A stretch of 64,000 bases of DNA, from positions 124,001 to 188,000 of the forward strand of contig NZ_JAEVFE010000002.1 in assembly GCF_016803135.1 (NCBI RefSeq), given 5' to 3'. This document shows positions 1 through 64,000 of this stretch, in pieces (the stretch's first letter is position 1; each line of letters begins with the position of its first letter). The position numbers and the translations under genes are program-made. Under the pieces are notes generated by a model. It had not been told where the DNA came from. It saw only the letters and a program-made list of their open reading frames with translations, and searched no databases. Source of the DNA: Altererythrobacter sp. C41 (GTDB lineage: Bacteria; Pseudomonadota; Alphaproteobacteria; Sphingomonadales; Sphingomonadaceae).

Positions 1-1
1 T

Positions 2-340
2 GCAGCGGTTCTCGGCCATGCCCACCGGCTGGGTCTCGCGCCCGGGATGCTCACCGGCTTCCTCGCGGCGGCCGAGGGCGGCCTCAAGGGCGTGGTCAAG
101 GCCGAGCGCCAGTTGCGCCGGGAGGAGAGCGGCAAGGCGAACCGTTCCGACACGCCCGGCACCCGCCTCGCCAGCAAGCTGCGCGCCATCGAGCCGCGCG
201 GGTTCGAGGCGATTGCGCCGGAAGGCGCGGAGTTCGGCCTCGTCGTGATCCGCCGCCTGGACGGCGACGTCGCGGTGATCGGCGAAGTCTCCGACGATCC
301 CGCGCTGATCGAGCGCGTCGGGCGCAAGCTGGTCGCCTGA
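2..340 (+). CDS. 3' end of an unrecognised gene (cut by window edge)
   Basis: An open frame runs from the first bases of the window to a TGA at 338-340, so only the last ~112 residues of a longer protein are visible. There is an internal ATG at 47, but the frame is open upstream of it and the true start lies outside the window. The fragment is charged and soluble-looking, with an Arg/Lys/Glu-rich stretch followed by a short hydrophobic-strand C-terminus ending near EVSDDPALIERVGRKLVA. I do not recognise the family. It is followed after 52 bases by the App1-type phosphatase on the same strand and may share its transcript. Confidence 0.6.
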   Translation, partial: AAVLGHAHRLGLAPGMLTGFLAAAEGGLKGVVKAERQLRREESGKANRSDTPGTRLASKLRAIEPRGFEAIAPEGAEFGLVVIRRLDGDVAVIGEVSDDPALIERVGRKLVA

Positions 341-392
341 GAGCCGCGCAGGCTATCTTCGGTCGCCTGCGAGCGCTACCCCTTCGCGGGCG

Positions 393-1493
393 ATGGATTT
401 CTTCTCTGGCCAGCCCGTTCGCCTGCAGCCCTACTTCGGCTATCGGAGCGCCGGTCGCCTGGTGATCGCGGCGCGGGCGCTGCGGTCCGGCAAGCCGGGC
501 TTCGAGAATGGCGGACGGCTCCAGGCGATGCGTACGATGCTTGCGCAGTTCGCCTCGCGCGAGGCGGCCGGGCTCGAGGTGCGGCTCGAGCTGAAGTCGC
601 CCGAGGGCGAAACCTCGGATCATTTCGCGACCACCGACCGGGAAGGTTTCGTCCGTTTCGAGATCGCACTCGGCCAAGGCTGGCCGCTGCCGCGCGATCC
701 GGCGTGGGAGATCGTGTGCCTGCACTGGCTGAACCGCGAAGGGCCACAGTGCGTCGAAGGGCACGTGCTGGTGCCGGGCAGCGCGACGCTGCTGGCGGTG
801 ATCTCCGACATCGACGACACGATCGTCGAGACCGGCATTACCGGCGGTTTCCGTCAGTTGATGCGCAACTGGCGCCGCGTGCTGGCCGAGCTGCCGGACG
901 AGAGGATCGCCGTGCCCGGGGTGGATGCGTTCTACGGTGCGCTCGGCGGCGGTGCGGTATTGCCCGGCAAGGGCGGCGCGGGCGATGCGATCCCCGCCAC
1001 GCACCGGCCGTTCTTCTACGTCTCGTCGAGCCCGTGGAACCTGTTTTCCTACCTCGTCGCCTTCCTGCGGGTCCGGAAACTCCCGCTCGGGCCGCTGCTG
1101 CTGCGCGACTGGGGCTTCGATCGGGCGACGCTGGGCAGTGCGAGCCATGGCGAACACAAGCGCGCGGCGATCGATACGGTCATGGCGATGTATCCCGACA
1201 TCCGCTTCGCGCTGATCGGCGACGACACGCAGGGCGACCTGCCGGCCTATGCCGACGTGGTGAGCGGTAACTTGGGCCGGATCGCCGCGGTGTTCATCCG
1301 GACCGCAACCGACGAACCGCTCTCGCCCGAGGAACTCGCCGGCAAGGCGGCGATCGAGGCGGCGGGCGTTCCGCTGTGGCTGGGCGAGAGCTACGCGATC
1401 GGGCAGGAATTCCTGCGCGCGGCGGGGCTCAGGCCGCAAGGGGACGCGGCACGGATCGTGGAAACGGTCGAGCAGGCGCACGAGACGTCCTGA
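393..1493 (+). CDS. App1 family (DUF2183) phosphatidate phosphatase-like protein
   Basis: 366 residues. The C-terminal two thirds carries the HAD-like signature of the DUF2183/App1 family: ISDIDDTIVET near residue 137 (the DxDxT nucleophile motif), the conserved FYVSSSPWNL near 208, and FALIGDDTQGD near 271, which supplies the late acidic Mg-binding residues. Yeast App1 is a Mg-dependent phosphatidate phosphatase; bacterial members are assumed to act on lipid phosphates but are poorly characterised. There is no signal peptide or obvious membrane segment, so a cytosolic or membrane-peripheral protein is likely. The ATG at 393 is the first in frame. The family call is firm; the substrate is inferred. 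Confidence 0.88.
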   Translation: MDFFSGQPVRLQPYFGYRSAGRLVIAARALRSGKPGFENGGRLQAMRTMLAQFASREAAGLEVRLELKSPEGETSDHFATTDREGFVRFEIALGQGWPLPRDPAWEIVCLHWLNREGPQCVEGHVLVPGSATLLAVISDIDDTIVETGITGGFRQLMRNWRRVLAELPDERIAVPGVDAFYGALGGGAVLPGKGGAGDAIPATHRPFFYVSSSPWNLFSYLVAFLRVRKLPLGPLLLRDWGFDRATLGSASHGEHKRAAIDTVMAMYPDIRFALIGDDTQGDLPAYADVVSGNLGRIAAVFIRTATDEPLSPEELAGKAAIEAAGVPLWLGESYAIGQEFLRAAGLRPQGDAARIVETVEQAHETS

Positions 1494-1553
1494 GCGTCGT
1501 TCGCCGCGCGATCTTCATTGGCGGTTCAGCCCCCGAACCGCTAGCAAGGGGCA

Positions 1554-2912
1554 ATGCCGTTCCTCGCCCGATTCCTCGCGCTGATCGCGGTGCTCTCGCT
1601 AATGATCGCGCAGCCCGCGGCGGCGCAGTCGATCCTGCGCGATGCCGAGACCGAGGCGCTGCTCAACGACATGGCCGCGCCGCTGGTCGAGGCTGCCGGC
1701 CTCCAGCCCGGCAATGTCGAGATCGTGCTGATCAACGATCCTTCGATCAACGCCTTCGTCGCCGGCGGGCAGGCGGTCTACATCCACACCGGCCTGATCG
1801 ATGCGGCGGAGACCGCCAACGAGGTCCAGGGCGTGATCGCCCACGAGCTCGGCCACATCACCGGCGGGCATATCATCCGCCATTCCGAAGGGGCGGGCGC
1901 GGCGACCAATATCTCGATCCTCTCGCTGCTGCTCGGCGTCGGCGCGGCGCTCGCCGGCGCGGGCGATGCGGCGATGGGCATGATCATGGCCGGACAGCGT
2001 GCGGCCCTGGGCAAGTATCTCGCTTTCAGCCGGGTGCAGGAATCCTCCGCCGATGCCGCCGGCGCGGAATATCTTTCCAAGGCGGGCATATCCGGCCGCG
2101 GCTCGCTGGCCTTCTTCGGCAAGTTGCAGAACCAGGAATTCCGCTACGGCTACAGTCAGGACGACGAAGTCGCCTTCGGCCGCACGCACCCGCTCTCCGG
2201 CGACCGGATCGCGCGTCTGCGCGAGGTCTATGTCAAGGACCCCGCGTGGGAAGCGCCGGACGATGCGGCCCTGCAGCAGCGTTTCGAGCGGGTGAAGGCC
2301 AAGCTGTCGGGTTATCAGGAGAAGCCCGAACGGACCCTGCAGGCCTATCCGGAAACGATGACGGGCGTGCCCGCGCGCTATGCCCGGGCTTATGCCTGGC
2401 ACAAGGACGCGCAGATGGACAAGGCGCTGGCGGAGACCGACGCCCTGCTCGAGATCGCGCCGAACGATCCCTATTTCCTCGAACTCAAGGGTCAGGTCCT
2501 GCTCGAATCGGGCCGGCCGGAGGAGGCGATCGAGCCGCTGCGCCGTGCGACGGAGCTGACCCGCAACCAGCCGCTGATCGCCTCGATGTTCGGGCATGCC
2601 CTGATCGCCACCGAGGATCGGGCGAATTTCGAGGAGGCCGAGCGGGTGCTGCGCGCGGCCGTCGCGCGCGACCGGCTGAATCCCTTCGCCTGGTACCAGC
2701 TCGGCGTGGTCTATGCCGCGCAGGGCGACATGCCGCGGGCGCGCCTGGCAAGTGCGGAGCAGCAGGTGATGAACCGGCAGTTCGCACAGGCGATCCGCAG
2801 CGCGCAGGCGGCGGAGGCGGGCCTTCCCGAGGGATCGCCCGACTGGATCCGCGCGCAGGATATCGCGCTCCAGGCCCGCGCCGCGCTTGAACGCGAGCGG
2901 GAGCGCCGGTAG
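1554..2912 (+). CDS. Exported M48 family metalloprotease with C-terminal TPR repeats (BepA-like)
   Basis: 452 residues. The N-terminus is a signal peptide (hydrophobic run ending near AQPAAAQS, about residue 24). The zinc site HELGH lies near residue 97 and the third-ligand region ESSADAAGAEYL near 163, both typical of M48 proteases. The second half has tetratricopeptide-like helices (for example the PYFLELKGQVLLESGRPEEAI region near residue 310). This matches periplasmic BepA/YfgC-type proteases that act in outer-membrane protein assembly and quality control. A GGGG purine run precedes the ATG at 1554. A DsbA-like thiol protein follows 13 bases downstream, and a second M48 protease overlaps that one, making a small envelope-maintenance block. 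Confidence 0.92.
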   Translation: MPFLARFLALIAVLSLMIAQPAAAQSILRDAETEALLNDMAAPLVEAAGLQPGNVEIVLINDPSINAFVAGGQAVYIHTGLIDAAETANEVQGVIAHELGHITGGHIIRHSEGAGAATNISILSLLLGVGAALAGAGDAAMGMIMAGQRAALGKYLAFSRVQESSADAAGAEYLSKAGISGRGSLAFFGKLQNQEFRYGYSQDDEVAFGRTHPLSGDRIARLREVYVKDPAWEAPDDAALQQRFERVKAKLSGYQEKPERTLQAYPETMTGVPARYARAYAWHKDAQMDKALAETDALLEIAPNDPYFLELKGQVLLESGRPEEAIEPLRRATELTRNQPLIASMFGHALIATEDRANFEEAERVLRAAVARDRLNPFAWYQLGVVYAAQGDMPRARLASAEQQVMNRQFAQAIRSAQAAEAGLPEGSPDWIRAQDIALQARAALERERERR

Positions 2913-2925
2913 CGCTCGCAGCCCC

Positions 2926-3624
2926 ATGACAATACGCCATTACCTTCTCGTCGCGCTTCTCGCGCTTGCGTTCGGCTTTGCCGGGGCCGCCGCATGGTCG
3001 CTGAGCGGGCTCGGCGACAAGCACACTCGTGCCTACCTGCTCGACAACCCCGAACTGCTCCCCGAAATGGCCGACCGCTATCAGGCGAAGCAGGCGGAGG
3101 AACGGCTGGCACAGGTTGCGGACGAGGTCGAGGTGCCGTTTCCCGGCGCCGTGCTGGGCAATCCCGAGGGCGCGGTGACGCTGGTCGAATTCACCGACTA
3201 CGGCTGCACCTACTGCAAGATGAGCCAGCCCGAAGTCGCGCGTCTGGTCGAGGAAAACCCGGATCTTCGCGTCGTCATTCGCGAATGGCCGATCTTCCAG
3301 GGCAGCGAGGAAGCCGCGCGCATGGCGCTCGCTGCGGCCCGCCAGGGTAAGTACGAGGCGTTCCACGACGCGATGTTCGTGCTCGGCCCGCCCAATGCCG
3401 CGAGCATCGAGAAGGCGGCGCAGGCGGCGGCGCTCGACATGGTGGCGGCGCGGCGCTTCGCCGCATCGGACGAAGCCTCCCGCGAACTGGCGAAGAACAT
3501 GGGGCTTGCCGACAAGCTCGGGTTCTCGGGCACGCCGAGCTGGGTGATCGGCGGCCGCGTGCTCCAGGGGGCGATCGGCTACGACGCGCTGCAGGACGCG
3601 GTCGCCGCAGCGCGCGGCTCGTGA
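2926..3624 (+). CDS. DsbA family thioredoxin-fold protein (thiol:disulfide interchange)
   Basis: 232 residues from the ATG at 2926, which begins a clear signal/anchor sequence (MTIRHYLLVALLALAF). A longer TTG-started reading exists at 2887 but overlaps the preceding stop and lacks the signal at its N-terminus. The active site is CTYC (Cys94/Cys97) within DYGCTYCKMSQPE, and GTPSWVIGG near residue 205 supplies the cis-proline loop. This is the DsbA/Com1-like family of periplasmic oxidoreductases. It sits between two exported proteases, consistent with a periplasmic role. The stop overlaps the GTG of the next gene, so translation is probably coupled. Confidence 0.9.
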   Translation: MTIRHYLLVALLALAFGFAGAAAWSLSGLGDKHTRAYLLDNPELLPEMADRYQAKQAEERLAQVADEVEVPFPGAVLGNPEGAVTLVEFTDYGCTYCKMSQPEVARLVEENPDLRVVIREWPIFQGSEEAARMALAAARQGKYEAFHDAMFVLGPPNAASIEKAAQAAALDMVAARRFAASDEASRELAKNMGLADKLGFSGTPSWVIGGRVLQGAIGYDALQDAVAAARGS

Positions 3625-4571
3625 TCCGCGCCGCGCCGGTGCTCGCGCTGCTGCTGGCGTTGGCGCAGCCGGCGCTGGCCGAAACCCGCGAAGAGGCAGC
3701 GGCAGCTGCGCTTGCGGCGCTCCAGCAGAGTGACGCGCGCCTGCTCGCGGTCGGATGGCGGCTCGCCACCGGGAATGCCGCCTATTGCAGCGACGCGCGG
3801 CCCGCCGTCGGCCTGCTGTTGCAGGACATGGCCGGCTACGCGGAGCCCGAAGCGATGCGCAAGGCGGCCGGGATCGCCGGCCCGATCGCCGTCCAGGCCG
3901 TCGCGCCCGGCTCGCCGGCGGACGCCGCTGGCCTGCGCGCCAACGACGAGATCACGGCGATCGACGGCACGGCGGTCGCCGCTCTACCCGCTGAGGAGGA
4001 GGACTGGCGCCGCCTCGCGCGCCTGCACGATACGATCGACTCCTCGCTCGCGGCCGACGGCCTGGTAGGTCTGACGCTGCCGGATCGGGGCGAGGTCACG
4101 CTCGAAGGAGTGCCCGCCTGTGCCAGCCGCTTCGAGATCATAGGCGGCGACGGCGCGGCGGCGGAGGGCAGGCGGGTCGTGATCGGGCGCAAGTTCGTGG
4201 GTCTCTCCTATCCCGAAGACGAATTCGCCGCGGCTATCGCGCACGAGTTCGCGCACAATCTCCTGCGGCACCGCGTGTGGCTCGACAGGCACGGACGCAA
4301 GTGGAAGAACGTGCGCGCGACCGAGCGCGAGGCCGACCGCATGATGCCCTGGCTGCTGGCCAATGCCGGCTACGAGCCTGCGGCTGCGCTGCGTTTCATG
4401 CGCCGCTGGGGCCCCGACCACGGCGGCGGCCTGTTCCGCAAGCGCACGCACGAGGGATGGGACGAGCGCGCCGAGACGATCGAGGCCGAAATCGCGCTGG
4501 TGGAGGCCGTCCGCGCCCCGGATGGCAGCGCCGACTGGTCGCGCCATTTCGTGCGGGAGGTCGCCGACTAG
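3621..4571 (+). CDS. Exported M48-like metalloprotease with internal PDZ domain
   Basis: 316 residues starting at a GTG whose last bases form the upstream stop (GTGA overlap). A signal peptide occupies roughly residues 1-21 (LALLLALAQPALAE). Residues ~80-125 look like a PDZ domain (VQAVAPGSPADAAGLRANDEITAIDG). The zinc motif HEFAH is near residue 208 and the acidic third ligand probably lies in ATEREADRMMPW, near 236. The arrangement is a gluzincin with a PDZ inserted before the catalytic helix, unlike the preceding TPR-type M48. Substrate unknown; periplasmic proteolysis is inferred from the export signal and neighbours. Confidence 0.82.
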   Translation: MIRAAPVLALLLALAQPALAETREEAAAAALAALQQSDARLLAVGWRLATGNAAYCSDARPAVGLLLQDMAGYAEPEAMRKAAGIAGPIAVQAVAPGSPADAAGLRANDEITAIDGTAVAALPAEEEDWRRLARLHDTIDSSLAADGLVGLTLPDRGEVTLEGVPACASRFEIIGGDGAAAEGRRVVIGRKFVGLSYPEDEFAAAIAHEFAHNLLRHRVWLDRHGRKWKNVRATEREADRMMPWLLANAGYEPAAALRFMRRWGPDHGGGLFRKRTHEGWDERAETIEAEIALVEAVRAPDGSADWSRHFVREVAD

Positions 4572-4589
4572 GCCGGCGAACGGACCCGC

Positions 4590-5210
4590 CTATTCGGCGG
4601 CTTCGGCCTGCTCGTCGAGCTGGTAGAGGCTCGCCAGCGGCCTCGCCATCACCCGGCGCACCATCGGCTCGAAGAACGTGAGCGGCTCGCTCTCGTACTC
4701 GGGATCGAAGGCGGCCTGGTCGTACTTTTCGCAGAACTCGGCGCAGGCTTCGAAATGCTCGCTTCCGCGGAACGCCTCGCGCGCATCCTTGTCCATGCCG
4801 AGATAGTGGAAGTAGTAATACCCTTGGAAATGGCCGTGGTGCTGGCAGATCCAGTGCAGTTCCTCGCGCACGAAGGGCTTGATGATCGAGGCGGCGACTT
4901 CCGGATGGTTGTAGCTGCCCAGCGTATCGCCGATGTCGTGCAGCAGCGACATGACGACATATTGCTCGTCGCGTCCGTCGCGGTGGGCGCGCGTCGCGGT
5001 CTGCAGCGAGTGCTCGAGCCGGCAGACCGGAAAGCCGCCGAAATCGCCGTCGAGCAATCGCAGATGCTCGAGCACGCGGTCGGGCAGGCCCTTGGCGAAC
5101 TGGCGATACTCGCCGCCGATGATCGCCCAGTCCTGCGCCGTGCCTTCCTTCATCTCGCGGAACTTCGCGCGCTCCGCAGCGCTGTGAAGCGTGTGATCGG
5201 TAGCGTTCAT
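4590..5210 (-). CDS. HD domain-containing protein (PhnZ/MIOX-like fold)
   Basis: 206 residues. An HD metal-site pattern is visible: His67 in RLEHSLQTATRAHRDG, His91-Asp92 in SLLHDIGD, and later His residues in HWICQHHGHF. This spacing resembles the small HD-superfamily proteins that include mixed-valent di-iron oxygenases such as PhnZ as well as hydrolases. The ATG at 5210 is chosen because GGGAGAG lies just upstream; an in-frame ATG at 5234 is possible. The gene is convergent with the M48-PDZ gene and divergent from the histidine kinase. Whether it is an oxygenase or a phosphohydrolase cannot be decided from the sequence. Confidence 0.82.
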   Translation of the reverse strand: MNATDHTLHSAAERAKFREMKEGTAQDWAIIGGEYRQFAKGLPDRVLEHLRLLDGDFGGFPVCRLEHSLQTATRAHRDGRDEQYVVMSLLHDIGDTLGSYNHPEVAASIIKPFVREELHWICQHHGHFQGYYYFHYLGMDKDAREAFRGSEHFEACAEFCEKYDQAAFDPEYESEPLTFFEPMVRRVMARPLASLYQLDEQAEAAE

Positions 5211-5304
5211 CACCAGCTCTCCCTTTGCGGACATCCTAGCGCGCCCCGGCGGGCACGCCAAAACAATCTGACGAATGCGGCGGAAATCGGCTAAAGCGCT
5301 GGTC

Positions 5305-6516
5305 ATGGCCGTGCTGCCTTCACAACCCGCGCCGTTCTTCGCCAACAAGAACAGCGCCTTCTGGAACCTGCAGTTCGTCGGCTGGGGCGGGGCGATGGTG
5401 CTGCGCGCGGTCACGGCGATCGCGAACGGGCAGTCATTCGATTTCGTGGTTCCGGTGGTGATCGAGATCATCGCCGGCTTTTCGATCAGCCTCGTCCTCT
5501 CGGTCATCTATCGCAAGTTGATCAACCGCCGCCCGCTGGTGACCTGGGGATTGACCGCGATCGTGCTTGCGGTCGCGGTGTGCATCTACGCCGCGATCGA
5601 CGGCTGGGTGTTCACGCTCTATCGCCCGCAGAGCGAATCGAGCTTCGCGACGCTCCTGCTCGGCATCTCGATCCTGCCGCTGACGCTGCTCTGCACCTGG
5701 TCAGCGCTCTATTACGCCATCAACTACTTCCTCCAGGTGGAGGAGCAGGCCGATCGGCTCGAACGGCTGGAGGCGCAGGCGACCAGTGCGCAGCTTGCCA
5801 TGCTGCGCTACCAGCTCAACCCGCACTTCCTGTTCAACACGCTCAATTCGATCAGCACCCTGGTGCTGCTCAAGCAGACCGAGCCGGCCAATGCGATGCT
5901 GACCCGGCTGTCCTCGTTCCTGCGGCACACGCTGATCAGCCAGCCGGGCGGCAAGGTGACGCTGGCGCAGGAAGTCGAGACGCTCAAGCTCTACCTCGGG
6001 ATCGAGCGCATGCGGTTCGAGGAACGGCTGCGGACCGAATTCAGCATCGAGCCCGCCGCGGCGCATGCCCGCCTGCCTTCGATGCTGCTCCAGCCGCTGG
6101 TCGAAAACGCGATCAAGTACGCGGTTTCGGCGCAGGAAGAAGGCGCGCGGATCAGCGTTGCGGCTCGACTCGTCGGAAACCGTCTGCGCGTCACCGTTTC
6201 CGACACCGGCCCGGGCTTGCAACAGGGCCCGCTGCGCCCCAGCCTCCCCGCTGCAATCACGGGCGAGGGACGAGCGGTTTCGACCGGGGTCGGTCTCGCC
6301 AATATCAGGAACCGGCTTGCACAGGCCTATGGCGACGACCACCTGTTCGAAATCCGCACGCCGCCCGAAGGCGGCTTCACCGTAATGATCGAGATCCCGC
6401 ACGATTCCGCCGGGGCGGAGGAACCCGACGCCCCCCCACCGCGTATTTCCGGGAATTCTCCGCCTCCCCCTCCTGCCGCGCAGATCACCAAGCGGCCAAT
6501 CGGAACCAAAGCATGA
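5305..6516 (+). CDS. LytS/YehU-type sensor histidine kinase
   Basis: 403 residues. The N-terminal ~150 residues contain about four hydrophobic helices (for example VVPVVIEIIAGFSISLVLSVI). The dimerisation and phosphoacceptor region YQLNPHFLFNTLNS (His174) is the hallmark of the His_kinase (PF06580) family. An HATPase follows, with the N box LVENAIKYAV and G boxes DTGPGL and GVGLANIRNRL. ATG 5305 begins the part that looks conserved (PFFANKN.AFWNLQF); ATG 5275 is a possible alternative and neither has a good Shine-Dalgarno. The stop overlaps the start of the LytTR regulator (ATGA), so the two form a two-component pair. The signal sensed is unknown. Confidence 0.92.
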   Translation: MAVLPSQPAPFFANKNSAFWNLQFVGWGGAMVLRAVTAIANGQSFDFVVPVVIEIIAGFSISLVLSVIYRKLINRRPLVTWGLTAIVLAVAVCIYAAIDGWVFTLYRPQSESSFATLLLGISILPLTLLCTWSALYYAINYFLQVEEQADRLERLEAQATSAQLAMLRYQLNPHFLFNTLNSISTLVLLKQTEPANAMLTRLSSFLRHTLISQPGGKVTLAQEVETLKLYLGIERMRFEERLRTEFSIEPAAAHARLPSMLLQPLVENAIKYAVSAQEEGARISVAARLVGNRLRVTVSDTGPGLQQGPLRPSLPAAITGEGRAVSTGVGLANIRNRLAQAYGDDHLFEIRTPPEGGFTVMIEIPHDSAGAEEPDAPPPRISGNSPPPPPAAQITKRPIGTKA

Positions 6517-7310
6517 CCATCCGCACCATCATCGTCGACGACGAGAAACTTGCCATACAGGGCCTTCAGGTCCGTCTCGAGGCGTTCGAGGACGTCGAAG
6601 TGATCGAGACTTGCGCCAACGGGCGCGAGGCGATCCGCAAGATCAAGACCGAGAAACCCGATCTGGTCTTCCTCGACATCCAGATGCCGGGCTTCGACGG
6701 GTTCTCGGTGGTCAAGGGCGTGATGGAGATCGAGCCGCCCCTGTTCGTCTTCGTCACCGCCTTCCAGGAACACGCCATCCGCGCGTTCGAGGCGAATGCG
6801 GTCAACTACCTGATGAAGCCGGTCGACCCGGACAAGCTGGCCGATACGATAGAGCGCGTACGCCAGCGCCTGGCGGAGAAGCGCTCGGCCGAAGACGCGG
6901 AAAAGCTGCTCAACGTGCTCAGCGAAGTGGCGCCCGACGCGGCCGAGGAATTCGCCGAGAGCGAGAGCGAGTCGAGCGACCGGTTCGAGAAGCTGATCAA
7001 CGTGAAGGACCGCGGGCAGATCTTCCGCGTCGAAGTCGGCTCGATCGAGCACATCGAGGCTGCCGGCGACTACATGTGCATCTACACCGGCGACAATTCG
7101 CTGATCCTGCGCGAGACGATGAAGGATCTCGAACGGCGGCTGGACCCGCGCAAGTTCCAGCGCGTGCACCGTTCGACCATCGTTAATCTCGATCAGGTCC
7201 GCCAGGTGCGGCCGCACACGAACGGCGAATGCTTCCTCGTGCTCGACAGCGGCGCGGAAGTGAAGGTCAGCCGCAGCTACCGCGACGTCGTCGCGCGCTT
7301 CGTGCACTGA
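6513..7310 (+). CDS. LytTR family response regulator
   Basis: 265 residues. An N-terminal receiver domain (1-~120) has the acidic pocket IIVDDE, phosphoacceptor Asp55 in LVFLDIQMPG, the VTAF switch threonine and a lysine in LMKPVDP. A Glu/Ser-rich linker (EEFAESESESSDRFEK) leads to a LytTR DNA-binding domain at about 165-265 (INVKDRGQIFRVEVGSIEHIEAAGDY; FQRVHRSTIVNLDQV). Its ATG overlaps the stop of the kinase. LytTR regulators bind direct repeats through a beta-rich domain; the target genes are not evident here. Confidence 0.94.
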   Translation: MTIRTIIVDDEKLAIQGLQVRLEAFEDVEVIETCANGREAIRKIKTEKPDLVFLDIQMPGFDGFSVVKGVMEIEPPLFVFVTAFQEHAIRAFEANAVNYLMKPVDPDKLADTIERVRQRLAEKRSAEDAEKLLNVLSEVAPDAAEEFAESESESSDRFEKLINVKDRGQIFRVEVGSIEHIEAAGDYMCIYTGDNSLILRETMKDLERRLDPRKFQRVHRSTIVNLDQVRQVRPHTNGECFLVLDSGAEVKVSRSYRDVVARFVH

Positions 7311-7317
7311 TCCGCCC

Positions 7318-7339
7318 GGGGAGCATGCCCATGCTCCCC
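7318..7339. terminator. Hairpin between convergent lytTR regulator and PfkB kinase genes
   Basis: A perfect 9-bp stem, GGGGAGCAT / ATGCTCCCC, with loop GCCC starts 8 bases after the regulator stop and lies 15 bases beyond the stop of the opposing kinase gene. There is no T-tract on either strand, so it may be a bidirectional, possibly Rho-assisted, terminator or an mRNA end stabiliser. Confidence 0.5.
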
Positions 7340-7353
7340 CGAAAGTGCGCCGG

Positions 7354-8364
7354 TCAGGCGGTCAGCCGCTCGTCCATCAGCTTCTGCAGGTCGGCTTCGG
7401 GCCGTGCGCCATAGTGGCTGATCACTTCGGCGGCGGCGATCGCGCCGCGGCGCAGGCAGGTTTCGAGCGGTTCGCCGTTGACATGCCCGTAGAGGAAGCC
7501 CGCGGCGAAGAGGTCGCCCGCGCCGGTGGTGTCGACGACCTGGTCGATCGGCTCGGCGGCGACCCGTGCCCGCTCGCCGCCGGAGAGCGCGATCGCACCG
7601 TCCGCGCTGCAGGTCACGATCAGCGTCGGCACTTTGTCCCTTAGCGCAGCGAGGCCGGCTTCGAGGTCGTTCTCGCCGGTCAGCGCGGCGAGTTCGAGGT
7701 GGTTGGCGAACAGGATGTCGATCAGCCCGTCGTCGATCAGCGTCCGGAAATCGTCGCCGTGGCGCTCGATCACGAAGACTTCCGACAGGGTGAAGGCGAC
7801 CTTGCGGCCGGCGGCGCGGGCCGCCTCGATCGCGCGGCGCATGGCCGCGCGCGGCTCCTCAGGATCCCACAGGTAGCCTTCGAGATAGAGGATCTTTGCC
7901 GCGGCGACCGCTTCGGCGTCGAGCGTGGCCGGCGGCAGGTACTGGCTCGCCCCGAGGAAGGTGTTCATCGTGCGCTGCGCATCGGGCGTGACGAAGATCA
8001 GGCAGCGCGCGGTGGGCGGATCGCCCCGGCGCGGCGGCGTGTCGAAATCGATGCCCACCGCGCGGATGTCGTGCGCGAAGACGTCGCCGAGCTGGTCGTC
8101 GGCGACCTGGCCGATGAAGGCGCACTGCGCGCCCAGCGCGGAGAGACCCGCGAGCGTATTGGCCGCCGATCCGCCGGAGATCTCCCGCGCCGGCCCCATC
8201 GCGTCGTAGAGCTCCTGCGCGCGGGCGGTGTCGACGAGGGTCATCCCGCCCTTGTTCAGGCCGAGCTCCTCGATCAGCTCCTCGTTGCACGGGGCCATCA
8301 CGTCGACGATGGCATTGCCGATGGCGATTACGTCGTAGCGCGGTTCGGGCGTCTGCTGAGTCAC
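7354..8364 (-). CDS. Adenosine kinase / PfkB family sugar kinase
   Basis: 336 residues of the ribokinase/PfkB fold. Signature 1 is visible near the N-terminus (GGSAANTLAGLSALG), and signature 2 near the C-terminus, DTTGAGDLFAAGFLYG, with the catalytic Asp at about 284. The N-terminal DVIAIGNAIVDVMAP and overall length match alphaproteobacterial proteins annotated as adenosine kinase. These phosphorylate adenosine or a related nucleoside or sugar using ATP in the cytosol. The gene stands alone, convergent with the LytTR regulator. The exact substrate is inferred. Confidence 0.88.
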   Translation of the reverse strand: MTQQTPEPRYDVIAIGNAIVDVMAPCNEELIEELGLNKGGMTLVDTARAQELYDAMGPAREISGGSAANTLAGLSALGAQCAFIGQVADDQLGDVFAHDIRAVGIDFDTPPRRGDPPTARCLIFVTPDAQRTMNTFLGASQYLPPATLDAEAVAAAKILYLEGYLWDPEEPRAAMRRAIEAARAAGRKVAFTLSEVFVIERHGDDFRTLIDDGLIDILFANHLELAALTGENDLEAGLAALRDKVPTLIVTCSADGAIALSGGERARVAAEPIDQVVDTTGAGDLFAAGFLYGHVNGEPLETCLRRGAIAAAEVISHYGARPEADLQKLMDERLTA

Positions 8365-8471
8365 GGCGAATCCTGATTGTCCGGGAAAGCGCCGCGCCTA
8401 GCCGCTGCCGGTTCTCGCGCCAAGGCTTTGCGATTGACTTGGCCTGCCGGCCCGGCCCATTCCCTCGCGCG

Positions 8472-9164
8472 ATGCTTTCGCTTCCCTCAGCTCTGGGCCG
8501 CGCGGCCGGTCAGTTGACCGATCCCGCCGTGCTGCGCGTGCTGGCCAAGTCGATCGCGGTGACGCTGGCGATCTTCCTTGCGCTGGGCATCGGAGCGGCG
8601 GCGGGGATCGAGGCGCTGCTCGCGCGGTGGGAGATCGCCAGCAGCGACGAGATCGGCGCGCTGGTGGGGCTGGTCCTGATGCTGGTCGGGGGCTGGCTGC
8701 TGTTCCGCATCGTCGCGCTGGCGGTGCTGCAGTTCTTCGCCGACGACGTCGTCCGCGCGGTGGAGCTGAAGCATTATCCGCAGGCGCGTGCGAGCGCGCG
8801 CGATCCGGGCTGGCGCGAGGAGCTGGGGATGAGCGCGCGGGCCACACTGCGCGCGGTGCTCGCCAATCTCGCGGCGCTGGTGCTCGCGATCCCGCTGCTG
8901 TTCACCGCGATCGGTCCTGCGGTGCTGTTCTGGACGGTCAACGCCTGGCTGCTCGGGCGCGAGCTGCAGGATCTCGCCTGGGCCCGGCATCGCCACACGC
9001 GGGGCGCAGAAGCGCCGATCCGGGCGCCCGAGCGGTTCCTGCTCGGCGGCGTGGTCGCGGGCCTGCTCGCAGTGCCTTTCGTCAACCTGCTCGCGCCGGT
9101 GATCGGCGCGGCCGCGGCCGTCCATCTCGTCCATCGCAGCAAGGAAGGTTCCGTTGCAGCATAG
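8472..9164 (+). CDS. CysZ/EI24-like integral membrane protein
   Basis: 230 residues with four or more hydrophobic segments (SIAVTLAIFLALGIGAAAG, ALVGLVLMLVGGWLLF, ANLAALVLAIPLLF, GVVAGLLAVPFVNLLAPVIGAAAA) and the family-typical FADDVVRAVE and GPAVLFWTVNAWLLGRELQD stretches. This pattern matches the EI24/CysZ family; E. coli CysZ is a sulfate permease, but most homologues are untested. ATG 8472 is preferred to a TTG at 8439. The gene overlaps by 11 bases with the next, a lipoprotein started from TTG. Confidence 0.78.
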   Translation: MLSLPSALGRAAGQLTDPAVLRVLAKSIAVTLAIFLALGIGAAAGIEALLARWEIASSDEIGALVGLVLMLVGGWLLFRIVALAVLQFFADDVVRAVELKHYPQARASARDPGWREELGMSARATLRAVLANLAALVLAIPLLFTAIGPAVLFWTVNAWLLGRELQDLAWARHRHTRGAEAPIRAPERFLLGGVVAGLLAVPFVNLLAPVIGAAAAVHLVHRSKEGSVAA

Positions 9165-9591
9165 AATACTCGTTCTCGCGCTGCTGCCGCTGCTCGGCGC
9201 GTGCGTCTCCGCCATTCCTTCGGCACCTGCGCCTGGCGGCACCGCGCCGCCCTCCGCGCGCCCATCGGCGCCGCCGCCCACCCGGCCCGCGCCGCCGCAG
9301 GGCGGAGGAGGCTTCCGCGCGCCGCGCGTCATGAACATGGCGGGGCTGGAGGGTGTCATCGGCGCCGATGCGGAGGCGCTCCAGCGCACGTTCGGCATCG
9401 CGCGGCTCGACGTGCGCGAAGGCGACGTGCGCAAGCTGCAATACAACGGTGAAGCCTGCGTGCTCGACGTCTACCTCTATCCGCTGCGTCCAGGCGCGGA
9501 GCCGACGGCGACCTATGTCGACGCCCGCCGCTCCTCCGACGGGCTCGACGTCGACCGCGCGGCCTGCGTTGCGGCACTGCGCCGCAGGTGA
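9154..9591 (+). CDS. Uncharacterised proline-rich lipoprotein, TTG start
   Basis: 145 residues. Translation appears to begin at TTG 9154, about 5 bases after a strong AAGGAAGG ribosome-binding site inside the end of the upstream gene. The signal peptide ends in a lipobox (LLGAC, Cys at about 16), followed by a Pro/Ala-rich linker of ~35 residues and a globular region with AEALQRTFGIARLDVREGDVRKLQY and an acidic CVLDVYLYPL strand. This looks like a small envelope lipoprotein of the kind seen in sphingomonads. Function unknown. Confidence 0.72.
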   Translation: MQHRILVLALLPLLGACVSAIPSAPAPGGTAPPSARPSAPPPTRPAPPQGGGGFRAPRVMNMAGLEGVIGADAEALQRTFGIARLDVREGDVRKLQYNGEACVLDVYLYPLRPGAEPTATYVDARRSSDGLDVDRAACVAALRRR

Positions 9592-9674
9592 GCGGCAGAC
9601 CGAGCCCGATCGTAACCCGCTTTTAACCATCGGAGCCGGAAACTTGCCTCCTGAACCGGCAGGAGGGCGAGGCC

Positions 9675-10313
9675 ATGACCATCCAGTTCGCCGATATCGC
9701 ACGCGCCACCGCGGCCGACGGCGAAATCTCCGCTCCGCACTTGCTTGCGCTGCGCCAGCTCGAATGGGACGCGGGGCGGATCGGCCGCGAGGAAGCCGAG
9801 GAGATCCTCGCGCTCAACCGCACCTTGTCCCGCCCCAGCGGTGAATGGACCGACTTTTTCGTAGAGACGCTGAGCGCCTACCTGCTCGACGGCAGCGCCG
9901 CGCGCGACCGCTGCAGCGAGGATGCCGCGCGGTGGCTGACCGGCGCGCTGGACGCTCTCGGCGGGCTGGCGACGATGGCTGAGCTCGAACTGCTCGTGCG
10001 CGTCATCGAACGCGCCGAGCGGGCGCCCGAAAGCCTGCGATGCTATGCGCTGGCCGCGATCGAGACGGCGGTGCTGACCGGCGCGGGACCGACGCGGGTC
10101 GGCGGGCGACTTGGCGCGCCTCGCATCACCGGCGCCGAGTGCCGCCTCGCGCGGCGTATCCTCTTCGCCGGCCAAGGCCCGGTTTGCGCAAGCCCGCCGG
10201 CAGGGGCGTTCCTGTCGCGGATCGACCGCGCCACGCAGGGCGGCGACAACTCGCTCGAATGGCGGGCACTGCTCGATGCGCCGGGCGGCGTCAGCCCCAG
10301 TATTTCATGTTGA
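9675..10313 (+). CDS. Hypothetical protein, unrecognised
   Basis: 212 residues, no signal peptide or membrane helix. The N-terminal half is helical and acidic (FADIARATAADGEISAPHLLALRQLEWDAGR), with a helix-turn pattern REEAEEILALNR that faintly resembles the tellurite-resistance TerB-like or calcium-binding helical folds. The DGEIS motif could be part of an EF-like or TerB-like loop, but this is weak. The C-terminus contains ITGAECRLARRILFAGQG. AGGAGGG lies 7-13 bases upstream of the ATG, supporting this start. The 3' end overlaps the convergent DUF2141 gene by 23 bases. Confidence 0.7.
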   Translation: MTIQFADIARATAADGEISAPHLLALRQLEWDAGRIGREEAEEILALNRTLSRPSGEWTDFFVETLSAYLLDGSAARDRCSEDAARWLTGALDALGGLATMAELELLVRVIERAERAPESLRCYALAAIETAVLTGAGPTRVGGRLGAPRITGAECRLARRILFAGQGPVCASPPAGAFLSRIDRATQGGDNSLEWRALLDAPGGVSPSISC

Positions 10314-10788
10314 TCGTGATCGACTTCACGCCGTCGCCGACCGGGAACGCCGTCTTCGTGTAGCTCGGCTTGCCGAGATTGAAGATGTTGATGCTCGGGT
10401 CGTTCGACATGCCGCCGCCGTCTTCGCGCAGGTCGGTGTCGCCGTTGCCGTTGAGATCATGGCGCACCGCAACGGCATAAGTGCCGGCAGAAGGCACCGG
10501 CAGGCAGAAGGTCATCGTGCCGCGCTGGGCCGGAGTTTCCACGCGGTGGAGCCACTTGCCCTTCTTGAGCCATTCGGAACTGGTGCCGCGATAGGTCTGC
10601 ACGCGCATCGTGCCGCGGGAGGCTTTCACGCCCTTGACCGTCACCTTCACGGCCGGGCCGCTGCCGGCGCTGCACCGGCCGAGATCGTTGGAAATCTTCT
10701 GCTGATAGGCCTGCGCCGGCGCGGTCGCCAGCAGGCCGGCCGTGAGCATCGCGCCGGCGGCAATTCCGAGGGTTTTCCTGAGAGTCAT
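10291..10788 (-). CDS. Exported DUF2141 domain protein
   Basis: 165 residues from ATG 10788, the start of a clear signal peptide (LGIAAGAMLTAGLLATAPAQA, cleavage near residue 28). The mature part matches the DUF2141 pattern: VTVKGVKASRGTMRVQTY, then PVPSAGTYAVAVRHDLNGNGDTDL and GIPS-like GMSNDPSINIFNLGKPSY ending in beta strands. DUF2141 proteins are small periplasmic beta-sandwich proteins of unknown function. A longer upstream frame (to 10962) lacks support. The gene is convergent with the unrecognised 212-residue gene. Confidence 0.84.
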   Translation of the reverse strand: MTLRKTLGIAAGAMLTAGLLATAPAQAYQQKISNDLGRCSAGSGPAVKVTVKGVKASRGTMRVQTYRGTSSEWLKKGKWLHRVETPAQRGTMTFCLPVPSAGTYAVAVRHDLNGNGDTDLREDGGGMSNDPSINIFNLGKPSYTKTAFPVGDGVKSITINMKYWG

Positions 10789-11048
10789 CGTCTGCTGCGG
10801 TCCATCGTTGCTGCGGGGGAGGTGGAGCGGCAATCCATGCCGCCGGGTACGGCGATGGCCGACCCCTGTCTTGGCAATGCATCTGCGGTGCGCGGCCTTA
10901 ATTGGCCCTGAATTCCCCGCCGGACAACCGTTCATCGCCGGAACGACTCGCCTCGTGCGCACGATGTGGAAAAGGTGGCGGTGCGCGCTTGTCGTGATTC
11001 CGCTCGCGATCTAGGCGGAGTTTCCCGCCGTTTGCAATGCGATCGACC

Positions 11049-11711
11049 ATGGCCGCGCCGCTTATCTCCCCCTCCGTCCTGTCCGCCGACTTCGCCCGTC
11101 TGGGCGAGGAAGTGCGTGCGATCGACGCCGCCGGCGCCGACTGGATCCACATCGATGTGATGGACGGGCATTACGTCCCCAACATCACCATCGGCCCGGC
11201 GGTGGTGAAGGCGCTGCGCCCGCACACCGACAAGCCGTTCGACGTCCACCTGATGATCAGCCCGGTCGACGCCTATCTGGAGGCGTTCGCCGAAGCCGGC
11301 GCCGATATCATCACCGTTCATCCTGAGGCGGGCCCGCACGTGCACCGCACGCTGCAGGCGATCCGCGCGCTGGGCAAGAAGGCGGGGGTCGTGCTCAATC
11401 CCGGGACCCCGCCCGAGGCGCTCGAATACCTGCTCGACCTCGCCGACCTGGTGCTGGTGATGAGCGTCAATCCCGGGTTCGGCGGGCAGGGCTTCATCGA
11501 CAGCCAGTTGCGCAAGACCGAGGCGATCCGCAGCATGATCGACGCCAGCGGGCGCGACATCCGGCTGGAGGTCGACGGCGGCGTGAACGAGGAGACCGCG
11601 CGGCTCTGCGTCGCTGCCGGTGCCGACGTGCTCGTCGCCGGCTCCGCCACTTTCAAGGGCGGGCCGGGGCGCTACGCCGCCAATATCGCCGCCCTGAGGG
11701 GGGAAGGCTGA
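11049..11711 (+). CDS. rpe: Ribulose-phosphate 3-epimerase
   Basis: 220 residues. A TIM-barrel epimerase interconverting ribulose-5-phosphate and xylulose-5-phosphate in the pentose phosphate pathway. Diagnostic motifs are [30 protein letters not shown] (metal-binding His and Asp), FDVHLMI (His), [12 protein letters not shown] and LEVDGGVN (Asp) followed by [14 protein letters not shown] 11049 is preferred to ATG 11037, giving [15 protein letters not shown]. The stop is immediately followed by, and overlaps, the ATG of the heparinase-like gene. Confidence 0.97.
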
Positions 11712-13588
11712 TGGACCGCGTGGCGCCGCTCGCCGATAGAGGCGCCCGCGACGCCGACGATCGCGACTGGGCGGAGCCCGCGCTGCCTCTGCACACGCAC
11801 GCCGGCGACGATCTGGTCCGGCGGGAGAAGACCAGGCACGAAAGAGACAGGCGCGAAGTGCTCGAACCCGGCCGCTCGCTGGCCCTCTCCGATCTCGCGC
11901 CGCCCCCGCTCGGTGCCGGCGAGCGGCTGATCCGCCTCGCCTACAGCATGGGCGTCTCGGGGTCGACGCTCACCGCGCCGTTCGCCAAGCCGGCCAAGCC
12001 GCGGCTGCTCGGCACGGTCGAGAGCCCCTACGTGGGCGACCGGGCGGCCGGCGTCGCGCTGCGCGCCGGGCATTTCCTTATCTACGGAGTCAAGGCGCCG
12101 ATCGCGCAGATGGAATTCGATTCGGTCGCGCGGCTGACCCCGCCGTTCGAGCGGACCGTTCACGGCTTCGGGTGGCTGCGCGATCTTGCCGCCAGCGCAC
12201 CGCGCGAACAGTGCCTCGCCACGGCCGAGCGCCTGCTGCGTGCCTGGCTCGACGCCAATCCCGCGCCCGGGAAGGGAGCGGCGTGGCAGATCGAGCATGT
12301 CGGCAACCGCCTGCGCAACTGGCTGGTCTTCGCACCGCTGATCCTGTCCGGCGAAGGGACGCAGCTTCGCGGGCAGACGCTCGCCGCTATCGCGGAGACC
12401 GCGCGCTGGCTCGATCGCAAGGTCGGGAAGGCGGAGGACGGGCCCGGCGCGGTGGCCGGCTGGACGGCGCTCGCCGCCGCCGGGCTGCTGCTGCCCGACG
12501 GCAAGCCGCGCCGGCTCTATGCCGAGGCCGGGCTCGCGCGGGCGCTCGGCGAACTGGTGGCGGAGGACGGCGGTGTCCTCTCGCGCAGCCCGCTGGCGCA
12601 GATGGACGCGATCGCCGCGCTGGTGGATCTGCGCGCCTGCTACGAGGCGGTGAAGCGCAATCCCCCGCAAGTGCTGGAGACCATGTTGCAACTGCTCGTG
12701 CCGCCGCTGCTCTCGCTGCTGCACGGCGATGGGGGGCTCGGGAGCTGGCAGGGCGCGGGCGCGATCGGCGCGGATCGCGTTTCCGCGCTGGTCGAAGCGA
12801 GCCGCGTGCGCACGCGGCCGCTCAAGGAAGCACGCCAGTGGGGCTACCAGCGGGTCGCCGCGCACAAGTCGGTCCTGATCGTCGATACGGCGCCTCCGGC
12901 GCTGCCGCGTCACGCCCGCGCCGGCTGCGCCTCGACCCTGGCGTTCGAGTTCTCGGTCGACGGGCAGCGCATGGTCGTCAATTGCGGGGGGGCGGCGTTC
13001 GCGGGCGGGCAGGTGCCCGTGCGGATCGAGCAGGGCTTGCGCGCGACTGCGGCGCACTCGACATTGGTATTGGACGAGGCGAACTCGACCGCCGTGCTGC
13101 TGGGCGGCAAGCTCGGCAGTGGGGTCAACGAAGTCGAGGTCGATCGCCGCACGCTCGATCTCAACGGCGGCAGTGCGACCCGGATCGAGGCGAGCCACGA
13201 TGGTTACGCCCCGCGCTACGGCCTCCTGCACCGCCGCATCCTGATCCTGCGCGACAACGGCCATGAACTGCGCGGTGAAGACGTGTTGCTGCCCGCGGGC
13301 AAGACTGGCAAGCGCGGAAAGATCGCGTTCGCGATTCGCTTCCACCTCGGTCCCGGGATCGAGGCGCGCCTGTCGGAAGACGGCAAGGGAGCCGGCCTCG
13401 CGCTGCCCGACGGCAGCTACTGGCAGTTCCGCTTGCCGCAGGGCGACGGGGCGGGCGATCTGGCGATCGAGGAAAGTCTGTGGATCGACGGACTGGGCAA
13501 GCCCCATCCGATCGAACAACTGGTCATTCAAGGGATGACATCGCGCAGCGGGGGAAGTTTCTCCTGGCTGCTCAAGAAGATGGGATAG
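11711..13588 (+). CDS. Heparinase II/III-like family protein
   Basis: 625 residues. The central and C-terminal parts match the heparinase II/III superfamily: an alpha-barrel-like region ([48 protein letters not shown]) followed by a beta-rich C-terminal domain ([50 protein letters not shown]). The first ~55 residues are low-complexity and charged, so the real start could be later. No signal peptide is seen, unlike secreted lyases. Linkage to rpe and purH is a common alphaproteobacterial arrangement; the polysaccharide substrate is unknown. Confidence 0.86.
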
Positions 13589-13595
13589 AATTCGA

Positions 13596-15185
13596 GTGAG
13601 CGACGTGACGATCAGGCGGGCACTGCTTTCGGTGTCCGACAAGAGCGGTTTGGTGGATCTGGGTGCGAAGCTGGCCAAGGGCGGCGTCGAGCTCGTTTCC
13701 ACCGGCGGCACGGCGCGCGCTCTGCGCGAGGCCGGATTGACCGTGCGCGACGTCTCCGACCTCACCGGCTTTCCCGAGATGATGGACGGGCGGGTCAAGA
13801 CGCTGCACCCGATGGTCCACGGGGGTCTGTTGGCGGTGCGCGACAACCCCGAACATGCCGCGGCGATGGAAACCCACGAAATCGGCGCGATCGATTTGGT
13901 CGTGGTCAATCTCTACCCGTTCGAGGCGACCGTCGCACGCGGCGCCGAGCGCGAGGAGATCATCGAGAATATCGATATCGGCGGGCCCAGCATGGTCCGC
14001 TCCGCGGCGAAGAACCATCAGTTCGTGACCATCGTCACCGATCCGGCCGACTACGACGACCTGCTGGACGAACTCGCCGCGCACGATGGCGGCACCTCAC
14101 TCGAGTTCCGCCGCAAGATGGCGGCCAAGGCCTTCGCCGCGACGGCCGCCTACGATTCGATGATCAGCCAGTGGTTCGCTTTCGCCGACCAGGGCGAGAC
14201 CTTTCCCGAGATGCTGGCGGTCAACGGCCGCCGCGTGACCGAGCTGCGCTATGGCGAGAACCCGCACCAGCAGGCCGCGCTCTATACGCCCGTGGGCCCG
14301 CACGCGCGCGGCATCGCGCAGGCCGAGCAGCTCCAGGGCAAGGAGCTCAGCTACAACAACTACAGCGACGCCGACGCCGCGCTGGAGCTCTGCGCCGAGT
14401 TCGCGGGCGGCGATCCCGCCGTGGTGATCGTCAAGCATGCCAACCCCTGCGGCGTCGCCCAGCGCGGGTCCCTGCTGGACGCGTGGAACGAAGCGCTCGC
14501 CTGCGACAGCGTCTCGGCCTTCGGCGGGATCGTCGCGGTCAACACGGAGCTCGACGGGCCGACGGCGGAGGCGATCTGCGAGATCTTCACCGAAGTCGTG
14601 ATTGCGCCCTCGGTGAGCGAGGAGGCGCGCGCCGCCTTCGCGAAGAAGAAGAACCTGCGCCTGCTCGTCACCGGCGAGCTGCCCGATCCGCGCCGCAGCG
14701 GCCTGTCGGTCAAGCCGATCACCGGCGGACTGCTGGTGCAGAGCCGCGACAATGGGGCGATCGCTCTGGCCGACCTCAAGGTCGTGACAGAGCGCGAGCC
14801 GACCGAGCAGGAGCTCAAGGACTGCCTGTTCGCCTGGACGGTGGCGCGCCACGTCAAGTCGAACGCGATCGTCTATGCGAAGGACGGCGCGACGGCGGGC
14901 ATCGGTGCCGGGCAGATGAACCGCCGCGATTCGAGCCGCATCGCCGCGATGAAGGCGGCCGAAGCGGCGGAGGAATACGGCTGGGCAGCATCGCGCGCGG
15001 TGGGGAGCGCGGTCGCATCCGACGCCTTCTTCCCTTTCGCCGACGGTCTCCTCGCCGCGGCCGAAGCCGGCGCAACGGCCGTGATCCAGCCCGGCGGTTC
15101 GATCCGTGACGATGAAGTCATCGCCGCCGCCAACGCGGCGGGCCTGGCGATGGTCTTCACCGGGATGCGACACTTTCGCCACTAG
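13596..15185 (+). CDS. purH: Bifunctional AICAR formyltransferase / IMP cyclohydrolase
   Basis: 529 residues, the usual PurH length. The N-terminal MGS-like IMP cyclohydrolase domain has [50 protein letters not shown] and [16 protein letters not shown]. The C-terminal formyltransferase has [14 protein letters not shown], the catalytic [12 protein letters not shown] and [24 protein letters not shown]. It catalyses the last two steps of purine synthesis. Translation starts at GTG 13596 ([18 protein letters not shown]), 7 bases after the preceding gene. Confidence 0.97.
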
Positions 15186-15205
15186 GGCGTAAACGCAAAG
15201 TTGGC

Positions 15206-15230
15206 GCGGGCACTCGCGCCCGCCTCTTTC
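15206..15230 (+). terminator. Probable terminator after purH
   Basis: GCGGGC (15206-15211) and GCCCGC (15218-15223) form a GC-rich stem with a 6-base loop, followed by CTCTTTC. It lies 21 bases past the purH stop. The T-tract is interrupted, so efficiency is uncertain. Confidence 0.45.
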
Positions 15231-15320
15231 GTAAACCGATCCCGAACACCATGTTCAGTCACCCGCAAGCGCGGCCTGCTAGACCGCGTGGCAAGATATT
15301 TGCGAAAAAAGACGAATCCG

Positions 15321-15458
15321 ATGAACCTGTTCAAGACCGACCTCTTTCGTAACTTTGCCATCGGCTTCGCCGCGGGCGCCGTGATCGTCGCCCTCCAGGC
15401 TTCGCCCGACATCGTCGGTGCGGTCCTGCCGCAGGCCGAGGCCGCCGTCTTGAAGTGA
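15321..15458 (+). CDS. Small single-span membrane protein (45 aa)
   Basis: 45 residues from ATG 15321. The N-terminus (MNLFKTDLFRNF) is followed by one hydrophobic segment (AIGFAAGAVIVALQASPDIVGAVL), suggesting an inner-membrane span with a short tail. The TGA stop overlaps the GTG start of the msrA gene (GTGA), and that translational coupling argues it is real. Longer upstream reading is possible but starts inside the presumed purH terminator. Function unknown. Confidence 0.62.
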   Translation: MNLFKTDLFRNFAIGFAAGAVIVALQASPDIVGAVLPQAEAAVLK

Positions 15459-16132
15459 AGCCCGCTCTTGCGCCTCTCGGTGCATGTCTGCTGGCGCTGA
15501 GTGCCTGTCAGCAACCCGCCCATCTGGCGCAAAGCATCGTCCAGGCCCCGGCTCCAGAGCGTGTCGCGCGCGAAAGCCCCGGCCTGAAAACCGCGATCTT
15601 CGCCGGCGGTTGCTTCTGGGGCGTCGAAGGCGTTTTCAGCCATGTGAAAGGGGTGACCGGCGCGGTCTCCGGATATCACGGCGGCACCCGCCGGCAGGCG
15701 CGTTACGATCTCGTCGCCACCGGCCTGACCGACCATGCCGAAGCTGTCGCGGTCACCTACGATCCCGCGCAGGTTCGTTACGACGAACTGGTCCGCATCT
15801 TCTTCTCCGTCGTGGTCGATCCGACGCTCCGCAACCGCCAGGGCCCGGACGAAGGCACGCACTACCGCACCGCACTGATTCCCCTCGATGCGGAGCAGCG
15901 TGCGGTCGCCGCGGCCTATCTCGACCAGATGGAGGCCTCCCGCCTGTGGGACGCGCCGATCGTGGCCGCGATCGAACCCTATCGGGCATTCTATCCCGCG
16001 GAGGATCGCCATCAGGACTTCGCGGCCCGCAATCCGGGCCACGGATATGTCCTGCGCTGGGATCGGCCCCGGATCGCCGCCCTCGAGAGGCTTTATCCCC
16101 GCCTACACCGCGCCGCTTCCGCACGCGATTGA
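15455..16132 (+). CDS. msrA: Lipoprotein-type peptide-methionine (S)-S-oxide reductase
   Basis: 225 residues starting at GTG 15455. The first 18 residues form a lipoprotein signal (LLALSAC; lipobox Cys18), so the enzyme is likely anchored on the periplasmic side. The MsrA catalytic motif GGCFWGVEGVF places the nucleophile at Cys53. VSGYHGG, LTDHAEAVAVTYDP and GTHYRTALI are also typical. It reduces the S-epimer of methionine sulfoxide in proteins. Most MsrA proteins are cytosolic, so the lipobox is notable. It is coupled to the 45-residue membrane protein upstream; a Zur-like regulator follows 37 bases later. Confidence 0.93.
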   Translation: MKPALAPLGACLLALSACQQPAHLAQSIVQAPAPERVARESPGLKTAIFAGGCFWGVEGVFSHVKGVTGAVSGYHGGTRRQARYDLVATGLTDHAEAVAVTYDPAQVRYDELVRIFFSVVVDPTLRNRQGPDEGTHYRTALIPLDAEQRAVAAAYLDQMEASRLWDAPIVAAIEPYRAFYPAEDRHQDFAARNPGHGYVLRWDRPRIAALERLYPRLHRAASARD

Positions 16133-16142
16133 GTGGCGCGCG

Positions 16143-16157
16143 AGCGATGCAATCGCT
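16143..16157. promoter_or_regulatory. Inverted repeat and -10-like box before the Zur-like gene
   Basis: AGCGAT-GCA-ATCGCT is a perfect 6-3-6 inverted repeat abutting TATATC (16157-16162), which could be a -10 element, directly ahead of the ATG at 16170. This would suit autoregulation by the Fur-family protein. It does not resemble any Zur box I know, and the -35 is unclear. Confidence 0.3.
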
Positions 16158-16169
16158 ATATCTGCAAGC

Positions 16170-16640
16170 ATGGCGACCCAGCACGAACATTCACACCACG
16201 AACACCACGGCAGCGAGCTCATCACGGCAGCGCGCGACGCGCTCGTCGCGGCAGGCGAGCAGTGGACCGGAATGCGCGAGTCGGTGTTCGAGGAACTCGC
16301 ACGCCACGAACGCCCCGCCTCCGCCTACGACATAGCCGACAACCTCTCAGCTGCACGCGGCAAGCGGGTGGCGCCCAACAGCGTCTACCGCATCCTCGAC
16401 CTGTTCGTGGCGAACAACCTGGCCATGCGGGTCGAAAGCGCCAACGCCTATCTCGCCAACACCCACCCTGGGTGCGAGCACGACTGCATCTTCCTGGTCT
16501 GCGACGAATGCGGGGAAGCGACCCACGTCGACGACGACACCGTCTCGGGCGGCGTGCGCGGCGTCGCCAGGGCCAGCCGCTTCCAGACGCGGCGCCCGAT
16601 CATCGAGGTGCGCGGCCTGTGCGAGACCTGCGCCGGCTGA
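16170..16640 (+). CDS. zur: Fur family transcriptional regulator, Zur-like
   Basis: 156 residues. A His-rich N-terminus (HEHSHHEHHGSE) precedes a winged helix (TGMRESVFEELARHERPASAYDIADNL, VAPNSVYRILDLFVANNLAMRVES). The C-terminal dimerisation half contains HPGCEHDCIFLVCDECGEATHVDDD and a terminal CETCAG, supplying the structural zinc Cys pairs. The lack of Fur-type HHDH motifs, the His-rich head and the LVCDECG context favour zinc uptake regulator Zur over Fur or PerR. ATG 16170 is used; much longer upstream frames overlap msrA. No zinc transporter genes lie nearby. Confidence 0.8.
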   Translation: MATQHEHSHHEHHGSELITAARDALVAAGEQWTGMRESVFEELARHERPASAYDIADNLSAARGKRVAPNSVYRILDLFVANNLAMRVESANAYLANTHPGCEHDCIFLVCDECGEATHVDDDTVSGGVRGVARASRFQTRRPIIEVRGLCETCAG

Positions 16641-16695
16641 CGCGCACGGCAACGCGTTCATCGACAGTCACGCTTCGCCCGTGTAAAGCTTTGCC

Positions 16696-18618
16696 ATGAG
16701 TCAACGCCCCGACACGCCTCTGCTCGACACCATCGCCACGCCGCAGGATCTTCGCCGGATCGACAGGAGCCGCCTGCGCCAGCTTTCCGACGAGCTCCGC
16801 ACCGAAATGATCGACGCGGTCGGCAGCACCGGCGGGCATCTCGGCTCCGGCCTCGGCGTGGTCGAGCTGACCGTCGCGATCCACTACGTCTTCAACACGC
16901 CCGACGACAAGCTGATCTGGGATGTCGGCCACCAGGCCTATCCGCACAAGATCCTCACCGGCCGGCGCGACCGCATCCGCACCTTGCGCCAGGGCGGCGG
17001 CCTCTCGGGTTTCACCAAGCGCAGCGAGAGCGAGTACGACCCGTTCGGGGCGGCCCACTCCTCGACCTCGATCTCGGCCGGTCTCGGCTTCGCGGTGGCC
17101 AACAAGCTGAACGATCGCCCGGGCAAGGCGATCGCGGTGATCGGCGACGGGGCGATGAGCGCCGGCATGGCCTACGAGGCGATGAACAATGCCGAACAGG
17201 CGGGCAACCGGCTGATCGTGATCCTCAACGACAACGACATGTCGATCGCGCCGCCCGTGGGCGGGCTCTCGGCCTATCTCGCGCGCATGGTCTCCTCCAG
17301 CGAGTACATGGGTCTGCGCAGTCTCGCCTCGCGCATCTCGAAGAAACTCAGCCGGAGGGTTCACTCGGGGCTGGAGAAGGCCGAGGAATATACCCGCGGC
17401 ATGGTCACCGGCGGCACGCTGTTCGAGGAGCTCGGCTTCTACTACGTCGGCCCGATCGACGGGCACGACCTCGACCATCTGATCCCGGTGCTCGAGAACG
17501 TGCGCGACAGCGAGCAGGGGCCGATCCTGGTTCATGTCGTGACCAAGAAGGGCAAGGGCTACGGTCCGGCCGAGGACAGCGCCGACAAGTACCATGGCGT
17601 CGCCAAGTTCGACGTCATCACCGGCGAGCAGAAGAAGTCGAGCGGCGGCCCGCCCGCCTATCAGAACGTGTTCGGCGACACGCTGGCGAAGCTCGCCGAA
17701 ACCGATCCGCGCATTTGCGCCATCACTGCCGCCATGCCGAGCGGTACGGGCGTCGACCGGTTCGCCAAGGCGCACCCGGAGCGCGCGTTCGACGTCGGCA
17801 TTGCAGAGCAGCATGGGGTCACCTTTGCTGCCGGCCTTGCCGCGCAGGGCATGCGGCCCTTCGCCGCGATCTATTCGACCTTCCTCCAGCGCGCCTACGA
17901 CCAGGTCGTTCACGACGTCGCGATCCAGAACCTGCCGGTGCGCTTTGCGATCGACCGAGCGGGGCTGGTCGGCGCCGACGGGGCGACGCATGCCGGCGCG
18001 TTCGACGTGACCTATCTCGCCAGCCTGCCCAACTTCGTCGTCATGGCTGCGGCGGACGAGGCCGAGCTGGTCCACATGACCTACACCGCCGCCGAGTATG
18101 ACATGGGGCCGATCGCCTTTCGCTATCCGCGCGGCGCCGGCGTCGGCGTGCCGCTGCCGGAGACACCGGAGAAGCTCGAAATCGGCAAGGGCCGCGTGGT
18201 GCGCGAAGGCAGCAAGATCGCCCTGCTCAGCCTCGGCACGCGGCTGCACGAGGCGCTCAAGGCTGCCGACCAGCTCGAGGCCAAGGGCCTGTCGACCACC
18301 GTCGCCGACATGCGCTTCGCCAAGCCGCTCGATACCGCACTGATCGAGAAGCTCATGCGCACGCACGAAGTGGTCGTGACGATCGAGGAAGCCGCGATCG
18401 GCGGTCTCGGCGCCCACGTCCTCACCTTCGCCAGCGACGAAGGGCTGACCGACGCCGGGCTCAAGATCCGCACCATGCGCCTGCCCGACTTGTTCCAGGA
18501 CCACGACGATCCGGCGAAGCAGTACGACGAGGCCCGCCTCAACGCGCCGCACATCGTCGAGACGGTGCTCAAGGCGCTACGCCACAACAGCGCCGGCGTG
18601 GCGGAAGCGCGAGCCTGA
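16696..18618 (+). CDS. dxs: 1-deoxy-D-xylulose-5-phosphate synthase
   Basis: 640 residues, the standard DXS length. It condenses pyruvate and glyceraldehyde-3-phosphate, with thiamine diphosphate, in the first step of the non-mevalonate isoprenoid pathway. Visible motifs are [39 protein letters not shown], the ThDP motif [17 protein letters not shown] (from about residue 150) with [14 protein letters not shown], and, in the pyrimidine-binding domain, [16 protein letters not shown] and [18 protein letters not shown]. Dxs supplies isoprenoids such as carotenoids and quinones, common in this bacterial group. Confidence 0.98.
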
Positions 18619-18626
18619 GGGCCTTC

Positions 18627-19307
18627 CTAGGGCTGAATCCATAGCCATACGCCGGCGGGGACGCCGGCCGCGTGGATGTGCGACCAGGTGATCACCAGCC
18701 ACAGGACCAGCGCGGCGAGCCACAGCAGCAAGCCTGCGCGCGGGAGCGCCGTCCAGCGGGGCCAGTAGGTCGTCCGGATTTCCCACGCGCTCCAGGCCTC
18801 TCCCATCACGGAGCGCTTCTTGCGGTCCTGCATGTGTGCGCCGACGAGGGCGAGGAACAGCACGGCGCCCGCGACGATCAGCGTGCGCACGCTCCACCAC
18901 AGCGCGATGTGCGACATGGCCCAGAGCGCGAAGCCCCACATCATCGGATGGCGCGTGACGGCGAAGACGCCGTCGGGCTCCCGGCTCGCCATCGCCTCCG
19001 CCCGCGGATCGGGCAGCGCCGGGTTCTTCCGCAGCGAGCCGAGGAACAGCACGAGTGCGGGGAGCGTGAGCACGGTGGCGACGATCCACCCGGTCTGCCC
19101 CGATCCGCCGAGGTCAGCCGGCGGTGCGGCGCGGAAGGCGAGCGCCATCCAGGCGAAGGTCGCCAATGCGACAAGCGAATAGAGGCCGAGGAACGGCCCC
19201 GTTCCCACCGCCCGTACCAGCGGCGCACGCAAGGGATGGGACAGCGCGAAATGCGTGCCGACGAAAGCGATCGCGGCGGCGCTCAGCGACAGAAGAGCTT
19301 CATTCAC
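18627..19307 (-). CDS. NnrU family membrane protein
   Basis: 226 residues from GTG 19307, chosen because GGGAGA lies 7 bases upstream; a TTG at 19340 is only a longer reading. It has about six hydrophobic helices, HFALSHPLR near the N-terminus, TRHPMMWGFALWAMSHIAL in the middle and WEIRTTYWPRW near the C-terminus, matching the NnrU/isoprenylcysteine methyltransferase-like superfamily. NnrU was first linked to denitrification, but many members occur outside it and no denitrification gene is nearby. Its 3' end lies 8 bases from the convergent dxs stop. Confidence 0.83.
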   Translation of the reverse strand: MNEALLSLSAAAIAFVGTHFALSHPLRAPLVRAVGTGPFLGLYSLVALATFAWMALAFRAAPPADLGGSGQTGWIVATVLTLPALVLFLGSLRKNPALPDPRAEAMASREPDGVFAVTRHPMMWGFALWAMSHIALWWSVRTLIVAGAVLFLALVGAHMQDRKKRSVMGEAWSAWEIRTTYWPRWTALPRAGLLLWLAALVLWLVITWSHIHAAGVPAGVWLWIQP

Positions 19308-19359
19308 GACATTTCTCCCGAAACGCCATTTCAGTAGCAAATAAAAACCTATTCTGCAA

Positions 19360-19899
19360 TCAGCCCGTTTCGCCGCCGATCGCGATCAGCTCGATCTTGA
19401 ACAGCAGCGTCGCATTGCCGGGGATCGGGCCCTTGCCCCTGGGACCATAGGCGAGATCGGCCGGCGCGGCGATCTCGATCGTGTCGCCGACACCCATCTG
19501 GGGGATGGCCAGCTTCCACGCAGGGATCAGCTTGCCGAGCGGGAAGGTTGCCGGCTCGCCGCGGTCCCACGAGCTGTCGAAGGTCGTCCCGTCGGTCAGC
19601 GTCCCGGCATAGTGGACGGTCACCGTGTCCTCGACCGTCGGATGCGGTCCGGTGCCGTCGCCCGACACGCGCCGGATGCGCAGGCCGCCGGGCAGGGTGC
19701 CCCACCCGTCCTCCGGCTTGAGACGAGCCAGCGCGGCCTGCTGCTCGTTGTGCCAGGCGGCGTCTTGTGATCGGTCCGGCACCGGATCCTGCGCGAGCGC
19801 GGGGACGAGCGCGCAGGTCGCGACGGCCAGCGCCGCCGCACCGAGCGCACCCAGCGTGGCCGAAGCGCCTGCCGGGCGCGGCGGGACCTTACCAGTCAT
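19360..19899 (-). CDS. Exported FKBP-type peptidyl-prolyl cis-trans isomerase
   Basis: 179 residues from ATG 19899, which overlaps the 3' end of the upstream amidohydrolase gene by 11 bases. An N-terminal signal or anchor (LGALGAAALAVATCALVPALAQ) precedes a linker and an FKBP domain with VTVHYAGTLTDGTTFDSSWDRGEPATFPLGKLIPAWKLAIPQMGVGDTIEI and YGPRGKGPIPGNATLLFKIELI. This is a periplasmic prolyl isomerase. Being last in the POT/amidohydrolase operon suggests it helps handle Xaa-Pro peptides or folds the exported partners; that is inference. Confidence 0.92.
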   Translation of the reverse strand: MTGKVPPRPAGASATLGALGAAALAVATCALVPALAQDPVPDRSQDAAWHNEQQAALARLKPEDGWGTLPGGLRIRRVSGDGTGPHPTVEDTVTVHYAGTLTDGTTFDSSWDRGEPATFPLGKLIPAWKLAIPQMGVGDTIEIAAPADLAYGPRGKGPIPGNATLLFKIELIAIGGETG

Positions 19900-21258
19900 A
19901 GGCCTTCGGCAGTTCGCTCTCGTCCAGATCGCGGTAGCGGTTGCGCAGGCCGGTCTGGTGATTCTCGAGCGGCTGTTCGACGCCGTCGACATAGACCCGC
20001 ACCGGGGCCGAGGTCACTTCGAGCGGGTCGCCGTCCCACACCACCACGTCGCCGGCCGCGCCGGGCTTCAGCACGCCGAGCCGGCCGCCGAAACCGCTGA
20101 TCTCGGCCGGGATCGAGGTGATGCTCGCCAGCGCCTCGCCCCAGCTCAGCCCGGCAGCCCGGGGAATGGAGGCAAGAGCGACGAGATTGCCCGCGAAGTG
20201 CGGCAAATAGCGCGGCTGCTCCATCGCGGCGGCATTGATCGCCACTTTCACGCCGGCGTCCTGCATGCGGCCGATATTGCTCTGGGTGGAGGCAAGCTGC
20301 TCGAACCGTGCGGGCAGGTCCGTCAGCGCATCGGCGATCACCGGAACGCCTGCAGCAGCGATCTCGTCCGCCACCATCCAGCCCTCGCTGGCGCCGACGA
20401 TCACCAGGTCGAGCCGCGGAAACTCCTGCCGCAGCGCCAGGACCGAGCGGATGTCGGCCGCGCGCTCGACATGGACGTAGAGCGGCTGGCGGCCCGCCAC
20501 CACCGGCACCAGGGCCGCGGCGTCGAAACGCGTCAGCAGGACATCGGTCGCGCGCTCTGCATCGCTCTCGACCAGGCGCGGGTCGATCGGGATGTCGTCG
20601 CCCGTGCTCACTTCGGCCGGGCGGCTCGGGCCCCCGACGAGGCCGGATTCCTCGCCGAAGCGCGAGGCTTCGCGCAGCGCGTTGCGGAGAAGCGTGTGTG
20701 CCGCCGTGCGGCTGCCGCCGGCCAGGCGCCCGCCCGTTTCGCCGAGCTCGACGAACTGGAACGCACGCGGGCGGTCGATGGCCTGCGGATCGTCGCCCAG
20801 GTCGATCATCGCGCCCTGTCCGGCGAAGATCGAGCTGGCGGCGGACGGCGCGACCGCAGCGCGCGTGATCCCCGCCGCCCGGCTGACCAGGATATGCTGC
20901 GAGCGGCGGTTGATCGAGGTGGCGACATCGAGCGCCGCGCTGAACGGCGAACTGCGGGCCGCCGTGTCGTTGCTCTCGCCCACGGCGCCGACGTCTACCA
21001 GGCCGAGATCGGTCACGGTGGCGAAGATGCCGGGGGTGACCCAGGTACCGCTTCCGTCAGAAACCGGCACGCCCGCGGGCACCTGCACGTTCGCGCCGGC
21101 GGCGACGACCTTGCCCCCCCGTACGATCACGGTGGCGTTCTCGATCGGCGCGCTGCCGTCGCCGGTCGCGACGGTGGCGTTGGTGATGGCGAAATCCTGC
21201 GCTCCGGCGGGTGCTGCGAGAGCCAGAGCGGCGGAGGCGGCGAGAAGCGTGCGTCCGA

Positions 21259-21262
<4 letters not shown>
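19889..21262 (-). CDS. Exported amidohydrolase-like protein lacking the metal-binding HxH
   Basis: 457 residues. Signal peptide (LLAASAALALAAPAGAQ) then an amidohydrolase-superfamily frame: FAITNATVATGDGSAPIENATVIVRGGKVVAAG and a C-terminal LGVLKPGAAGDVVVWDGDPLEV. Where active members read PG.ID.H.H, this one reads VTPGIFATVTDLG, so the first two metal-ligand histidines are gone, and the usual late Asp is not apparent in VKVAINAAAMEQ. It therefore looks like a catalytically degenerate paralogue of the preceding gene (21259-22641), which keeps the ligands. A 4-base overlap couples the two. A structural or regulatory partner role is plausible. Confidence 0.85.
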
Positions 21263-22641
<1,379 letters not shown>

Positions 22642-22708
22642 TCGGATGCCCCCCAGAACTGGATGAAGAAGGGCGCGGATCGCTCCGCGCCCCGGTTGTT
22701 TCGGTCGA

Positions 22709-24541
22709 TCAGCCCCGCGGACGGGTCGTCGGGTGAATGCCGGCTTCCTGCGCCTCGATGCCCGCCTCGGTCTGGCCTTCCAGATCGTCGCCGACATTGT
22801 CGTCGCGAAGGGTGTCGAGATGCATGAGCCGCTTGATCAGTGGGCTGACGACGAGCACGGCCACACCGACGCCGACCGCCGTCCAGCCGACGGTGGAGTA
22901 GACGCCGAGCACCACTTCCTTGCCGGTTTCCTCGCCCACGCCTTCGGCGCCCGTGGCAGAAGCGATCAGACCGGCGACGTAGTTGCCGGTGGCGGAGGCG
23001 AAGAACCACACGCCCATGATCAGGCTCGCCATCTGTCGCGGCGCCAGCCGGTTCATCGCGCTGAGCCCCACCGGCGACAGGCAAAGCTCGCCGGTCGTGT
23101 GCAGCAGGTAGATCAGGAAGATGAAGATCACCGGCGTGGGCACGTCGACGCCGACCGAATTGGCGCCCAGGACGAGCACCAGGAAGCCGAGGCCGACCTG
23201 CACCACGCCGAGGCCGAATTTGAATGGTGTCGAAGGCTCCAGCCCCCGCCGGCCCAGCGCGGTCCAGATGGTGGCGAACACCGGTGCAAGCAGGATGATG
23301 TAGATCGCGTTGACCGACTGGAACATCGAAGCCGGAACGCCCGAGCGGTCGACGTGGCGGTCGGTGAACAGGTTGAGCGAGGAACCCGCCTGCTCAAACA
23401 GCGCCCAGAAGATGATCGAAACGATGATCATGAACATTGCGGCCAGGATGCGGTCGCGCACTTCGTCGGCACGGGTGATGCACTGCTGGATGATGATGGC
23501 GATCAGGCCGGCGACCCCGACCAGCATTACGATCTCGCCCAGGCCGGTGCCCGACGAAGCCAGGAACATGCCAGCGGTGAGAAGCGCCGCCAGGGCGATG
23601 AACGCGTTTGCGGCGATCGAGGGCGCCTTGGCGTAGCTCCCGTATGGCAGGCTGAACGTGGCGACGAACAGCACGTAGCTGACCAGGATCGCGCCGAACG
23701 TGCCGAGCAGGACCCCGACGAGCGCCTGGTTCTGGACCATGAACCAGCACAACGCGACCATCACCAGGCCAACGCCATAGAACAGGAACTCGCGGCGGAT
23801 ACCGCCGGCGCGCTCGCGCAGGTACTGCGGGTCCTTCGGCTCGCCCTGCCCCATGAGAAGCGGCTTGCCGAGAACGAAGAAGATCAGGCCGATCAGCATG
23901 CCGAAGCCGGCGAGCCCGAAACCGTAGGCCCAGCCATAGGTCTGACCGAGATAGCCGCAGATCAGCGAGGCGGTCGCGGCGCCGACGTTGATGCCCATGT
24001 AGAAGATCGTATAGGCGCCGTCGCGGCGCACGTCCGTGCGGGCGTAGAGCTGGCCGACGATCACCGAAATGTTGGCTTTCAGGAAGCCCGAGCCGACGAT
24101 GATCAGCGCCAGCGCGAGCCAGAAGACGTTGATCATCGGGTTGGTCTGCCCCGAGGCGCCGTCGCCCTCGAATGCCATGAAGAAGTGGCCGAATGTTAGC
24201 AGCACGGCGCCGAACAGCACCGCCTTGCGCTGGCCCAGGTACTTGTCCGCCAGATAGCCGCCCACGACCGGGGTGATGTAGACCAGCGCGGTATAGGCGC
24301 CGTAGATGACGGAAGCTTCGCTGTCGGTGAAGAGCCAGTGCTGGACCAGATAGAAGATCAGCAGCGCACGCATGCCGTAGTAGGAGAAGCGCTCCCACAT
24401 CTCGGCGAGGAACAGCAGGAACAGCCCTTTCGGGTGACCGGCGAATTCGGGTTGCGGGCGCGTCACGACATAGGTGCCGCCTAGCAGGAAGATCGCGAGT
24501 ACGACCACCGCCCCCCAGAAAATAATGAGTTCGAAAGACAT
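22709..24541 (-). CDS. POT/PTR family proton-dependent oligopeptide transporter
   Basis: 610 residues, longer than the ~500 of E. coli DtpA-type proteins. About 14 membrane segments are apparent. The POT signature is present: GLFLLFLAEMWERFSYYGMRALLIFYL (ExxERFxYYG) near residue 45, PVVGGYLADKYLGQRKA, and ISVIVGQLYAR...YTIFYMGINVGA (PTR2 motif). Such carriers import di- and tripeptides with protons. First gene of the probable operon with two amidohydrolases and an FKBP isomerase. A purine-rich GGGGAGG lies upstream of the start. A small GntR regulator is divergent. Confidence 0.94.
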   Translation of the reverse strand: MSFELIIFWGAVVVLAIFLLGGTYVVTRPQPEFAGHPKGLFLLFLAEMWERFSYYGMRALLIFYLVQHWLFTDSEASVIYGAYTALVYITPVVGGYLADKYLGQRKAVLFGAVLLTFGHFFMAFEGDGASGQTNPMINVFWLALALIIVGSGFLKANISVIVGQLYARTDVRRDGAYTIFYMGINVGAATASLICGYLGQTYGWAYGFGLAGFGMLIGLIFFVLGKPLLMGQGEPKDPQYLRERAGGIRREFLFYGVGLVMVALCWFMVQNQALVGVLLGTFGAILVSYVLFVATFSLPYGSYAKAPSIAANAFIALAALLTAGMFLASSGTGLGEIVMLVGVAGLIAIIIQQCITRADEVRDRILAAMFMIIVSIIFWALFEQAGSSLNLFTDRHVDRSGVPASMFQSVNAIYIILLAPVFATIWTALGRRGLEPSTPFKFGLGVVQVGLGFLVLVLGANSVGVDVPTPVIFIFLIYLLHTTGELCLSPVGLSAMNRLAPRQMASLIMGVWFFASATGNYVAGLIASATGAEGVGEETGKEVVLGVYSTVGWTAVGVGVAVLVVSPLIKRLMHLDTLRDDNVGDDLEGQTEAGIEAQEAGIHPTTRPRG

Positions 24542-24654
24542 CGGCCTGCGGCCTCCCCATCAATTTTTTTGGCAGAGCATCCCGTGCTCCGATCAGGGCG
24601 CGCACACTAACGCCTCAATCCGGCTTGTGAAGCGCTAGTTTCACGGGAAACCGT

Positions 24655-24674
24655 TGCAACCATCGGGGGTTGCA
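24655..24674. promoter_or_regulatory. Inverted repeat, candidate operator between POT operon and GntR gene
   Basis: TGCAACC-ATCGGG-GGTTGCA is a perfect 7-6-7 inverted repeat in the 220-base divergent intergenic space, 114 bases from the transporter start and 88 from the regulator start. Its size and position suit a dimeric GntR-family operator controlling both directions. TATTAT at 24705-24710 might be a -10 for the regulator, but I cannot place a convincing -35. Confidence 0.42.
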
Positions 24675-24761
24675 CGAACATCGGGAACCTTGCGCGCCGC
24701 GCTGTATTATGTCACTGATGCACCTTGAGCTGCGCCGCCGCGCGCGAGGACCGATTACGCA

Positions 24762-25103
24762 ATGACCCAGCAGAGCCGTCCCGTCTATCTCAAGTTGCGC
24801 GACCAGATCGCCGCGGCGATCATCGAGGGTGTCTATGCCGAAGGGGAAATGCTGCCGTCCGTCCGGGCCTTCGCGGCGGAACAGGGCGCCAATCCGCTGA
24901 CGGTCGCCAAGGCCTATCAGCAGTTCCAGACGGACGGTCTGGTCGAGGTGCAGCGCGGGGTCGGGATGTACGTCGTCCCCGGCGCCGCGGAAAAGCTGCG
25001 GCGCAGCGAGCGCGAGCAATTCCTCGCCACGGAATGGCCCGAGCTCAGGACCCGCATGAAGCGGCTCGGCATCGATCCGGCGGAGCTTCTCGCGCATAAC
25101 TGA
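24762..25103 (+). CDS. Small GntR family transcriptional regulator (YtrA-like)
   Basis: 113 residues. Almost the whole protein is the GntR winged helix: PVYLKLRDQIAAAIIEGVYAEGEMLPSVRAFAAEQGANPLTVAKAYQQFQTDGLVEVQRGVGMYVV, followed by a short helical tail (REQFLATEWPELRTRMKRLGI). This matches the YtrA-type subfamily, which lacks a large effector-binding domain and usually regulates adjacent transport operons. It is divergent from the POT/amidohydrolase operon and is its most likely regulator. Effector unknown. Confidence 0.9.
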   Translation: MTQQSRPVYLKLRDQIAAAIIEGVYAEGEMLPSVRAFAAEQGANPLTVAKAYQQFQTDGLVEVQRGVGMYVVPGAAEKLRRSEREQFLATEWPELRTRMKRLGIDPAELLAHN

Positions 25104-25275
25104 TGCGGCGCACCCCTGTTAAGACGCGCGGATTCGCGTCGCGATTGCGCGAATGATGCACATCTGGCATTGGAAATTTCCCAGGGTCGCACTAGGCTGC
25201 CGCGACGGCGGCGTTGCAAATCAGGGCCTTGCACGCCCGCTGGATTAGCCGGGCCGCTGGCCGGGAGGGTTAGGA

Positions 25276-25557
25276 ATGATACGATCCGAACTGCTGCAGG
25301 CTCTGGCCAAGGACAATCCCGAGCTGCGCGCCGAGGAGGTCGAGCAGGTGGTCGACATCTTCTTCGAAGAGATCGCCGCGCGCCTGGCGGAAGGCGGCCG
25401 GGTCGAGCTGCGTGGTTTCGGCGCCTTCTCCACCCGCGAGCGGCAGGCCCGGACCGGACGCAACCCGCGTACCGGCGCCCCGGTCGACGTGCCGGCCAAG
25501 CGGGTGCCGTACTTCAAGCCCGGCAAGGAAATGCGCGAGCGTCTCAACACCGATTGA
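25276..25557 (+). CDS. ihfB: Integration host factor subunit beta
   Basis: 93 residues, the IHF-beta length. It carries the HU/IHF DNA-bending fold: [56 protein letters not shown], the arm motif [30 protein letters not shown]. The sequence [10 protein letters not shown] with VELRGFGAF is closer to IHF-beta than to HU. Partner IHF-alpha would be encoded elsewhere. GGGAGGG precedes the ATG. IHF bends DNA and acts in transcription, replication and recombination. Confidence 0.93.
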
Positions 25558-25611
25558 CGCCCCGCGCGCCGGGGCCGAGGTGACCGATGGCGGCCGAACC
25601 GGCCGCGGTGC

Positions 25612-25696
25612 GCGGGCGTGGCGGAATGGTAGACGCCGGGGACTTAAAATCCCCTGAGCTTTGCTCGTGCGGGTTCGAGTCCCGCCGCCCGCACCA
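25612..25696 (+). tRNA. tRNA-Leu (anticodon UAA), CCA encoded
   Basis: Class II tRNA of 85 bases. The acceptor stem GCGGGCG (25612-25618) pairs with CGCCCGC (25686-25692); discriminator A at 25693 and encoded CCA at 25694-25696. The anticodon stem GGGGA/TCCCC encloses loop CTTAAAA, giving anticodon UAA, which reads UUA and UUG. A long variable arm (TGAGC...GCTCG type) and T arm GCGGG-TTCGAGT-CCCGC complete it. UUA is rare in such a GC-rich genome. No integrase or att repeat is seen next to it. Confidence 0.97.
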
Positions 25697-25801
25697 GATC
25701 GTCCGCCGCGTCGTTTCCGCGCTCGGCGCATACCACCATTTGGTGAGTTACGCCCCGGTCCATGCCGGCGATGGTCCCCTCCCAGAGTTGGGGAGAGCCA
25801 C

Positions 25802-26275
25802 ATGACCGATGACCGCCTGAACGCCCTCGAAGCCCGCCTGGGTGCCGTGGAGGACGAACTGGCCATCCTCCGCCTGCTTGCTACGTACGGCCCCCTGGTC
25901 GACAGCGGCTGCGCGGAAGAGGCGGCGGAGCTGTGGACCGAGGACGGGGTCTACGAACCCGGTGGCGTCGGCGCGATGGCGGGGCGGCCAGCGATCGCTT
26001 CGCTCTACAGCATGGACCGACACCGCGAACTCGTCGGGCGCGGATCGATGCACCACACGGCCCTGCCGAAGATCGTGCTGGATGGCGATCGCGCCGAGGC
26101 CGTCGGCTATTCGTTCGTGGCGGAGAACGCGGGCGCCGGCTTCTCGCTCTGGCGCGCCTCGATCAACCGCTGGCTGCTGCGCCGCACGGCCGAAGGCTGG
26201 CGCATCGTCGAGCGCCGCAACCGCGTGCTCGACGGGTCGGACGAGGCGCTCGCACTTCTGAAAAGCGCGCGCTGA
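25802..26275 (+). CDS. SnoaL-like / NTF2 family protein
   Basis: 157 residues. The alpha+beta barrel pattern is apparent: ALEARLGAVEDELAILRLLATYGPLVDSGCAEEAAELWTEDGVYEPGG, then ASLYSMDRHRELVGRGSMHHTALPKIVLDGDRAEAVGYSFV and INRWLLRRTAEGWRIVERRNRVLDG. This is the SnoaL_4 type of nuclear-transport-factor-2-like folds, used by dehydratases, isomerases and ring-hydroxylating dioxygenase beta subunits. Tyr, Asp and paired His residues could form an acid-base site. ATG 25802 follows a GGGGAGAG site. The substrate cannot be inferred from neighbours. Confidence 0.85.
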   Translation: MTDDRLNALEARLGAVEDELAILRLLATYGPLVDSGCAEEAAELWTEDGVYEPGGVGAMAGRPAIASLYSMDRHRELVGRGSMHHTALPKIVLDGDRAEAVGYSFVAENAGAGFSLWRASINRWLLRRTAEGWRIVERRNRVLDGSDEALALLKSAR

Positions 26276-26428
26276 CGGCCGGTCCGACGCCGGCTTTCCG
26301 AACCGGACCGGCCGTCCCGTGGTTAGCCCCGTCTTTACCCTTAGGCCGGTGGTAACCATTTACCGATAAAGGCCTGTCAGTCGGGCGGGGCGGCGGTTCG
26401 CGTGGGACCCTGCTTTCGAAAGGCAACG

Positions 26429-27061
26429 ATGGAACAGTCGGCAGGCAACACTGCGATGAACGACGGCCCGATCGCGGAAGAGCGCGCTGCACCGCGCTTC
26501 ACGCTGCTCATCCGTTCGGCCAAGCTCATTGCGCCCGAGGGCCAGTTCCTGTGCGTGATCCGCGACGTTTCGGCGACCGGCGTCAGCCTGCGCGGGTTCC
26601 ATCCGCTTCCCGAGGGCGAGCCACTGCTGCTCGAACTCCAGACGGGCGACCGGCTGGGAATCGAGCGCGTGTGGAGCCGCGGGCTCGACTCAGGCTATCG
26701 TTTCGCCGCCCCGGTCGAAGTCAGCAACGTGATCGCCGAAACCGGCGAATATCCCAAGCGGCCGCTGCGGCTCGATCTCGATCTGCCGCTCGATCTCCAG
26801 TGGGGCGGGGAGCGGGTCGAGGCCGATCTCGTCAACCTGTCGCAGCAGGGCGCACGCATCGAATGCGCGCAGTTCCTGGCGATCGGCCAGCCGCTATGGC
26901 TGATGTCCGACCGCTTGCCCGAGATTGAGGCCAAGGTCCGCTGGCGCGATGGCGATCGCTACGGCCTGACATTCGACACCACGTTCAACTTGCGCGAATT
27001 CGCGCTGCTCGCGGCGCGGCTGCAATGCCCGCGCCTGCTCGCCGGGCAATCGCAGGGGTGA
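26429..27061 (+). CDS. Protein with two PilZ-like domains
   Basis: 210 residues. Two tandem PilZ-type modules are apparent: the first (about 24-110) has APRFTLLIRSAKLI and IRDVSATGVSLRG; the second (about 112-205) has RPLRLDLDLPLDLQWGG and ADLVNLSQQGARIECA. The full c-di-GMP signature RxxxR...(D/N)xSxxG is incomplete: the first module lacks a clear RxxxR and the second has NLSQQG. It may therefore bind c-di-GMP weakly or not at all. ATG 26429 is used; a GTG at 26402 is possible. It ends 5 bases from the convergent P450 stop. Confidence 0.83.
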   Translation: MEQSAGNTAMNDGPIAEERAAPRFTLLIRSAKLIAPEGQFLCVIRDVSATGVSLRGFHPLPEGEPLLLELQTGDRLGIERVWSRGLDSGYRFAAPVEVSNVIAETGEYPKRPLRLDLDLPLDLQWGGERVEADLVNLSQQGARIECAQFLAIGQPLWLMSDRLPEIEAKVRWRDGDRYGLTFDTTFNLREFALLAARLQCPRLLAGQSQG

Positions 27062-27065
27062 CTGG

Positions 27066-28403
27066 CTAGAAGGTGGTGACTTCCACCTCCAGCTTGCGGA
27101 AGCCGTGAACGAAGTTCGCACGCACCCGCTCGACATCGCCGGCGACATGCACGCGCAGCCGGCGCTTGTGCATCTCCTCCAGCAGCACGCGTAGCTGCAG
27201 CTCGGCCAGACGCGCACCGACGCAGCGGTGGATGCCGTAGCCGAACGCAAGGTGCCGCCGGGCGTTCTCGCGCGTGATGTCGAGCTTGTCGGGATTCTCG
27301 AACACTTCCTCGTCGCGGTTGCCCGACAGATACCACAGCACCAGCTTGTCGCCGGCCTTCACCTGCTCGCCGAACAGCTCGGTATCTTCGGTGCAGGTGC
27401 GGCGCATGTGCGCCAGAGGGGTCTGGTAGCGGATGCATTCCTGGACCGCGTTGGGGATCAGGTCTGGGTTCTCCTCGAACAGCTTGCGCTGGTCGGGGAA
27501 CTTGTCGAAGCCGTGGATGATTCCGCTCATCGTGTTGCGGGTGGTGTCGTTGCCGCCGACGATCAGCAGCACCAGATTGCCCATGAATTCCTGCGGGCTC
27601 ATCTGGTTCATCGCCGGCGAGTGGATCATCATGGAGATCAGGTCGGGGCCGGGTTCCTTGTTCGCCCGCTCGGCCCAGAGCGTCTGGAAGTAGGCCGCCA
27701 TCTCGCGCAGAATCTCGTGCCGCAGCTCGTCGAGATCGCGCACCATGGCGAGTTCGGTATCGCCCGCCCAATCGGACCAGAAGGTCAGCAGGCGGCGATC
27801 CTCCCACGGAAAGCCGAACAGGATCGCGAGCATTCCGGTGGTGAGCTCGATGGAGACCTTGTCGACCCAGTCGAACACTTCGCCGCGCGGCAGCGAATCG
27901 AGCAACTCGCCGGTGCGGTGGCGGATATCGTCGTCCAGCCGCTTCATCTCGGCCGGCGTGAAGGCGGGGGCGACGGTGCGGCGCTGGCCGGTGTGCTTGG
28001 GCCGGTCCATCGCGATGAACATCGGCAGTTCGAACCGCTCGCGGCCCTGCGCGGCGAGCTGCTCCTCGTCCAGCTTGTTGAGGATCGTTATCCCGCCATG
28101 TTCCCAGCTCGAGGAGAACAGCTCGGGCAGCGCCTCGACATGGCCGATCGCCTTGTGGCTGACGACGTTCCAGTACGGTCCTACCGGGCTTTCGTCGACC
28201 CAGTGCAGCGGCCCCTTGGCGCGCATCTCGGCGAAGATCGGCTGCCAGCGGTCCTCGAAATAGATGTCGCTACGGCTGACGTCATAGGGGTGCGTGTGGG
28301 TCCACTTGACCTCGGGATGCTCGGCGAGGTGCGCGCGCAGCGCGTCGACCGCGATCGGCGAACGGCGATAGGTTGCAGGCTGCTGGGCGATCTGCGTTGC
28401 CAT
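27066..28403 (-). CDS. Cytochrome P450, CYP153-like (alkane or fatty acid terminal hydroxylase)
   Basis: 445 residues. Heme motif FGYGIHRCVG with the thiolate Cys at about 394; I-helix GGNDTTRN; ExxR in ECIRYQTPL. Several stretches match what I recall of CYP153 sequences: GPYWNVVSHK, GGITIL, LPMFIAMDRPKHTGQRRTVAP, VSIELTTGMLAILFGFPW, DLISMMIHS, and GNRDEEVFENPDKLDITR. CYP153 enzymes add a terminal hydroxyl to n-alkanes and other medium chains and need a ferredoxin and a ferredoxin reductase. ATG 28403 follows GGAGGAG. A ferredoxin-reductase-like gene lies ~3.6 kb away; no [2Fe-2S] ferredoxin is in the window. Confidence 0.92.
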   Translation of the reverse strand: MATQIAQQPATYRRSPIAVDALRAHLAEHPEVKWTHTHPYDVSRSDIYFEDRWQPIFAEMRAKGPLHWVDESPVGPYWNVVSHKAIGHVEALPELFSSSWEHGGITILNKLDEEQLAAQGRERFELPMFIAMDRPKHTGQRRTVAPAFTPAEMKRLDDDIRHRTGELLDSLPRGEVFDWVDKVSIELTTGMLAILFGFPWEDRRLLTFWSDWAGDTELAMVRDLDELRHEILREMAAYFQTLWAERANKEPGPDLISMMIHSPAMNQMSPQEFMGNLVLLIVGGNDTTRNTMSGIIHGFDKFPDQRKLFEENPDLIPNAVQECIRYQTPLAHMRRTCTEDTELFGEQVKAGDKLVLWYLSGNRDEEVFENPDKLDITRENARRHLAFGYGIHRCVGARLAELQLRVLLEEMHKRRLRVHVAGDVERVRANFVHGFRKLEVEVTTF

Positions 28404-28561
28404 GGGCTCTCTCTCCTCCGCCCGCATGTCTTTCGCGCATTTGCGTGGCGTCCGGGACATCCTGCCCTTGCTTACCGGGATGTCAATAGTGCGTTGCGAT
28501 TTGCGACTTATCTCTGCGGCGGGCCGTCGAAGCCCGCGTGAGCACGGCGTTCTGCCTTGAA

Positions 28562-28646
28562 ACCGTCATCCCAGCGAAAGCTGGGATCGCAGGCCGCCTG
28601 TCGGACTTTAGGTGCACACGATCCCAGCTTTCGCTGGGATGACGGT
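28562..28646. repeat. REP-like palindrome pair in the 253-base gap before the P450
   Basis: Two 28-base arms (28562-28589 and 28619-28646) are perfect inverted copies separated by 29 bases. Each arm itself contains ATCCCAGC-GAAA-GCTGGGAT, a perfect 8-bp hairpin with a GAAA tetraloop (28568-28587 in the first arm). This is typical of bacterial interspersed palindromic elements (REP/BIME-like). It lies just past the ABC permease stop (28657, minus strand) and 159 bases ahead of the P450 start, so it may also end or stabilise the upstream transcript. I see no other copy in the window. Confidence 0.85.
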
Positions 28647-28656
28647 AGATCTCGGC

Positions 28657-29889
28657 CTAGCTTGCTCCAGGCTCGGCCACACGCTGCCAGAACCGCCGCT
28701 TCTTTGCCTGCGCCGGTCCCGACTTCATCACGCGCTTGCGGAAGAGCCGCGCGCCCAGGCGTACGAACAGCGCCACCGCCGCGATCTGCCAGACGATCGC
28801 GAGCGCGTGGGGCCAGAGCGCCGGTTCCTGTGCGGCGCGCGCGATCATCGCGTAGGGCGAGCTGAGCGGGAACGCGATCGCGAACAGCTCGACCGGCGAT
28901 CCCGGGTCGGTCATCGCGTAGCTGGCGAGGAAGAACACCAGGAGCTGGAGGATCGTCGCCGGCATCGACAGGGTCTGCACGTCGCGCACCGTCGGTGCCA
29001 TCGATCCGATTGCGAGGAAGATCGAGCCGATCAGCAGATAGGCCATCGCGAAATAGACGAGGAACAGCACGGCAAAGGCCGGCCAGCCGATCGCCGGCGC
29101 CGGCATCTGCTCCAGCAGGTTGCCGGCGAGCGCGATCGCGCCGCCGACGCCGCCCCACACCGCGATGCCGACGAAGCTCAGCGCGAGCATCGCGAACAGC
29201 TTGCCGAAGAAGACCGCGTCCATCGGCACGGCGGCGGCGAGGATCTCGATGATCTTGTTGGCCTTCTCCTCGACAAGGTTGGACATGACCATGCCCGCCA
29301 GCAGCATCGAGAGGAGGAACAGCAGCGTCACGGCGGCCGAGGCGGTGGCAGCGTTGGCGCTGCGTTCCTGCGCCACGCTCGTCGCCGTCGGCACGAGCGC
29401 GACTTGCGGATAGTCTGCCGCGCCCGCAGACCGGGCTTCGGCCGCGACCAGCGCGACCGGCCCCCGCCAGCGTTCGATACGGTCCTCCGTTCCGCTCAGG
29501 CGCGGGGCGGCCAGGGTGCCGCTCAGCACCGCGCCGAGGTTCCGCTCGCTGTCGCCGAGCAGCACGCCGGCGTCGTCCGCTGTGCCGGGTTCGACCGTCT
29601 CGATCTCGGGCAGGTCGACGAGATCGGCGAGATGCGCATGCGCCGCGGTGAAGGCCGCCGAGTCCGCAGGCGCCATCGCCACGGCCAGCCGCGGGTTGTC
29701 GGCGCTACGGATCGCCTGCGAGCTCAGCAGGCTGGCGACCCCGCCGATCGCGAGGAAGAACAGCGGGCCGAGCAGGAAGAACAGGAACGACTTGCTGAAC
29801 AGGATCGCGGTGAAGTCGCGCCGCGCGACCACGAAAGCCGCGCGGGCCAGCGGAAGACGCGCTTTCTTCCGCGAATCGGCCGGGCTCAT
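28657..29889 (-). CDS. ABC transporter permease (NatB/ABC-2 type)
   Basis: 410 residues. One hydrophobic helix near the N-terminus (SFLFFLLGPLFFLAIGGVASLLS), a large exported loop of about 150 residues (PRLAVAMAPADSAAF... ), then five or six helices (AAVTLLFLLSMLLAGMVMSNLVEEKANKIIEILAAAVP is the conserved cytosolic coupling region). This matches the NatB/YhaP ABC-2 permease family of sodium or drug exporters. The ATG overlaps the stop of the ATPase gene by 4 bases, so the two form one exporter. Cargo unknown. Confidence 0.9.
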   Translation of the reverse strand: MSPADSRKKARLPLARAAFVVARRDFTAILFSKSFLFFLLGPLFFLAIGGVASLLSSQAIRSADNPRLAVAMAPADSAAFTAAHAHLADLVDLPEIETVEPGTADDAGVLLGDSERNLGAVLSGTLAAPRLSGTEDRIERWRGPVALVAAEARSAGAADYPQVALVPTATSVAQERSANAATASAAVTLLFLLSMLLAGMVMSNLVEEKANKIIEILAAAVPMDAVFFGKLFAMLALSFVGIAVWGGVGGAIALAGNLLEQMPAPAIGWPAFAVLFLVYFAMAYLLIGSIFLAIGSMAPTVRDVQTLSMPATILQLLVFFLASYAMTDPGSPVELFAIAFPLSSPYAMIARAAQEPALWPHALAIVWQIAAVALFVRLGARLFRKRVMKSGPAQAKKRRFWQRVAEPGAS

Positions 29890-30881
29890 TGCACGGCCTC
29901 CGCCGGGCTCTGCTCTGCCAGCGCGCGCGCCGCGGCCTCGCCGGCGATGTCGACGAAGGCGTCGTGCAGCCCGGCGCGCTCGATCGAGAGCGACAGGATG
30001 CCCGCCTCGCCTTCGATCAGCGCGCGCAGCAGCGGCTCGATGCCCGTTTCGGGCAGGGCAAAGTACCAGTAATCGCCCTCGCGCCGCGCGTCGGCGGGGA
30101 GCGCGTCGCGCCAGCGGCCTTCGCGCGCGCGGGTTTCCAGGCGGACCTGCGCCGGGATGCGGTCGCGCGCGGCGTCGACCGATCCGGCGTAGGGGACCTT
30201 GCCGGCGGCGATGATCGCCACTTGCTCGCACAGGCGCTCGGCGTGGGCGATCACGTGGGTCGAGAAGATTACCGTCGTGCCCTCTGCCGCGAGATTGCGG
30301 ATCAGGGCCTCCAGCTTGCCCTGGTTGATCGCGTCGAGACCGGAAAACGGCTCGTCGAGGACGACCAGCCGTGGGCGGTGGACCAGCGTGCCGAGGAGCT
30401 GGACGGTCTGCGCCATGCCTTTCGAAAGCTGGCGGATCTGCTTGTCGGCGGCATGGCCGAGGCCGTGACCGTCGAGCAGCTCGCGCCCGCGGCGGCGCCC
30501 TTCGGCGAGTGGCACGCCGCGCAGCGCGCCCATGAAGGCGATCGCCTCGACCGCTTTCATCGCCGGATAGAGCCCGCGCTCCTCGGGCAGGTAGCCGATC
30601 AGCCGCGCGATGTCGTGCGGATCGTCGCGGCCGAGCACGCGGCGCACGCCCTCGTCCGGGTCGATGATCCCCAGCAGCATGCGCAGCGTCGTCGTCTTGC
30701 CCGCGCCATTGGGGCCGAGAATGCCGTAGATCGCGCCTTCGGGCACGGTCAGGTCGATCCCGTCGACCGCGGTGGTGCCCTCGAACCGCTTGACCAGGCC
30801 GCGGGCCTCGATCGCCGGCGGCCGGCGGGCCCCCGCGGTATCGTTGCTCGCCGTGAGCGGATCGCCTAGCGCGGTGTCCAT
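29886..30881 (-). CDS. ABC transporter ATP-binding protein (NatA-like)
   Basis: 331 residues from ATG 30881. Walker [12 protein letters not shown]-loop region [13 protein letters not shown], signature [10 protein letters not shown], Walker B RLVVLDEP and the switch His in IFSTHV are visible. The C-terminal ~100 residues ([22 protein letters not shown]...) are the DUF4162-type extension common in NatA-like exporters. The [10 protein letters not shown] sequence is typical of NatA/YhaQ. It is paired with the permease through an ATGA overlap. The divergent queG gene starts 44 bases away. Confidence 0.93.
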
Positions 30882-30925
30882 GCCCGGCAGGTAGCGTCCG
30901 GGCCTATGCAGGAGCAAGTCAAAGC

Positions 30926-31987
30926 GTGGCCGACGCGCGAGAAAACGACCCGCTGCGCGAGGACCTGATTGCCGAGGCCCAGCGGCTGGGCTTCGTCGCG
31001 GTCGGCATCGCGCCGGCCGTGGACGATCCGCTGCGCGCGCGGCGGCTCTCCGAATGGATCGCGGCCGGACATCACGGTTCGATGGGCTGGATGGAGGATC
31101 GCGCCGAGGTGCGGCAGGGGCCGCAGTCGATGTGGCCCGAGGCGAAGAGCGTGATCGCCCTCGGCATGAGTTACGCGCCGGAAGACGACCCGCTGGCGTT
31201 GGCAGAGGCGCATGATCGCGCGCGAATCTCGGTCTATGCGCAGGGGCGCGACTATCACGACACGGTCAAGAAGGCGGCCAAGGCGCTTGCGCGATGGCTG
31301 GTGGCGCGCGAGCCGGGGGCGGAGCTCAAGGTCTTCGTCGATACCGCGCCGGTGATGGAAAAGCCGCTCGGGCAGATGGCCGGGCTCGGCTGGCAAGGCA
31401 AGCACACCAATCTCGTCAGCCGCGAGCACGGCAACTGGCTGTTCCTCGCCGCGATTTACACCACCGTGGACCTCGCGCCCGACGCGCCGCACTCCGACCG
31501 CTGCGGCTCCTGCCGCGCCTGCCAGGATGCCTGCCCCACCGCGGCCTTCCCGGAGCCTTACCGGCTCGATGCGCGCAGGTGCATTTCGTACCTCACCATC
31601 GAGCACAAGGGGCCGATTCCGCACGAGTTCCGCAAGCCGCTGGGCAACCGCATCTACGGCTGCGACGATTGCCTGGCGGTGTGCCCGTGGAACAAGTTTG
31701 CCGATGCCGCCGCACGCAATCTCGCCTTTCTGCCGCGCGCCGAACTGATGGCGCCGCGGCTCGCCGAACTGCTTGCGCTCGACGATGCCGGATTCCGCCA
31801 GCTCTTCTCGGGCTCGCCGATCAAGCGCATCGGGCGCGACCGCTTCGTGCGCAACTGCCTGATCGCGGCCGGCAACAGCGGGGATGTCGGATTGATCGAT
31901 CAGGTTGCCGAGTTGACCGGCGATCCCGATCCCGTCGTCGCCGAAGCCGCGGAATGGGCGCTGGCTGAACTCAGACCAGCGCCTTGA
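30926..31987 (+). CDS. queG: Epoxyqueuosine reductase
   Basis: 353 residues. Two ferredoxin-like [4Fe-4S] Cys clusters are visible: [16 protein letters not shown] near residue 193 and [11 protein letters not shown] near 249, plus [11 protein letters not shown] between them, a QueG hallmark, and the C-terminal HEAT-like helices ([18 protein letters not shown]). The cobalamin-dependent enzyme reduces epoxyqueuosine to queuosine in tRNA, the last biosynthetic step. Translation begins at GTG 30926; AGGAG lies about 10 bases upstream. The 3' end overlaps the convergent flavoprotein gene by 17 bases. Confidence 0.95.
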
Positions 31988-33197
31988 GCGAAATCTCGGT
32001 GTCGGCAAGTGCCTCGCGCTCGGGCTTGGTGCCCGCTTCGACCAGCTTGCGCCCTTGGACGTAGTCCTTGGTCGCGTTGACGCAGTCGAGCGCGATCACA
32101 CGGCCTTCCTTGAGATAGACGATCGAGAACTTGCGCTCCGCCGGGTCGCCGCGCAGCACCGTCTCGTCGTGATCGATCGAGAGGCCGACGGTCTGCAGGC
32201 GCAGATCGTACTGGTTCGACCAGAACCACGGCACGGCGTCGTAGGGCTGCGGATTGCCGCAGATCGCCTTAGCCGCGGTGGTCGCCATGTCGTTGGCGTT
32301 CTGGACCGATTCGAGCCGGATCACGGCGCCAGCGGCATAGCGATTGGCATGCGCGGCGCAGTCGCCGATGGCATAGATGTCGGGCAGCGAGGTACGGCAC
32401 AGTTCGTCCACGTCGACGCCGTTCGCACCTGCCGCACCTGCGGCGATCAGCGGTCCGACCGAGGGCACGATCCCGATCCCGACCACCACCAGGTCTGCGG
32501 GAATGACCTCGCCGCTCCCGAGAGCCACCCCGGTCACCCGTTCGCCGTCACCCTCGATCCGGTCGACCGCCGCTTCGAGGCGCACGTCCACGCCGTGCGC
32601 GCGGTGCTCCTTTTCGTAGAAGCGCGAAAGCTCCTCCCCCGCGACGCGCGCGAGGACGCGCGGCAGCGCTTCGACCAGCGTCACCTCGCAGCCGAGCTTG
32701 CGCAGCACGGCTGCCGCCTCGAGCCCGATGTAGCCGCCGCCGACCACCACCGCGCGGCGCGCCCCTGCCTCCAGTTCCGCCATCATCCGGTCGACGTCGG
32801 CGCGGGTGCGGACCGAGTGGACGCCGGCGAGATCGGCGCCCGGGCAGGAGAGCCGCCGCGGATCGCCGCCGGCCGCCCAGATGAGTTGGCCGTAACCGAC
32901 ACGGCTTTCGTCGGAGAGCACGATCTCGTGCGCCGCGGCGTCGACCGCTACGACAGCGGTACGCAGGTGCAGTGCGATGTCCTTGTCGGCCCAGAATTGC
33001 GGCGGGCGGATGCAGATCCGCTCGAACGGCTTCTCGCCGGCGAGGTACTCCTTCGACAGCGGCGGCCGTTCGTACGGCGTTTCGCTGTCGCGCCCGATCA
33101 TCGCGATCGAGCCGGCAAATCCGTTCTGGCGCAGGGCAATGGCGGCTTGCGCGCCGCCATGCCCCGTACCGACGATCACTATGTCAGCGCGTTCCAT
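31971..33197 (-). CDS. FAD-dependent ferredoxin reductase-like oxidoreductase
   Basis: 408 residues. FAD-binding Rossmann motif [19 protein letters not shown] at the N-terminus, [11 protein letters not shown], a second NAD-binding Rossmann motif [20 protein letters not shown] near residue 150, and the flavin-contacting [14 protein letters not shown] near 275. The C-terminal domain has [19 protein letters not shown] and [17 protein letters not shown]. This is the putidaredoxin reductase/rhodocoxin reductase/ThcD type, which passes electrons from NADH to a [2Fe-2S] ferredoxin serving a P450 or dioxygenase. The CYP153-like gene ~3.6 kb away is a candidate client. Confidence 0.93.
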
Positions 33198-33268
33198 GCC
33201 CGGCGGGATTTGGGCAAATACGCTGCCGGGTCAACCCTCGCCTGGGGGTATGCGGAGACGGATCCCGG

Positions 33269-36200
33269 CTAACGCCCGAGCAAATTGCGCGCCTGGCTCG
33301 CGATCTGGGCCAGCATCGCGGGGGAGACCTCGCCCAGCGTCTGAGCTCGCCCAATCATGGAACGGAACTGCCGGATCGCCCCAGAATGCTCGTCCGCCCA
33401 GTTGGCGACCGCGCCGAGCGGATCGTTCTTGATCCCTTTGCGGCGCGAAAGCCGACGCAGGAAGTCGAGCCGCATCTGCTGGAAATCGCGCGAAAGACCC
33501 GCCACGAGCAGCCGTTCCCAGACGTCCGACGGGTTCATCAGAGCCGAAGTGCTCTGCGCCCAGTCGAGACCGATGCGCGCGCCCAGATCGGTGAACGCCG
33601 CGGTCAGCGCGCGCGCGTCGATATCGGCGGTTCGGGACAGCGACGCGAGACCGATCGCACCGTCGAGATCGTAGAGATGCGTGACCTGCCCGGCGAGTTT
33701 TTCCGGAGCGCCCATTTCGACGAATTCGGCCTTGAGCCTGTCCGATTGCCTGCGCGACGCCTCGGTCAGCAATTCGTCGGTGCCGGTGGAGAGCTGCGCG
33801 ACGCGCTTCTGCAGGCTTTCGATCAGTTCGCTCGGCGGCAAGGTGCTGGCGCCGACCCGGATGAGATCAGCCATCTGGCTCCGCAACGCGCCTGCGGTGT
33901 GGCGGAACAGGTAGAGCCGCGCGTCTTCGGGCATGCTCGCCGTTTCCAGCTCCGCCCACAACGCGCCGACGTTGAACAGCTTGGCGGCCACGACGAAGGA
34001 TGCGGTGACGTCGGCGAGGCCGACGCCTTCTTCCTCCGACAGTTCGAAGGGATGAACGAGCCCCATCCGGTTGACGAACAGGTTGGCGAGCGAAGTCGCG
34101 ATGATCTCGCGGCGCAACTGGTGACCCTCGATTTGGCGCTTGTAGGTCTTGCGCATGGCCGACGGGAAATAGTCGAACAGCAAATCGGTGAGACTGGGGT
34201 CGTCGGGCAGCGACGTCTGCTCGATCGCATCCTGTAGAACCAGCTTCGTGGACGACAGGAGCACGGCGAGTTCCGGCCGTGTCAAACCGATGCCTTCGCC
34301 CGCGCGCCGGGCCAGGCTTTCGTCCGTGGCCAGACCTTCGGTCTGCCGGTCGAGTGCGCCCCGGTCTTCCAAGGCCTCGATCAACTGCAACTGAGTGGCG
34401 ACAGCGGGCGCCCCGCCAGCTTCGGCGATCGACAGTGCCAGCGCCTGAAGCCGATTGCTCTCCAGCACGAGACTGGCGACTTCGTCGGTCATCGATTCGA
34501 GCAGGGCATTGCGCTTCTTCGTGGACAATTTGCCCGTTCGCACCGCCGCAGCGAGCGCGATCTTGATGTTGACCTCGTTATCCGAGCAATTCACGCCTGC
34601 GGCGTTATCGATGAAGTCGGTATTGATCCGGCCTCCGCGGAGTGCGAATTCGATCCGCCCCGCCTGCGTCGTGCCGAGGTTGGCACCCTCGCCGATGACC
34701 TTGGCCCGCACTTCGGCGCCGTTAACACGCAAGCCGTCGTTGGAGGGGTCGCCCACCTGAACGTTGTTCTCGAGGCTGCTCTTCACGTAAGTGCCGATGC
34801 CGCCGAACCATATGAGATCGACCTCGGCCTTGAGGATCGCCGAGATCAGCGCCTCAGGCTCGAGCTCCTTTTCGTCGACCTCGAGCAGCTTGCGTATCGC
34901 CGCCGAAAGCGGGATGCGCTTCATCGAGCGCGAGAAGACGCCACCGCCCTTCGAGATCAGCGCCTTGTCGTAATCCTCCCAGCTCGAAGCCGGCAGATCG
35001 AACAAGCGCTTGCGCTCCTTCCAGCTCGCGGCCGGGTCGGGATCGGGATCGATGAAGATGTGGCGGTGGTCGAACGCGGCCACGAGTTTGATCGACTTGG
35101 ACAGCAGCATGCCGTTGCCGAACACGTCGCCCGACATGTCCCCGCAGCCTGCGACCCGCACAGGCTCGCTCTGCACGTCGATGCCCATTTCACGGAAGTG
35201 CCGCTGGACCGAGACCCAGGCGCCGCGTGCGGTGATGCCCATCGCCTTGTGGTCGTAACCGTTCGAGCCGCCGCTGGCGAAGGCGTCGCCTAGCCAGAAG
35301 TCCCGCTTTTGGGCGATCGCATTGGCGACGTCGGAGAAGCGCGCCGTGCCCTTGTCGGCGGCGACCACGAAGTAGGGATCGTCCCCGTCTCGGACGACGA
35401 CCGCTTCGGGATGGATCACCTTGTCGCCAACGATGTTGTCGGTCACCGACAGCAGCGTGCGGATGAAGATTTCGTAGCTTGCCTGGCCTTCCGCGGCCCA
35501 TGCGGCGCGGTCCTTGTCGGGCGGAGGGAGCTGTTTGGGGTAGAATCCGCCCTTGGCGCCGGTGGGCACGATGACCGCGTTCTTGACCCGCTGCGCCTTC
35601 ATCAGGCCGAGAATCTCGGTGCGGAAGTCGTCGCGCCGGTCCGACCAGCGCAGGCCGCCGCGGGCGATCGGCCCTGAGCGAAGGTGGATGCCTTCGACCC
35701 GGCGCGAGTAGACGAAGATCTCGCGCCACGGAATCGGCTTGGGCAGCGCCGGAACGAGCGCCGAATCGATCTTGAATGCCAGCGCTTCCTGCGCCGCGGG
35801 GGCGAAGGCATTGGTGCGCAGGATCGCGCGCACGAGCGCGTCGTAGAGACGCAGCAGGCGGTCGTCGTTGATCGCGGCAACGTTCGCGAGGCCCTGTTTG
35901 ATCGCGGCGGCCGCGTCCTTCTCCGCGACTTCGCGGTCTCCGCCGAACGCAGGGTCGTGGCGCGCGGCGAAGAGTCTCGCGATCGCGCGAGTGACCGTGG
36001 GCGCCCGGTCGAGCGCGTCGACCACAGTGTAGATCGTGAAGCTGACGCCCGCCTGCCGCAGATAGCGATAGAACGCGCGCAGCAGGTTCGCCTCATCGGC
36101 ACCCAGCCCGGCGCCGATCACGAGGCGGTTGAACGGATCGTCCTCCGCGCGGCCGTTGAGCACGGCGGCGATCGCCTGTTCGATCGCGTCCGCACGCGCG

Positions 36201-37990
36201 AGCAGCGGCGCGGCGGTGTCGCCTTCCGGCAATGCCAGCGTGAAATCGTGGATCGTGCCCAGCCGCCCCTCGTCGAGCGGGGTCGGGATCTCGGCGAGCA
36301 CGCGGAAGCCGAAGTTCTCCAGCGCGGGCACGGCGTCGGACAGCGGCAGCGCACCTTCGTGCTCGTAGATCTTGAGCCGCAGGTGTCCCTCTGTATCGCC
36401 GTCGAGCGTGTAGAGGCGCGCATCGCGCTGCGCGGCGGTTCCGCCCGGCGCGTCGGCGTCGGTCACCGAAAGGTGCCGCATGCGCGCGATATCGCGCGCG
36501 GCCTCGGCCGCACCGTACTTGTTGCGATACGGCTGGGGAAACGCCTCGGCGAAGCGGGTCGCGACCGCGGCGGCACGACCGGCTTCCATCTGTTGGGCGA
36601 GCTCACTCTCGACCGCTTCGGCCCAGCCGCGCAGCATGATCTGGAGACGCGTCTCGAGCTCCCGCTCGGGCGTCGCGACTTCGCCGCCGCGCAAGTCGAG
36701 GACGAAGCGCAGCATGGCGAGATTGCCGCCTTCGACCTGCAGGCTCCAGTCGATCAGGGTCGCGCCCGCGCCTTCCTCGAGCAGTTCCTGGATGCGCAGC
36801 CGCACCTGGGTCGCGAGCATGTCGCGCGGCATCCATACGAAGGCGAAGAGATGCCGGGCGAGCGGCGCCTCGACCAGCGCGAGGCGCGGGCGAGGACGGT
36901 CGACGAGGCTCATCATCGCGGTTGCGACACGCTCGATATCCTGGTCCGGGAAACCGATCACGAGATCGTGCGGCAGCGCGGTCAGGGCGTGAACCAGCGC
37001 CTTGCCGGCGTGGCCGGCGGCGTCGAAGTCGAACTTCTCCATCAACTCGCTCACCCGCTCGCGCAGCCGCGGAACCTGAGTGGGCGCAGCGGCAAGCGCC
37101 GCGCTGGTCCAGACGCCGGCGTGAATCGAAAGCGCCACGAGCTTTCCGTTCTCGCGCAGCGGCACGATGAACAGGTCGAGCGGCACGCGGCGGTGAACGT
37201 TGGAAACCCGGTTGGCCTTGATGATGAGCAGCTCACGCCCGTCGTCGGCCGCGCCGAACCATTCGAACGCGCGTTCGTAGGAGGCATCGGCGAGGATCTG
37301 CTTGGCGCTCTTGCGGCAGATGCCGAGCAAGTCGGAATGGCTGCCGTCGCGATAGCGGGTGACATGGCCGAGCTGAGTCAGCATGCCGCTTTCGAGCCAG
37401 CGCAGGAGGTCGGCGCCCTCGGCATCCTCGATCCGGGCGGCGTCGGCGCGCATGGCTTCGCGCATTTTCGGCCAGTCTGCCACGGCGGCGCGGACGTCGG
37501 TCAGCGTCACGCGCAGCGCACGTTCCAGTTCGCGGCGCTGGCGCGCGTCGATGCGCACCGTTTCGACGTAGATCATCGACTCGCGGTGGGTGTCGTCCCC
37601 CCGCTCGCCCGCGATTTCCTTCAGCGCGCCTTCGGCATCGCGGCGGACATGGACCACCGGGTGCACCAGCCGGTCGATTGCGAGGCCTTGCGCCGCGATC
37701 GTCGCGGCGACCGAGTCGACCAGGAACGGCATGTCGTCGTTGATCAGCGCAATGCGCATGAAGCGGCGCCCGTCGGTGGCCGAGGCAAGCGCGATCGAGA
37801 CTTCGCCCGGCGCGCGCCGGCTCGCGGTGAGCATGAAGGCGGCGGCTTCGCGCACCTTGTCGGTCGCGAACGGCGTATCGCCGGGCAGCAGCGACTCGCA
37901 AATTCGCGCGGTCAGCGCCTCCGTCAGGGCAGAATTGTCGGCCAGCCGGCGGCGGGGTGTGTCGGAAGACGCGGCTGCGTTGGAACCCAT
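33269..37990 (-). CDS. Large NAD-dependent glutamate dehydrogenase (GDH-180 type)
   Basis: 1573 residues, matching the ~1600-residue bacterial NAD-GDH class. ATG 37990 follows GGAG with 9-base spacing; the frame also reads upstream from 38011. The long N-terminal region (about 1-700; FMRIALINDDMPFLVDSVAATIA, HPVVHVRRD) carries ACT-like regulatory parts. The catalytic core includes KAQRVKNAVIVPTGAKGGFYP near residue 800, GCGDMSGDVFGNGMLLS near 940 and GVNCSDNEVNIKIAL near 1130. It oxidises glutamate to 2-oxoglutarate and ammonia for catabolism. No second regulator is adjacent. Confidence 0.96.
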   Translation of the reverse strand: MGSNAAASSDTPRRRLADNSALTEALTARICESLLPGDTPFATDKVREAAAFMLTASRRAPGEVSIALASATDGRRFMRIALINDDMPFLVDSVAATIAAQGLAIDRLVHPVVHVRRDAEGALKEIAGERGDDTHRESMIYVETVRIDARQRRELERALRVTLTDVRAAVADWPKMREAMRADAARIEDAEGADLLRWLESGMLTQLGHVTRYRDGSHSDLLGICRKSAKQILADASYERAFEWFGAADDGRELLIIKANRVSNVHRRVPLDLFIVPLRENGKLVALSIHAGVWTSAALAAAPTQVPRLRERVSELMEKFDFDAAGHAGKALVHALTALPHDLVIGFPDQDIERVATAMMSLVDRPRPRLALVEAPLARHLFAFVWMPRDMLATQVRLRIQELLEEGAGATLIDWSLQVEGGNLAMLRFVLDLRGGEVATPERELETRLQIMLRGWAEAVESELAQQMEAGRAAAVATRFAEAFPQPYRNKYGAAEAARDIARMRHLSVTDADAPGGTAAQRDARLYTLDGDTEGHLRLKIYEHEGALPLSDAVPALENFGFRVLAEIPTPLDEGRLGTIHDFTLALPEGDTAAPLLARADAIEQAIAAVLNGRAEDDPFNRLVIGAGLGADEANLLRAFYRYLRQAGVSFTIYTVVDALDRAPTVTRAIARLFAARHDPAFGGDREVAEKDAAAAIKQGLANVAAINDDRLLRLYDALVRAILRTNAFAPAAQEALAFKIDSALVPALPKPIPWREIFVYSRRVEGIHLRSGPIARGGLRWSDRRDDFRTEILGLMKAQRVKNAVIVPTGAKGGFYPKQLPPPDKDRAAWAAEGQASYEIFIRTLLSVTDNIVGDKVIHPEAVVVRDGDDPYFVVAADKGTARFSDVANAIAQKRDFWLGDAFASGGSNGYDHKAMGITARGAWVSVQRHFREMGIDVQSEPVRVAGCGDMSGDVFGNGMLLSKSIKLVAAFDHRHIFIDPDPDPAASWKERKRLFDLPASSWEDYDKALISKGGGVFSRSMKRIPLSAAIRKLLEVDEKELEPEALISAILKAEVDLIWFGGIGTYVKSSLENNVQVGDPSNDGLRVNGAEVRAKVIGEGANLGTTQAGRIEFALRGGRINTDFIDNAAGVNCSDNEVNIKIALAAAVRTGKLSTKKRNALLESMTDEVASLVLESNRLQALALSIAEAGGAPAVATQLQLIEALEDRGALDRQTEGLATDESLARRAGEGIGLTRPELAVLLSSTKLVLQDAIEQTSLPDDPSLTDLLFDYFPSAMRKTYKRQIEGHQLRREIIATSLANLFVNRMGLVHPFELSEEEGVGLADVTASFVVAAKLFNVGALWAELETASMPEDARLYLFRHTAGALRSQMADLIRVGASTLPPSELIESLQKRVAQLSTGTDELLTEASRRQSDRLKAEFVEMGAPEKLAGQVTHLYDLDGAIGLASLSRTADIDARALTAAFTDLGARIGLDWAQSTSALMNPSDVWERLLVAGLSRDFQQMRLDFLRRLSRRKGIKNDPLGAVANWADEHSGAIRQFRSMIGRAQTLGEVSPAMLAQIASQARNLLGR

Positions 37991-38029
37991 CGAAATCGCT
38001 CCATCGGGCATCTGTGCCCGGCCACTGCA

Positions 38030-38046
38030 TGCCGCAACGTGCGGCA
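38030..38046. promoter_or_regulatory. Inverted repeat upstream of the glutamate dehydrogenase gene
   Basis: TGCCGCA-ACG-TGCGGCA is a perfect 7-3-7 palindrome 39 bases before the start codon. On the minus strand TATTAT (38048-38053) lies just ahead of it and could be a -10 box, so a bound protein could block transcription. No convincing -35 was found. Confidence 0.35.
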
Positions 38047-38129
38047 ATAATATTGCGCGCCTACGCCCAAATCGTTCGCGCCGCAAGCCAGCTCGGGCAG
38101 CCCCTTTACCACAAGGCGCGCGTCCTCGG

Positions 38130-39110
38130 CTAACGCATGAGATCGCCCAGCAGTTCGAGCGATCTCACACGCGCTGCCGGGTCGTACGTGGCGCCCGACA
38201 TCATGATCTCGTCGGCGCCGGTACGGGCCACGAACGCCTCGATCTTGGCCTTGGCCTGCTCGGGCGTTCCGATCGCGGACGCTTCCCCGATGTGATCGAG
38301 GATGGCGCGCGCCTGCGGGGGCAGGCTGTCGCGGTATCCGGGCACCGGCGGCGGGAGACGCCCGGGGTTGCCCGTGCGCAGCCGCACGAAGCTCTGCGCC
38401 TGGGAAGACGCGATCAGTTCGGCCTCTTCCTCGCTCTCGGCGACGAACACCGTCATCGCGGCCATGACGTGGGGCCGATCGAGCGCTTCGGACGGGCGGA
38501 AGTCGCGGCGATAGAGTTCCAGTGCGGCGTCGAGATGAGTCGGCGCGAAATGGCTGGCGAAGGCATATGGCAGGCCGAGCCGCGCGGCGAGCTGTGCACC
38601 GAACAGGCTCGATCCAAGCATCCACAGATCCACCTGCGCGCCGAACCCCGGCGTCGCTTTGATCGCCACTTCGGGATCGCCCGTCAGCAGTGCGCGCAGC
38701 TCTATCACGTCCTGCGGGAAGAGCTCGGCCGCGCGGTGCAGGTCCTTGCGCAGCGCGCGCTGCAGCTCCGGCCCGGCGCCGGGTGCGCGGCCCAGCCCGA
38801 GATCCACCCGCCCCGGAAACAGCGCCGCGAGCGTACCGAACTGCTCGGCGATCACGAACGGGTTGTGGTTGGGCAGCATGATGCCGCCCGCGCCGATGCG
38901 GATGGTCGAGGTCGCATGTCCGACATGGGCGATCACGACCGAGGTGGCGCCGCCGGCGATACCCTCCATCGCGTGATGCTCGGCAATCCAGAACCGCTTG
39001 CATCCGGCCGCCTCGGCCGCGCGGGCCAGGTCGGCGGTGGCGGCATAGGCCTCCTCCAGCGTTCCGCCTTCGCGCACCGGAACGAGATCGAGAACGGCAA
39101 AATCGGTCAT
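38130..39110 (-). CDS. LLM class flavin-dependent oxidoreductase (luciferase-like)
   Basis: 326 residues of the bacterial luciferase-like TIM barrel: FAVLDLVPVREGGTLEEAYAATADLARAAEAAGCKRFWIAEHHAMEGIAGGATSVVIAHVG, ILGLGRAPG-like DLGLGRAPGAGPE, and LWMLGSSLFGAQLAARLGLPYAFASHFAP. It matches the MsnO8-type group of F420-independent, FMN-using monooxygenases, whose substrates are mostly unknown. Its ATG overlaps the stop of the upstream TPR-like gene by 4 bases. A flavin reductase is not adjacent. Confidence 0.93.
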   Translation of the reverse strand: MTDFAVLDLVPVREGGTLEEAYAATADLARAAEAAGCKRFWIAEHHAMEGIAGGATSVVIAHVGHATSTIRIGAGGIMLPNHNPFVIAEQFGTLAALFPGRVDLGLGRAPGAGPELQRALRKDLHRAAELFPQDVIELRALLTGDPEVAIKATPGFGAQVDLWMLGSSLFGAQLAARLGLPYAFASHFAPTHLDAALELYRRDFRPSEALDRPHVMAAMTVFVAESEEEAELIASSQAQSFVRLRTGNPGRLPPPVPGYRDSLPPQARAILDHIGEASAIGTPEQAKAKIEAFVARTGADEIMMSGATYDPAARVRSLELLGDLMR

Positions 39111-39961
39111 GGCGTATCCAACTGGTCGAGATAGGTCTGTGCGGTCGCAGCCGCTTCGCTGCTGGGCGCGGCGTCGATCACCGAGCGCCAGCTCTTGCGC
39201 GCGGCGTCGTCGCGGCCGGACATGGCGGCTATGACGCCGGCTTCGAGCCCCACGGCCGCGTCGAGCGGCGCGAGTATGGCCGCACGCTCGATCCTCGCTT
39301 GCGCCTCATCGAGGTTCCCGATCCGCCGAGAGAGGGTCGCCGACAGCAGCCAGGCCTGGGCATTCTCGGGCAGCGCCGCGCGCGCCGTGTCGAGCGCGGC
39401 TCCGGCTTCGTCGACGCGATCGAGCGCCACCAGCGCAATCGCGCGGTCGATCGCGATCTGGCCGAGAATGGCGTCCTGTCCGGCAGCCCCCTCGCCGCCT
39501 GCGGCTTGTGCGTCGACCCGTGCCGCGTCGAGGAGGGCGAGCGCGCCCGCGGGGTCGCCCTGGGCCAGCAGAGCGCCGCCTGCAAGCCCGCCGCGCAGGG
39601 CGCGCGCACGGTGGTCTGCGCCCGGCGTGGCATCGCGTGCCAGCAGGAAGGTTTCTGCCGCTTCGCCCTGCTGGCCAAGCTGGGCCTGCGCCACGCCGAG
39701 GCACTGCGCCGCATCGCCGCGTTCCCCGCCGCTCGCCGCGGCCAGCCAGGCCTCCGCCTCGCTCGCCGCACCGCCCGGATCCTGCCGCGTGCGGGTGAGG
39801 CACTGGGCTAACCGGCTCGTCGGCGGAAGAACCTCGACATAGGCGTTCTGCCGGGCGCGCGTGCGCTCGCGCTGTTCGTAGAGCTCGTCGGGAATCGGCG
39901 AAATCGGCTCGGTGGTCGGCATGGGACCGACTTGCAGGAGGAGAACGATGAGTGGGGTCAT
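39107..39961 (-). CDS. TPR-like repeat protein, hypothetical
   Basis: 284 residues, Ala-rich. A short hydrophobic N-terminus (MTPLIVLLLQVGPM) may be a weak signal. Residues ~60-280 form degenerate tetratricopeptide helices: EAWLAAASGGERGDAAQCLGVAQAQLGQQGEAAETFLLAR, RAIALVALDRVDEAGAALDTARAALPENAQAWLLSATLSRRIGNLDEAQARIERAAILAPLDAAVGLEAGVIAAMSGRDDAARKSW. Two Cys (CLTR, QCLG) are present. It is translationally coupled to the LLM oxidoreductase and lies 16 bases after the hydrolase gene, so it may share one transcript with them. Role unknown. Confidence 0.78.
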   Translation of the reverse strand: MTPLIVLLLQVGPMPTTEPISPIPDELYEQRERTRARQNAYVEVLPPTSRLAQCLTRTRQDPGGAASEAEAWLAAASGGERGDAAQCLGVAQAQLGQQGEAAETFLLARDATPGADHRARALRGGLAGGALLAQGDPAGALALLDAARVDAQAAGGEGAAGQDAILGQIAIDRAIALVALDRVDEAGAALDTARAALPENAQAWLLSATLSRRIGNLDEAQARIERAAILAPLDAAVGLEAGVIAAMSGRDDAARKSWRSVIDAAPSSEAAATAQTYLDQLDTP

Positions 39962-39977
39962 GAGATGCGGGATCCGA

Positions 39978-40727
39978 TCATTCGGCGGGAAACGAGGCGA
40001 CCGTTTGCAACAGCAGCGCGATATCCTGCTCGCGGGACAGACGGTGGTCCCCGTCCTTTATCAGCGTCACCTGTACATCGTCGGAACGCAGGGCCTCAGC
40101 GGTGCGCAGGCTCACGTCCCACGGCACGTCCGCGTCGCGCTGGCCGTGGAGCAGGCGCACGGGGCAATCGATCGCGATCGTGCGATCGAGCACCCGCAGC
40201 GCCTCGGCATCCTGCCAGAACGCGCCATGGGTCGGGGTCGGCTCGGGGCCGTAAGGGTTCTCTTCGTGGATCGTGCGCCCGGCGCGCAGCTCCGCCTTCT
40301 GCGCGGCGTCGAAGCCCCAGTCGGAGAAGTCCGGCGCCGCCGCGATACCGACGATGCCCGCCAGCCGCCCGCCCAGCGCTTCGCCCGCAAGGAGCATCAG
40401 CCACCCGCCCATCGATGAACCGGCGAGGATCACCGGTTCCGAAATCTTCGTCCCGATCAGGGCGAGCACTTCCTCCCGCCAGCACGAGAGAGTGCCGTCC
40501 GCGAAGTCGCCGTCGCTTTCCCCGCAGCCCGAGTAATCGAGCAGCAGGCAGGCGCGTCCGTTGCGGCGGGCCCAGTCGAACACCGCGGTCGCCTTCCCGC
40601 CGGCCATGTCGGACATGTAGCCGGGAAGGAACACGATTGCCGGGCCCGCGCCGTCATGCAGGCGAAAGGCGATGCGGCGCCCGTCGGGCATGGCGTGATG
40701 CTGGATGTCGCTCATTTCCGAAGCCAT
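39978..40727 (-). CDS. Alpha/beta hydrolase
   Basis: 249 residues. Alpha/beta-hydrolase fold with the nucleophile elbow GSSMGGW (Ser near 111), oxyanion strand IVFLPGYMSDM, acid residue probably in HGQRDADVPW near 198 and the catalytic His in DGDHRLS near 229. It resembles the ABHD10/BEM46-like hydrolases of alphaproteobacteria. Start could be ATG 40727 or 40715; an AGGGGG run lies immediately before the former, awkwardly close. Cytosolic, substrate unknown. Confidence 0.88.
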   Translation of the reverse strand: MASEMSDIQHHAMPDGRRIAFRLHDGAGPAIVFLPGYMSDMAGGKATAVFDWARRNGRACLLLDYSGCGESDGDFADGTLSCWREEVLALIGTKISEPVILAGSSMGGWLMLLAGEALGGRLAGIVGIAAAPDFSDWGFDAAQKAELRAGRTIHEENPYGPEPTPTHGAFWQDAEALRVLDRTIAIDCPVRLLHGQRDADVPWDVSLRTAEALRSDDVQVTLIKDGDHRLSREQDIALLLQTVASFPAE

Positions 40728-40757
40728 GCCCCCTAGATGTGGAGCATGGCAACCGGA

Positions 40758-40862
40758 TCAATAGAGTTCGGGCACGTCGAAAGGTGCAGGCGGCTCTTCG
40801 GCGCGGTCGCCGCACGCCGAAAGGACGAGACAGGCGAGCAGCAATGTGGCGATACGCATCAT
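40758..40862 (-). CDS. Very small lipoprotein (34 aa)
   Basis: 34 residues beginning ATGATG at 40862. Residues 1-17 form a lipoprotein signal with lipobox LVLSAC (Cys17), leaving a mature lipopeptide of only ~18 residues (CGDRAEEPPAPFDVPELY). The stop is at 40758-40760. It sits 9 bases after the small XRE regulator gene and 31 before the hydrolase, same strand. Tiny entericidin-like or orphan lipoproteins of this kind are easily missed. The perfect lipobox and tight packing support it. Confidence 0.65.
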   Translation of the reverse strand: MMRIATLLLACLVLSACGDRAEEPPAPFDVPELY

Positions 40863-40871
40863 GGCGCCCTC

Positions 40872-41063
40872 TCAATCCGGCGCGAATATAGCTTCGATCG
40901 GCATGTCGAACAATGCCGCGATGCGGAACGCGAGCGGCAGGGAGGGATCGTAGCGGCCGGTTTCGATCGCATTCACGCTCTGGCGGGAGACCTCGAGACG
41001 CTGCGCGAGATCCTGCTGGCTCCAGTTGCGCTCGGCCCGCAGGACCTTGAGGCGGTTCTTCAT
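40872..41063 (-). CDS. Small XRE family HTH regulator (63 aa)
   Basis: 63 residues, almost entirely a Cro/C1-type helix-turn-helix: KNRLKVLRAERNWSQQDLAQRLEVSRQSVNAIETGRYDPSLPLAFRIAALFDMPIEAIF. This short YgzD-like type commonly accompanies a small membrane protein. Its ATG overlaps the stop of the upstream membrane-protein gene (ATGA). With the 55- and 202-residue membrane proteins it makes a three-gene coupled cassette. It probably represses its own operon. Confidence 0.9.
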   Translation of the reverse strand: MKNRLKVLRAERNWSQQDLAQRLEVSRQSVNAIETGRYDPSLPLAFRIAALFDMPIEAIFAPD

Positions 41064-41668
41064 GATTCGGTCCCGGCCCGGTCGCGCCAGCTCATCCAGC
41101 ACTGTGCGATTCCCATACCGACGGCCCAGACGGGGAAGGTCCACCAGGCGTCGACATGCGGTACGACGCCGAAAGTCTCGAGAAAGCCCCAGAAACTGCC
41201 TGCTGCGAGCACAAGACCCAGACCGGCCAGCGAAGCTATGGTCGCGCGGTGGCGCAGGAACTCGTCGTCCTCCTCGATCAGATAGCGGGCCATGGTCCAG
41301 ATCATCGCGAAGATCGGCAGCACCGGTAGCAGGGCGATCGCGAAGGCGCCCACGCCCGAGAGTTCCATTCGTTCGCTGAGCGTGATCGCGATACCGAGGC
41401 CGAGCATGTATCCCAGCGAGGCAATCATGAAACGGCGCGTGTAGCGCGCCACGGCGGGGCTGAGGTGTCCGGTGGTCCGCTGGTGCGCCAGGCCGGCGCG
41501 GGTGAGCGGAACGATCAGCAGCATGGCACATGCCATCAGGATGAACCCGGTGGCCTCTCCGATCGCATCGGTGATCCTAAGCGCGGCGATCACGCCGAAG
41601 GAGGCGAACATCAGCCCCGCCCAGAACCAGCGCGCGCGGCCGCCGCGCTGGGTGCCTTGGGCGGTCAT
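41060..41668 (-). CDS. Uncharacterised multi-span membrane protein
   Basis: 202 residues from ATG 41668. About six hydrophobic helices in pairs: RWFWAGLMFASFGVIAALRI, TGFILMACAMLLIVPL, RFMIASLGYMLGLGIAITL, GVGAFAIALLPVLPIFAMIW, IASLAGLGLVLAAGSFWGFLE, WTFPVWAVGMGIAQCWMSW. No known motif. Its start overlaps the 55-residue gene's stop and its own stop overlaps the XRE regulator start. Membrane proteins of this size paired with a mini-XRE are recurrent but uncharacterised. Confidence 0.84.
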   Translation of the reverse strand: MTAQGTQRGGRARWFWAGLMFASFGVIAALRITDAIGEATGFILMACAMLLIVPLTRAGLAHQRTTGHLSPAVARYTRRFMIASLGYMLGLGIAITLSERMELSGVGAFAIALLPVLPIFAMIWTMARYLIEEDDEFLRHRATIASLAGLGLVLAAGSFWGFLETFGVVPHVDAWWTFPVWAVGMGIAQCWMSWRDRAGTES

Positions 41669-41832
41669 CCGGCGTTTCCGGTACTGCCGCACCGATTGCC
41701 CGTCGTCGCGGCCATGAATGGGAGCGTCAGAACGGCGGCGATGGTGGTCCAGTCGGGCAGGACATCGAGAATGTTGAGAATCCCGACGGCGATCACCGCA
41801 AGGGCCCAGAGGTACGGTCGTAAAGTGGTCAT
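41665..41832 (-). CDS. Small membrane protein (55 aa)
   Basis: 55 residues from ATG 41832, too short for routine ORF calling. One or two hydrophobic spans (LWALAVIAVGILNILDVL and WTTIAAVLTLPFMAA) and a polar tail. GGAGC lies about 5 bases upstream. Its TGA is part of the ATGA overlap with the 202-residue membrane-protein gene, which supports expression as the first gene of the cassette. Function unknown. Confidence 0.68.
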   Translation of the reverse strand: MTTLRPYLWALAVIAVGILNILDVLPDWTTIAAVLTLPFMAATTGNRCGSTGNAG

Positions 41833-41995
41833 GGTCAAGCTCCGTTGCTAGAATGTAAAGCAACCTAGACACTGCTGTGCCGAATGTCAAGCGTCCACGA
41901 CAATATGGCGTGCAAGCTTGCCATAGCGGCAGCCGGTACACTTGCACGCCAGCGAGGACTTGAACCGTTAACCCTTCGCGGGTATCTCGGCCGCC

Positions 41996-42067
41996 ATGAA
42001 CGCGCTGCCGATCACGGCCACGACTACCACCACCCGGGCCCTCCGGGGGCGGTCGGTCGCGGTCTGA
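41996..42067 (+). CDS. Threonine-rich leader peptide upstream of thrS
   Basis: A 23-residue frame (ATG 41996, TGA 42065) contains ITATTTTTR: six threonine codons within eight (ACG, ACG, ACT, ACC, ACC, ACC) after an Ile. It lies 155 bases before thrS. This is what a classical attenuation leader peptide for threonine looks like, as in the gammaproteobacterial thr operon. Ribosome stalling when charged tRNA-Thr is low would couple thrS expression to its own product. No strong Shine-Dalgarno precedes the ATG, and the alternative is a chance Thr-rich frame. Confidence 0.68.
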   Translation: MNALPITATTTTTRALRGRSVAV

Positions 42068-42077
42068 CGCGATCTGT

Positions 42078-42099
42078 CGCCGCCCGGTTTCGGGCGGTG
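42078..42099 (+). promoter_or_regulatory. GC-rich hairpin following the leader peptide
   Basis: CCGCCCG (42080-42086) pairs with CGGGCGG (42091-42097) around loop GTTT, extendable by a G-T and a C-G pair. It begins 10 bases after the leader stop. GGGCGG inside the leader (42047-42052) could instead pair with CCGCCC, giving an alternative fold. No T-tract follows, so this would be an antiterminator-like or pausing stem, not a plain intrinsic terminator. Confidence 0.45.
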
Positions 42100-42150
42100 C
42101 GGCGTTCCTCCTGAAATCGTGATCAACATCAACGCCGCTCTTCAAGCGCG

Positions 42151-42198
42151 GGGCGCGCTGTGCCATGGCGCCCTCAACTGGGCGCCGCCGATAGCGCC
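42151..42198 (+). promoter_or_regulatory. Chain of mutually exclusive hairpins ahead of the thrS ribosome-binding site
   Basis: Four short segments can pair in alternation: A GGGCGC (42151-42156), B GCGCCC (42168-42173), C GGGCGC (42180-42185) and D GCGCC (42194-42198). A:B, B:C (6-base loop) and C:D (8-base loop) cannot all form at once. The last stem ends 6 bases before AAAGGAA (42205-42211), the thrS Shine-Dalgarno region. The arrangement is that of an attenuator or translational switch, but such pairings also arise by chance in GC-rich DNA. Confidence 0.45.
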
Positions 42199-42222
42199 GC
42201 GCCAAAGGAACGGTACGAAACG

Positions 42223-44235
42223 ATGACGGAACTGCTCAAGATCAGCCTGCCCGACGGTTCGGTGCGCGAGGTCGAGCCCGGGACCACGCCGGCCGATATC
42301 GCCGCCGCGATCGGCCCGGGGTTGGCCAAGGCCGCGCTCGCTGCGCGGATAGACGGCGAAGTGCGGGACATCATGCGCCCCTTCGAAGGCGACGCGGAGC
42401 TAGCGCTGATCACCGCGCGCGACGAGGAAGACGCGCTCGAACTGGTCCGTCACGATTACGCCCACGTGCTGGCGGAGGCGGTGCAGGCGCTGTGGCCCGG
42501 AACGCAGATCACGTTCGGCCCGGCGACCGAGGACGGCTTTTACTACGACGTGAAGGCGCCCGACACGCGCGACCCCTTCTCGATGGACGACCTGCCGGCG
42601 ATCGAGGAGAAGATGCGCGAGATCATCCGCGCCGACAAACCGTTGCGGCGCGAGGTCTGGAGCCGCCAGGCGCTGATCGAGAAGTGGGAAGCCGAAGGCG
42701 AGACCTTCAAGGCCGAATGGGCGAAGGAGCTGCCCGAGGATGAGGAACTGACGGTCTACTGGTCGGGCCCCCCTCACCAAGAAGGTTCCTGGCTCGACAT
42801 GTGCCGCGGTCCGCACCTCGCCAGCACCGGCAAGCTCGATCCGCAGGCCTTCAAGCTGATGCGCGTCGCGGGCGCCTACTGGCGCGGCGACCAGCGCAAC
42901 GCGCAGCTTACGCGCATCTACGGAACCGGCTGGCTCAACAAGAAGCAGCTCGACGCGCATCTCCACCGGCTGGAGGAAGCCGCCAAGCGCGACCACCGCA
43001 AGCTGGGCCGCGAGATGGACCTGTTCCACTTACAGGAAGAAGCGCACGGCAGCGTCTTCTGGCACCCGCAGGGCTACCGCGTGTGGCGCGAGCTCGAGGC
43101 TTACATGCGCCGCGCGATCGACGGCGCCGGCTACCGTGAGATCAAGACGCCGCAGGTGATGGACGCCCGCCAATGGGAGCAGTCCGGCCACTGGGGCAAG
43201 TACCGCGAGAACATGTTTGTCATTCCCGACGAGGTGCCGAACGTCGAGGACGAGGGCCCGCTGGTCTCCGACGCGGCGGACTGGATGGCGCTCAAGCCGA
43301 TGAACTGCCCGGCGCACGTCCTCGTCTTCAAGCAGGGCATCAAGTCCTACCGCGACCTGCCGCTGCGCCTCTACGAGAACGGTTGCTGCCACCGCAACGA
43401 GCCGCACGGCGCGCTTCACGGCCTGATGCGCGTGCGCCAGTTCACGCAGGACGACGCGCACATCTTCTGCCGCGAGGACCAGATCGTCGAAGAAGTGCGC
43501 AAGTTCTGCGAGCTGGCCGACCGGGTCTACAAGGACTTCGGCTTCACTTACGAGATCAAGCTCGCGCTGCGGCCGGAAAAGCGCTTCGGCAGCGACGAAG
43601 TTTGGGACATTGCCGAGGCCGAGCTGCGCGATGCGGTGGAGAAGGCCGGCTTCGCCACCGAGGAATACGGCTGGGGCGAGCTGCCCGGCGAAGGTGCGTT
43701 CTATGCGCCCAAGCTCGAATGGCACCTGACCGACGCGATCGGGCGCGTGTGGCAGGTCGGCACGATCCAGTCCGATCGCGTGCTGCCCGACCGGCTCGAC
43801 GCGAGCTATATCGGGGAGGATGGCGAGAAGCATCGCCCGATCATGCTCCACCGCGCGATCTTCGGGTCCTACGAGCGCTTCATCGGCATCCTGATCGAGC
43901 ACTTCGCGGGTCGCCTGCCAGTATGGCTCGCGCCGACCCAGGCGGTCGTGGCGACGATCGTCTCCGATGCCGATGCCTACGCGGCGGATACGGTGCGCCG
44001 GCTCGAAACGGCCGGGATCCGGGTCGAGGCCGATCTTCGCAACGAGAAGATCAACTACAAGGTGCGCGAGCACAGTCTGGCCAAAGTCCCGCACCTGCTG
44101 GTGGTCGGCAAGCGTGAGGCCGATGAAGGCACTGTCGCGGTCCGCACGCTCGGCGAGCAGCAGCAGCAGGTCATGCCGCTCGACGAGGCGATCGCGATGC
44201 TTCACGAGGCCGCGACCCCGCCCGACCTGCGGTGA
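42223..44235 (+). CDS. thrS: Threonyl-tRNA synthetase
   Basis: 670 residues. Domains in order: TGS (1-~65; [25 protein letters not shown]), N2 editing domain with [10 protein letters not shown] (His-containing HxxxH site) and [11 protein letters not shown], then the class II catalytic core ([38 protein letters not shown] with the zinc Cys, [15 protein letters not shown]) and the C-terminal anticodon-binding domain ([40 protein letters not shown]). It charges tRNA-Thr and edits Ser-tRNA-Thr. ATG 42223 follows AAGGAA. Preceded by a Thr-rich leader; not followed by infC as in many bacteria. Confidence 0.98.
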
Positions 44236-44696
44236 ATATCCGCCAGGGATCGCTGGCCGACGTTCCGCGCGCGCTGGAAATCTGGCGCGCGGCGGTCGAT
44301 GCGACGCATGGTTTTCTGACGCCCGAGGATCGCGTCGAGATCGACCGCATGGTGGCGGAGCAGTTCCTGCCTCAAGCCGATCTCTGGCTGGCCGAAGATG
44401 GCGAAGGACGTGTCCTCGGCTTCCTCGTGATGGAGGGTGACGAGATCGATGCGCTGTTCGTCGATCCGGCGGTGCACGGGCGGGGCTATGGCACGGCCCT
44501 GGTCGAGCATGCGCTCACCCTGTCGCCACGCGCGACGGTCGAGGCAAGCGAGCAGGCCAGCAATGCACTGCCGTTCTACGAGGCGCGGGGGTTCGTGCGG
44601 ATCGGACGATCGGAAACCGATCCACAGGGCCGGCCCTATCCGCTGGTTCGGTTGCGCTATGCCGGAGGCAGCGACCGTGGGTCGAGCGACGGATGA
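44232..44696 (+). CDS. GNAT family N-acetyltransferase
   Basis: 154 residues starting at GTG 44232, overlapping the thrS stop. GNAT features: [63 protein letters not shown] (acetyl-CoA motif A, HGRGYG) and [20 protein letters not shown] (motif B). It resembles YjaB-like acetyltransferases. Substrate unknown. The stop overlaps the next gene (ATGA), so thrS, this gene and the TauE gene form one coupled unit. Confidence 0.9.
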
Positions 44697-45436
44697 TCGC
44701 CGACTTCACCGTGCTGCAGATCGGAGTGGCGCTGGCGAGCGGGCTCGGCGCCGCGTTCGTGCGCGGCCTGACCGGGTTCGGCATGGCGATCCTGCTGGTG
44801 CCGGTGCTCGCGCTGGCACTTACGCCGGTCGAGGCGGTTCTGGTGACCAACACCGTCTCGCTGCTGCTCGGCCTCAGCGAGTTCAGGCGCCTGCGCCAAC
44901 ACGCCGAGCGTTCGGCCTGGATCATTGCGGGGCTGGTTCTTCTCGCGACGCTTCCGGGGCTGGCGGTGCTGTCCGCGACGCCCCCGCCGCTCGCGCGGCT
45001 GCTGATCGCACTGGTTGCGCTCTCGGCCTTCGCAGCCATCCTGCTCCCGTCTCGCCCGGCCGATCTTCCGGGTAGGACGACGACCGCGCTGACCGGGCTT
45101 TCGAGCGGCTTTCTGACCGGCTTTGCAGGCATGCCGGGGCCACCAGTCGTCCCGTACTACGTCGGGCGCGCGATACCGCGGGCGACCGCGAAAGCGTCGA
45201 TGATCCTGATCTTCACCTTCGCTTCGGCCGCCGGGCTTGCCTCGGGCGCGCTTCTCGGTGAACTGCACTGGCGCCAGCTTGCGCTTGGCGCACTGCTTCT
45301 GCCGGTGGTGCTGCTCGGCAACTGGCTGGGCAGCCTCGCATTCGGCCGGATCGGCGATACCGCGTGGCGGACGTTCGTGGCCGTGGTCCTGGCGGCAGCG
45401 GCGATCGCCGCGCTGGTCAAGCTGTTACACGGATAA
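44693..45436 (+). CDS. TauE/SafE family transporter
   Basis: 247 residues with seven or eight hydrophobic helices. Two repeated halves carry the family motif: GLGAAFVRGLTGFGMAILLVPVLALALTPVEAVLVTN near the N-terminus and GLSSGFLTGFAGMPGPPVVPYYVGR in the middle, then LLPVVLLGNWLGSLAFGR. TauE/SafE proteins export sulfite, sulfoacetate or other organic anions. Start ATG overlaps the GNAT stop. Nothing nearby indicates the substrate. Confidence 0.9.
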   Translation: MIADFTVLQIGVALASGLGAAFVRGLTGFGMAILLVPVLALALTPVEAVLVTNTVSLLLGLSEFRRLRQHAERSAWIIAGLVLLATLPGLAVLSATPPPLARLLIALVALSAFAAILLPSRPADLPGRTTTALTGLSSGFLTGFAGMPGPPVVPYYVGRAIPRATAKASMILIFTFASAAGLASGALLGELHWRQLALGALLLPVVLLGNWLGSLAFGRIGDTAWRTFVAVVLAAAAIAALVKLLHG

Positions 45437-45556
45437 GCCGGGCAGCGCAGCGTCGGCCGCGATCAGCGCAAGCGCGCATCCCATCACCACGGCCGCCCGC
45501 AGCACATCGAGCGCGCGGTGTCCGTGCCTGCGGGCGAAGGCGATCGCATATGCCAT
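45425..45556 (-). CDS. Possible small membrane protein (43 aa)
   Basis: A minus-strand frame from ATG 45556 to TAA 45425-45427 encodes 43 residues: a basic N-terminus (FARRHGHRALDVLRA) and a hydrophobic tail (AAVVMGCALALIAADAALPGL). Its 3' end overlaps the convergent TauE gene by 12 bases. It fills an otherwise empty 168-base gap. There is no good Shine-Dalgarno and it may be spurious. Confidence 0.35.
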   Translation of the reverse strand: MAYAIAFARRHGHRALDVLRAAVVMGCALALIAADAALPGLSV

Positions 45557-45604
45557 GAAGCTCGACGTACGCCGGCGGCAGCTAAGGAAGCGTTAAAGGC
45601 GGGA

Positions 45605-46573
45605 TCAAAGCCCCGGCATCTGCTGGCTGGCGCAGTGGAAGCCGCCGCCGCCCGCAAGCACTGCATCGGCGGGAAGGCCTATCGTCGCGCGATCGGGAAA
45701 CAGCGCGGCGATGGCCGCGACGCCGTCCGCATCGTGGATCGAGCCGAACGTCGGCACCACGACGAGGTTCGTGGTGATCGCGAAGTTGGCGTAGCTGGCG
45801 GGCTCGACAAGATCGCCCCGGGTAATGAGCCCGGGCGACGGAATCTCGGCCACCTCGACGCCGAAGGCTTCGGCGCGGCGCTTCGCATCGGCGTAGATCG
45901 CGGTGTTGGGATCGTCGCTGCCTGTGGCGCGCGGTAGCGCAAGACGGCCCGGCGCGACAAACCGGGCGAGGTTGTCGACATGCCCGTCGGTATGATCGTT
46001 GATCAGCCCGTCGCCGAGCCACAGCACGCGGTCGAAGCCGAGATCGCGCGCGAGCCGTGCCTCGATCTCCTCGCGCGAAAGCTCGGGATTGCGGTTCGGG
46101 TTGAGCAGGCACTGTTCGGTCGTGACGACGAGGCCGGTCCCGTCCCCGTCGATCGCCCCGCCTTCGAGGATCCAGTCCGCTCCGACGACCGGGAGCCCCG
46201 CTTCGTTCGCGAGCTCGGCACCGATCGTCTGATCACCCTCCATCAGGTACTTGCCGCCCCAGCCGTTGAACAGGCAGCGCAGCGCCGAACCGTCGGTGCG
46301 GACGAGCGGCCCGGTATCGCGCAGCCATACGTCGCCGAAGCTGCGCCGCTCGAGCTTGACCGCGCCCGAGACGAGCGAACGTGCCCGCGCCTCGTTCGCC
46401 GCGTCGCGTACCAGCAGGCGCACCTCCTGCCCGCTTTCGGCCACCGCGTTGGCGAACGCGGCGATCTGCTCCTGTGCGCGGCCGAGATAGTCCGGCCACT
46501 CGTCCGCATCGTGCGGGAAGCCGATCCACAGCCACGCCTGCGGCGCCCATTCGGGCGGCATCGAGATAGCCAT
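45605..46573 (-). CDS. Agmatine deiminase / peptidyl-arginine deiminase family protein
   Basis: 322 residues from ATG 46573. Guanidino-modifying fold with all expected sites: FGDVWLRDTGPL (Asp), WILEGGAIDGDG (Glu-Gly-Gly), LINDHTDGHVDNLARF (His and Asp) and the nucleophile Cys314 in GGGGFHCASQQMP. Agmatine deiminase converts agmatine to N-carbamoylputrescine. It is somewhat shorter than E. faecalis AguA. The usual partner, N-carbamoylputrescine amidase, is not adjacent; instead it follows the M28 peptidase lipoprotein gene by 29 bases. Confidence 0.9.
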   Translation of the reverse strand: MAISMPPEWAPQAWLWIGFPHDADEWPDYLGRAQEQIAAFANAVAESGQEVRLLVRDAANEARARSLVSGAVKLERRSFGDVWLRDTGPLVRTDGSALRCLFNGWGGKYLMEGDQTIGAELANEAGLPVVGADWILEGGAIDGDGTGLVVTTEQCLLNPNRNPELSREEIEARLARDLGFDRVLWLGDGLINDHTDGHVDNLARFVAPGRLALPRATGSDDPNTAIYADAKRRAEAFGVEVAEIPSPGLITRGDLVEPASYANFAITTNLVVVPTFGSIHDADGVAAIAALFPDRATIGLPADAVLAGGGGFHCASQQMPGL

Positions 46574-46602
46574 CGAAAGTCGCTCCGAATGGGCGTGCGG
46601 GG

Positions 46603-48288
46603 TCAGCAGCCGCCGTCCGCCGCGCAGGCTTCGTCGCGGATGCGGCGGAACTCGTCGCCTTCGCGCCAGTTGGGCCACGAGGTCGACATGCCCAGCATCC
46701 GGCCGAGGCGGTAGAACAGGCGCAGGTCCTGCTCGACGCCCGACCAGTCCCAGTTCTCGTCGTACTCGTCGCCGGCCGCATGGTAGGCCGTGTCGCGGTA
46801 GCGCGCCTCGTAGGCCGCGCCCGCCTCCGTGCCGCCCTCGACCAGATCCTGCCCGCCGTCGACGTAGAGCATCGGCAGGCCGCGCTTGGCCATGCTGAAG
46901 TGGTCGGAACGATAGTAGTAACCGGCCTCGGGCGACGGGTTCGGCGTGCCGACGCGCTCCTCGGCGGTCAGCGCCGCCGTCAGGAAGTCGTCGAGCTGCG
47001 ACTTGTCGGGTCCCACCACTGTCACGTCCTTTGCCGGGCCCGCGAGGGACAGCGCGTCCATGTTCACCCCGCCCACCGTCTGTTCGAGCGGGAAGACCGG
47101 GTTCGCGCCGTAGTATTCGGAACCGAGCAGGCCCTGTTCCTCGGCGGTGACGGCAAGGAACACCAGGCTGCGATCGGCCGGGCCGGCCTTCGCGTGCGCT
47201 TCTGCGAGCGCGATAAGGGCTGCGGTGCCGGTCGCATTGTCGATCGCACCGTTGCAGATCTCGTCCTCCTCACCCGGAGCGCAGCGGCCGAGATGGTCCC
47301 AGTGCGCAGTGTGAAGCACGTATTCCTCGGGACGCTCGGCACCCGGCAGAACGCCGATCACGTTCTTCGAGGTGAAGGTGCGGGCGTCGTTCTCGAACGC
47401 GGTCGACACGGTTGCGCCGAGCGGCACGGGCTTGAAGCCTTTCTTCTTCGCAGCCGCCGAAAGCTCGGCGAGGCTATGTCCGGTCGCCTCGAGGATCTGC
47501 TCGGCAACCGCCTTCTGCACCCAGCCGTTCATCACGGTCTGGTCCGCACCGCCATCCGCACGCTGGGCATAGGCCTGCGGGCCCGACCAGCTGTTCTTGA
47601 CCGTGGTCCAGGGATAGGACGCCGGATAGGTGTCGTGCACGATGATCGCGCCGGTCGCGCCCTGGCGGGCGGCTTCCTCATACTTGTAGGTCCAGCGGCC
47701 ATAATAGGTCATCGCCTTGCCGTTGAAGGTGCCTTCCAGCGCTTCGGCCTCGTAGTCGGGATCGTTGATCAGGATGACTGCGGTCTTCCCGGTCATGTCG
47801 ATCCCGGCATAGTCGTTCCAGTTCTTCTCCGGCGCATTGATGCCGTAGCCGACGAAGACGAGTTCGCTGTTCTCGACCTTCGTCGTCGGCGTTTCGCGAT
47901 AGGAGACGCCGACCCAGTCCTCGCCGAAGTCGAAGTTCATCGTCTCGCCGTCGGCCTTCACCGTCAGCGGCGCGAAATCGCGCCCGGTGATCTCGACCAG
48001 CGGCACGTCCTGGAACCAGCTTCCGTTGTTGCCCGGCTCGAGCCCGGCCTTCTCGAACTGCTCGGCGATATAGGCGACCGTTTTTTCCTCGCCCGCGGTG
48101 CCGGGCAGGCGGCCTTCGAACTCGTCCGAAGAAAGGATACGGGTCGCTTCCTTCATCGTTTCGATGGAGATTTCGGGCACTTCGATCTCGGGGATGTCGA
48201 GCGCCGCGTCGCCCTCGGGCTCGCTTACGGCGACGTTGCACGCAGCGAGCGCCAGCACGGCAGTGGCGGCTAGGATTCGGCGGATCAT
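46603..48288 (-). CDS. Lipoprotein M28 family zinc metallopeptidase
   Basis: 561 residues from ATG 48288. Signal with lipobox LALAAC, then a PA-like insert (ELVFVGYGINAPEKNWNDYAGIDMTGKTAVILIND) within the first half. The M28 catalytic region has LHTAHWDHLGR (His, Asp), CNGAIDNATGTAALIALAEA (bridging Asp), VTAEEQGLLGSEYYG (catalytic and ligand Glu), GGVNMDALS (Asp) and YRSDHFSMAKRGLP (His). It is an exported co-catalytic zinc aminopeptidase-like enzyme. A GAGAG site precedes the ATG. It is convergent with nothing and divergent from glnE; probably cotranscribed with the deiminase gene. Confidence 0.94.
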   Translation of the reverse strand: MIRRILAATAVLALAACNVAVSEPEGDAALDIPEIEVPEISIETMKEATRILSSDEFEGRLPGTAGEEKTVAYIAEQFEKAGLEPGNNGSWFQDVPLVEITGRDFAPLTVKADGETMNFDFGEDWVGVSYRETPTTKVENSELVFVGYGINAPEKNWNDYAGIDMTGKTAVILINDPDYEAEALEGTFNGKAMTYYGRWTYKYEEAARQGATGAIIVHDTYPASYPWTTVKNSWSGPQAYAQRADGGADQTVMNGWVQKAVAEQILEATGHSLAELSAAAKKKGFKPVPLGATVSTAFENDARTFTSKNVIGVLPGAERPEEYVLHTAHWDHLGRCAPGEEDEICNGAIDNATGTAALIALAEAHAKAGPADRSLVFLAVTAEEQGLLGSEYYGANPVFPLEQTVGGVNMDALSLAGPAKDVTVVGPDKSQLDDFLTAALTAEERVGTPNPSPEAGYYYRSDHFSMAKRGLPMLYVDGGQDLVEGGTEAGAAYEARYRDTAYHAAGDEYDENWDWSGVEQDLRLFYRLGRMLGMSTSWPNWREGDEFRRIRDEACAADGGC

Positions 48289-48395
48289 TTGCAAAGCTCT
48301 CTCTCAAGACTGCGATTGCCGCAAAACTTGGCAGGTCGCGCGCGCCGCGGCAACCCGTGCTTGTGCATGGTGTGCACTCCGGGCAGGGAGCGGGC

Positions 48396-51086
48396 ATGAC
48401 GGGTGACTGGCAAGATGCGATCGCGCGGGCTCGTGTCAACGCACCATTCCTCGCGCGTGCGCTCGACCGGCAGCCGGAACTCGAAGCGCTGCTGCGGGCC
48501 GGCGATGGCGAGGGCGCGCTCGCCTGGGCGCGGGCGGCGGGCAGTGAAGCGCCGACTTGCGAGATCGCGCTGCGGCGCGAGCGGCTGGCGCTGGCGGCGG
48601 CGCTGGCGGTCGGCGACCTTGCCGGGGCCTTCCCCCTCGCCCAAGTCATGGCCGAACTGTCCGACCTCGCAGACCGCGCGCTCGATCGGGCGATAGCGGA
48701 AGCGATCGCCCGCCGCGTGGAGGGCGCCGCGCCGGCCGGTTTCATCGCCTTGGCGCTCGGCAAGCACGGTGCGGGCGAACTCAACTACAGTTCCGACATC
48801 GATCCGATCCTGCTCTACGATCCGGCGACGCTGCCCCGCCGCGCACGCGATGAACCCGGCGAGGCGGCGCAGCGCTATGCACGCGAGATCGTCCAGATGC
48901 TCTCTGCCAACAGCGCCGAAGGCTATGTCTTCCGGGTCGACCTGCGCCTGCGCCCGGCCTCCGAAGTGAGCCCGCTGGCGATTTCGTGCGATGCGGCGCT
49001 CAGCCACTACGAAAGTTCGGCGCTGGCGTGGGAGCGCGCCGCCTATATCCGCGCCCGCGCCGCTGCGGGAGACATCGGGCAGGGCGAGGATTTTCTCGCC
49101 GCGATCCGCCCCTTCGTCTGGCGGCGCAGCCTCGATTTCGGCGCGATCGAGGAGATCGGCCGACTGACCTCACGCATCCGCGACCGGTATTCGGGTCCCA
49201 CCGAGCCCGCCCCGGGTTTCAACCTCAAGCAGGGTCGCGGCGGGATCCGCGAGATCGAGTTCTTTGCGCAGACGCACCAGCTGATTCATGGTGGCCGCGA
49301 TCCTTCGCTGCGTGTCCGGCAGACGCGTGCCGCGCTCGATGCGCTGGCCGCAGCCGGCCTCATCGCATCCGAGGATGCCGAGCTTCTCGGCCGCAGCTAC
49401 GACCGTCTGCGTGTCGTCGAGCACCGGCTGCAGATGCTCGAGGATCATCAGACACATACGCTTCCGTCCGGCGAAGCGCTCGACCGCGTTGCGCGGCTCG
49501 ACGGCCTGGCCGACGGCGCGGCGCTACTGGCAGAACTGACCCCGCTCTGTGCCGAGGTCGCGGCGCGTTTCGACCGGCTGCTCGACCGCCCCGGGAGCGG
49601 CGGTGCATCGCAGGCCGAGGGCCTCCCCGCGCGGCTCGAACGGCTGGGCTTCGAGGAACCGGCGGGGCTTGCCGAACGGATCGCGAGCTGGAGCGACGGC
49701 CACATCCGCGCGTTGCGCAGCGAGGCGGCGCGCGCTTCGTTCGATGCCCTGCTCCCACGCCTGCTCGATGCGCTGGCCGAGGCGCCCGACCCGCGCCGCG
49801 CGCTGCTGCTGTGGGAGGAACTGATCGCCAAGGCGTCGAGCGCGATCAATCTGTTCCGCCTGCTCGATGCGCGGCCCGCCCTGCTCGACCAGCTCGTCGG
49901 CGTGCTGACGCTCGCGCCGCCGCTTGCCGAGCAGCTCGCGCGGCGGCCGGAGCTGCTCGATGCGCTGATCGACAAGAGCGCGCTCGATCTGCCCGGCGAG
50001 GTTCCCGCGCTGGCGGAGCGCATGGCGCGGGGCGAGACCGGCGATGACTACGAGCGCGCGCTCGACCGAATTCGCGTGGTCACCGGCGAAACGCGTTTCG
50101 CTCTCGGCGTGCAGCTTATCCAGGGCGAGCACGATCCGCTCGATGTCGCCGCCGCGCTGTCGCGCACCGCCGAGGCTGCGCTGGCGATCGCGGCGCGCAC
50201 GACGCAGGACGATTTCGCGGTCAAGCACGGCGTCGTGCCGGGCGGCGAGCTGCTGGTGCTCGGTCTCGGGCGGCTCGGCGGCGGCGCGCTGACGCATGCG
50301 TCCGACCTCGACATCGTCTATCTCTTCACCGGCGACCACGGCGCCGAATCCGACGGTGCGCGGCCCCTCGGCGCCACGCTCTATTTCAACCGGCTGGCGC
50401 AGCGCGTCAGCGGCGCGCTGAGCGTGCCGACGGCGCAAGGCGCGCTTTACGAGGTCGACACGCGCCTGCGCCCGCAGGGTGCGCAGGGACCGCTCGCGGT
50501 CAGCCTCGACAGCTTCGCCCGCTACCAGCGCGAGGACGCCTGGACCTGGGAGCACATGGCGCTCACCCGCGCCCGGCCGCTGTTCGGCTCGCCCGAGGCA
50601 CGGTCGGCTCTCGAAAGCGCGATCGCGGACGTGCTGCTGCGCCCGCGCGATCCCGCGAGACTGCGCGCCGATGTACTGAAGATGCGCGGCGAAATGGCCG
50701 CCAACAAGCCGCCCCGCGGGCCGCTCGACGCCAAGCTGCTGCGCGGCGGGCTCGTCGATCTGGAATTCCTGATCCACTATCTGCAACTGCGCGACCAGGC
50801 CTGTATCGTGCCCGATCTGGGGCAGGCGATCGCCGGCCTGGCCGAGCGCGGGAGCTTGCCCGGCGAAATGGCTGAAGCCGAGCGGATGATGACACGCCTG
50901 CTCGTGGCGGGCCGCCTGCTCGCACCCGATCTCGACCAGCCCACGCCAGCCGCCGGTCGCGCGCTGGCCCGGGCTTGCCGGTGCGAAAGCCTCGACGAGG
51001 TCTTGCGCCGGCTGGAAGAGGCGCGGCAATGCGTCGCCGCCACCTGGCACGAGGTGTTCGAAGAAAAACTGGAGACCCAGCAATGA
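48396..51086 (+). CDS. glnE: Bifunctional glutamine synthetase adenylyltransferase/deadenylylase
   Basis: 896 residues. Two nucleotidyltransferase domains are visible: the first (deadenylylase) at LALGKHGAGELNYSSDIDPILLYD near residue 125 and the second (adenylyltransferase) at LVLGLGRLGGGALTHASDLDIVYLFTGDHG near 620, each followed by a helical GlnD-type domain. Additional matches are GRGGIREIEFFAQTHQLIHGG and LRGGLVDLEFLIHYLQLR. It adds or removes AMP on glutamine synthetase according to PII status. ATG 48396 follows GGGAG. The stop overlaps the bcp start. Confidence 0.96.
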   Translation: MTGDWQDAIARARVNAPFLARALDRQPELEALLRAGDGEGALAWARAAGSEAPTCEIALRRERLALAAALAVGDLAGAFPLAQVMAELSDLADRALDRAIAEAIARRVEGAAPAGFIALALGKHGAGELNYSSDIDPILLYDPATLPRRARDEPGEAAQRYAREIVQMLSANSAEGYVFRVDLRLRPASEVSPLAISCDAALSHYESSALAWERAAYIRARAAAGDIGQGEDFLAAIRPFVWRRSLDFGAIEEIGRLTSRIRDRYSGPTEPAPGFNLKQGRGGIREIEFFAQTHQLIHGGRDPSLRVRQTRAALDALAAAGLIASEDAELLGRSYDRLRVVEHRLQMLEDHQTHTLPSGEALDRVARLDGLADGAALLAELTPLCAEVAARFDRLLDRPGSGGASQAEGLPARLERLGFEEPAGLAERIASWSDGHIRALRSEAARASFDALLPRLLDALAEAPDPRRALLLWEELIAKASSAINLFRLLDARPALLDQLVGVLTLAPPLAEQLARRPELLDALIDKSALDLPGEVPALAERMARGETGDDYERALDRIRVVTGETRFALGVQLIQGEHDPLDVAAALSRTAEAALAIAARTTQDDFAVKHGVVPGGELLVLGLGRLGGGALTHASDLDIVYLFTGDHGAESDGARPLGATLYFNRLAQRVSGALSVPTAQGALYEVDTRLRPQGAQGPLAVSLDSFARYQREDAWTWEHMALTRARPLFGSPEARSALESAIADVLLRPRDPARLRADVLKMRGEMAANKPPRGPLDAKLLRGGLVDLEFLIHYLQLRDQACIVPDLGQAIAGLAERGSLPGEMAEAERMMTRLLVAGRLLAPDLDQPTPAAGRALARACRCESLDEVLRRLEEARQCVAATWHEVFEEKLETQQ

Positions 51087-51556
51087 ACGACTTTCCGAAA
51101 GCCGGCGACCCGATGCCCGACATCGCGATGGAGACGCCCGACGGCAGCACGGTGAAGCCGTCGGACTTTCGCGGGCGCAAGCTGGTCGTGTTCTTCTATC
51201 CGAAGGACAACACGCCGGGCTGCACGACCGAGGCGAAGGACTTCACTGCGCTCGCCGGCGAATTCGAGAAAGCCGGCGTCGCGCTGCTCGGGGTGAGCAA
51301 GGATTCGCCGCAGAAGCATCGCAACTTCATCGCCAAGCACGATCTGAAGGTCCCCCTCGCCACGGATGCCGAGGAAGGCGGCTTGTCCGATGCGCTCGGG
51401 ATCTGGACCGAGAAGAAGCTCTACGGGAAGACCTTCATCGGCATGGTCCGCAGCACTTATCTCGTCGACGCGGAAGGGAAGATCGCCCGCGTCTGGGAGA
51501 AGGTGAAGGTCAAGGACCACGCCGAAGAGGTGCTCGAGGCGGCGAAGGCGCTTTGA
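51083..51556 (+). CDS. bcp: Thioredoxin-dependent peroxiredoxin, Bcp/PrxQ type
   Basis: 157 residues. Peroxidatic Cys47 lies in VVFFYPKDNTPGCTTEAKDFTAL. A resolving Cys at the usual +5 position (CxxxxC) is absent, replaced here by Ala-Lys, so this looks like a 1-Cys or alternative-resolving member. It reduces peroxides with thioredoxin. Translationally coupled to glnE (ATGA) and to the DUF455 gene (TTGA). Confidence 0.93.
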   Translation: MNDFPKAGDPMPDIAMETPDGSTVKPSDFRGRKLVVFFYPKDNTPGCTTEAKDFTALAGEFEKAGVALLGVSKDSPQKHRNFIAKHDLKVPLATDAEEGGLSDALGIWTEKKLYGKTFIGMVRSTYLVDAEGKIARVWEKVKVKDHAEEVLEAAKAL

Positions 51557-52356
51557 GCGAAAGGCGCGAATCGATCGCCGCGGCGATCCACGGCGCGTTG
51601 CTGACCGGCGAGCCGACCGCCAAGGTCTTCGCCGCGCGCGATGTCGCGCGCCGCTGGCGCCTCGGACGGCTCGACTGGCGCTTTGATGCCGCGATGCCCG
51701 AGCGTCCCGCCGCGCCGGAACGGCCCGAACTGCTCCCGCCCAATCGTATGCCGAAGCGCGGCAAGGCCGGATCGGAGCGTGGGCGAATCGCGCTGTGGCA
51801 CGCTCTCGCACACATCGAATTCGTCGCGATCGACCTCGCGCTCGACATGGCCGGCCGCTTCGGGGAGGCAATGGGCCGGGAATTCGTGAGCGATTTCCTT
51901 TCCGTAGCTGCCGACGAGGCGATGCATTTCGCTCTCCTCGACTGCAAGCTCCGCCGCCTCGGCAGCCATTACGGCGCGCTGCCGGCGCACGGAGGACTGT
52001 GGCAGGCGGCGCACGACACCCGGCACGACGTGCGCGCACGGCTCGCCGTCGTGCCGATGGTGCTGGAGGCGCGGGGTCTCGACGTCACGCCGGCTACGCG
52101 CGATCGGGTGCGTGCGCAGGGTGACGGGGACGGAGCGCGAATCCTCCAGCGAATCCTTGACGACGAAATTCGTCACGTCCGTTTCGGCACAAAGCACTTT
52201 GTCGCAAGCTGCGAAGAAGCGGGCGAAATACCTGAGAAGTGTTGGAAAACGCTGGTGGAAAGGCACTTTCGCGGCGCCTTGAAGCCACCGTTCAACGACT
52301 CGGCGCGTTCGGCAGCCGGTTTATCGCGAGAGTTCTACGCCGCTATTGCTTGTTAA
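51553..52356 (+). CDS. DUF455 ferritin-like protein
   Basis: 267 residues starting from TTG 51553 overlapping the bcp stop. The di-metal pattern of ferritin-like DUF455 proteins is visible: WHALAHIEFVAIDLALDMAGRF (E...H-type helix), DFLSVAADEAMHFALLDCKLRRLG (ExxH), RARLAVVPMVLEARGLDV and LDDEIRHVRFGTKHF (DExxH). Homologues are linked to tRNA modification-like or oxygenase roles, but the function is not established. It ends before the M23 endopeptidase gene. Confidence 0.88.
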   Translation: MSERRESIAAAIHGALLTGEPTAKVFAARDVARRWRLGRLDWRFDAAMPERPAAPERPELLPPNRMPKRGKAGSERGRIALWHALAHIEFVAIDLALDMAGRFGEAMGREFVSDFLSVAADEAMHFALLDCKLRRLGSHYGALPAHGGLWQAAHDTRHDVRARLAVVPMVLEARGLDVTPATRDRVRAQGDGDGARILQRILDDEIRHVRFGTKHFVASCEEAGEIPEKCWKTLVERHFRGALKPPFNDSARSAAGLSREFYAAIAC

Positions 52357-52493
52357 ACCCACCCCCGGTTAGGCCTTCAATCACTGAGACGGAGGAGGGT
52401 TCCCAGTCTCGCATAAAAATCTCGCGCCGGTGTCGTGTGTCCGGCGTGCACGGATCGCTGCGGCTTGAGGGTCGCAAACAAGAGGACGGGATC

Positions 52494-53195
52494 TTGGTCG
52501 CAACTCTCAGCACTCGGCGAATCGCCAAGGCCGCGGCAGCGGCAGGCGCCGCATTCCTCGCCATCGCCGCAACTCCGGCACTGGCGAATTCGAGCGCCGC
52601 AGCCGCAGCCGACATGACCGCGCCCGTGCAGGACGCCCAGAAGTCGGTCACCGGGGACGCGCAGTTCCGCGAACTCTTTGCAAGCTGGCGCTCGCTGGAT
52701 GGCGACCGTGCCGCGCAGCCGATCGCAAGCACCGGCATTTCGGTTCCCTCGCGCATGCCGCTCGACGATGCGCGGCTCTCCAGCGACTACGGCATGCGCA
52801 CCCATCCGGTGCTCGGCGGCCGCCGTTCGCACAAGGGCGTCGATCTTGCTGCGCCGACCGGCACTCCGGTCTATGCGACGGCTGACGGTATCGTCGGCCG
52901 CGCCAACTGGTTCAGCAGCTACGGCCTCTATGTCCAGATCGAACACGGTGCGAAGCTCCAGACGCGATTCGCGCACTTGTCGAAGCTCGCCGTGGCAGAT
53001 GGTCAGCGGGTCAAGAAGGGCGACCTGATCGGCTACGTCGGCTCGACCGGCCGCTCGACCGGTCCGCACCTGCACTACGAAATCCGCATCGACGGCGAGG
53101 CGGTCAATCCGATCCCCTACATGGTCGAAACCGAAGCGCAGCAGGCTTTCGCACTGGCGACCGGCCGCGGCGGTATGGGCGGCGGCGAGGAATAG
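52494..53195 (+). CDS. Exported M23 family metalloendopeptidase
   Basis: 233 residues. Start taken at TTG 52494 since GAGGACGGG lies just upstream and the frame then opens with a signal peptide (IAKAAAAAGAAFLAIAATPALA). Lysostaphin-type zinc site: RSHKGVDLAAPTGTPVYA (His, Asp), and GPHLHYEIR (HxH). SSDYGMRTHPVLGG is also conserved. It cleaves peptidoglycan cross-bridges or acts as a structural cell-envelope factor. A strong terminator follows. Confidence 0.92.
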   Translation: MVATLSTRRIAKAAAAAGAAFLAIAATPALANSSAAAAADMTAPVQDAQKSVTGDAQFRELFASWRSLDGDRAAQPIASTGISVPSRMPLDDARLSSDYGMRTHPVLGGRRSHKGVDLAAPTGTPVYATADGIVGRANWFSSYGLYVQIEHGAKLQTRFAHLSKLAVADGQRVKKGDLIGYVGSTGRSTGPHLHYEIRIDGEAVNPIPYMVETEAQQAFALATGRGGMGGGEE

Positions 53196-53253
53196 ATTTC
53201 GCGCCTCGTGCGAGGGGCGGGAGGCAGGCATGGGAGAGGATGCCTGACAAAAG

Positions 53254-53283
53254 GGCGGCGGGAGCGATCCCGCCGCCTTTTTT
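53254..53283 (+). terminator. Intrinsic terminator after the M23 endopeptidase gene
   Basis: GGCGGCGGGA (53254-53263) and TCCCGCCGCC (53268-53277) form a perfect 10-bp stem with loop GCGA, followed directly by six T residues (53278-53283). This is a textbook Rho-independent terminator ending the glnE-to-M23 run. Confidence 0.95.
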
Positions 53284-53364
53284 CTTGCTGCCGCGGCGCG
53301 CGCAGCTAGGTTTCGAATCACAACGAGATGCCCAAAGGGCGCCGTGAGTGGAGAGAAACCGACC

Positions 53365-54903
53365 ATGCATCCCATCACCCACGCGGAAACGCGCGCCGAC
53401 CGCCCCGCGATCGTGGTCGCCGGCTCCGGCGAGACGGTCACTTATGCGGAGCTCGATCGCACTGCCAATCGCTTCGCGCATTTCCTGCGCGCGCAGGGTC
53501 TGGGGCGCGACGATGCATTCGGGCTGCTGATGGAGAACAACGCGCTCTATCTCCAGCTCGTATGGGGGTCGCAGCGCGCCGGCACGATGCTGGTCCCGGT
53601 CTCGACCCGCCTCACCGCGCCGGAAATCGCCTATATTCTGAAAGACAGCGGCGCGAAGCTGCTGATCACCTCGACGCAGTTTACCGAGGTAACGGAAGAC
53701 ATTCGCCGCGAATGCCCCGATCTGCCGGTGTTCGTGCTCGGCGGACAGGGGAGCGCCGACTTCGAAGCCGCGATCGCGGTGCAACCCGCCGAACCGATCG
53801 CCGACCCCTGCCCTGGGCTCTACATGCTCTATTCCTCGGGCACGACCGGGCGGCCGAAGGGCATTCGCCCCCCGCGACCGCAGGACGACGACGTCCAGGC
53901 GGCGCATGCACTCGTGATGCTGGCGGTGATGGGGCCCGGCATGCCGGCGGACGGGGAGATGGTCTACCTTTCGCCCGCGCCGCTCTATCACGCCGCGCCG
54001 CTCGCCTGGTGCTGCACCGTCCACCGGCTCGGCGGCACCGTGGTGATCATGGAGAAGTTCGATCCCGAGGCTGCATTGGCCGCGATCGAGCGATACCGGG
54101 TGACCGACAGTCAGTGGGTGCCGACCCATTTCGTGCGCATGCTCAAGCTCGATGACGCGGTGCGCACGCGCTACGACCTTTCGAGCCACGAGCGCGCCAT
54201 CCATGCCGCGGCGCCCTGCCCGATTCCAGTCAAGCAGGCGATGATCGCGTGGTGGGGCCCGATCCTGGTCGAATACTACGCCGGGTCGGAAGGCATCGGG
54301 ATGACGCTGATCCGCAGCGATGCCTGGCTTGCGCACCCGGGCTCGGTCGGCCCGGCGCTCCATGGCAAGGTCCATGTCTGCGGACCCGAGGGCGAGGAAC
54401 TGCCGCCCGGCGCGGACGGGCTGATCTATTTCGAGAACGATACGATCCCGACCTATCACAACGATCCGGCCAAGACCGCGGAGGCGATGCATCCCGAAGG
54501 CTGGATGACGCTCGGCGACATCGGCCATCTGGATGACGACGGCTTTCTCTACCTGACCGATCGCAAGAGCCACATGATCATATCGGGCGGGGTCAATATC
54601 TATCCGCAGGAGATCGAGAACCTGCTCGTCACCCACGACAAGGTGATGGATGCGGCAGTGATCGGTGTGCCCGATCCCGATCTCGGGGAGAAAGTCGTGG
54701 CCGTGATCCAGCCGCGCGACATGGCCGATGCGGGCGAAGCGCTCGCAGCCGAGCTACGCGAATTTCTCGCGCCTCAGCTTGCCCGGATCAAGATGCCCAA
54801 GCAGTTCGACTTCCGCCCCGACCTCCCGCGGGAGGCGAACGGCAAGCTCTACAAGCGCGAACTGCGCGACGAATACGCCGCGATGGCGCGCGAGGACGCC
54901 TAG
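53365..54903 (+). CDS. AMP-dependent acyl-CoA synthetase/ligase
   Basis: 512 residues from ATG 53365, following GGAGAGAAACC. ANL-superfamily motifs: P-loop [11 protein letters not shown] near residue 160, [11 protein letters not shown] near 308, [39 protein letters not shown] (A7-A8, catalytic region) near 385, and the C-terminal lysine in [17 protein letters not shown]. It activates a carboxylic acid as acyl-AMP then acyl-CoA. Fatty acid or aromatic/steroid acid substrates are equally possible. Its stop overlaps the stop of the convergent galU. Confidence 0.94.
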
Positions 54904-55772
54904 CCCAGCAGCCGCCGGGCCATCGCGCGGACTTCCTCGCCCATGTCCTCGCGGTCGAGCGCGAGGGCGAGCGTGGCCTCGACGAACCCGGTCTTGCTGC
55001 CGCAATCGAAGCGGCGACCGGCGAAAGTCACCGCGTGGAACGGCTGGTCGCCGATCATCCGCGCCATGGCGTCGGTGAGCTGGATCTCCCCGCCCGCACC
55101 CTTCTCCTGATCCTCCAGCGTGCGCATGACTTCCGGCTGCAGGATGTAACGCCCCGACACGATCTTGTTCGAGGGCGCCTCGCTGACCGGCGGCTTCTCG
55201 ACGAGGCCGCGCACTTCGGTCAGTGCGCCGCGCTCTTCGCCCGGATCGATCACGCCGTAACTGGAAACTTCCTCGCGCGGGATTTCCAGCACGCTGATGA
55301 GGTTGCCCCCGACGTCTTGGTAGGCCTCGACCATCTGTTTCATGCAGCCCGGCTCGCCGACCATCAGTTCGTCGGGAAGAAGGATCGCGAAGGGCTCGTC
55401 GCCGACGATCGCGCGGGCGCACCAGATCGCGTGGCCGAGCCCGAGCGGGACCTGCTGGCGCACGGTGATGATGTCGCCGGGCGGAAAGCGCGTGGGTTCG
55501 AGGATGTCGAGGCTCTTGCCCCGCTCGGCCATCGTCGTCTCGAGCTCGAAAGCGGTGTCGAAATGTTCGACGATCGCCGTCTTGCCTCGCCCGGTCACGA
55601 AGATCATCTGCTCGATCCCGGCCTCGCGCGCCTCGTCCACCGCGTACTGGATCAGCGGCCGGTCCACGATCGGCAGCAGTTCCTTCGGAATCGCCTTGGT
55701 CGCGGGGAGGAAGCGGGTGCCGAGGCCGGCAACGGGAAACACGGCCTTCCGGATCGGTTTGCGTTCGCTCAT
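54900..55772 (-). CDS. galU: UTP-glucose-1-phosphate uridylyltransferase
   Basis: 290 residues. Nucleotidyltransferase motifs: [41 protein letters not shown] at the N-terminus (GlyGly loop with Arg and Lys), [17 protein letters not shown] (metal Asp), [22 protein letters not shown] and [10 protein letters not shown]. It makes UDP-glucose for exopolysaccharide and cell-envelope glycans. ATG 55772 chosen at [13 protein letters not shown]. The stop codon interleaves with that of the convergent acyl-CoA synthetase (TAG on each strand). Confidence 0.97.
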
Positions 55773-55850
55773 GCCGATTGGATAGGTAGATACAGGGACC
55801 GGCGCAACCGGCGACTTGCGGGAGCATCGATTCACGCTAAACGCTCGACC

Positions 55851-57134
55851 ATGGACAAGATCATCATCGAAGGCGGCAAGCGGCTCTCGGGCACGATCCC
55901 GATCTCTGGCGCCAAGAACGCCGCGCTTACGCTCATTCCCTGCGCGCTGCTGACCGAAGAACCGCTGACGCTGCGCAACCTGCCGCGGCTGGCCGATATC
56001 GACGGCTTCCAGCACCTGATGAACCAGTTCGGGATCACGACCTCGATCCAGGGCACTCGGCCCGAGGACTTCGGCCGCGTGATGACGCTGGAAGCGCCGC
56101 GGATCACCTCCACGGTCGCGCCGTACGAGCTCGTACGCAAGATGCGCGCTTCGATCCTCGTACTCGGCCCGATGCTGGCGCGCATGGGCGAGGCGACCGT
56201 CTCGCTCCCGGGCGGCTGCGCGATCGGCAACCGCCCGATCGACCTGCATCTCAAGGCGATCGAGGCATTCGGCGCGGAAATCGAGCTCGCGCAGGGCTAC
56301 GTCCGCGCACGCGCGCCGGATGGCGGGCTGCCCGGCGGAGAGTTCGACTTCCCGGTCGTCTCGGTCGGCGCGACCGAGAACGCGCTGATGGCGGCGGTCC
56401 TCGCCAACGGCACCTCGCGTCTGTTCAACGCCGCGCGCGAGCCCGAGATCGTCGATCTGTGCAACCTGCTGGTGGCGATGGGCGCCCAGATCGAGGGCAT
56501 CGGTACCTCCGACCTGACGATCCACGGCGTGCGGCGGCTGCACGGGGCGACCTACCGGGTGATGGCGGACCGGATCGAGGCCGGCTCCTACGCCTGTGCG
56601 GCGGCGATCACCGGGGGCGAGGTCCTGCTCGAAGGCGCGAAGGCCGAAGAGATGCAGGCGACTCTTCACGCGCTGCGCAACATCGGCATCCATGCCGAAA
56701 GCGAGGCGAAAGGCGTGCGCATCGGGGCGAACGGGCGGTTGAAGGCGGCCAACCTCTCGACAGCGCCCTACCCCGGTCTGGCAACCGATATGCAGGCGCA
56801 GCTCATGGCGCTGCTCACCCGCGCCGAAGGCACGAGTGTGCTGACCGAAACGATCTTCGAAAACCGCTACATGCACGTGCCGGAGCTCAACCGCATGGGC
56901 GCGAACATCGAGACCTCGGGTCGTACCGCGATCGTCCATGGGGTCGAGCGGCTGACCGGCGCCGAAGTCATGGCGACGGACCTGCGCGCTTCGATGAGCC
57001 TGGTCATCGCCGGGCTCGCCGCGGAAGGACAGACGCAGGTGCGGCGTCTCTATCACCTGGACCGGGGTTACGAACGGCTGGAGGAGAAGCTCGCTCTGGT
57101 CGGCGCGCAAGTCGAACGTATCGGCGACGAGTAG
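55851..57134 (+). CDS. murA: UDP-N-acetylglucosamine 1-carboxyvinyltransferase
   Basis: 427 residues. First committed step of peptidoglycan synthesis, transferring enolpyruvate to UDP-GlcNAc. Motifs: [23 protein letters not shown], the PEP-binding loop with the reactive Cys123 in [32 protein letters not shown] and [16 protein letters not shown]. The Cys is the residue attacked by fosfomycin in sensitive enzymes. ATG 55851 is preferred; it lies 78 bases from the divergent galU start. Confidence 0.98.
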
Positions 57135-57193
57135 CTTCGAAGCCGCGGACCTTTCCGCCCGATGCCGCGTTGGCGAGGGGAAAGGAGTCGATC

Positions 57194-57427
57194 ATGGCAT
57201 TGCTCAAGCTGGCGGCGCTCGGAGCGCTCGGATATGTCGGGTACAAGTACTACGAGAAGAACAAGGGCGGCGATCGCGCGGCGGCGTTCGCCGGGAACCA
57301 GAGCCACGGTGACGTGCGTGACGCGGGGCCGGAGTCGATGCGCGACAAGCCGAAGCGCAGCTGGAGCAAGGCTGACGAGGCGAGCGACGAGAGCTTCCCC
57401 GCCAGCGACCCGCCCGCAACCTATTGA
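57194..57427 (+). CDS. Small protein with N-terminal span and SDESFPASDPP motif (77 aa)
   Basis: 77 residues from ATG 57194 after AAAGGAG. N-terminal hydrophobic segment (MALLKLAALGALGYVGYKYY) then a polar, charged tail ending ASDESFPASDPPATY. This C-terminal (S/D)ESFPASDPP motif recurs at the ends of many short alphaproteobacterial proteins of unknown function, often envelope-associated or stress-related. The gene lies 59 bases after murA. Function unknown. Confidence 0.82.
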   Translation: MALLKLAALGALGYVGYKYYEKNKGGDRAAAFAGNQSHGDVRDAGPESMRDKPKRSWSKADEASDESFPASDPPATY

Positions 57428-57434
57428 TTTTTCT

Positions 57435-57665
57435 CTAGGTCGCGTTTGCGACGAGCCAGAGGCGAATGGCGCCCGCCAGGCCGGGCGGGTGCTCGGCCTG
57501 GATACGCTCCTCGTCGATCCGCGCGACCAGCGCGTTGAGCGGCACCGCCTCGCGCTCTGCCGCTGCGCGCAGCATGTCCCAGAATAGCGGTTCGAGGCTG
57601 ATCGAGGTCTTGTGCCCGGCGATTTCGACCGAGCGCTTGACCGGCGGGTGGTAAGGCGCAGGCAT
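57435..57665 (-). CDS. Ribbon-helix-helix domain protein (76 aa)
   Basis: 76 residues. KRSVEIAGHKTSISLEPLFWDMLRAAAEREAVPLNALVARIDEERIQ fits the RHH_4-type ribbon-helix-helix fold: a beta strand followed by two helices. Proteins of this type are small DNA-binding repressors, though many RHH_4 members are uncharacterised. Convergent with the 77-residue gene, 7 bases apart. A target cannot be assigned. Confidence 0.85.
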   Translation of the reverse strand: MPAPYHPPVKRSVEIAGHKTSISLEPLFWDMLRAAAEREAVPLNALVARIDEERIQAEHPPGLAGAIRLWLVANAT

Positions 57666-57791
57666 CGTGCAGGCCTAGCAGGTCTGCGCAGGCTTGGCGC
57701 GCCTTCACGAACATGCCCAACTGTGGAACTCCTGGTTGCAGGCCGCCGCCTTCGGGATTGACCGGTCCTCCCTCCACCCTAAATAACCCGC

Positions 57792-57844
57792 GCGAGGCCA
57801 CGTCCTCGCCCCAGCACGGGATGGTGAAGACCGGGACGCCCCGG
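57792..57844 (+). promoter_or_regulatory. Two ACG-loop hairpins upstream of the SMR exporter gene
   Basis: Hairpin 1: GCGAGG/CCTCGC (57792-57797, 57804-57809) with loop CCACGT. Hairpin 2: CCGGG/CCCGG (57831-57835, 57840-57844) with loop ACGC. Linker 21 bases; the second stem ends 12 bases before GGAGG. The layout recalls the guanidine-II riboswitch found before Gdx-type genes, but that RNA requires ACGR tetraloops and neither loop matches exactly. Low confidence. Confidence 0.25.
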
Positions 57845-57866
57845 CAGCTTGTGAATGGAGGCTGCC

Positions 57867-58184
57867 GTGGCTTGGCTGGTACTTATCGTCGCTGGATTGC
57901 TGGAGGTCGTCTGGGCCTTTTCGATGAAGCTTTCGGAAGGCTTCTCCCGCCTCGGGCCTTCGCTCGTTACGCTGGTTGCCATGGCAGCCAGTTTCGCGCT
58001 CCTCGCATGGTCGATGCGCAGCTTGCCGCTCGGGACTGCCTATACCGTGTGGACCGGCATCGGCGCGCTCGGTGCCTTCGTGGTCGGTATCGTCTTCCTG
58101 GGGGAGAGCGTGACCGCCCTCCGCCTCCTCGCAGCGGCACTCATCCTGAGCGGCCTCGTCCTGATGAAACTGTCCAGCGCATGA
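57867..58184 (+). CDS. sugE: SMR family exporter, SugE/Gdx type
   Basis: 105 residues from GTG 57867, 5 bases after GGAGG and the same length as E. coli SugE; an in-frame ATG at 57855 lies inside the ribosome-binding site and is less likely. Four helices; catalytic Glu in GLLEVVWAFSMKLSEGFSRLGPS, and GTAYTVWTGIGALGAFVVGIVFLGES. The sequence GLLEVVWAFSMK resembles Gdx guanidinium exporters more than EmrE multidrug pumps. Works as a dual-topology dimer exchanging protons for guanidinium-like cations. Confidence 0.9.
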   Translation: MAWLVLIVAGLLEVVWAFSMKLSEGFSRLGPSLVTLVAMAASFALLAWSMRSLPLGTAYTVWTGIGALGAFVVGIVFLGESVTALRLLAAALILSGLVLMKLSSA

Positions 58185-58267
58185 CACTCATTCTCGGCCA
58201 AAAATAATGAGGCTGAGGCTGTCGTTCGCCGCTAAAAACTTTTGACCGAGGGATTTCGACGGGGGCA

Positions 58268-59053
58268 ATGATGAAAAGCAAGCTGCGGCTACACGCCGAA
58301 GTCGCCGCCGTGATCACTTATGCCATAGCGCTTTGGTGGGGTGCACGCTCGATCAGCAAGGTCGCAGCCGGAATCTTTCCTCATTCCGATCACCTCGTGT
58401 TTGCGCTTGTCGTGGTCAGCGGCGTAATGCTGGCGCTTGCTTGGCTGAGCGGCGGGCGGGCGGCGTCATTCCAGTTTCGTCCAGCCGCGCTGCTGGCCTC
58501 CGCAGCCGGCTTCGCAGGCTATACCATCACCGCCGTCATCACGCTGGGGGCGGCGGCCTTGATAGGCGTTGTTTCGCTTTCCTTCCCCGGAGAGCCATCC
58601 AATGTCTTTGCAGGCGCGGCTGCCTTGCTTGTCTTGGTGCTGCTGTCGGAAGCGCTGCCAGAGGAGCTGCTGTTCCGTGGATGGCTGAGCGAACGCCTCC
58701 GCGGCCTGGTCGGGGGACCTTGGTTGACCATCATGGCGCAAGCGGGGCTTTTCACCTTTTTCGCGGTGGCCGTTGGTGCAGCCGCTTCGGCAAGCGACGC
58801 GGGGTTCATCGCGACCTTCGGAGTCGTTTTGGGAATGCTTCGAGCCGTGACCGGGACGGTCTGGGTGCCGGTCGGTTTCCATCTCGCCTTCATGACGGCG
58901 CAGCAATCTTCCGCTCCGAAATGGAGCCTCATCATGTCGAACGAGCCGCAACTTGTCCAAGTCGTCCTGCTGACGATGATTCCGTTCACGGTAGTCATCG
59001 CCCTTCTGTTCGACCGGGTGAAGAGGGCGCCGCGCACAGCAACACTGGCGTAA
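58268..59053 (+). CDS. CPBP family intramembrane metalloprotease
   Basis: 261 residues beginning ATGATG. About seven to eight hydrophobic segments. The CPBP (CAAX protease/bacteriocin-processing, Abi) motif EALPEELLFRGWLSERL (EExxxR) lies near residue 131, followed by a second motif region FFAVAVGAAASASDAGF and WVPVGFHLAFM with the catalytic His. Homologues include Rce1-type proteases and self-immunity proteins. Codon use is slightly less GC-rich than surrounding genes. A stand-alone gene; function unknown. Confidence 0.86.
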   Translation: MMKSKLRLHAEVAAVITYAIALWWGARSISKVAAGIFPHSDHLVFALVVVSGVMLALAWLSGGRAASFQFRPAALLASAAGFAGYTITAVITLGAAALIGVVSLSFPGEPSNVFAGAAALLVLVLLSEALPEELLFRGWLSERLRGLVGGPWLTIMAQAGLFTFFAVAVGAAASASDAGFIATFGVVLGMLRAVTGTVWVPVGFHLAFMTAQQSSAPKWSLIMSNEPQLVQVVLLTMIPFTVVIALLFDRVKRAPRTATLA

Positions 59054-59163
59054 TCAGCCGGACAGGTTGGGCCACCTGAAGCCTGCACCGCCGGAGGAAC
59101 CGCTCGCGCCATCGGTCCGTTCTGCCTCTACAATGATGATGCGGAACTGCGACAGGGCTTCGC

Positions 59164-60006
59164 ATGGCTAGCCAGGCGGCGAACGAGCACTCCAACAGGC
59201 GATACGCCGTCGGCCTCGCCCGCGCGTTCGGCGGGGCGATCATCTTTGGCTTGCCGAATCTGATGACCATGGAGATGTGGTTCCTGGGCTTCTATCTCGA
59301 TCGCCCGCGCCTGCTGCTCTTCCTGATCGTCAATTTCGGCATCCTGGTGGGCCTCTCGCGCTTCTCCGGCTTCGAGGAGACGGCGAGTTTCAAGGAGGAT
59401 CTGCTGGACGCGCTGGCCGCCTACGGCGTGGGCGTGATCGCCTCGGCCGCCGTTCTTTCCATCTGCGGAATCCTGACGCCGGACATGTCGACCAGCGAGA
59501 TCATGGGCAAGATCGCCGTGCAGAGCGTGCCGACGAGCTTCGGCGCGATGATCGCGCGCAAGCAGATGGGCGGCACGGAGGACCAGGAGGAGCAGGATGT
59601 CGCCGAGCGCCGCGCCGGCTATGCCTGGCAACTGTTCCTGATGGTCGCCGGCGCGCTGTTCCTGGCCTTCAACCTCGCGCCGACCGAGGAGATGATCCTG
59701 ATCGGCTTCAAGATGACGCCTCGGCACAGCATAGCGCTGGTGCTTGCGTCGATCGTGATCCTGCACGCCTTCGTCTACGGTGTGGGATTCGCCGGACAGG
59801 AGCAAGCGCCCGAGGGAAGCGGCTTCTGGCGCCTCTTCGTCTTCTACACCATCGCCGGCTATGGCGTGGCCCTGCTCGTCAGCGTCTACGTTCTGTGGAC
59901 CTTCGGCCGGATGGAAGGCGCGGACCTGGGCCAGATCGTGTCGATGACCGCGGTACTCGCGTTTCCCGCGGCCGTCGGCGCCGCGATCGCGCGGCTCGTG
60001 GTTTGA
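59164..60006 (+). CDS. TIGR02587 family membrane protein
   Basis: 280 residues with about seven hydrophobic helices (for example VGLARAFGGAIIFGLPNLMTMEMWFLGFYL, LLLFLIVNFGILVGLS, YGVGVIASAAVLSICGI, LFLMVAGALFLAFNLAPTEEMILI, IALVLASIVILHAFVYGVGF). The GxxNLxTMEMWxxG and NLAPTEEM stretches match my memory of TIGR02587 proteins. It is followed 13 bases later by a TIGR02588-like gene, the usual partner. Function unknown. Confidence 0.84.
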   Translation: MASQAANEHSNRRYAVGLARAFGGAIIFGLPNLMTMEMWFLGFYLDRPRLLLFLIVNFGILVGLSRFSGFEETASFKEDLLDALAAYGVGVIASAAVLSICGILTPDMSTSEIMGKIAVQSVPTSFGAMIARKQMGGTEDQEEQDVAERRAGYAWQLFLMVAGALFLAFNLAPTEEMILIGFKMTPRHSIALVLASIVILHAFVYGVGFAGQEQAPEGSGFWRLFVFYTIAGYGVALLVSVYVLWTFGRMEGADLGQIVSMTAVLAFPAAVGAAIARLVV

Positions 60007-60019
60007 AAGGGGAGAGGCG

Positions 60020-60442
60020 ATGGCGGAGAAGGCGCGTAGGAGGGAGAGCCGGAGACGGGCGCGAACCGGCCAGCCGCTGCTCGAATGGATCGCTGCGGCG
60101 ATCGGGCTCCTGCTGACCCTGGCCGTGCTGGGCGCACTGGGGTGGGAAAGCGTGAAAGGTTCGGGCGCCAGGCCGCCTGCGATCGAAGCCAGCATCGGGG
60201 CAATCACGCCCACGCCGGCGGGCTACGTCGTCGAAGTCGAACTCCGCAATCGCTCCTCCGCCACTGCCGCGGCCGTTGAGGTGGAGGGCGAACTGACCAA
60301 GGCGGACGGGACGGTGGCGACCAGCACCACCACGGTCGATTACGTGCCCGGGGATTCGACCCGGAAAGCCGGACTGTTCTTCCAGGACGATCCGCGCCGC
60401 CACCGAGTCGACGTCCGCGCCCTGGGCTTTGCGGAGCCGTGA
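60020..60442 (+). CDS. TIGR02588 family protein
   Basis: 140 residues. Arg-rich N-terminus (RRRESRRRARTGQPLLEW), one membrane span (IAAAIGLLLTLAVLGALGW), then a periplasmic domain resembling an immunoglobulin/beta-sandwich fold: IEASIGAITPTPAGYVVEVELRNRSSATAAAVEVEGEL. This is the TIGR02588 type that accompanies TIGR02587. Start ATG 60020 follows AAGGGGAGAGG. Function unknown. Confidence 0.85.
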   Translation: MAEKARRRESRRRARTGQPLLEWIAAAIGLLLTLAVLGALGWESVKGSGARPPAIEASIGAITPTPAGYVVEVELRNRSSATAAAVEVEGELTKADGTVATSTTTVDYVPGDSTRKAGLFFQDDPRRHRVDVRALGFAEP

Positions 60443-60470
60443 GCCGGCGGCCAACCTTCGGGCTGACCTC

Positions 60471-60911
60471 ATGATCGCCAACCAGCTCCTCTTCCTCGCC
60501 GGCGGGGCGGTGCTCTTCGCAGTGCTCGGAGCCTTCCATATGGGCGGTTTGCGGGTGATCGGCTGGGGCAAGCGGGAGCGTCGCCGCCATCCGCACTTGA
60601 GCGTGATCGTGACATTCTGGAGCCTCGGCCTTCTTCACCTCATCGAAATTGCGATCGGGGCGTGGGTGTTCTGGCTTCTGCTCCTGCTGCCGGGCTCCGG
60701 TTCGCTGGGCGCGACATTCGGCGGGGCACCGGCGGACTATCTCTACGTCGCAGGCATATCGTTCGTCACGCTGGGGTTCGCGGAAGTGGAGGCCCACGGC
60801 GCGATCCGCATGGTGGTGATGCTGTTCTCGCTCGCGGGGTTCATGCTCATCACTTGGTCGGCCACTTTCATCTACACGATCTGGGGCGAGAGCTTCCACG
60901 AAAAGCCGTGA
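60471..60911 (+). CDS. Small membrane protein resembling a potassium-channel pore
   Basis: 146 residues with four hydrophobic stretches. The C-terminal part resembles a pore-loop: YLYVAGISFVTLGFAEVEAHGAIRMVVMLFSLAGFMLITWSATFIYTIW, where VTLGFAEV corresponds in position to the TVGYGD filter of two-helix K channels but with the key residues altered. The N-terminus (LLFLAGGAVLFAVLGAFHMGGLRVIG) is another span. Whether it conducts ions is unclear. It follows TIGR02588 by 28 bases. Confidence 0.62.
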   Translation: MIANQLLFLAGGAVLFAVLGAFHMGGLRVIGWGKRERRRHPHLSVIVTFWSLGLLHLIEIAIGAWVFWLLLLLPGSGSLGATFGGAPADYLYVAGISFVTLGFAEVEAHGAIRMVVMLFSLAGFMLITWSATFIYTIWGESFHEKP

Positions 60912-61029
60912 GGCGTTTCGCGGGCGTCCTCAGCCACGACGCGAGCGTCTACGAATTTTTTGGGGTGGTTCGCACGCCGGCCGCCGCTAGGATTCCCGCT
61001 CGATCAGGTACACCAACGCGGGTGAGCGA

Positions 61030-61803
61030 ATGTCGGAAGGATATCAGGCTCTCACCGAAAAAGAGAAGCAGACGCTGCGGCTGATCGTCCGGGGCTACGA
61101 TGCGAAATCGCTGGCGCGGCGCCTGGGAATTTCCGTGCACACGGTGAACGAGCGGCTGCGCCACGCGCGGCGGAAGATGGAAGTTTCGAGCAGCCGCGAG
61201 GCGGCGCGAATGCTTCTCGACAAGGAGGGCGAGGGCCCCGATTTTCTTGCGGGCAAGCAAATGGGGGCAGCCGGGCCCGCCCCCGGCATGGGACATGGTG
61301 GAGCAGTGGCGGACGGTCTCGACGCGGGCCCCCGCCGCTTCTGGCTAATCGGAGGAATGCTCATGTCTCTCGTTCTCGCAGCGCTCGCGCTCACGTCCCT
61401 GTCGCATGTCGCCGAACCCGCGGCGAGGAGCAGCCAGAAAGCCCCGGTAGATGCCGGCGCTCCTGCTGCCGAAGTCGGAGGGGAAGTCGTGGAAGCGGCA
61501 AAGCAATGGCTGAGCCTCGTCGACCAGGGGCGCTGGGACGAAAGCTGGAACGCGACCGGTCAGGCGTTCAAGGAACTGAACACCAGCGAAAAATGGGCCT
61601 CGGTTTCCGAGCAGGTCCGCCCTCCGCTGGGCGAGGTGCTTTCGCGAACGGCGATCAGCCAGGAAGGCGTGCCGGCGCCGCCTTACGGCTACGAGATGAT
61701 CAAGTTCCGCACCAGCTTCGCCAATAAGGCCGACGTCACCGAAACCGTGACGCTGGTGCGGGAAGGTTCGGGCTGGCGGGTGGTCGGCTACTGGCTCTCC
61801 TGA
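61030..61803 (+). CDS. LuxR-type HTH regulator with membrane span and DUF4019
   Basis: 257 residues. N-terminal HTH of the LuxR/FixJ type (ALTEKEKQTLRLIVRGYDAKSLARRLGISVHTVNERLRHARRKMEVSSSREAARMLL, about 7-65), a linker, one membrane span at about 107-125 (FWLIGGMLMSLVLAALALTSL) and a periplasmic DUF4019 domain (EVVEAAKQWLSLVDQGRWDESWNATGQAFK...VTLVREGSGWRVVGYWLS). It has no receiver domain, so DNA binding would be linked directly to a periplasmic sensing module. Target unknown. Confidence 0.9.
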   Translation: MSEGYQALTEKEKQTLRLIVRGYDAKSLARRLGISVHTVNERLRHARRKMEVSSSREAARMLLDKEGEGPDFLAGKQMGAAGPAPGMGHGGAVADGLDAGPRRFWLIGGMLMSLVLAALALTSLSHVAEPAARSSQKAPVDAGAPAAEVGGEVVEAAKQWLSLVDQGRWDESWNATGQAFKELNTSEKWASVSEQVRPPLGEVLSRTAISQEGVPAPPYGYEMIKFRTSFANKADVTETVTLVREGSGWRVVGYWLS

Positions 61804-61810
61804 CGGCGAT

Positions 61811-61844
61811 GGCAGCCACCGTTCGGCGAAGCCGGGTGGCTGCC
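61811..61844. terminator. Long hairpin between convergent DUF4019 regulator and phbB
   Basis: GGCAGCCACC (61811-61820) pairs with GGTGGCTGCC (61835-61844); the loop holds an inner stem CGGC-GAA-GCCG. It lies 8 bases after the regulator stop and 8 bases past the phbB stop, suiting a bidirectional terminator. There is no T-tract. Confidence 0.65.
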
Positions 61845-61851
61845 GCGTGGC

Positions 61852-62574
61852 TCAGTACATGTGCTGGCCGCCGTTGATGCTCATCGTGGAGCCGGTGACG
61901 AAGCCGGCTTCGTCGCTGGTGAGGAAGGCGACGCCGCGGGCAATTTCGTCCGCCTGGCCCAGGCGCCCGACCGGGATCTTGGCGACGATCTTCTCCAGCA
62001 CCGGTTCCGGGACGGCGGCGACCATATCGGTGTCGATATAGCCGGGCGCGATCGCGTTGACGGTGACGCCTGAGCGCGCGCCTTCCTGTGCCAGGGCTTT
62101 GGTAAAGCCGTGGATGCCGCTCTTGGCCGCGGCGTAGTTGACCTGGCCGTACTGGCCCGCCTGACCGTTGATCGAGCCGATATTGACGATGCGGCCCCAG
62201 CCGCGCTCGCGCATCCCGGGGAAGCAGGCCTTGGCCATGTTGAAGCACCCGCCGAGGTTGATTCGCATGACCTCGTTCCAGTCGTCGAAGGTCATCTTGT
62301 GCAGTGTGCCGTCGCGGGTGATGCCGGCGTTGTTGACCACGATGTCGACCGCGCCCACCTCCTCGGTCACCCGCCTGCAGCCGTCCTGGCAGGCCTCGTG
62401 ATCGCCCACGTCCCATTTGTAGACCGGAATGCCGTGCGCGGCGGAGAAGCGCTGCGCCCGCTCGTCGTTGCCGGCATAGTTGGCGACCACGGTGCGCCCC
62501 TGCGCCTTGAGCGCGAGGCTGATCGCCTCGCCGATACCGCGGGTTCCGCCGGTGACGATTGCAACGCGAGCCAT
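61852..62574 (-). CDS. phbB: Acetoacetyl-CoA reductase
   Basis: 240 residues. Short-chain dehydrogenase: cofactor motif VTGGTRGIG near residue 8, NNAG at 81-84, catalytic Ser134 in IVNIGSINGQAGQYGQ, Tyr147 and Lys151 in VNYAAAKSG. The NxNGQxGQxGQxNYxAAK pattern is typical of PhaB/PhbB, which reduces acetoacetyl-CoA to (R)-3-hydroxybutyryl-CoA with NADPH for polyhydroxybutyrate synthesis. FabG is the alternative. GGAGACAAGTCC precedes ATG 62574. phaA and phaC are not in the window. Confidence 0.9.
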   Translation of the reverse strand: MARVAIVTGGTRGIGEAISLALKAQGRTVVANYAGNDERAQRFSAAHGIPVYKWDVGDHEACQDGCRRVTEEVGAVDIVVNNAGITRDGTLHKMTFDDWNEVMRINLGGCFNMAKACFPGMRERGWGRIVNIGSINGQAGQYGQVNYAAAKSGIHGFTKALAQEGARSGVTVNAIAPGYIDTDMVAAVPEPVLEKIVAKIPVGRLGQADEIARGVAFLTSDEAGFVTGSTMSINGGQHMY

Positions 62575-62633
62575 GGACTTGTCTCCGCCTGATTTTTGTG
62601 GGTCCCGCAGGTCTACGCGAAGGCTGCGCGACA

Positions 62634-62662
62634 CAAAAGAAAAACCCCGCCGGAGCGGGGCC
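62634..62662 (-). terminator. Intrinsic terminator for the minus-strand exported-protein gene
   Basis: On the minus strand, CCCCGC and GCGGGG (62655-62660, 62645-62650) form a stem with loop TCCG, followed by TTTTTCTTTT. It lies 30 bases past the stop of the 251-residue gene and upstream of phbB. Confidence 0.9.
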
Positions 62663-62691
62663 TTGCAGACGAATTCAGGCCTCGATGACGG

Positions 62692-63447
62692 TCAGAAGCG
62701 GAACTGCGTGCCGACATAGACCGCCTGGCTGTCCTGCTCCATGTCAGTGAGCGGCGCGAGCCGGTCGCGATCCTGCGAAAGCCGCACGCCGGCGGTGACG
62801 TCGAGATTGCGGGTGACGCGGTAGGCGCCGCCGAGATCGACCGACTGATCGCCCAGCCCTTCCAGCGTGCGCGGCGAGCGGCCGACGCTGCGGTCCCGTT
62901 CGAACGCAATGCGCGGCTGGAACCGGCTTGGTTCCTCCTCACGGCCCTGGGCGGGTTCGAAGCTGGCGAGATCGGGAACGTCCATCTCGCGCACGCCCTC
63001 TGGCAGCGAGGTCGCCTTGGCGAAGGTCTGGTAACCGCGGGCAATGCCTAGATTGTAGCGGGTCGATGCGATCGTCGCAGCGCCGGTTCCCGGCTCCCCG
63101 GCGATCGAGGCCAGGGTCGAGCGGAACGAGATCGCGCGTGCGGTCTGCTCGTCGACGCGGACGGCTACGGTCACGGTGCGGTCGAGCGGCTTGGCGGGGC
63201 CGGCGGGTGTGAAACGAAGCGTCTGGCCGCTCGCGGCGACCTGTTGCGCGACTCGCCGGGCGAGCTGCGGGTCGACCGATGCGGGCGTGAAGGGGGCGAA
63301 CTGTGCGGTCGCGGGGGCGGCGGCTTCCCCATTCTCCAGCCCGACGAGCGCCAGGCCGGCCGAAGGGATCGCGAGCGCAAGGCACGCAGCCGACAGCAGC
63401 GTGGGCGCAAACCCACCCTTGCGTGTCATCTTGCGTGACCCAGACAT
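62692..63447 (-). CDS. Unrecognised exported protein, beta-strand C-terminus
   Basis: 251 residues from ATG 63447 (GGAAGGA upstream; ATG 63429 is an alternative). Basic N-terminus then a signal-like segment (FAPTLLSAACLALAIPSAGLALVG). The middle is polar. The final ~60 residues (DLGGAYRVTRNLDVTAGVRLSQDRDRL...SQAVYVGTQFRF) look like amphipathic beta strands ending in a terminal Phe, as in outer-membrane beta-barrel or OmpA-like proteins. I do not recognise the family. A terminator follows it. Confidence 0.74.
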   Translation of the reverse strand: MSGSRKMTRKGGFAPTLLSAACLALAIPSAGLALVGLENGEAAAPATAQFAPFTPASVDPQLARRVAQQVAASGQTLRFTPAGPAKPLDRTVTVAVRVDEQTARAISFRSTLASIAGEPGTGAATIASTRYNLGIARGYQTFAKATSLPEGVREMDVPDLASFEPAQGREEEPSRFQPRIAFERDRSVGRSPRTLEGLGDQSVDLGGAYRVTRNLDVTAGVRLSQDRDRLAPLTDMEQDSQAVYVGTQFRF

Positions 63448-63786
63448 TGCAGCGCGTCCTTCCCCTTGTTCCCCCGCCATCCAAGCCGATCGGCCCTGAA
63501 CGGTTCCTGACTCTTCACGCACCATCCCCTGTCGGGACTCGGGCGCAGAAGAGTCGAAAGGAAAGTTAGAATCGATCCAATGCCTTGACCAGCATTTTCC
63601 ACAGGACGGAGTCCGTGATTCGGCGCAGGTGTTGCACCATGCACACAGCCCCGGCGATTAAGGCGCGGTTCAAACGCTGGCCGGTCAATCGCGGGCTCCG
63701 AACAAGGAGTCCACGCTGTGCTTGCCGCTCGCGCCGTGGGGGTTATAGAGACGAACGAGCACACTGACAGGATACGACCCGATCAT
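63448..63786. other. 339-base divergent intergenic region with one candidate promoter
   Basis: This gap separates the unrecognised exported gene from the DUF3576 gene; the genes diverge. Short frames on either strand have no supporting ribosome-binding site or homology that I can see. TTGCCG (63722-63727) and TATAGA (63744-63749), 16 bases apart, could be a promoter for the DUF3576 gene. I see no repeats or RNA gene. Confidence 0.5.
63722..63749 (+). promoter_or_regulatory. Candidate sigma-70-type promoter for DUF3576 gene
   Basis: TTGCCG and TATAGA with a 16-base spacer, 37 bases upstream of the ATG at 63787. The -10 fits but the -35 is only partly consensus. Judged by eye. Confidence 0.35.
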
Positions 63787-64000
63787 ATGAACGCGACCCG
63801 CCTTACCTCGACCGTTTCCCGCGGCCTGCTCGTCTCGCTGGCGCTTGCCGGTCTCACGGCGTGCGGCGGCGGTGGCCGCCCCGCCTCGGATCTCGCCGCG
63901 AGCCAGGTGACCACGATCGGCGTCAACTCCTACCTCTGGCGCGCCGCGCTGGAGACGGTGAGCTTCGCACCCCTGCTCCAGGCCGACAGTGCTGGCGGGG
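63787..64000 (+). CDS. DUF3576 domain lipoprotein (5' part; cut by window end)
   Basis: The first 71 residues are visible. Signal peptide with lipobox LTAC (Cys near 27), a Gly-rich linker (GGGGRPASDLA) and then TTIGVNSYLWRAALETVSFAPLLQADSAGG, the characteristic opening of DUF3576, a family of small alphaproteobacterial lipoproteins, commonly encoded just ahead of leuS. No function is established. Confidence 0.88.
   Translation, partial: MNATRLTSTVSRGLLVSLALAGLTACGGGGRPASDLAASQVTTIGVNSYLWRAALETVSFAPLLQADSAGG

Follow-up and report, generated by a model that had tools for sequence, protein, structure and literature searches.

The window, that is, the whole stretch of 64,000 nt of Altererythrobacter sp. 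C41 that was analysed, carries on its forward strand thrS, the gene of a threonine--tRNA ligase of 670 aa (TIGR00418, 625.8 bits with a cut-off of 383.65). The end of thrS overlaps by 4 bases with a GNAT acetyltransferase frame (44232-44696; PRK10514, 168.7 bits), which is possibly co-transcribed with it. The region upstream of thrS, described in an earlier note on this DNA as free of genes, indeed comprises 384 bases without a gene, if a 57-codon minus-strand frame starting at 41838 is taken as one. The Thr-rich frame of 23 codons that the same note had reported at 41996 is present, and its six Thr codons are clustered even more tightly than described, within seven instead of eight codons (42014-42034). 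The GC hairpin reported at 42080-42097 is also present; it corresponds to hairpin H (42079-42098) in the following list of features.

41960..41988, forward strand: P1, promoter-like element (TTGAAC, 17 nt, TATCTC), read from the sequence
41996..42067, forward strand: leader ORF, ATG at 41996 to TGA at 42065-42067, 23 codons, MNALPITATTTTTRALRGRSVAV
42014..42034, forward strand: Thr codon run, 6 Thr in 7 codons
42034..42046, forward strand: small hairpin h0 (CCGG:CCGG) at the end of the Thr run; weak, 72.2% of cells paired, z 3.8
42048..42056, forward strand: segment 1, GGCGGTCGG, within the ORF; pairs with segment 2
42074..42081, forward strand: segment 2, CTGTCGCC, overlapping the 5' arm of H; partner of segment 1
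42079..42098, forward strand: hairpin H (GCCGCCCG : CGGGCGGT); 96.7% of cells paired in 7 main pairs, one of them double-changed
42087..42094, forward strand: segment a, GTTTCGGG, overlapping the loop and the 3' arm of H; covariation with a'
42099..42106, forward strand: segment b, GCGGCGTT; pairs with b'
42110..42118, forward strand: segment a', CCTGAAATC; partner of a
42131..42138, forward strand: segment b', AACGCCGC; b:b' is a terminator-like hairpin with a loop of 24 nt
42140..42168, forward strand: P2, conserved proximal element with CTT and, at nearly fixed spacing, TGTGCCATGG; candidate second promoter
42223..44235, forward strand: thrS, threonine--tRNA ligase

Altogether, 278 thrS upstream regions were gathered (261 distinct), including 217 distinct ones from the GTDB family of the window. 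ATG frames of 15–35 codons within the last 300 nt before thrS were classified by the number of Thr codons per eight codons. Among the 217 family upstream regions, frames with at least four, five, six and seven Thr in eight codons were observed in 107, 101, 80 and 47 cases, compared with 0.9, 0.0, 0.0 and 0.0 expected from dinucleotide shuffling. For the 300 nt upstream of thrS in the window itself, none of 5,000 dinucleotide shuffles contained such a frame with even five Thr in eight codons. A canonical leader, defined by an ATG 180–260 nt before thrS, a length of 17–30 codons and at least four Thr in eight codons, is present in 105 of the 217 regions and missing in 112. In 80 aligned rows, Thr is encoded at codons 10, 11, 12 and 13 in 75, 75, 78 and 78 cases, and within the Thr run the entropy is 0.45–1.42 at third codon positions and 0.00–0.33 at first and second positions, indicating that the variation is mostly synonymous. 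Conservation of the Thr run in relatives, proposed in the earlier note as a check, was thus found, with mostly synonymous drift. Judged from these comparisons, the frame at 41996-42067 is real and conserved, and, like the ORFs of ribosome-mediated attenuators, it is short and contains clustered cognate codons.

The leader is not universal in the family. Among the named records, the regions of Sphingobium, Sphingopyxis and Stakelama lack it, as do 10 of the 11 records named Sphingomonas, one record comprising 101 nt only. It was not found in Croceicoccus ponticola (L018/L033), which retains a P2-like element, and is present in its congener Croceicoccus sediminis (L019/L035); the device can therefore probably be lost. 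Two further regions (L262 and L194) have a degraded Thr run and yet an RNA switch that matches the covariance model described below (81 and 64.7 bits).

Covariation of the helices behind the Thr run was analyzed in two alignments, A1 with 80 of 93 candidate rows and A2 with 38 of 57, the rows having been chosen partly by hand, and in the 105 canonical leader sequences. In a ranking of column pairs across the 105 sequences, two pairs of a:a' occupy the first and second places (92:121 and 93:120), and the top 60, which also contain many pairs that are not base pairs, include 86:99 of H, 94:119 of a:a', 53:84 and 58:80 of 1:2, and 107:139 and 110:136 of b:b'. For the combination of 1:2 and a:a' (80 rows), 90.3% of the cells are paired compared with 84.4% in shuffles, there are 80 double-change cells compared with 31.9, and none of 500 shuffles was as high on any of five measures. 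Seven of the eight pairs of helix 1:2 are double-changed despite the location of one strand in the ORF, with 87.8% of cells paired. For H together with h0 (80 rows), the corresponding values are 87.5% versus 86.5% paired cells and 14 versus 5.8 double changes, two of the five measures not being clearly above the shuffles. For H together with b:b' (38 rows), 27 double changes were counted versus 8.5 (reached by 0 of 500 shuffles), 21 of them in b:b'; on two of the five measures, 26 and 157 of the 500 shuffles were as high. Helix b:b' has 97.3% of cells paired over six pairs in these 38 rows, with four pairs double-changed.

A register-free test for contiguous stems in the 80 rows yielded z values of 12.4 for b:b', 11.9 for a:a', 5.7 for H, 3.8 for h0 and 1.8 for 1:2; for the 105 leaders, with 1:2 left out, they were 13.6 for a:a', 12.2 for b:b' and 7.1 for H. 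When each segment was confronted with its own partner and with the partners of the eight nearest relatives, its own partner was better in 64 of 80 rows for both a:a' and b:b' and in 44 of 80 for H; for 1:2 it was better in 36 and worse in 42. Taken together, a:a' and b:b' covary strongly, 1:2 covaries in one test and weakly in another, and H does so less. Alternative helices with one strand in the ORF and with compensatory changes are therefore present, although H is mostly invariant and 1:2 is weak in one of the tests.

These covarying helices are located at 42048-42138, that is, upstream of the chain of four segments at 42151-42198 to which the earlier note had assigned the switch. Pairings among those four segments do occur in the predicted fold of the window sequence, but they show little covariation (z values of -0.3 and 0.3 for b':d' and of 1.1 and 2.3 for c:c' in the 80 rows and the 105 leaders), so that the chain does not hold up as a conserved switch. 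By eye, the stretch from TGTGCCATGG to the thrS start is longer in the genus of the window than in most relatives. Two other candidates were rejected, also by eye: the thrS ribosome-binding site can pair with CGTTCCT (42103-42109) in the window, a pairing not kept in the relatives inspected, and a mimic of the tRNA-Thr anticodon in the loop before thrS was dropped because the loop base varies (UGUGCC/UCUGCC).

The 80 leaders were folded with a modelled ribosome, represented by a single-stranded mask that reached 15 nt to the 5' side and 12 nt to the 3' side of the A-site codon and was moved codon by codon. Offset zero was assigned to the codon located 16 nt ahead of segment 1. In 70 of the 80 rows, the spacing between the last Thr codon and the start of segment 1 is 14 nt, so that offset zero falls on that codon, and a ribosome stalled there should leave segment 1 exposed. 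When one of the last four Thr codons (offsets -9 to 0) occupied the A-site, the mean probability was 0.40–0.46 for a:a' and 0.27–0.34 for b:b'. At -15 and -12, b:b' reached 0.62 and 0.49, so that the earliest Thr codons cause no switch. Offset +3 is intermediate (0.25 for a:a' and 0.45 for b:b'), and from +6 to +33 a:a' dropped to 0.07–0.09, b:b' was 0.45–0.61 and H exceeded 0.5 in 62–66 of the 80 rows. The stop codon is at +33 in 73 of the 80 rows; at +39, two codons later, H was left in 9 of 80. The boundary of the switch moves by about one codon when the leading edge of the ribosome is set to +9 or +15.

When the stalled and the stop position were defined for each of the 80 sequences individually, the numbers of rows with a probability above 0.5 (stalled versus stop) were 31 versus 63 for the core of H, 32 versus 5 for a:a', 21 versus 53 for b:b' and 48 versus 0 for 1:2; the mutual exclusion in these numbers is partly built in, because the folding program does not form pseudoknots and a pseudoknot of a:a' and b:b' looks possible. 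Per sequence, stalling lowered b:b' by more than 0.3 in 41 of 80 cases, raised it in 4 and had little effect on it in 35; a:a' was higher in 29 and lower in none. In the sequence of the window, b:b' changed from 0.97 at the stop codon to 0.40 upon stalling and a:a' from 0.00 to 0.58; the single best fold of the stalled state still contains H and b:b', the shift occurring in the ensemble, and the fold without ribosome is that of the off state. A dependence of the fold on the ribosome position is thus found by computation, not in every sequence.

A covariance model built from 38 rows had one strong match in the genome of the window (E 1.3e-21; next match 3.1, with 150 of 4,671 first-look candidates scored). 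In the family, 51 of 100 thrS upstream loci exceeded a score of 40 bits, 14 of them being training rows and some others duplicates of these. Across the class, under stricter filters, it matched 3 of 190 genomes at E <=0.01, namely two of the family and one weak match outside it. Thr-rich frames elsewhere in the order and class were found in three of 44 distinct thrS upstream regions (L145, L158 and L162); 60 further regions from the order and class contained none with four Thr in eight codons. At the threshold of four Thr, the family of L158 (f72) has such frames in 8 of 10 upstream regions, and seven of these (L158 and L342-L347) combine a compact leader with a canonical U-tract terminator, in which six T come after CCCTCCCGG...CGGAGGG. 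The last part of the ORF of L342-L347 (GGAGGG, or GGGGGG in the case of L346) is similar to the 3' arm of this terminator and would represent a simple antiterminator. In folding of six f72 leaders, a set that does not include L158, the terminator had a probability of 0.0 with the ribosome on some Thr codons and of 0.8 at the stop codon; later Thr codons left it closed. The hairpin of L340 was not captured, its value being 0.0 at all positions. In family f73, 13 of 30 upstream regions reached the threshold, and 12 of the 13 share a leader of about 14–19 codons followed by a conserved stretch GATTCGGCCGGG...CCCGGCC (L145, L389, L396, L398, L405, L407-L412 and L415; ...PTTLTTVRT in L145, L405, L407 and L410). 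Several of these leaders have only four Thr, and the f73 case is therefore probable rather than clear. Two of 28 regions of family f58 reached the threshold, and only L162 is convincing. These leaders in other alphaproteobacteria are simpler than that of the window, and their folds look unrelated to it.

The putative promoter P1 ends at 41988; transcription should therefore start at or near the leader ATG. Its TTGA and TAT positions are prominent across the 105 leader upstream regions, and the best -10 match, a forced best match without shuffle control, ends 6–8 nt before the ATG in 91 of the 105 (102 scored). In the proximal element P2, positions 42141, 42142, 42159, 42161, 42165 and 42168 are invariant in 80 sequences. 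The P2 pattern occurs in 88 of the 105 leader upstream regions (0.0 expected) and in 18 of the 112 leaderless regions of the family (0.7 expected), and promoter-like variants are found at a similar place among the latter (CTTGC..GGCATA in 19, CTT..TGGCAAAG in 14, TTGACA..TTTAAG in 5). P2 is probably a second, proximal promoter of thrS. The earlier note had regarded RNA 5' ends downstream of 42067 as evidence against the leader; with P2 at 42140-42168, such an end would not by itself be fatal to it.

Our preferred reading, to which we assign a probability of about 0.78, is that the region acts as a ribosome-mediated attenuator, by which thrS expression is tied to the charging of Thr-tRNA. The message from P1 would begin at, or almost at, the leader ATG. 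If charged Thr-tRNA is scarce, the ribosome would halt at one of the final Thr codons, leaving segment 1 free to pair with segment 2; H would be weakened, a:a' would form and hold b in its loop, b:b' would be blocked, and RNA polymerase would continue into thrS. With ample charged Thr-tRNA, the ribosome at the stop codon would cover segment 1, H would form and a' would be released, and b:b' would form just before P2, where transcription from P1 would end. P2 would probably provide basal thrS expression. The ORF, its conservation, the helices and the computed dependence on the ribosome position are observed, whereas a promoter function of P1 and P2, the exclusion of b:b' by a:a', the end of transcription at b:b' and the role of Thr-tRNA as the trigger are inferred. 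An increase of thrS upon a shortage of Thr-tRNA, as predicted here, would make physiological sense. Of the control of thrS by Thr-tRNA through a leader peptide, as formulated in the earlier note, the core is retained for this member of the Sphingomonadales, in that the Thr run is conserved and the segments covary; the placement of the switch and the textbook geometry had to be given up.

A canonical intrinsic terminator with a U-tract is not found in the leader: in 72 of the 80 rows, only 2–3 T are present in the 8 nt that start with the CTT after b:b', and the CTT after b' belongs to P2. Without U-tract, the leader is classed as a variant of the ribosome-mediated attenuator. A scan with a terminator pattern found none; it covered loops of 3–8 nt only and could therefore not have detected b:b' with its loop of 24 nt. 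Termination at b:b' may be weakly intrinsic or Rho-dependent, or the helix may induce a pause in which P2 is covered. It is a real, if lesser, possibility that the same Thr sensor is set to the off state by Rho, or by pausing and occlusion of P2, and not by intrinsic termination: with H formed, a' and the following stretch would be largely exposed, and a polymerase at b:b' would cover the -35 part of P2. This possibility gains from the missing U-tract, from the assignment of the CTT behind b' to P2, an element present also in some leaderless regions, and from the predicted H state of the window, in which a' is mostly unpaired save for a hairpin of three pairs. It is weakened by b:b', which covaries as strongly as a:a', as a mere Rho site would not need, and by family f72, where the Thr leader is accompanied by a U-tract terminator of the ordinary kind.

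The direction of the switch could also be the classical one, with a Thr-stalled ribosome masking segment 1 and H, perhaps extended into b, acting as antiterminator. This is the textbook sequence of events in thr and trp leaders, and the 5' arm of H can indeed also pair with b (CGCCG:CGGCG; 0.81–0.97 of the 80 rows per pair). We nevertheless consider it improbable, since segment 1 lies 14 nt past the last Thr codon in most sequences, the folding scan gave the opposite result for leading edges of +9, +12 and +15, and the fold predicted for the window contains both H and b:b'. It is less probable still that ThrRS binds an operator near the thrS start and regulates translation autogenously, as in E. 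coli, the small ORF being incidental. Such an operator would have conserved tRNA-like stem-loops beside the ribosome-binding site. One hairpin is possible upstream of the thrS start, its loop containing a conserved TGTGCCA, and its arms covary weakly in the 105 sequences (z 2.3, a value reached in 4 of 500 permutations), but z is only 1.1 in the 80 sequences, the nearly fixed spacing from CTT to TGTGCCA fits a promoter better, and the Thr run is left unexplained. A chance Thr-rich frame in a GC-rich spacer is hardly credible, as the shuffle counts, the synonymous drift, the covariation and the family-wide conservation all argue against it and no point in its favour was found.

The attenuator proposed here has relatives among known systems. 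In the leaders thrL, trpL and pheM-pheST of E. coli, a short ORF that contains a cognate codon run is combined with alternative helices and followed by a cognate gene, and pheST illustrates that a synthetase gene can be the target of an attenuator. In contrast to thrL, trpL and pheM, the stalled ribosome would here expose, and not mask, segment 1, and the leader differs by a relay of four helices, the missing U-tract, a probable promoter behind the switch and a probably leaderless ORF. In Gram-positive T-box leaders, uncharged tRNA is sensed directly, without a leader peptide. In the Rfam search of the whole window at the gathering score, the only match was a tRNA-Leu elsewhere, with no match to an enteric Thr-leader or a T-box; for 41900-42260, a search up to E 10 yielded two chance-level snoRNA matches and neither a Thr-leader nor a T-box.

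A close case is thrL of Streptomyces lividans TK24, an 18-codon Thr leader peptide upstream of thrS (PMC8079986). As described in the passages on thrL, it is likewise transcribed leaderless and followed by a hairpin without a clear U-rich terminator; unlike the leader here it has two Thr only and belongs to another phylum, and alternative helices, conservation and a logic of ribosome positions are not given in that text on thrL (PMC8079986). A thrS leader peptide having already been reported there, the idea itself is not new; what is new here is this fold and its breadth. No report of an alphaproteobacterial thrS leader peptide was found in the literature searched, although a 2010 survey of attenuation in amino-acid and aminoacyl-tRNA operons (Lopatovskaya et al.) may predict it. 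The ingredients are known in the class from two cases, as far as the relevant passages of the sources describe them. The RNA of Sinorhizobium meliloti trpL begins with the ATG of the leader and an antiterminator forms upon stalling, as proposed here, but trpL has Trp codons and precedes trpE(G), and a terminator is drawn, whereas none of canonical form is found here (PMC7298713). In Caulobacter, with 375 leaderless messages, a small translated CDS similarly precedes an alphaproteobacterial synthetase gene; that gene is trpS, and a switch is not described in the passage concerned (PMC4117421). The thrS operator of E. coli, in which the enzyme itself is the sensor according to the part of the source that deals with it (PMC8058203), likewise tunes a synthetase to need, but without leader peptide. 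The same holds for the T-box, where the uncharged tRNA is the sensor.

A more far-reaching proposal is speculative and, in our judgement, rather unlikely as a whole. The relay without U-tract would park or remove the polymerase at b:b' on the -35 part of P2, so that one leader peptide would both stop the distal transcript and gate P2, and Thr-leader control of thrS would have arisen several times with unrelated folds, in the family of the window, in f72, in f73 and in Streptomyces.

As far as the text on thrL goes, the S. lividans case rests on the transcript data of one genome (PMC8079986); the present case would add a broadly conserved alphaproteobacterial leader with comparative evidence for a multi-helix switch. 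The predicted reversal of the ribosome geometry, together with the lack of a canonical terminator, would set the alphaproteobacterial case apart. It raises the question by what mechanism leaders of this type terminate transcription if they lack a U-tract, as also in Streptomyces according to that text (PMC8079986), and why bacteria have repeatedly swapped the devices that control thrS, be it an operator, a T-box or a leader peptide.
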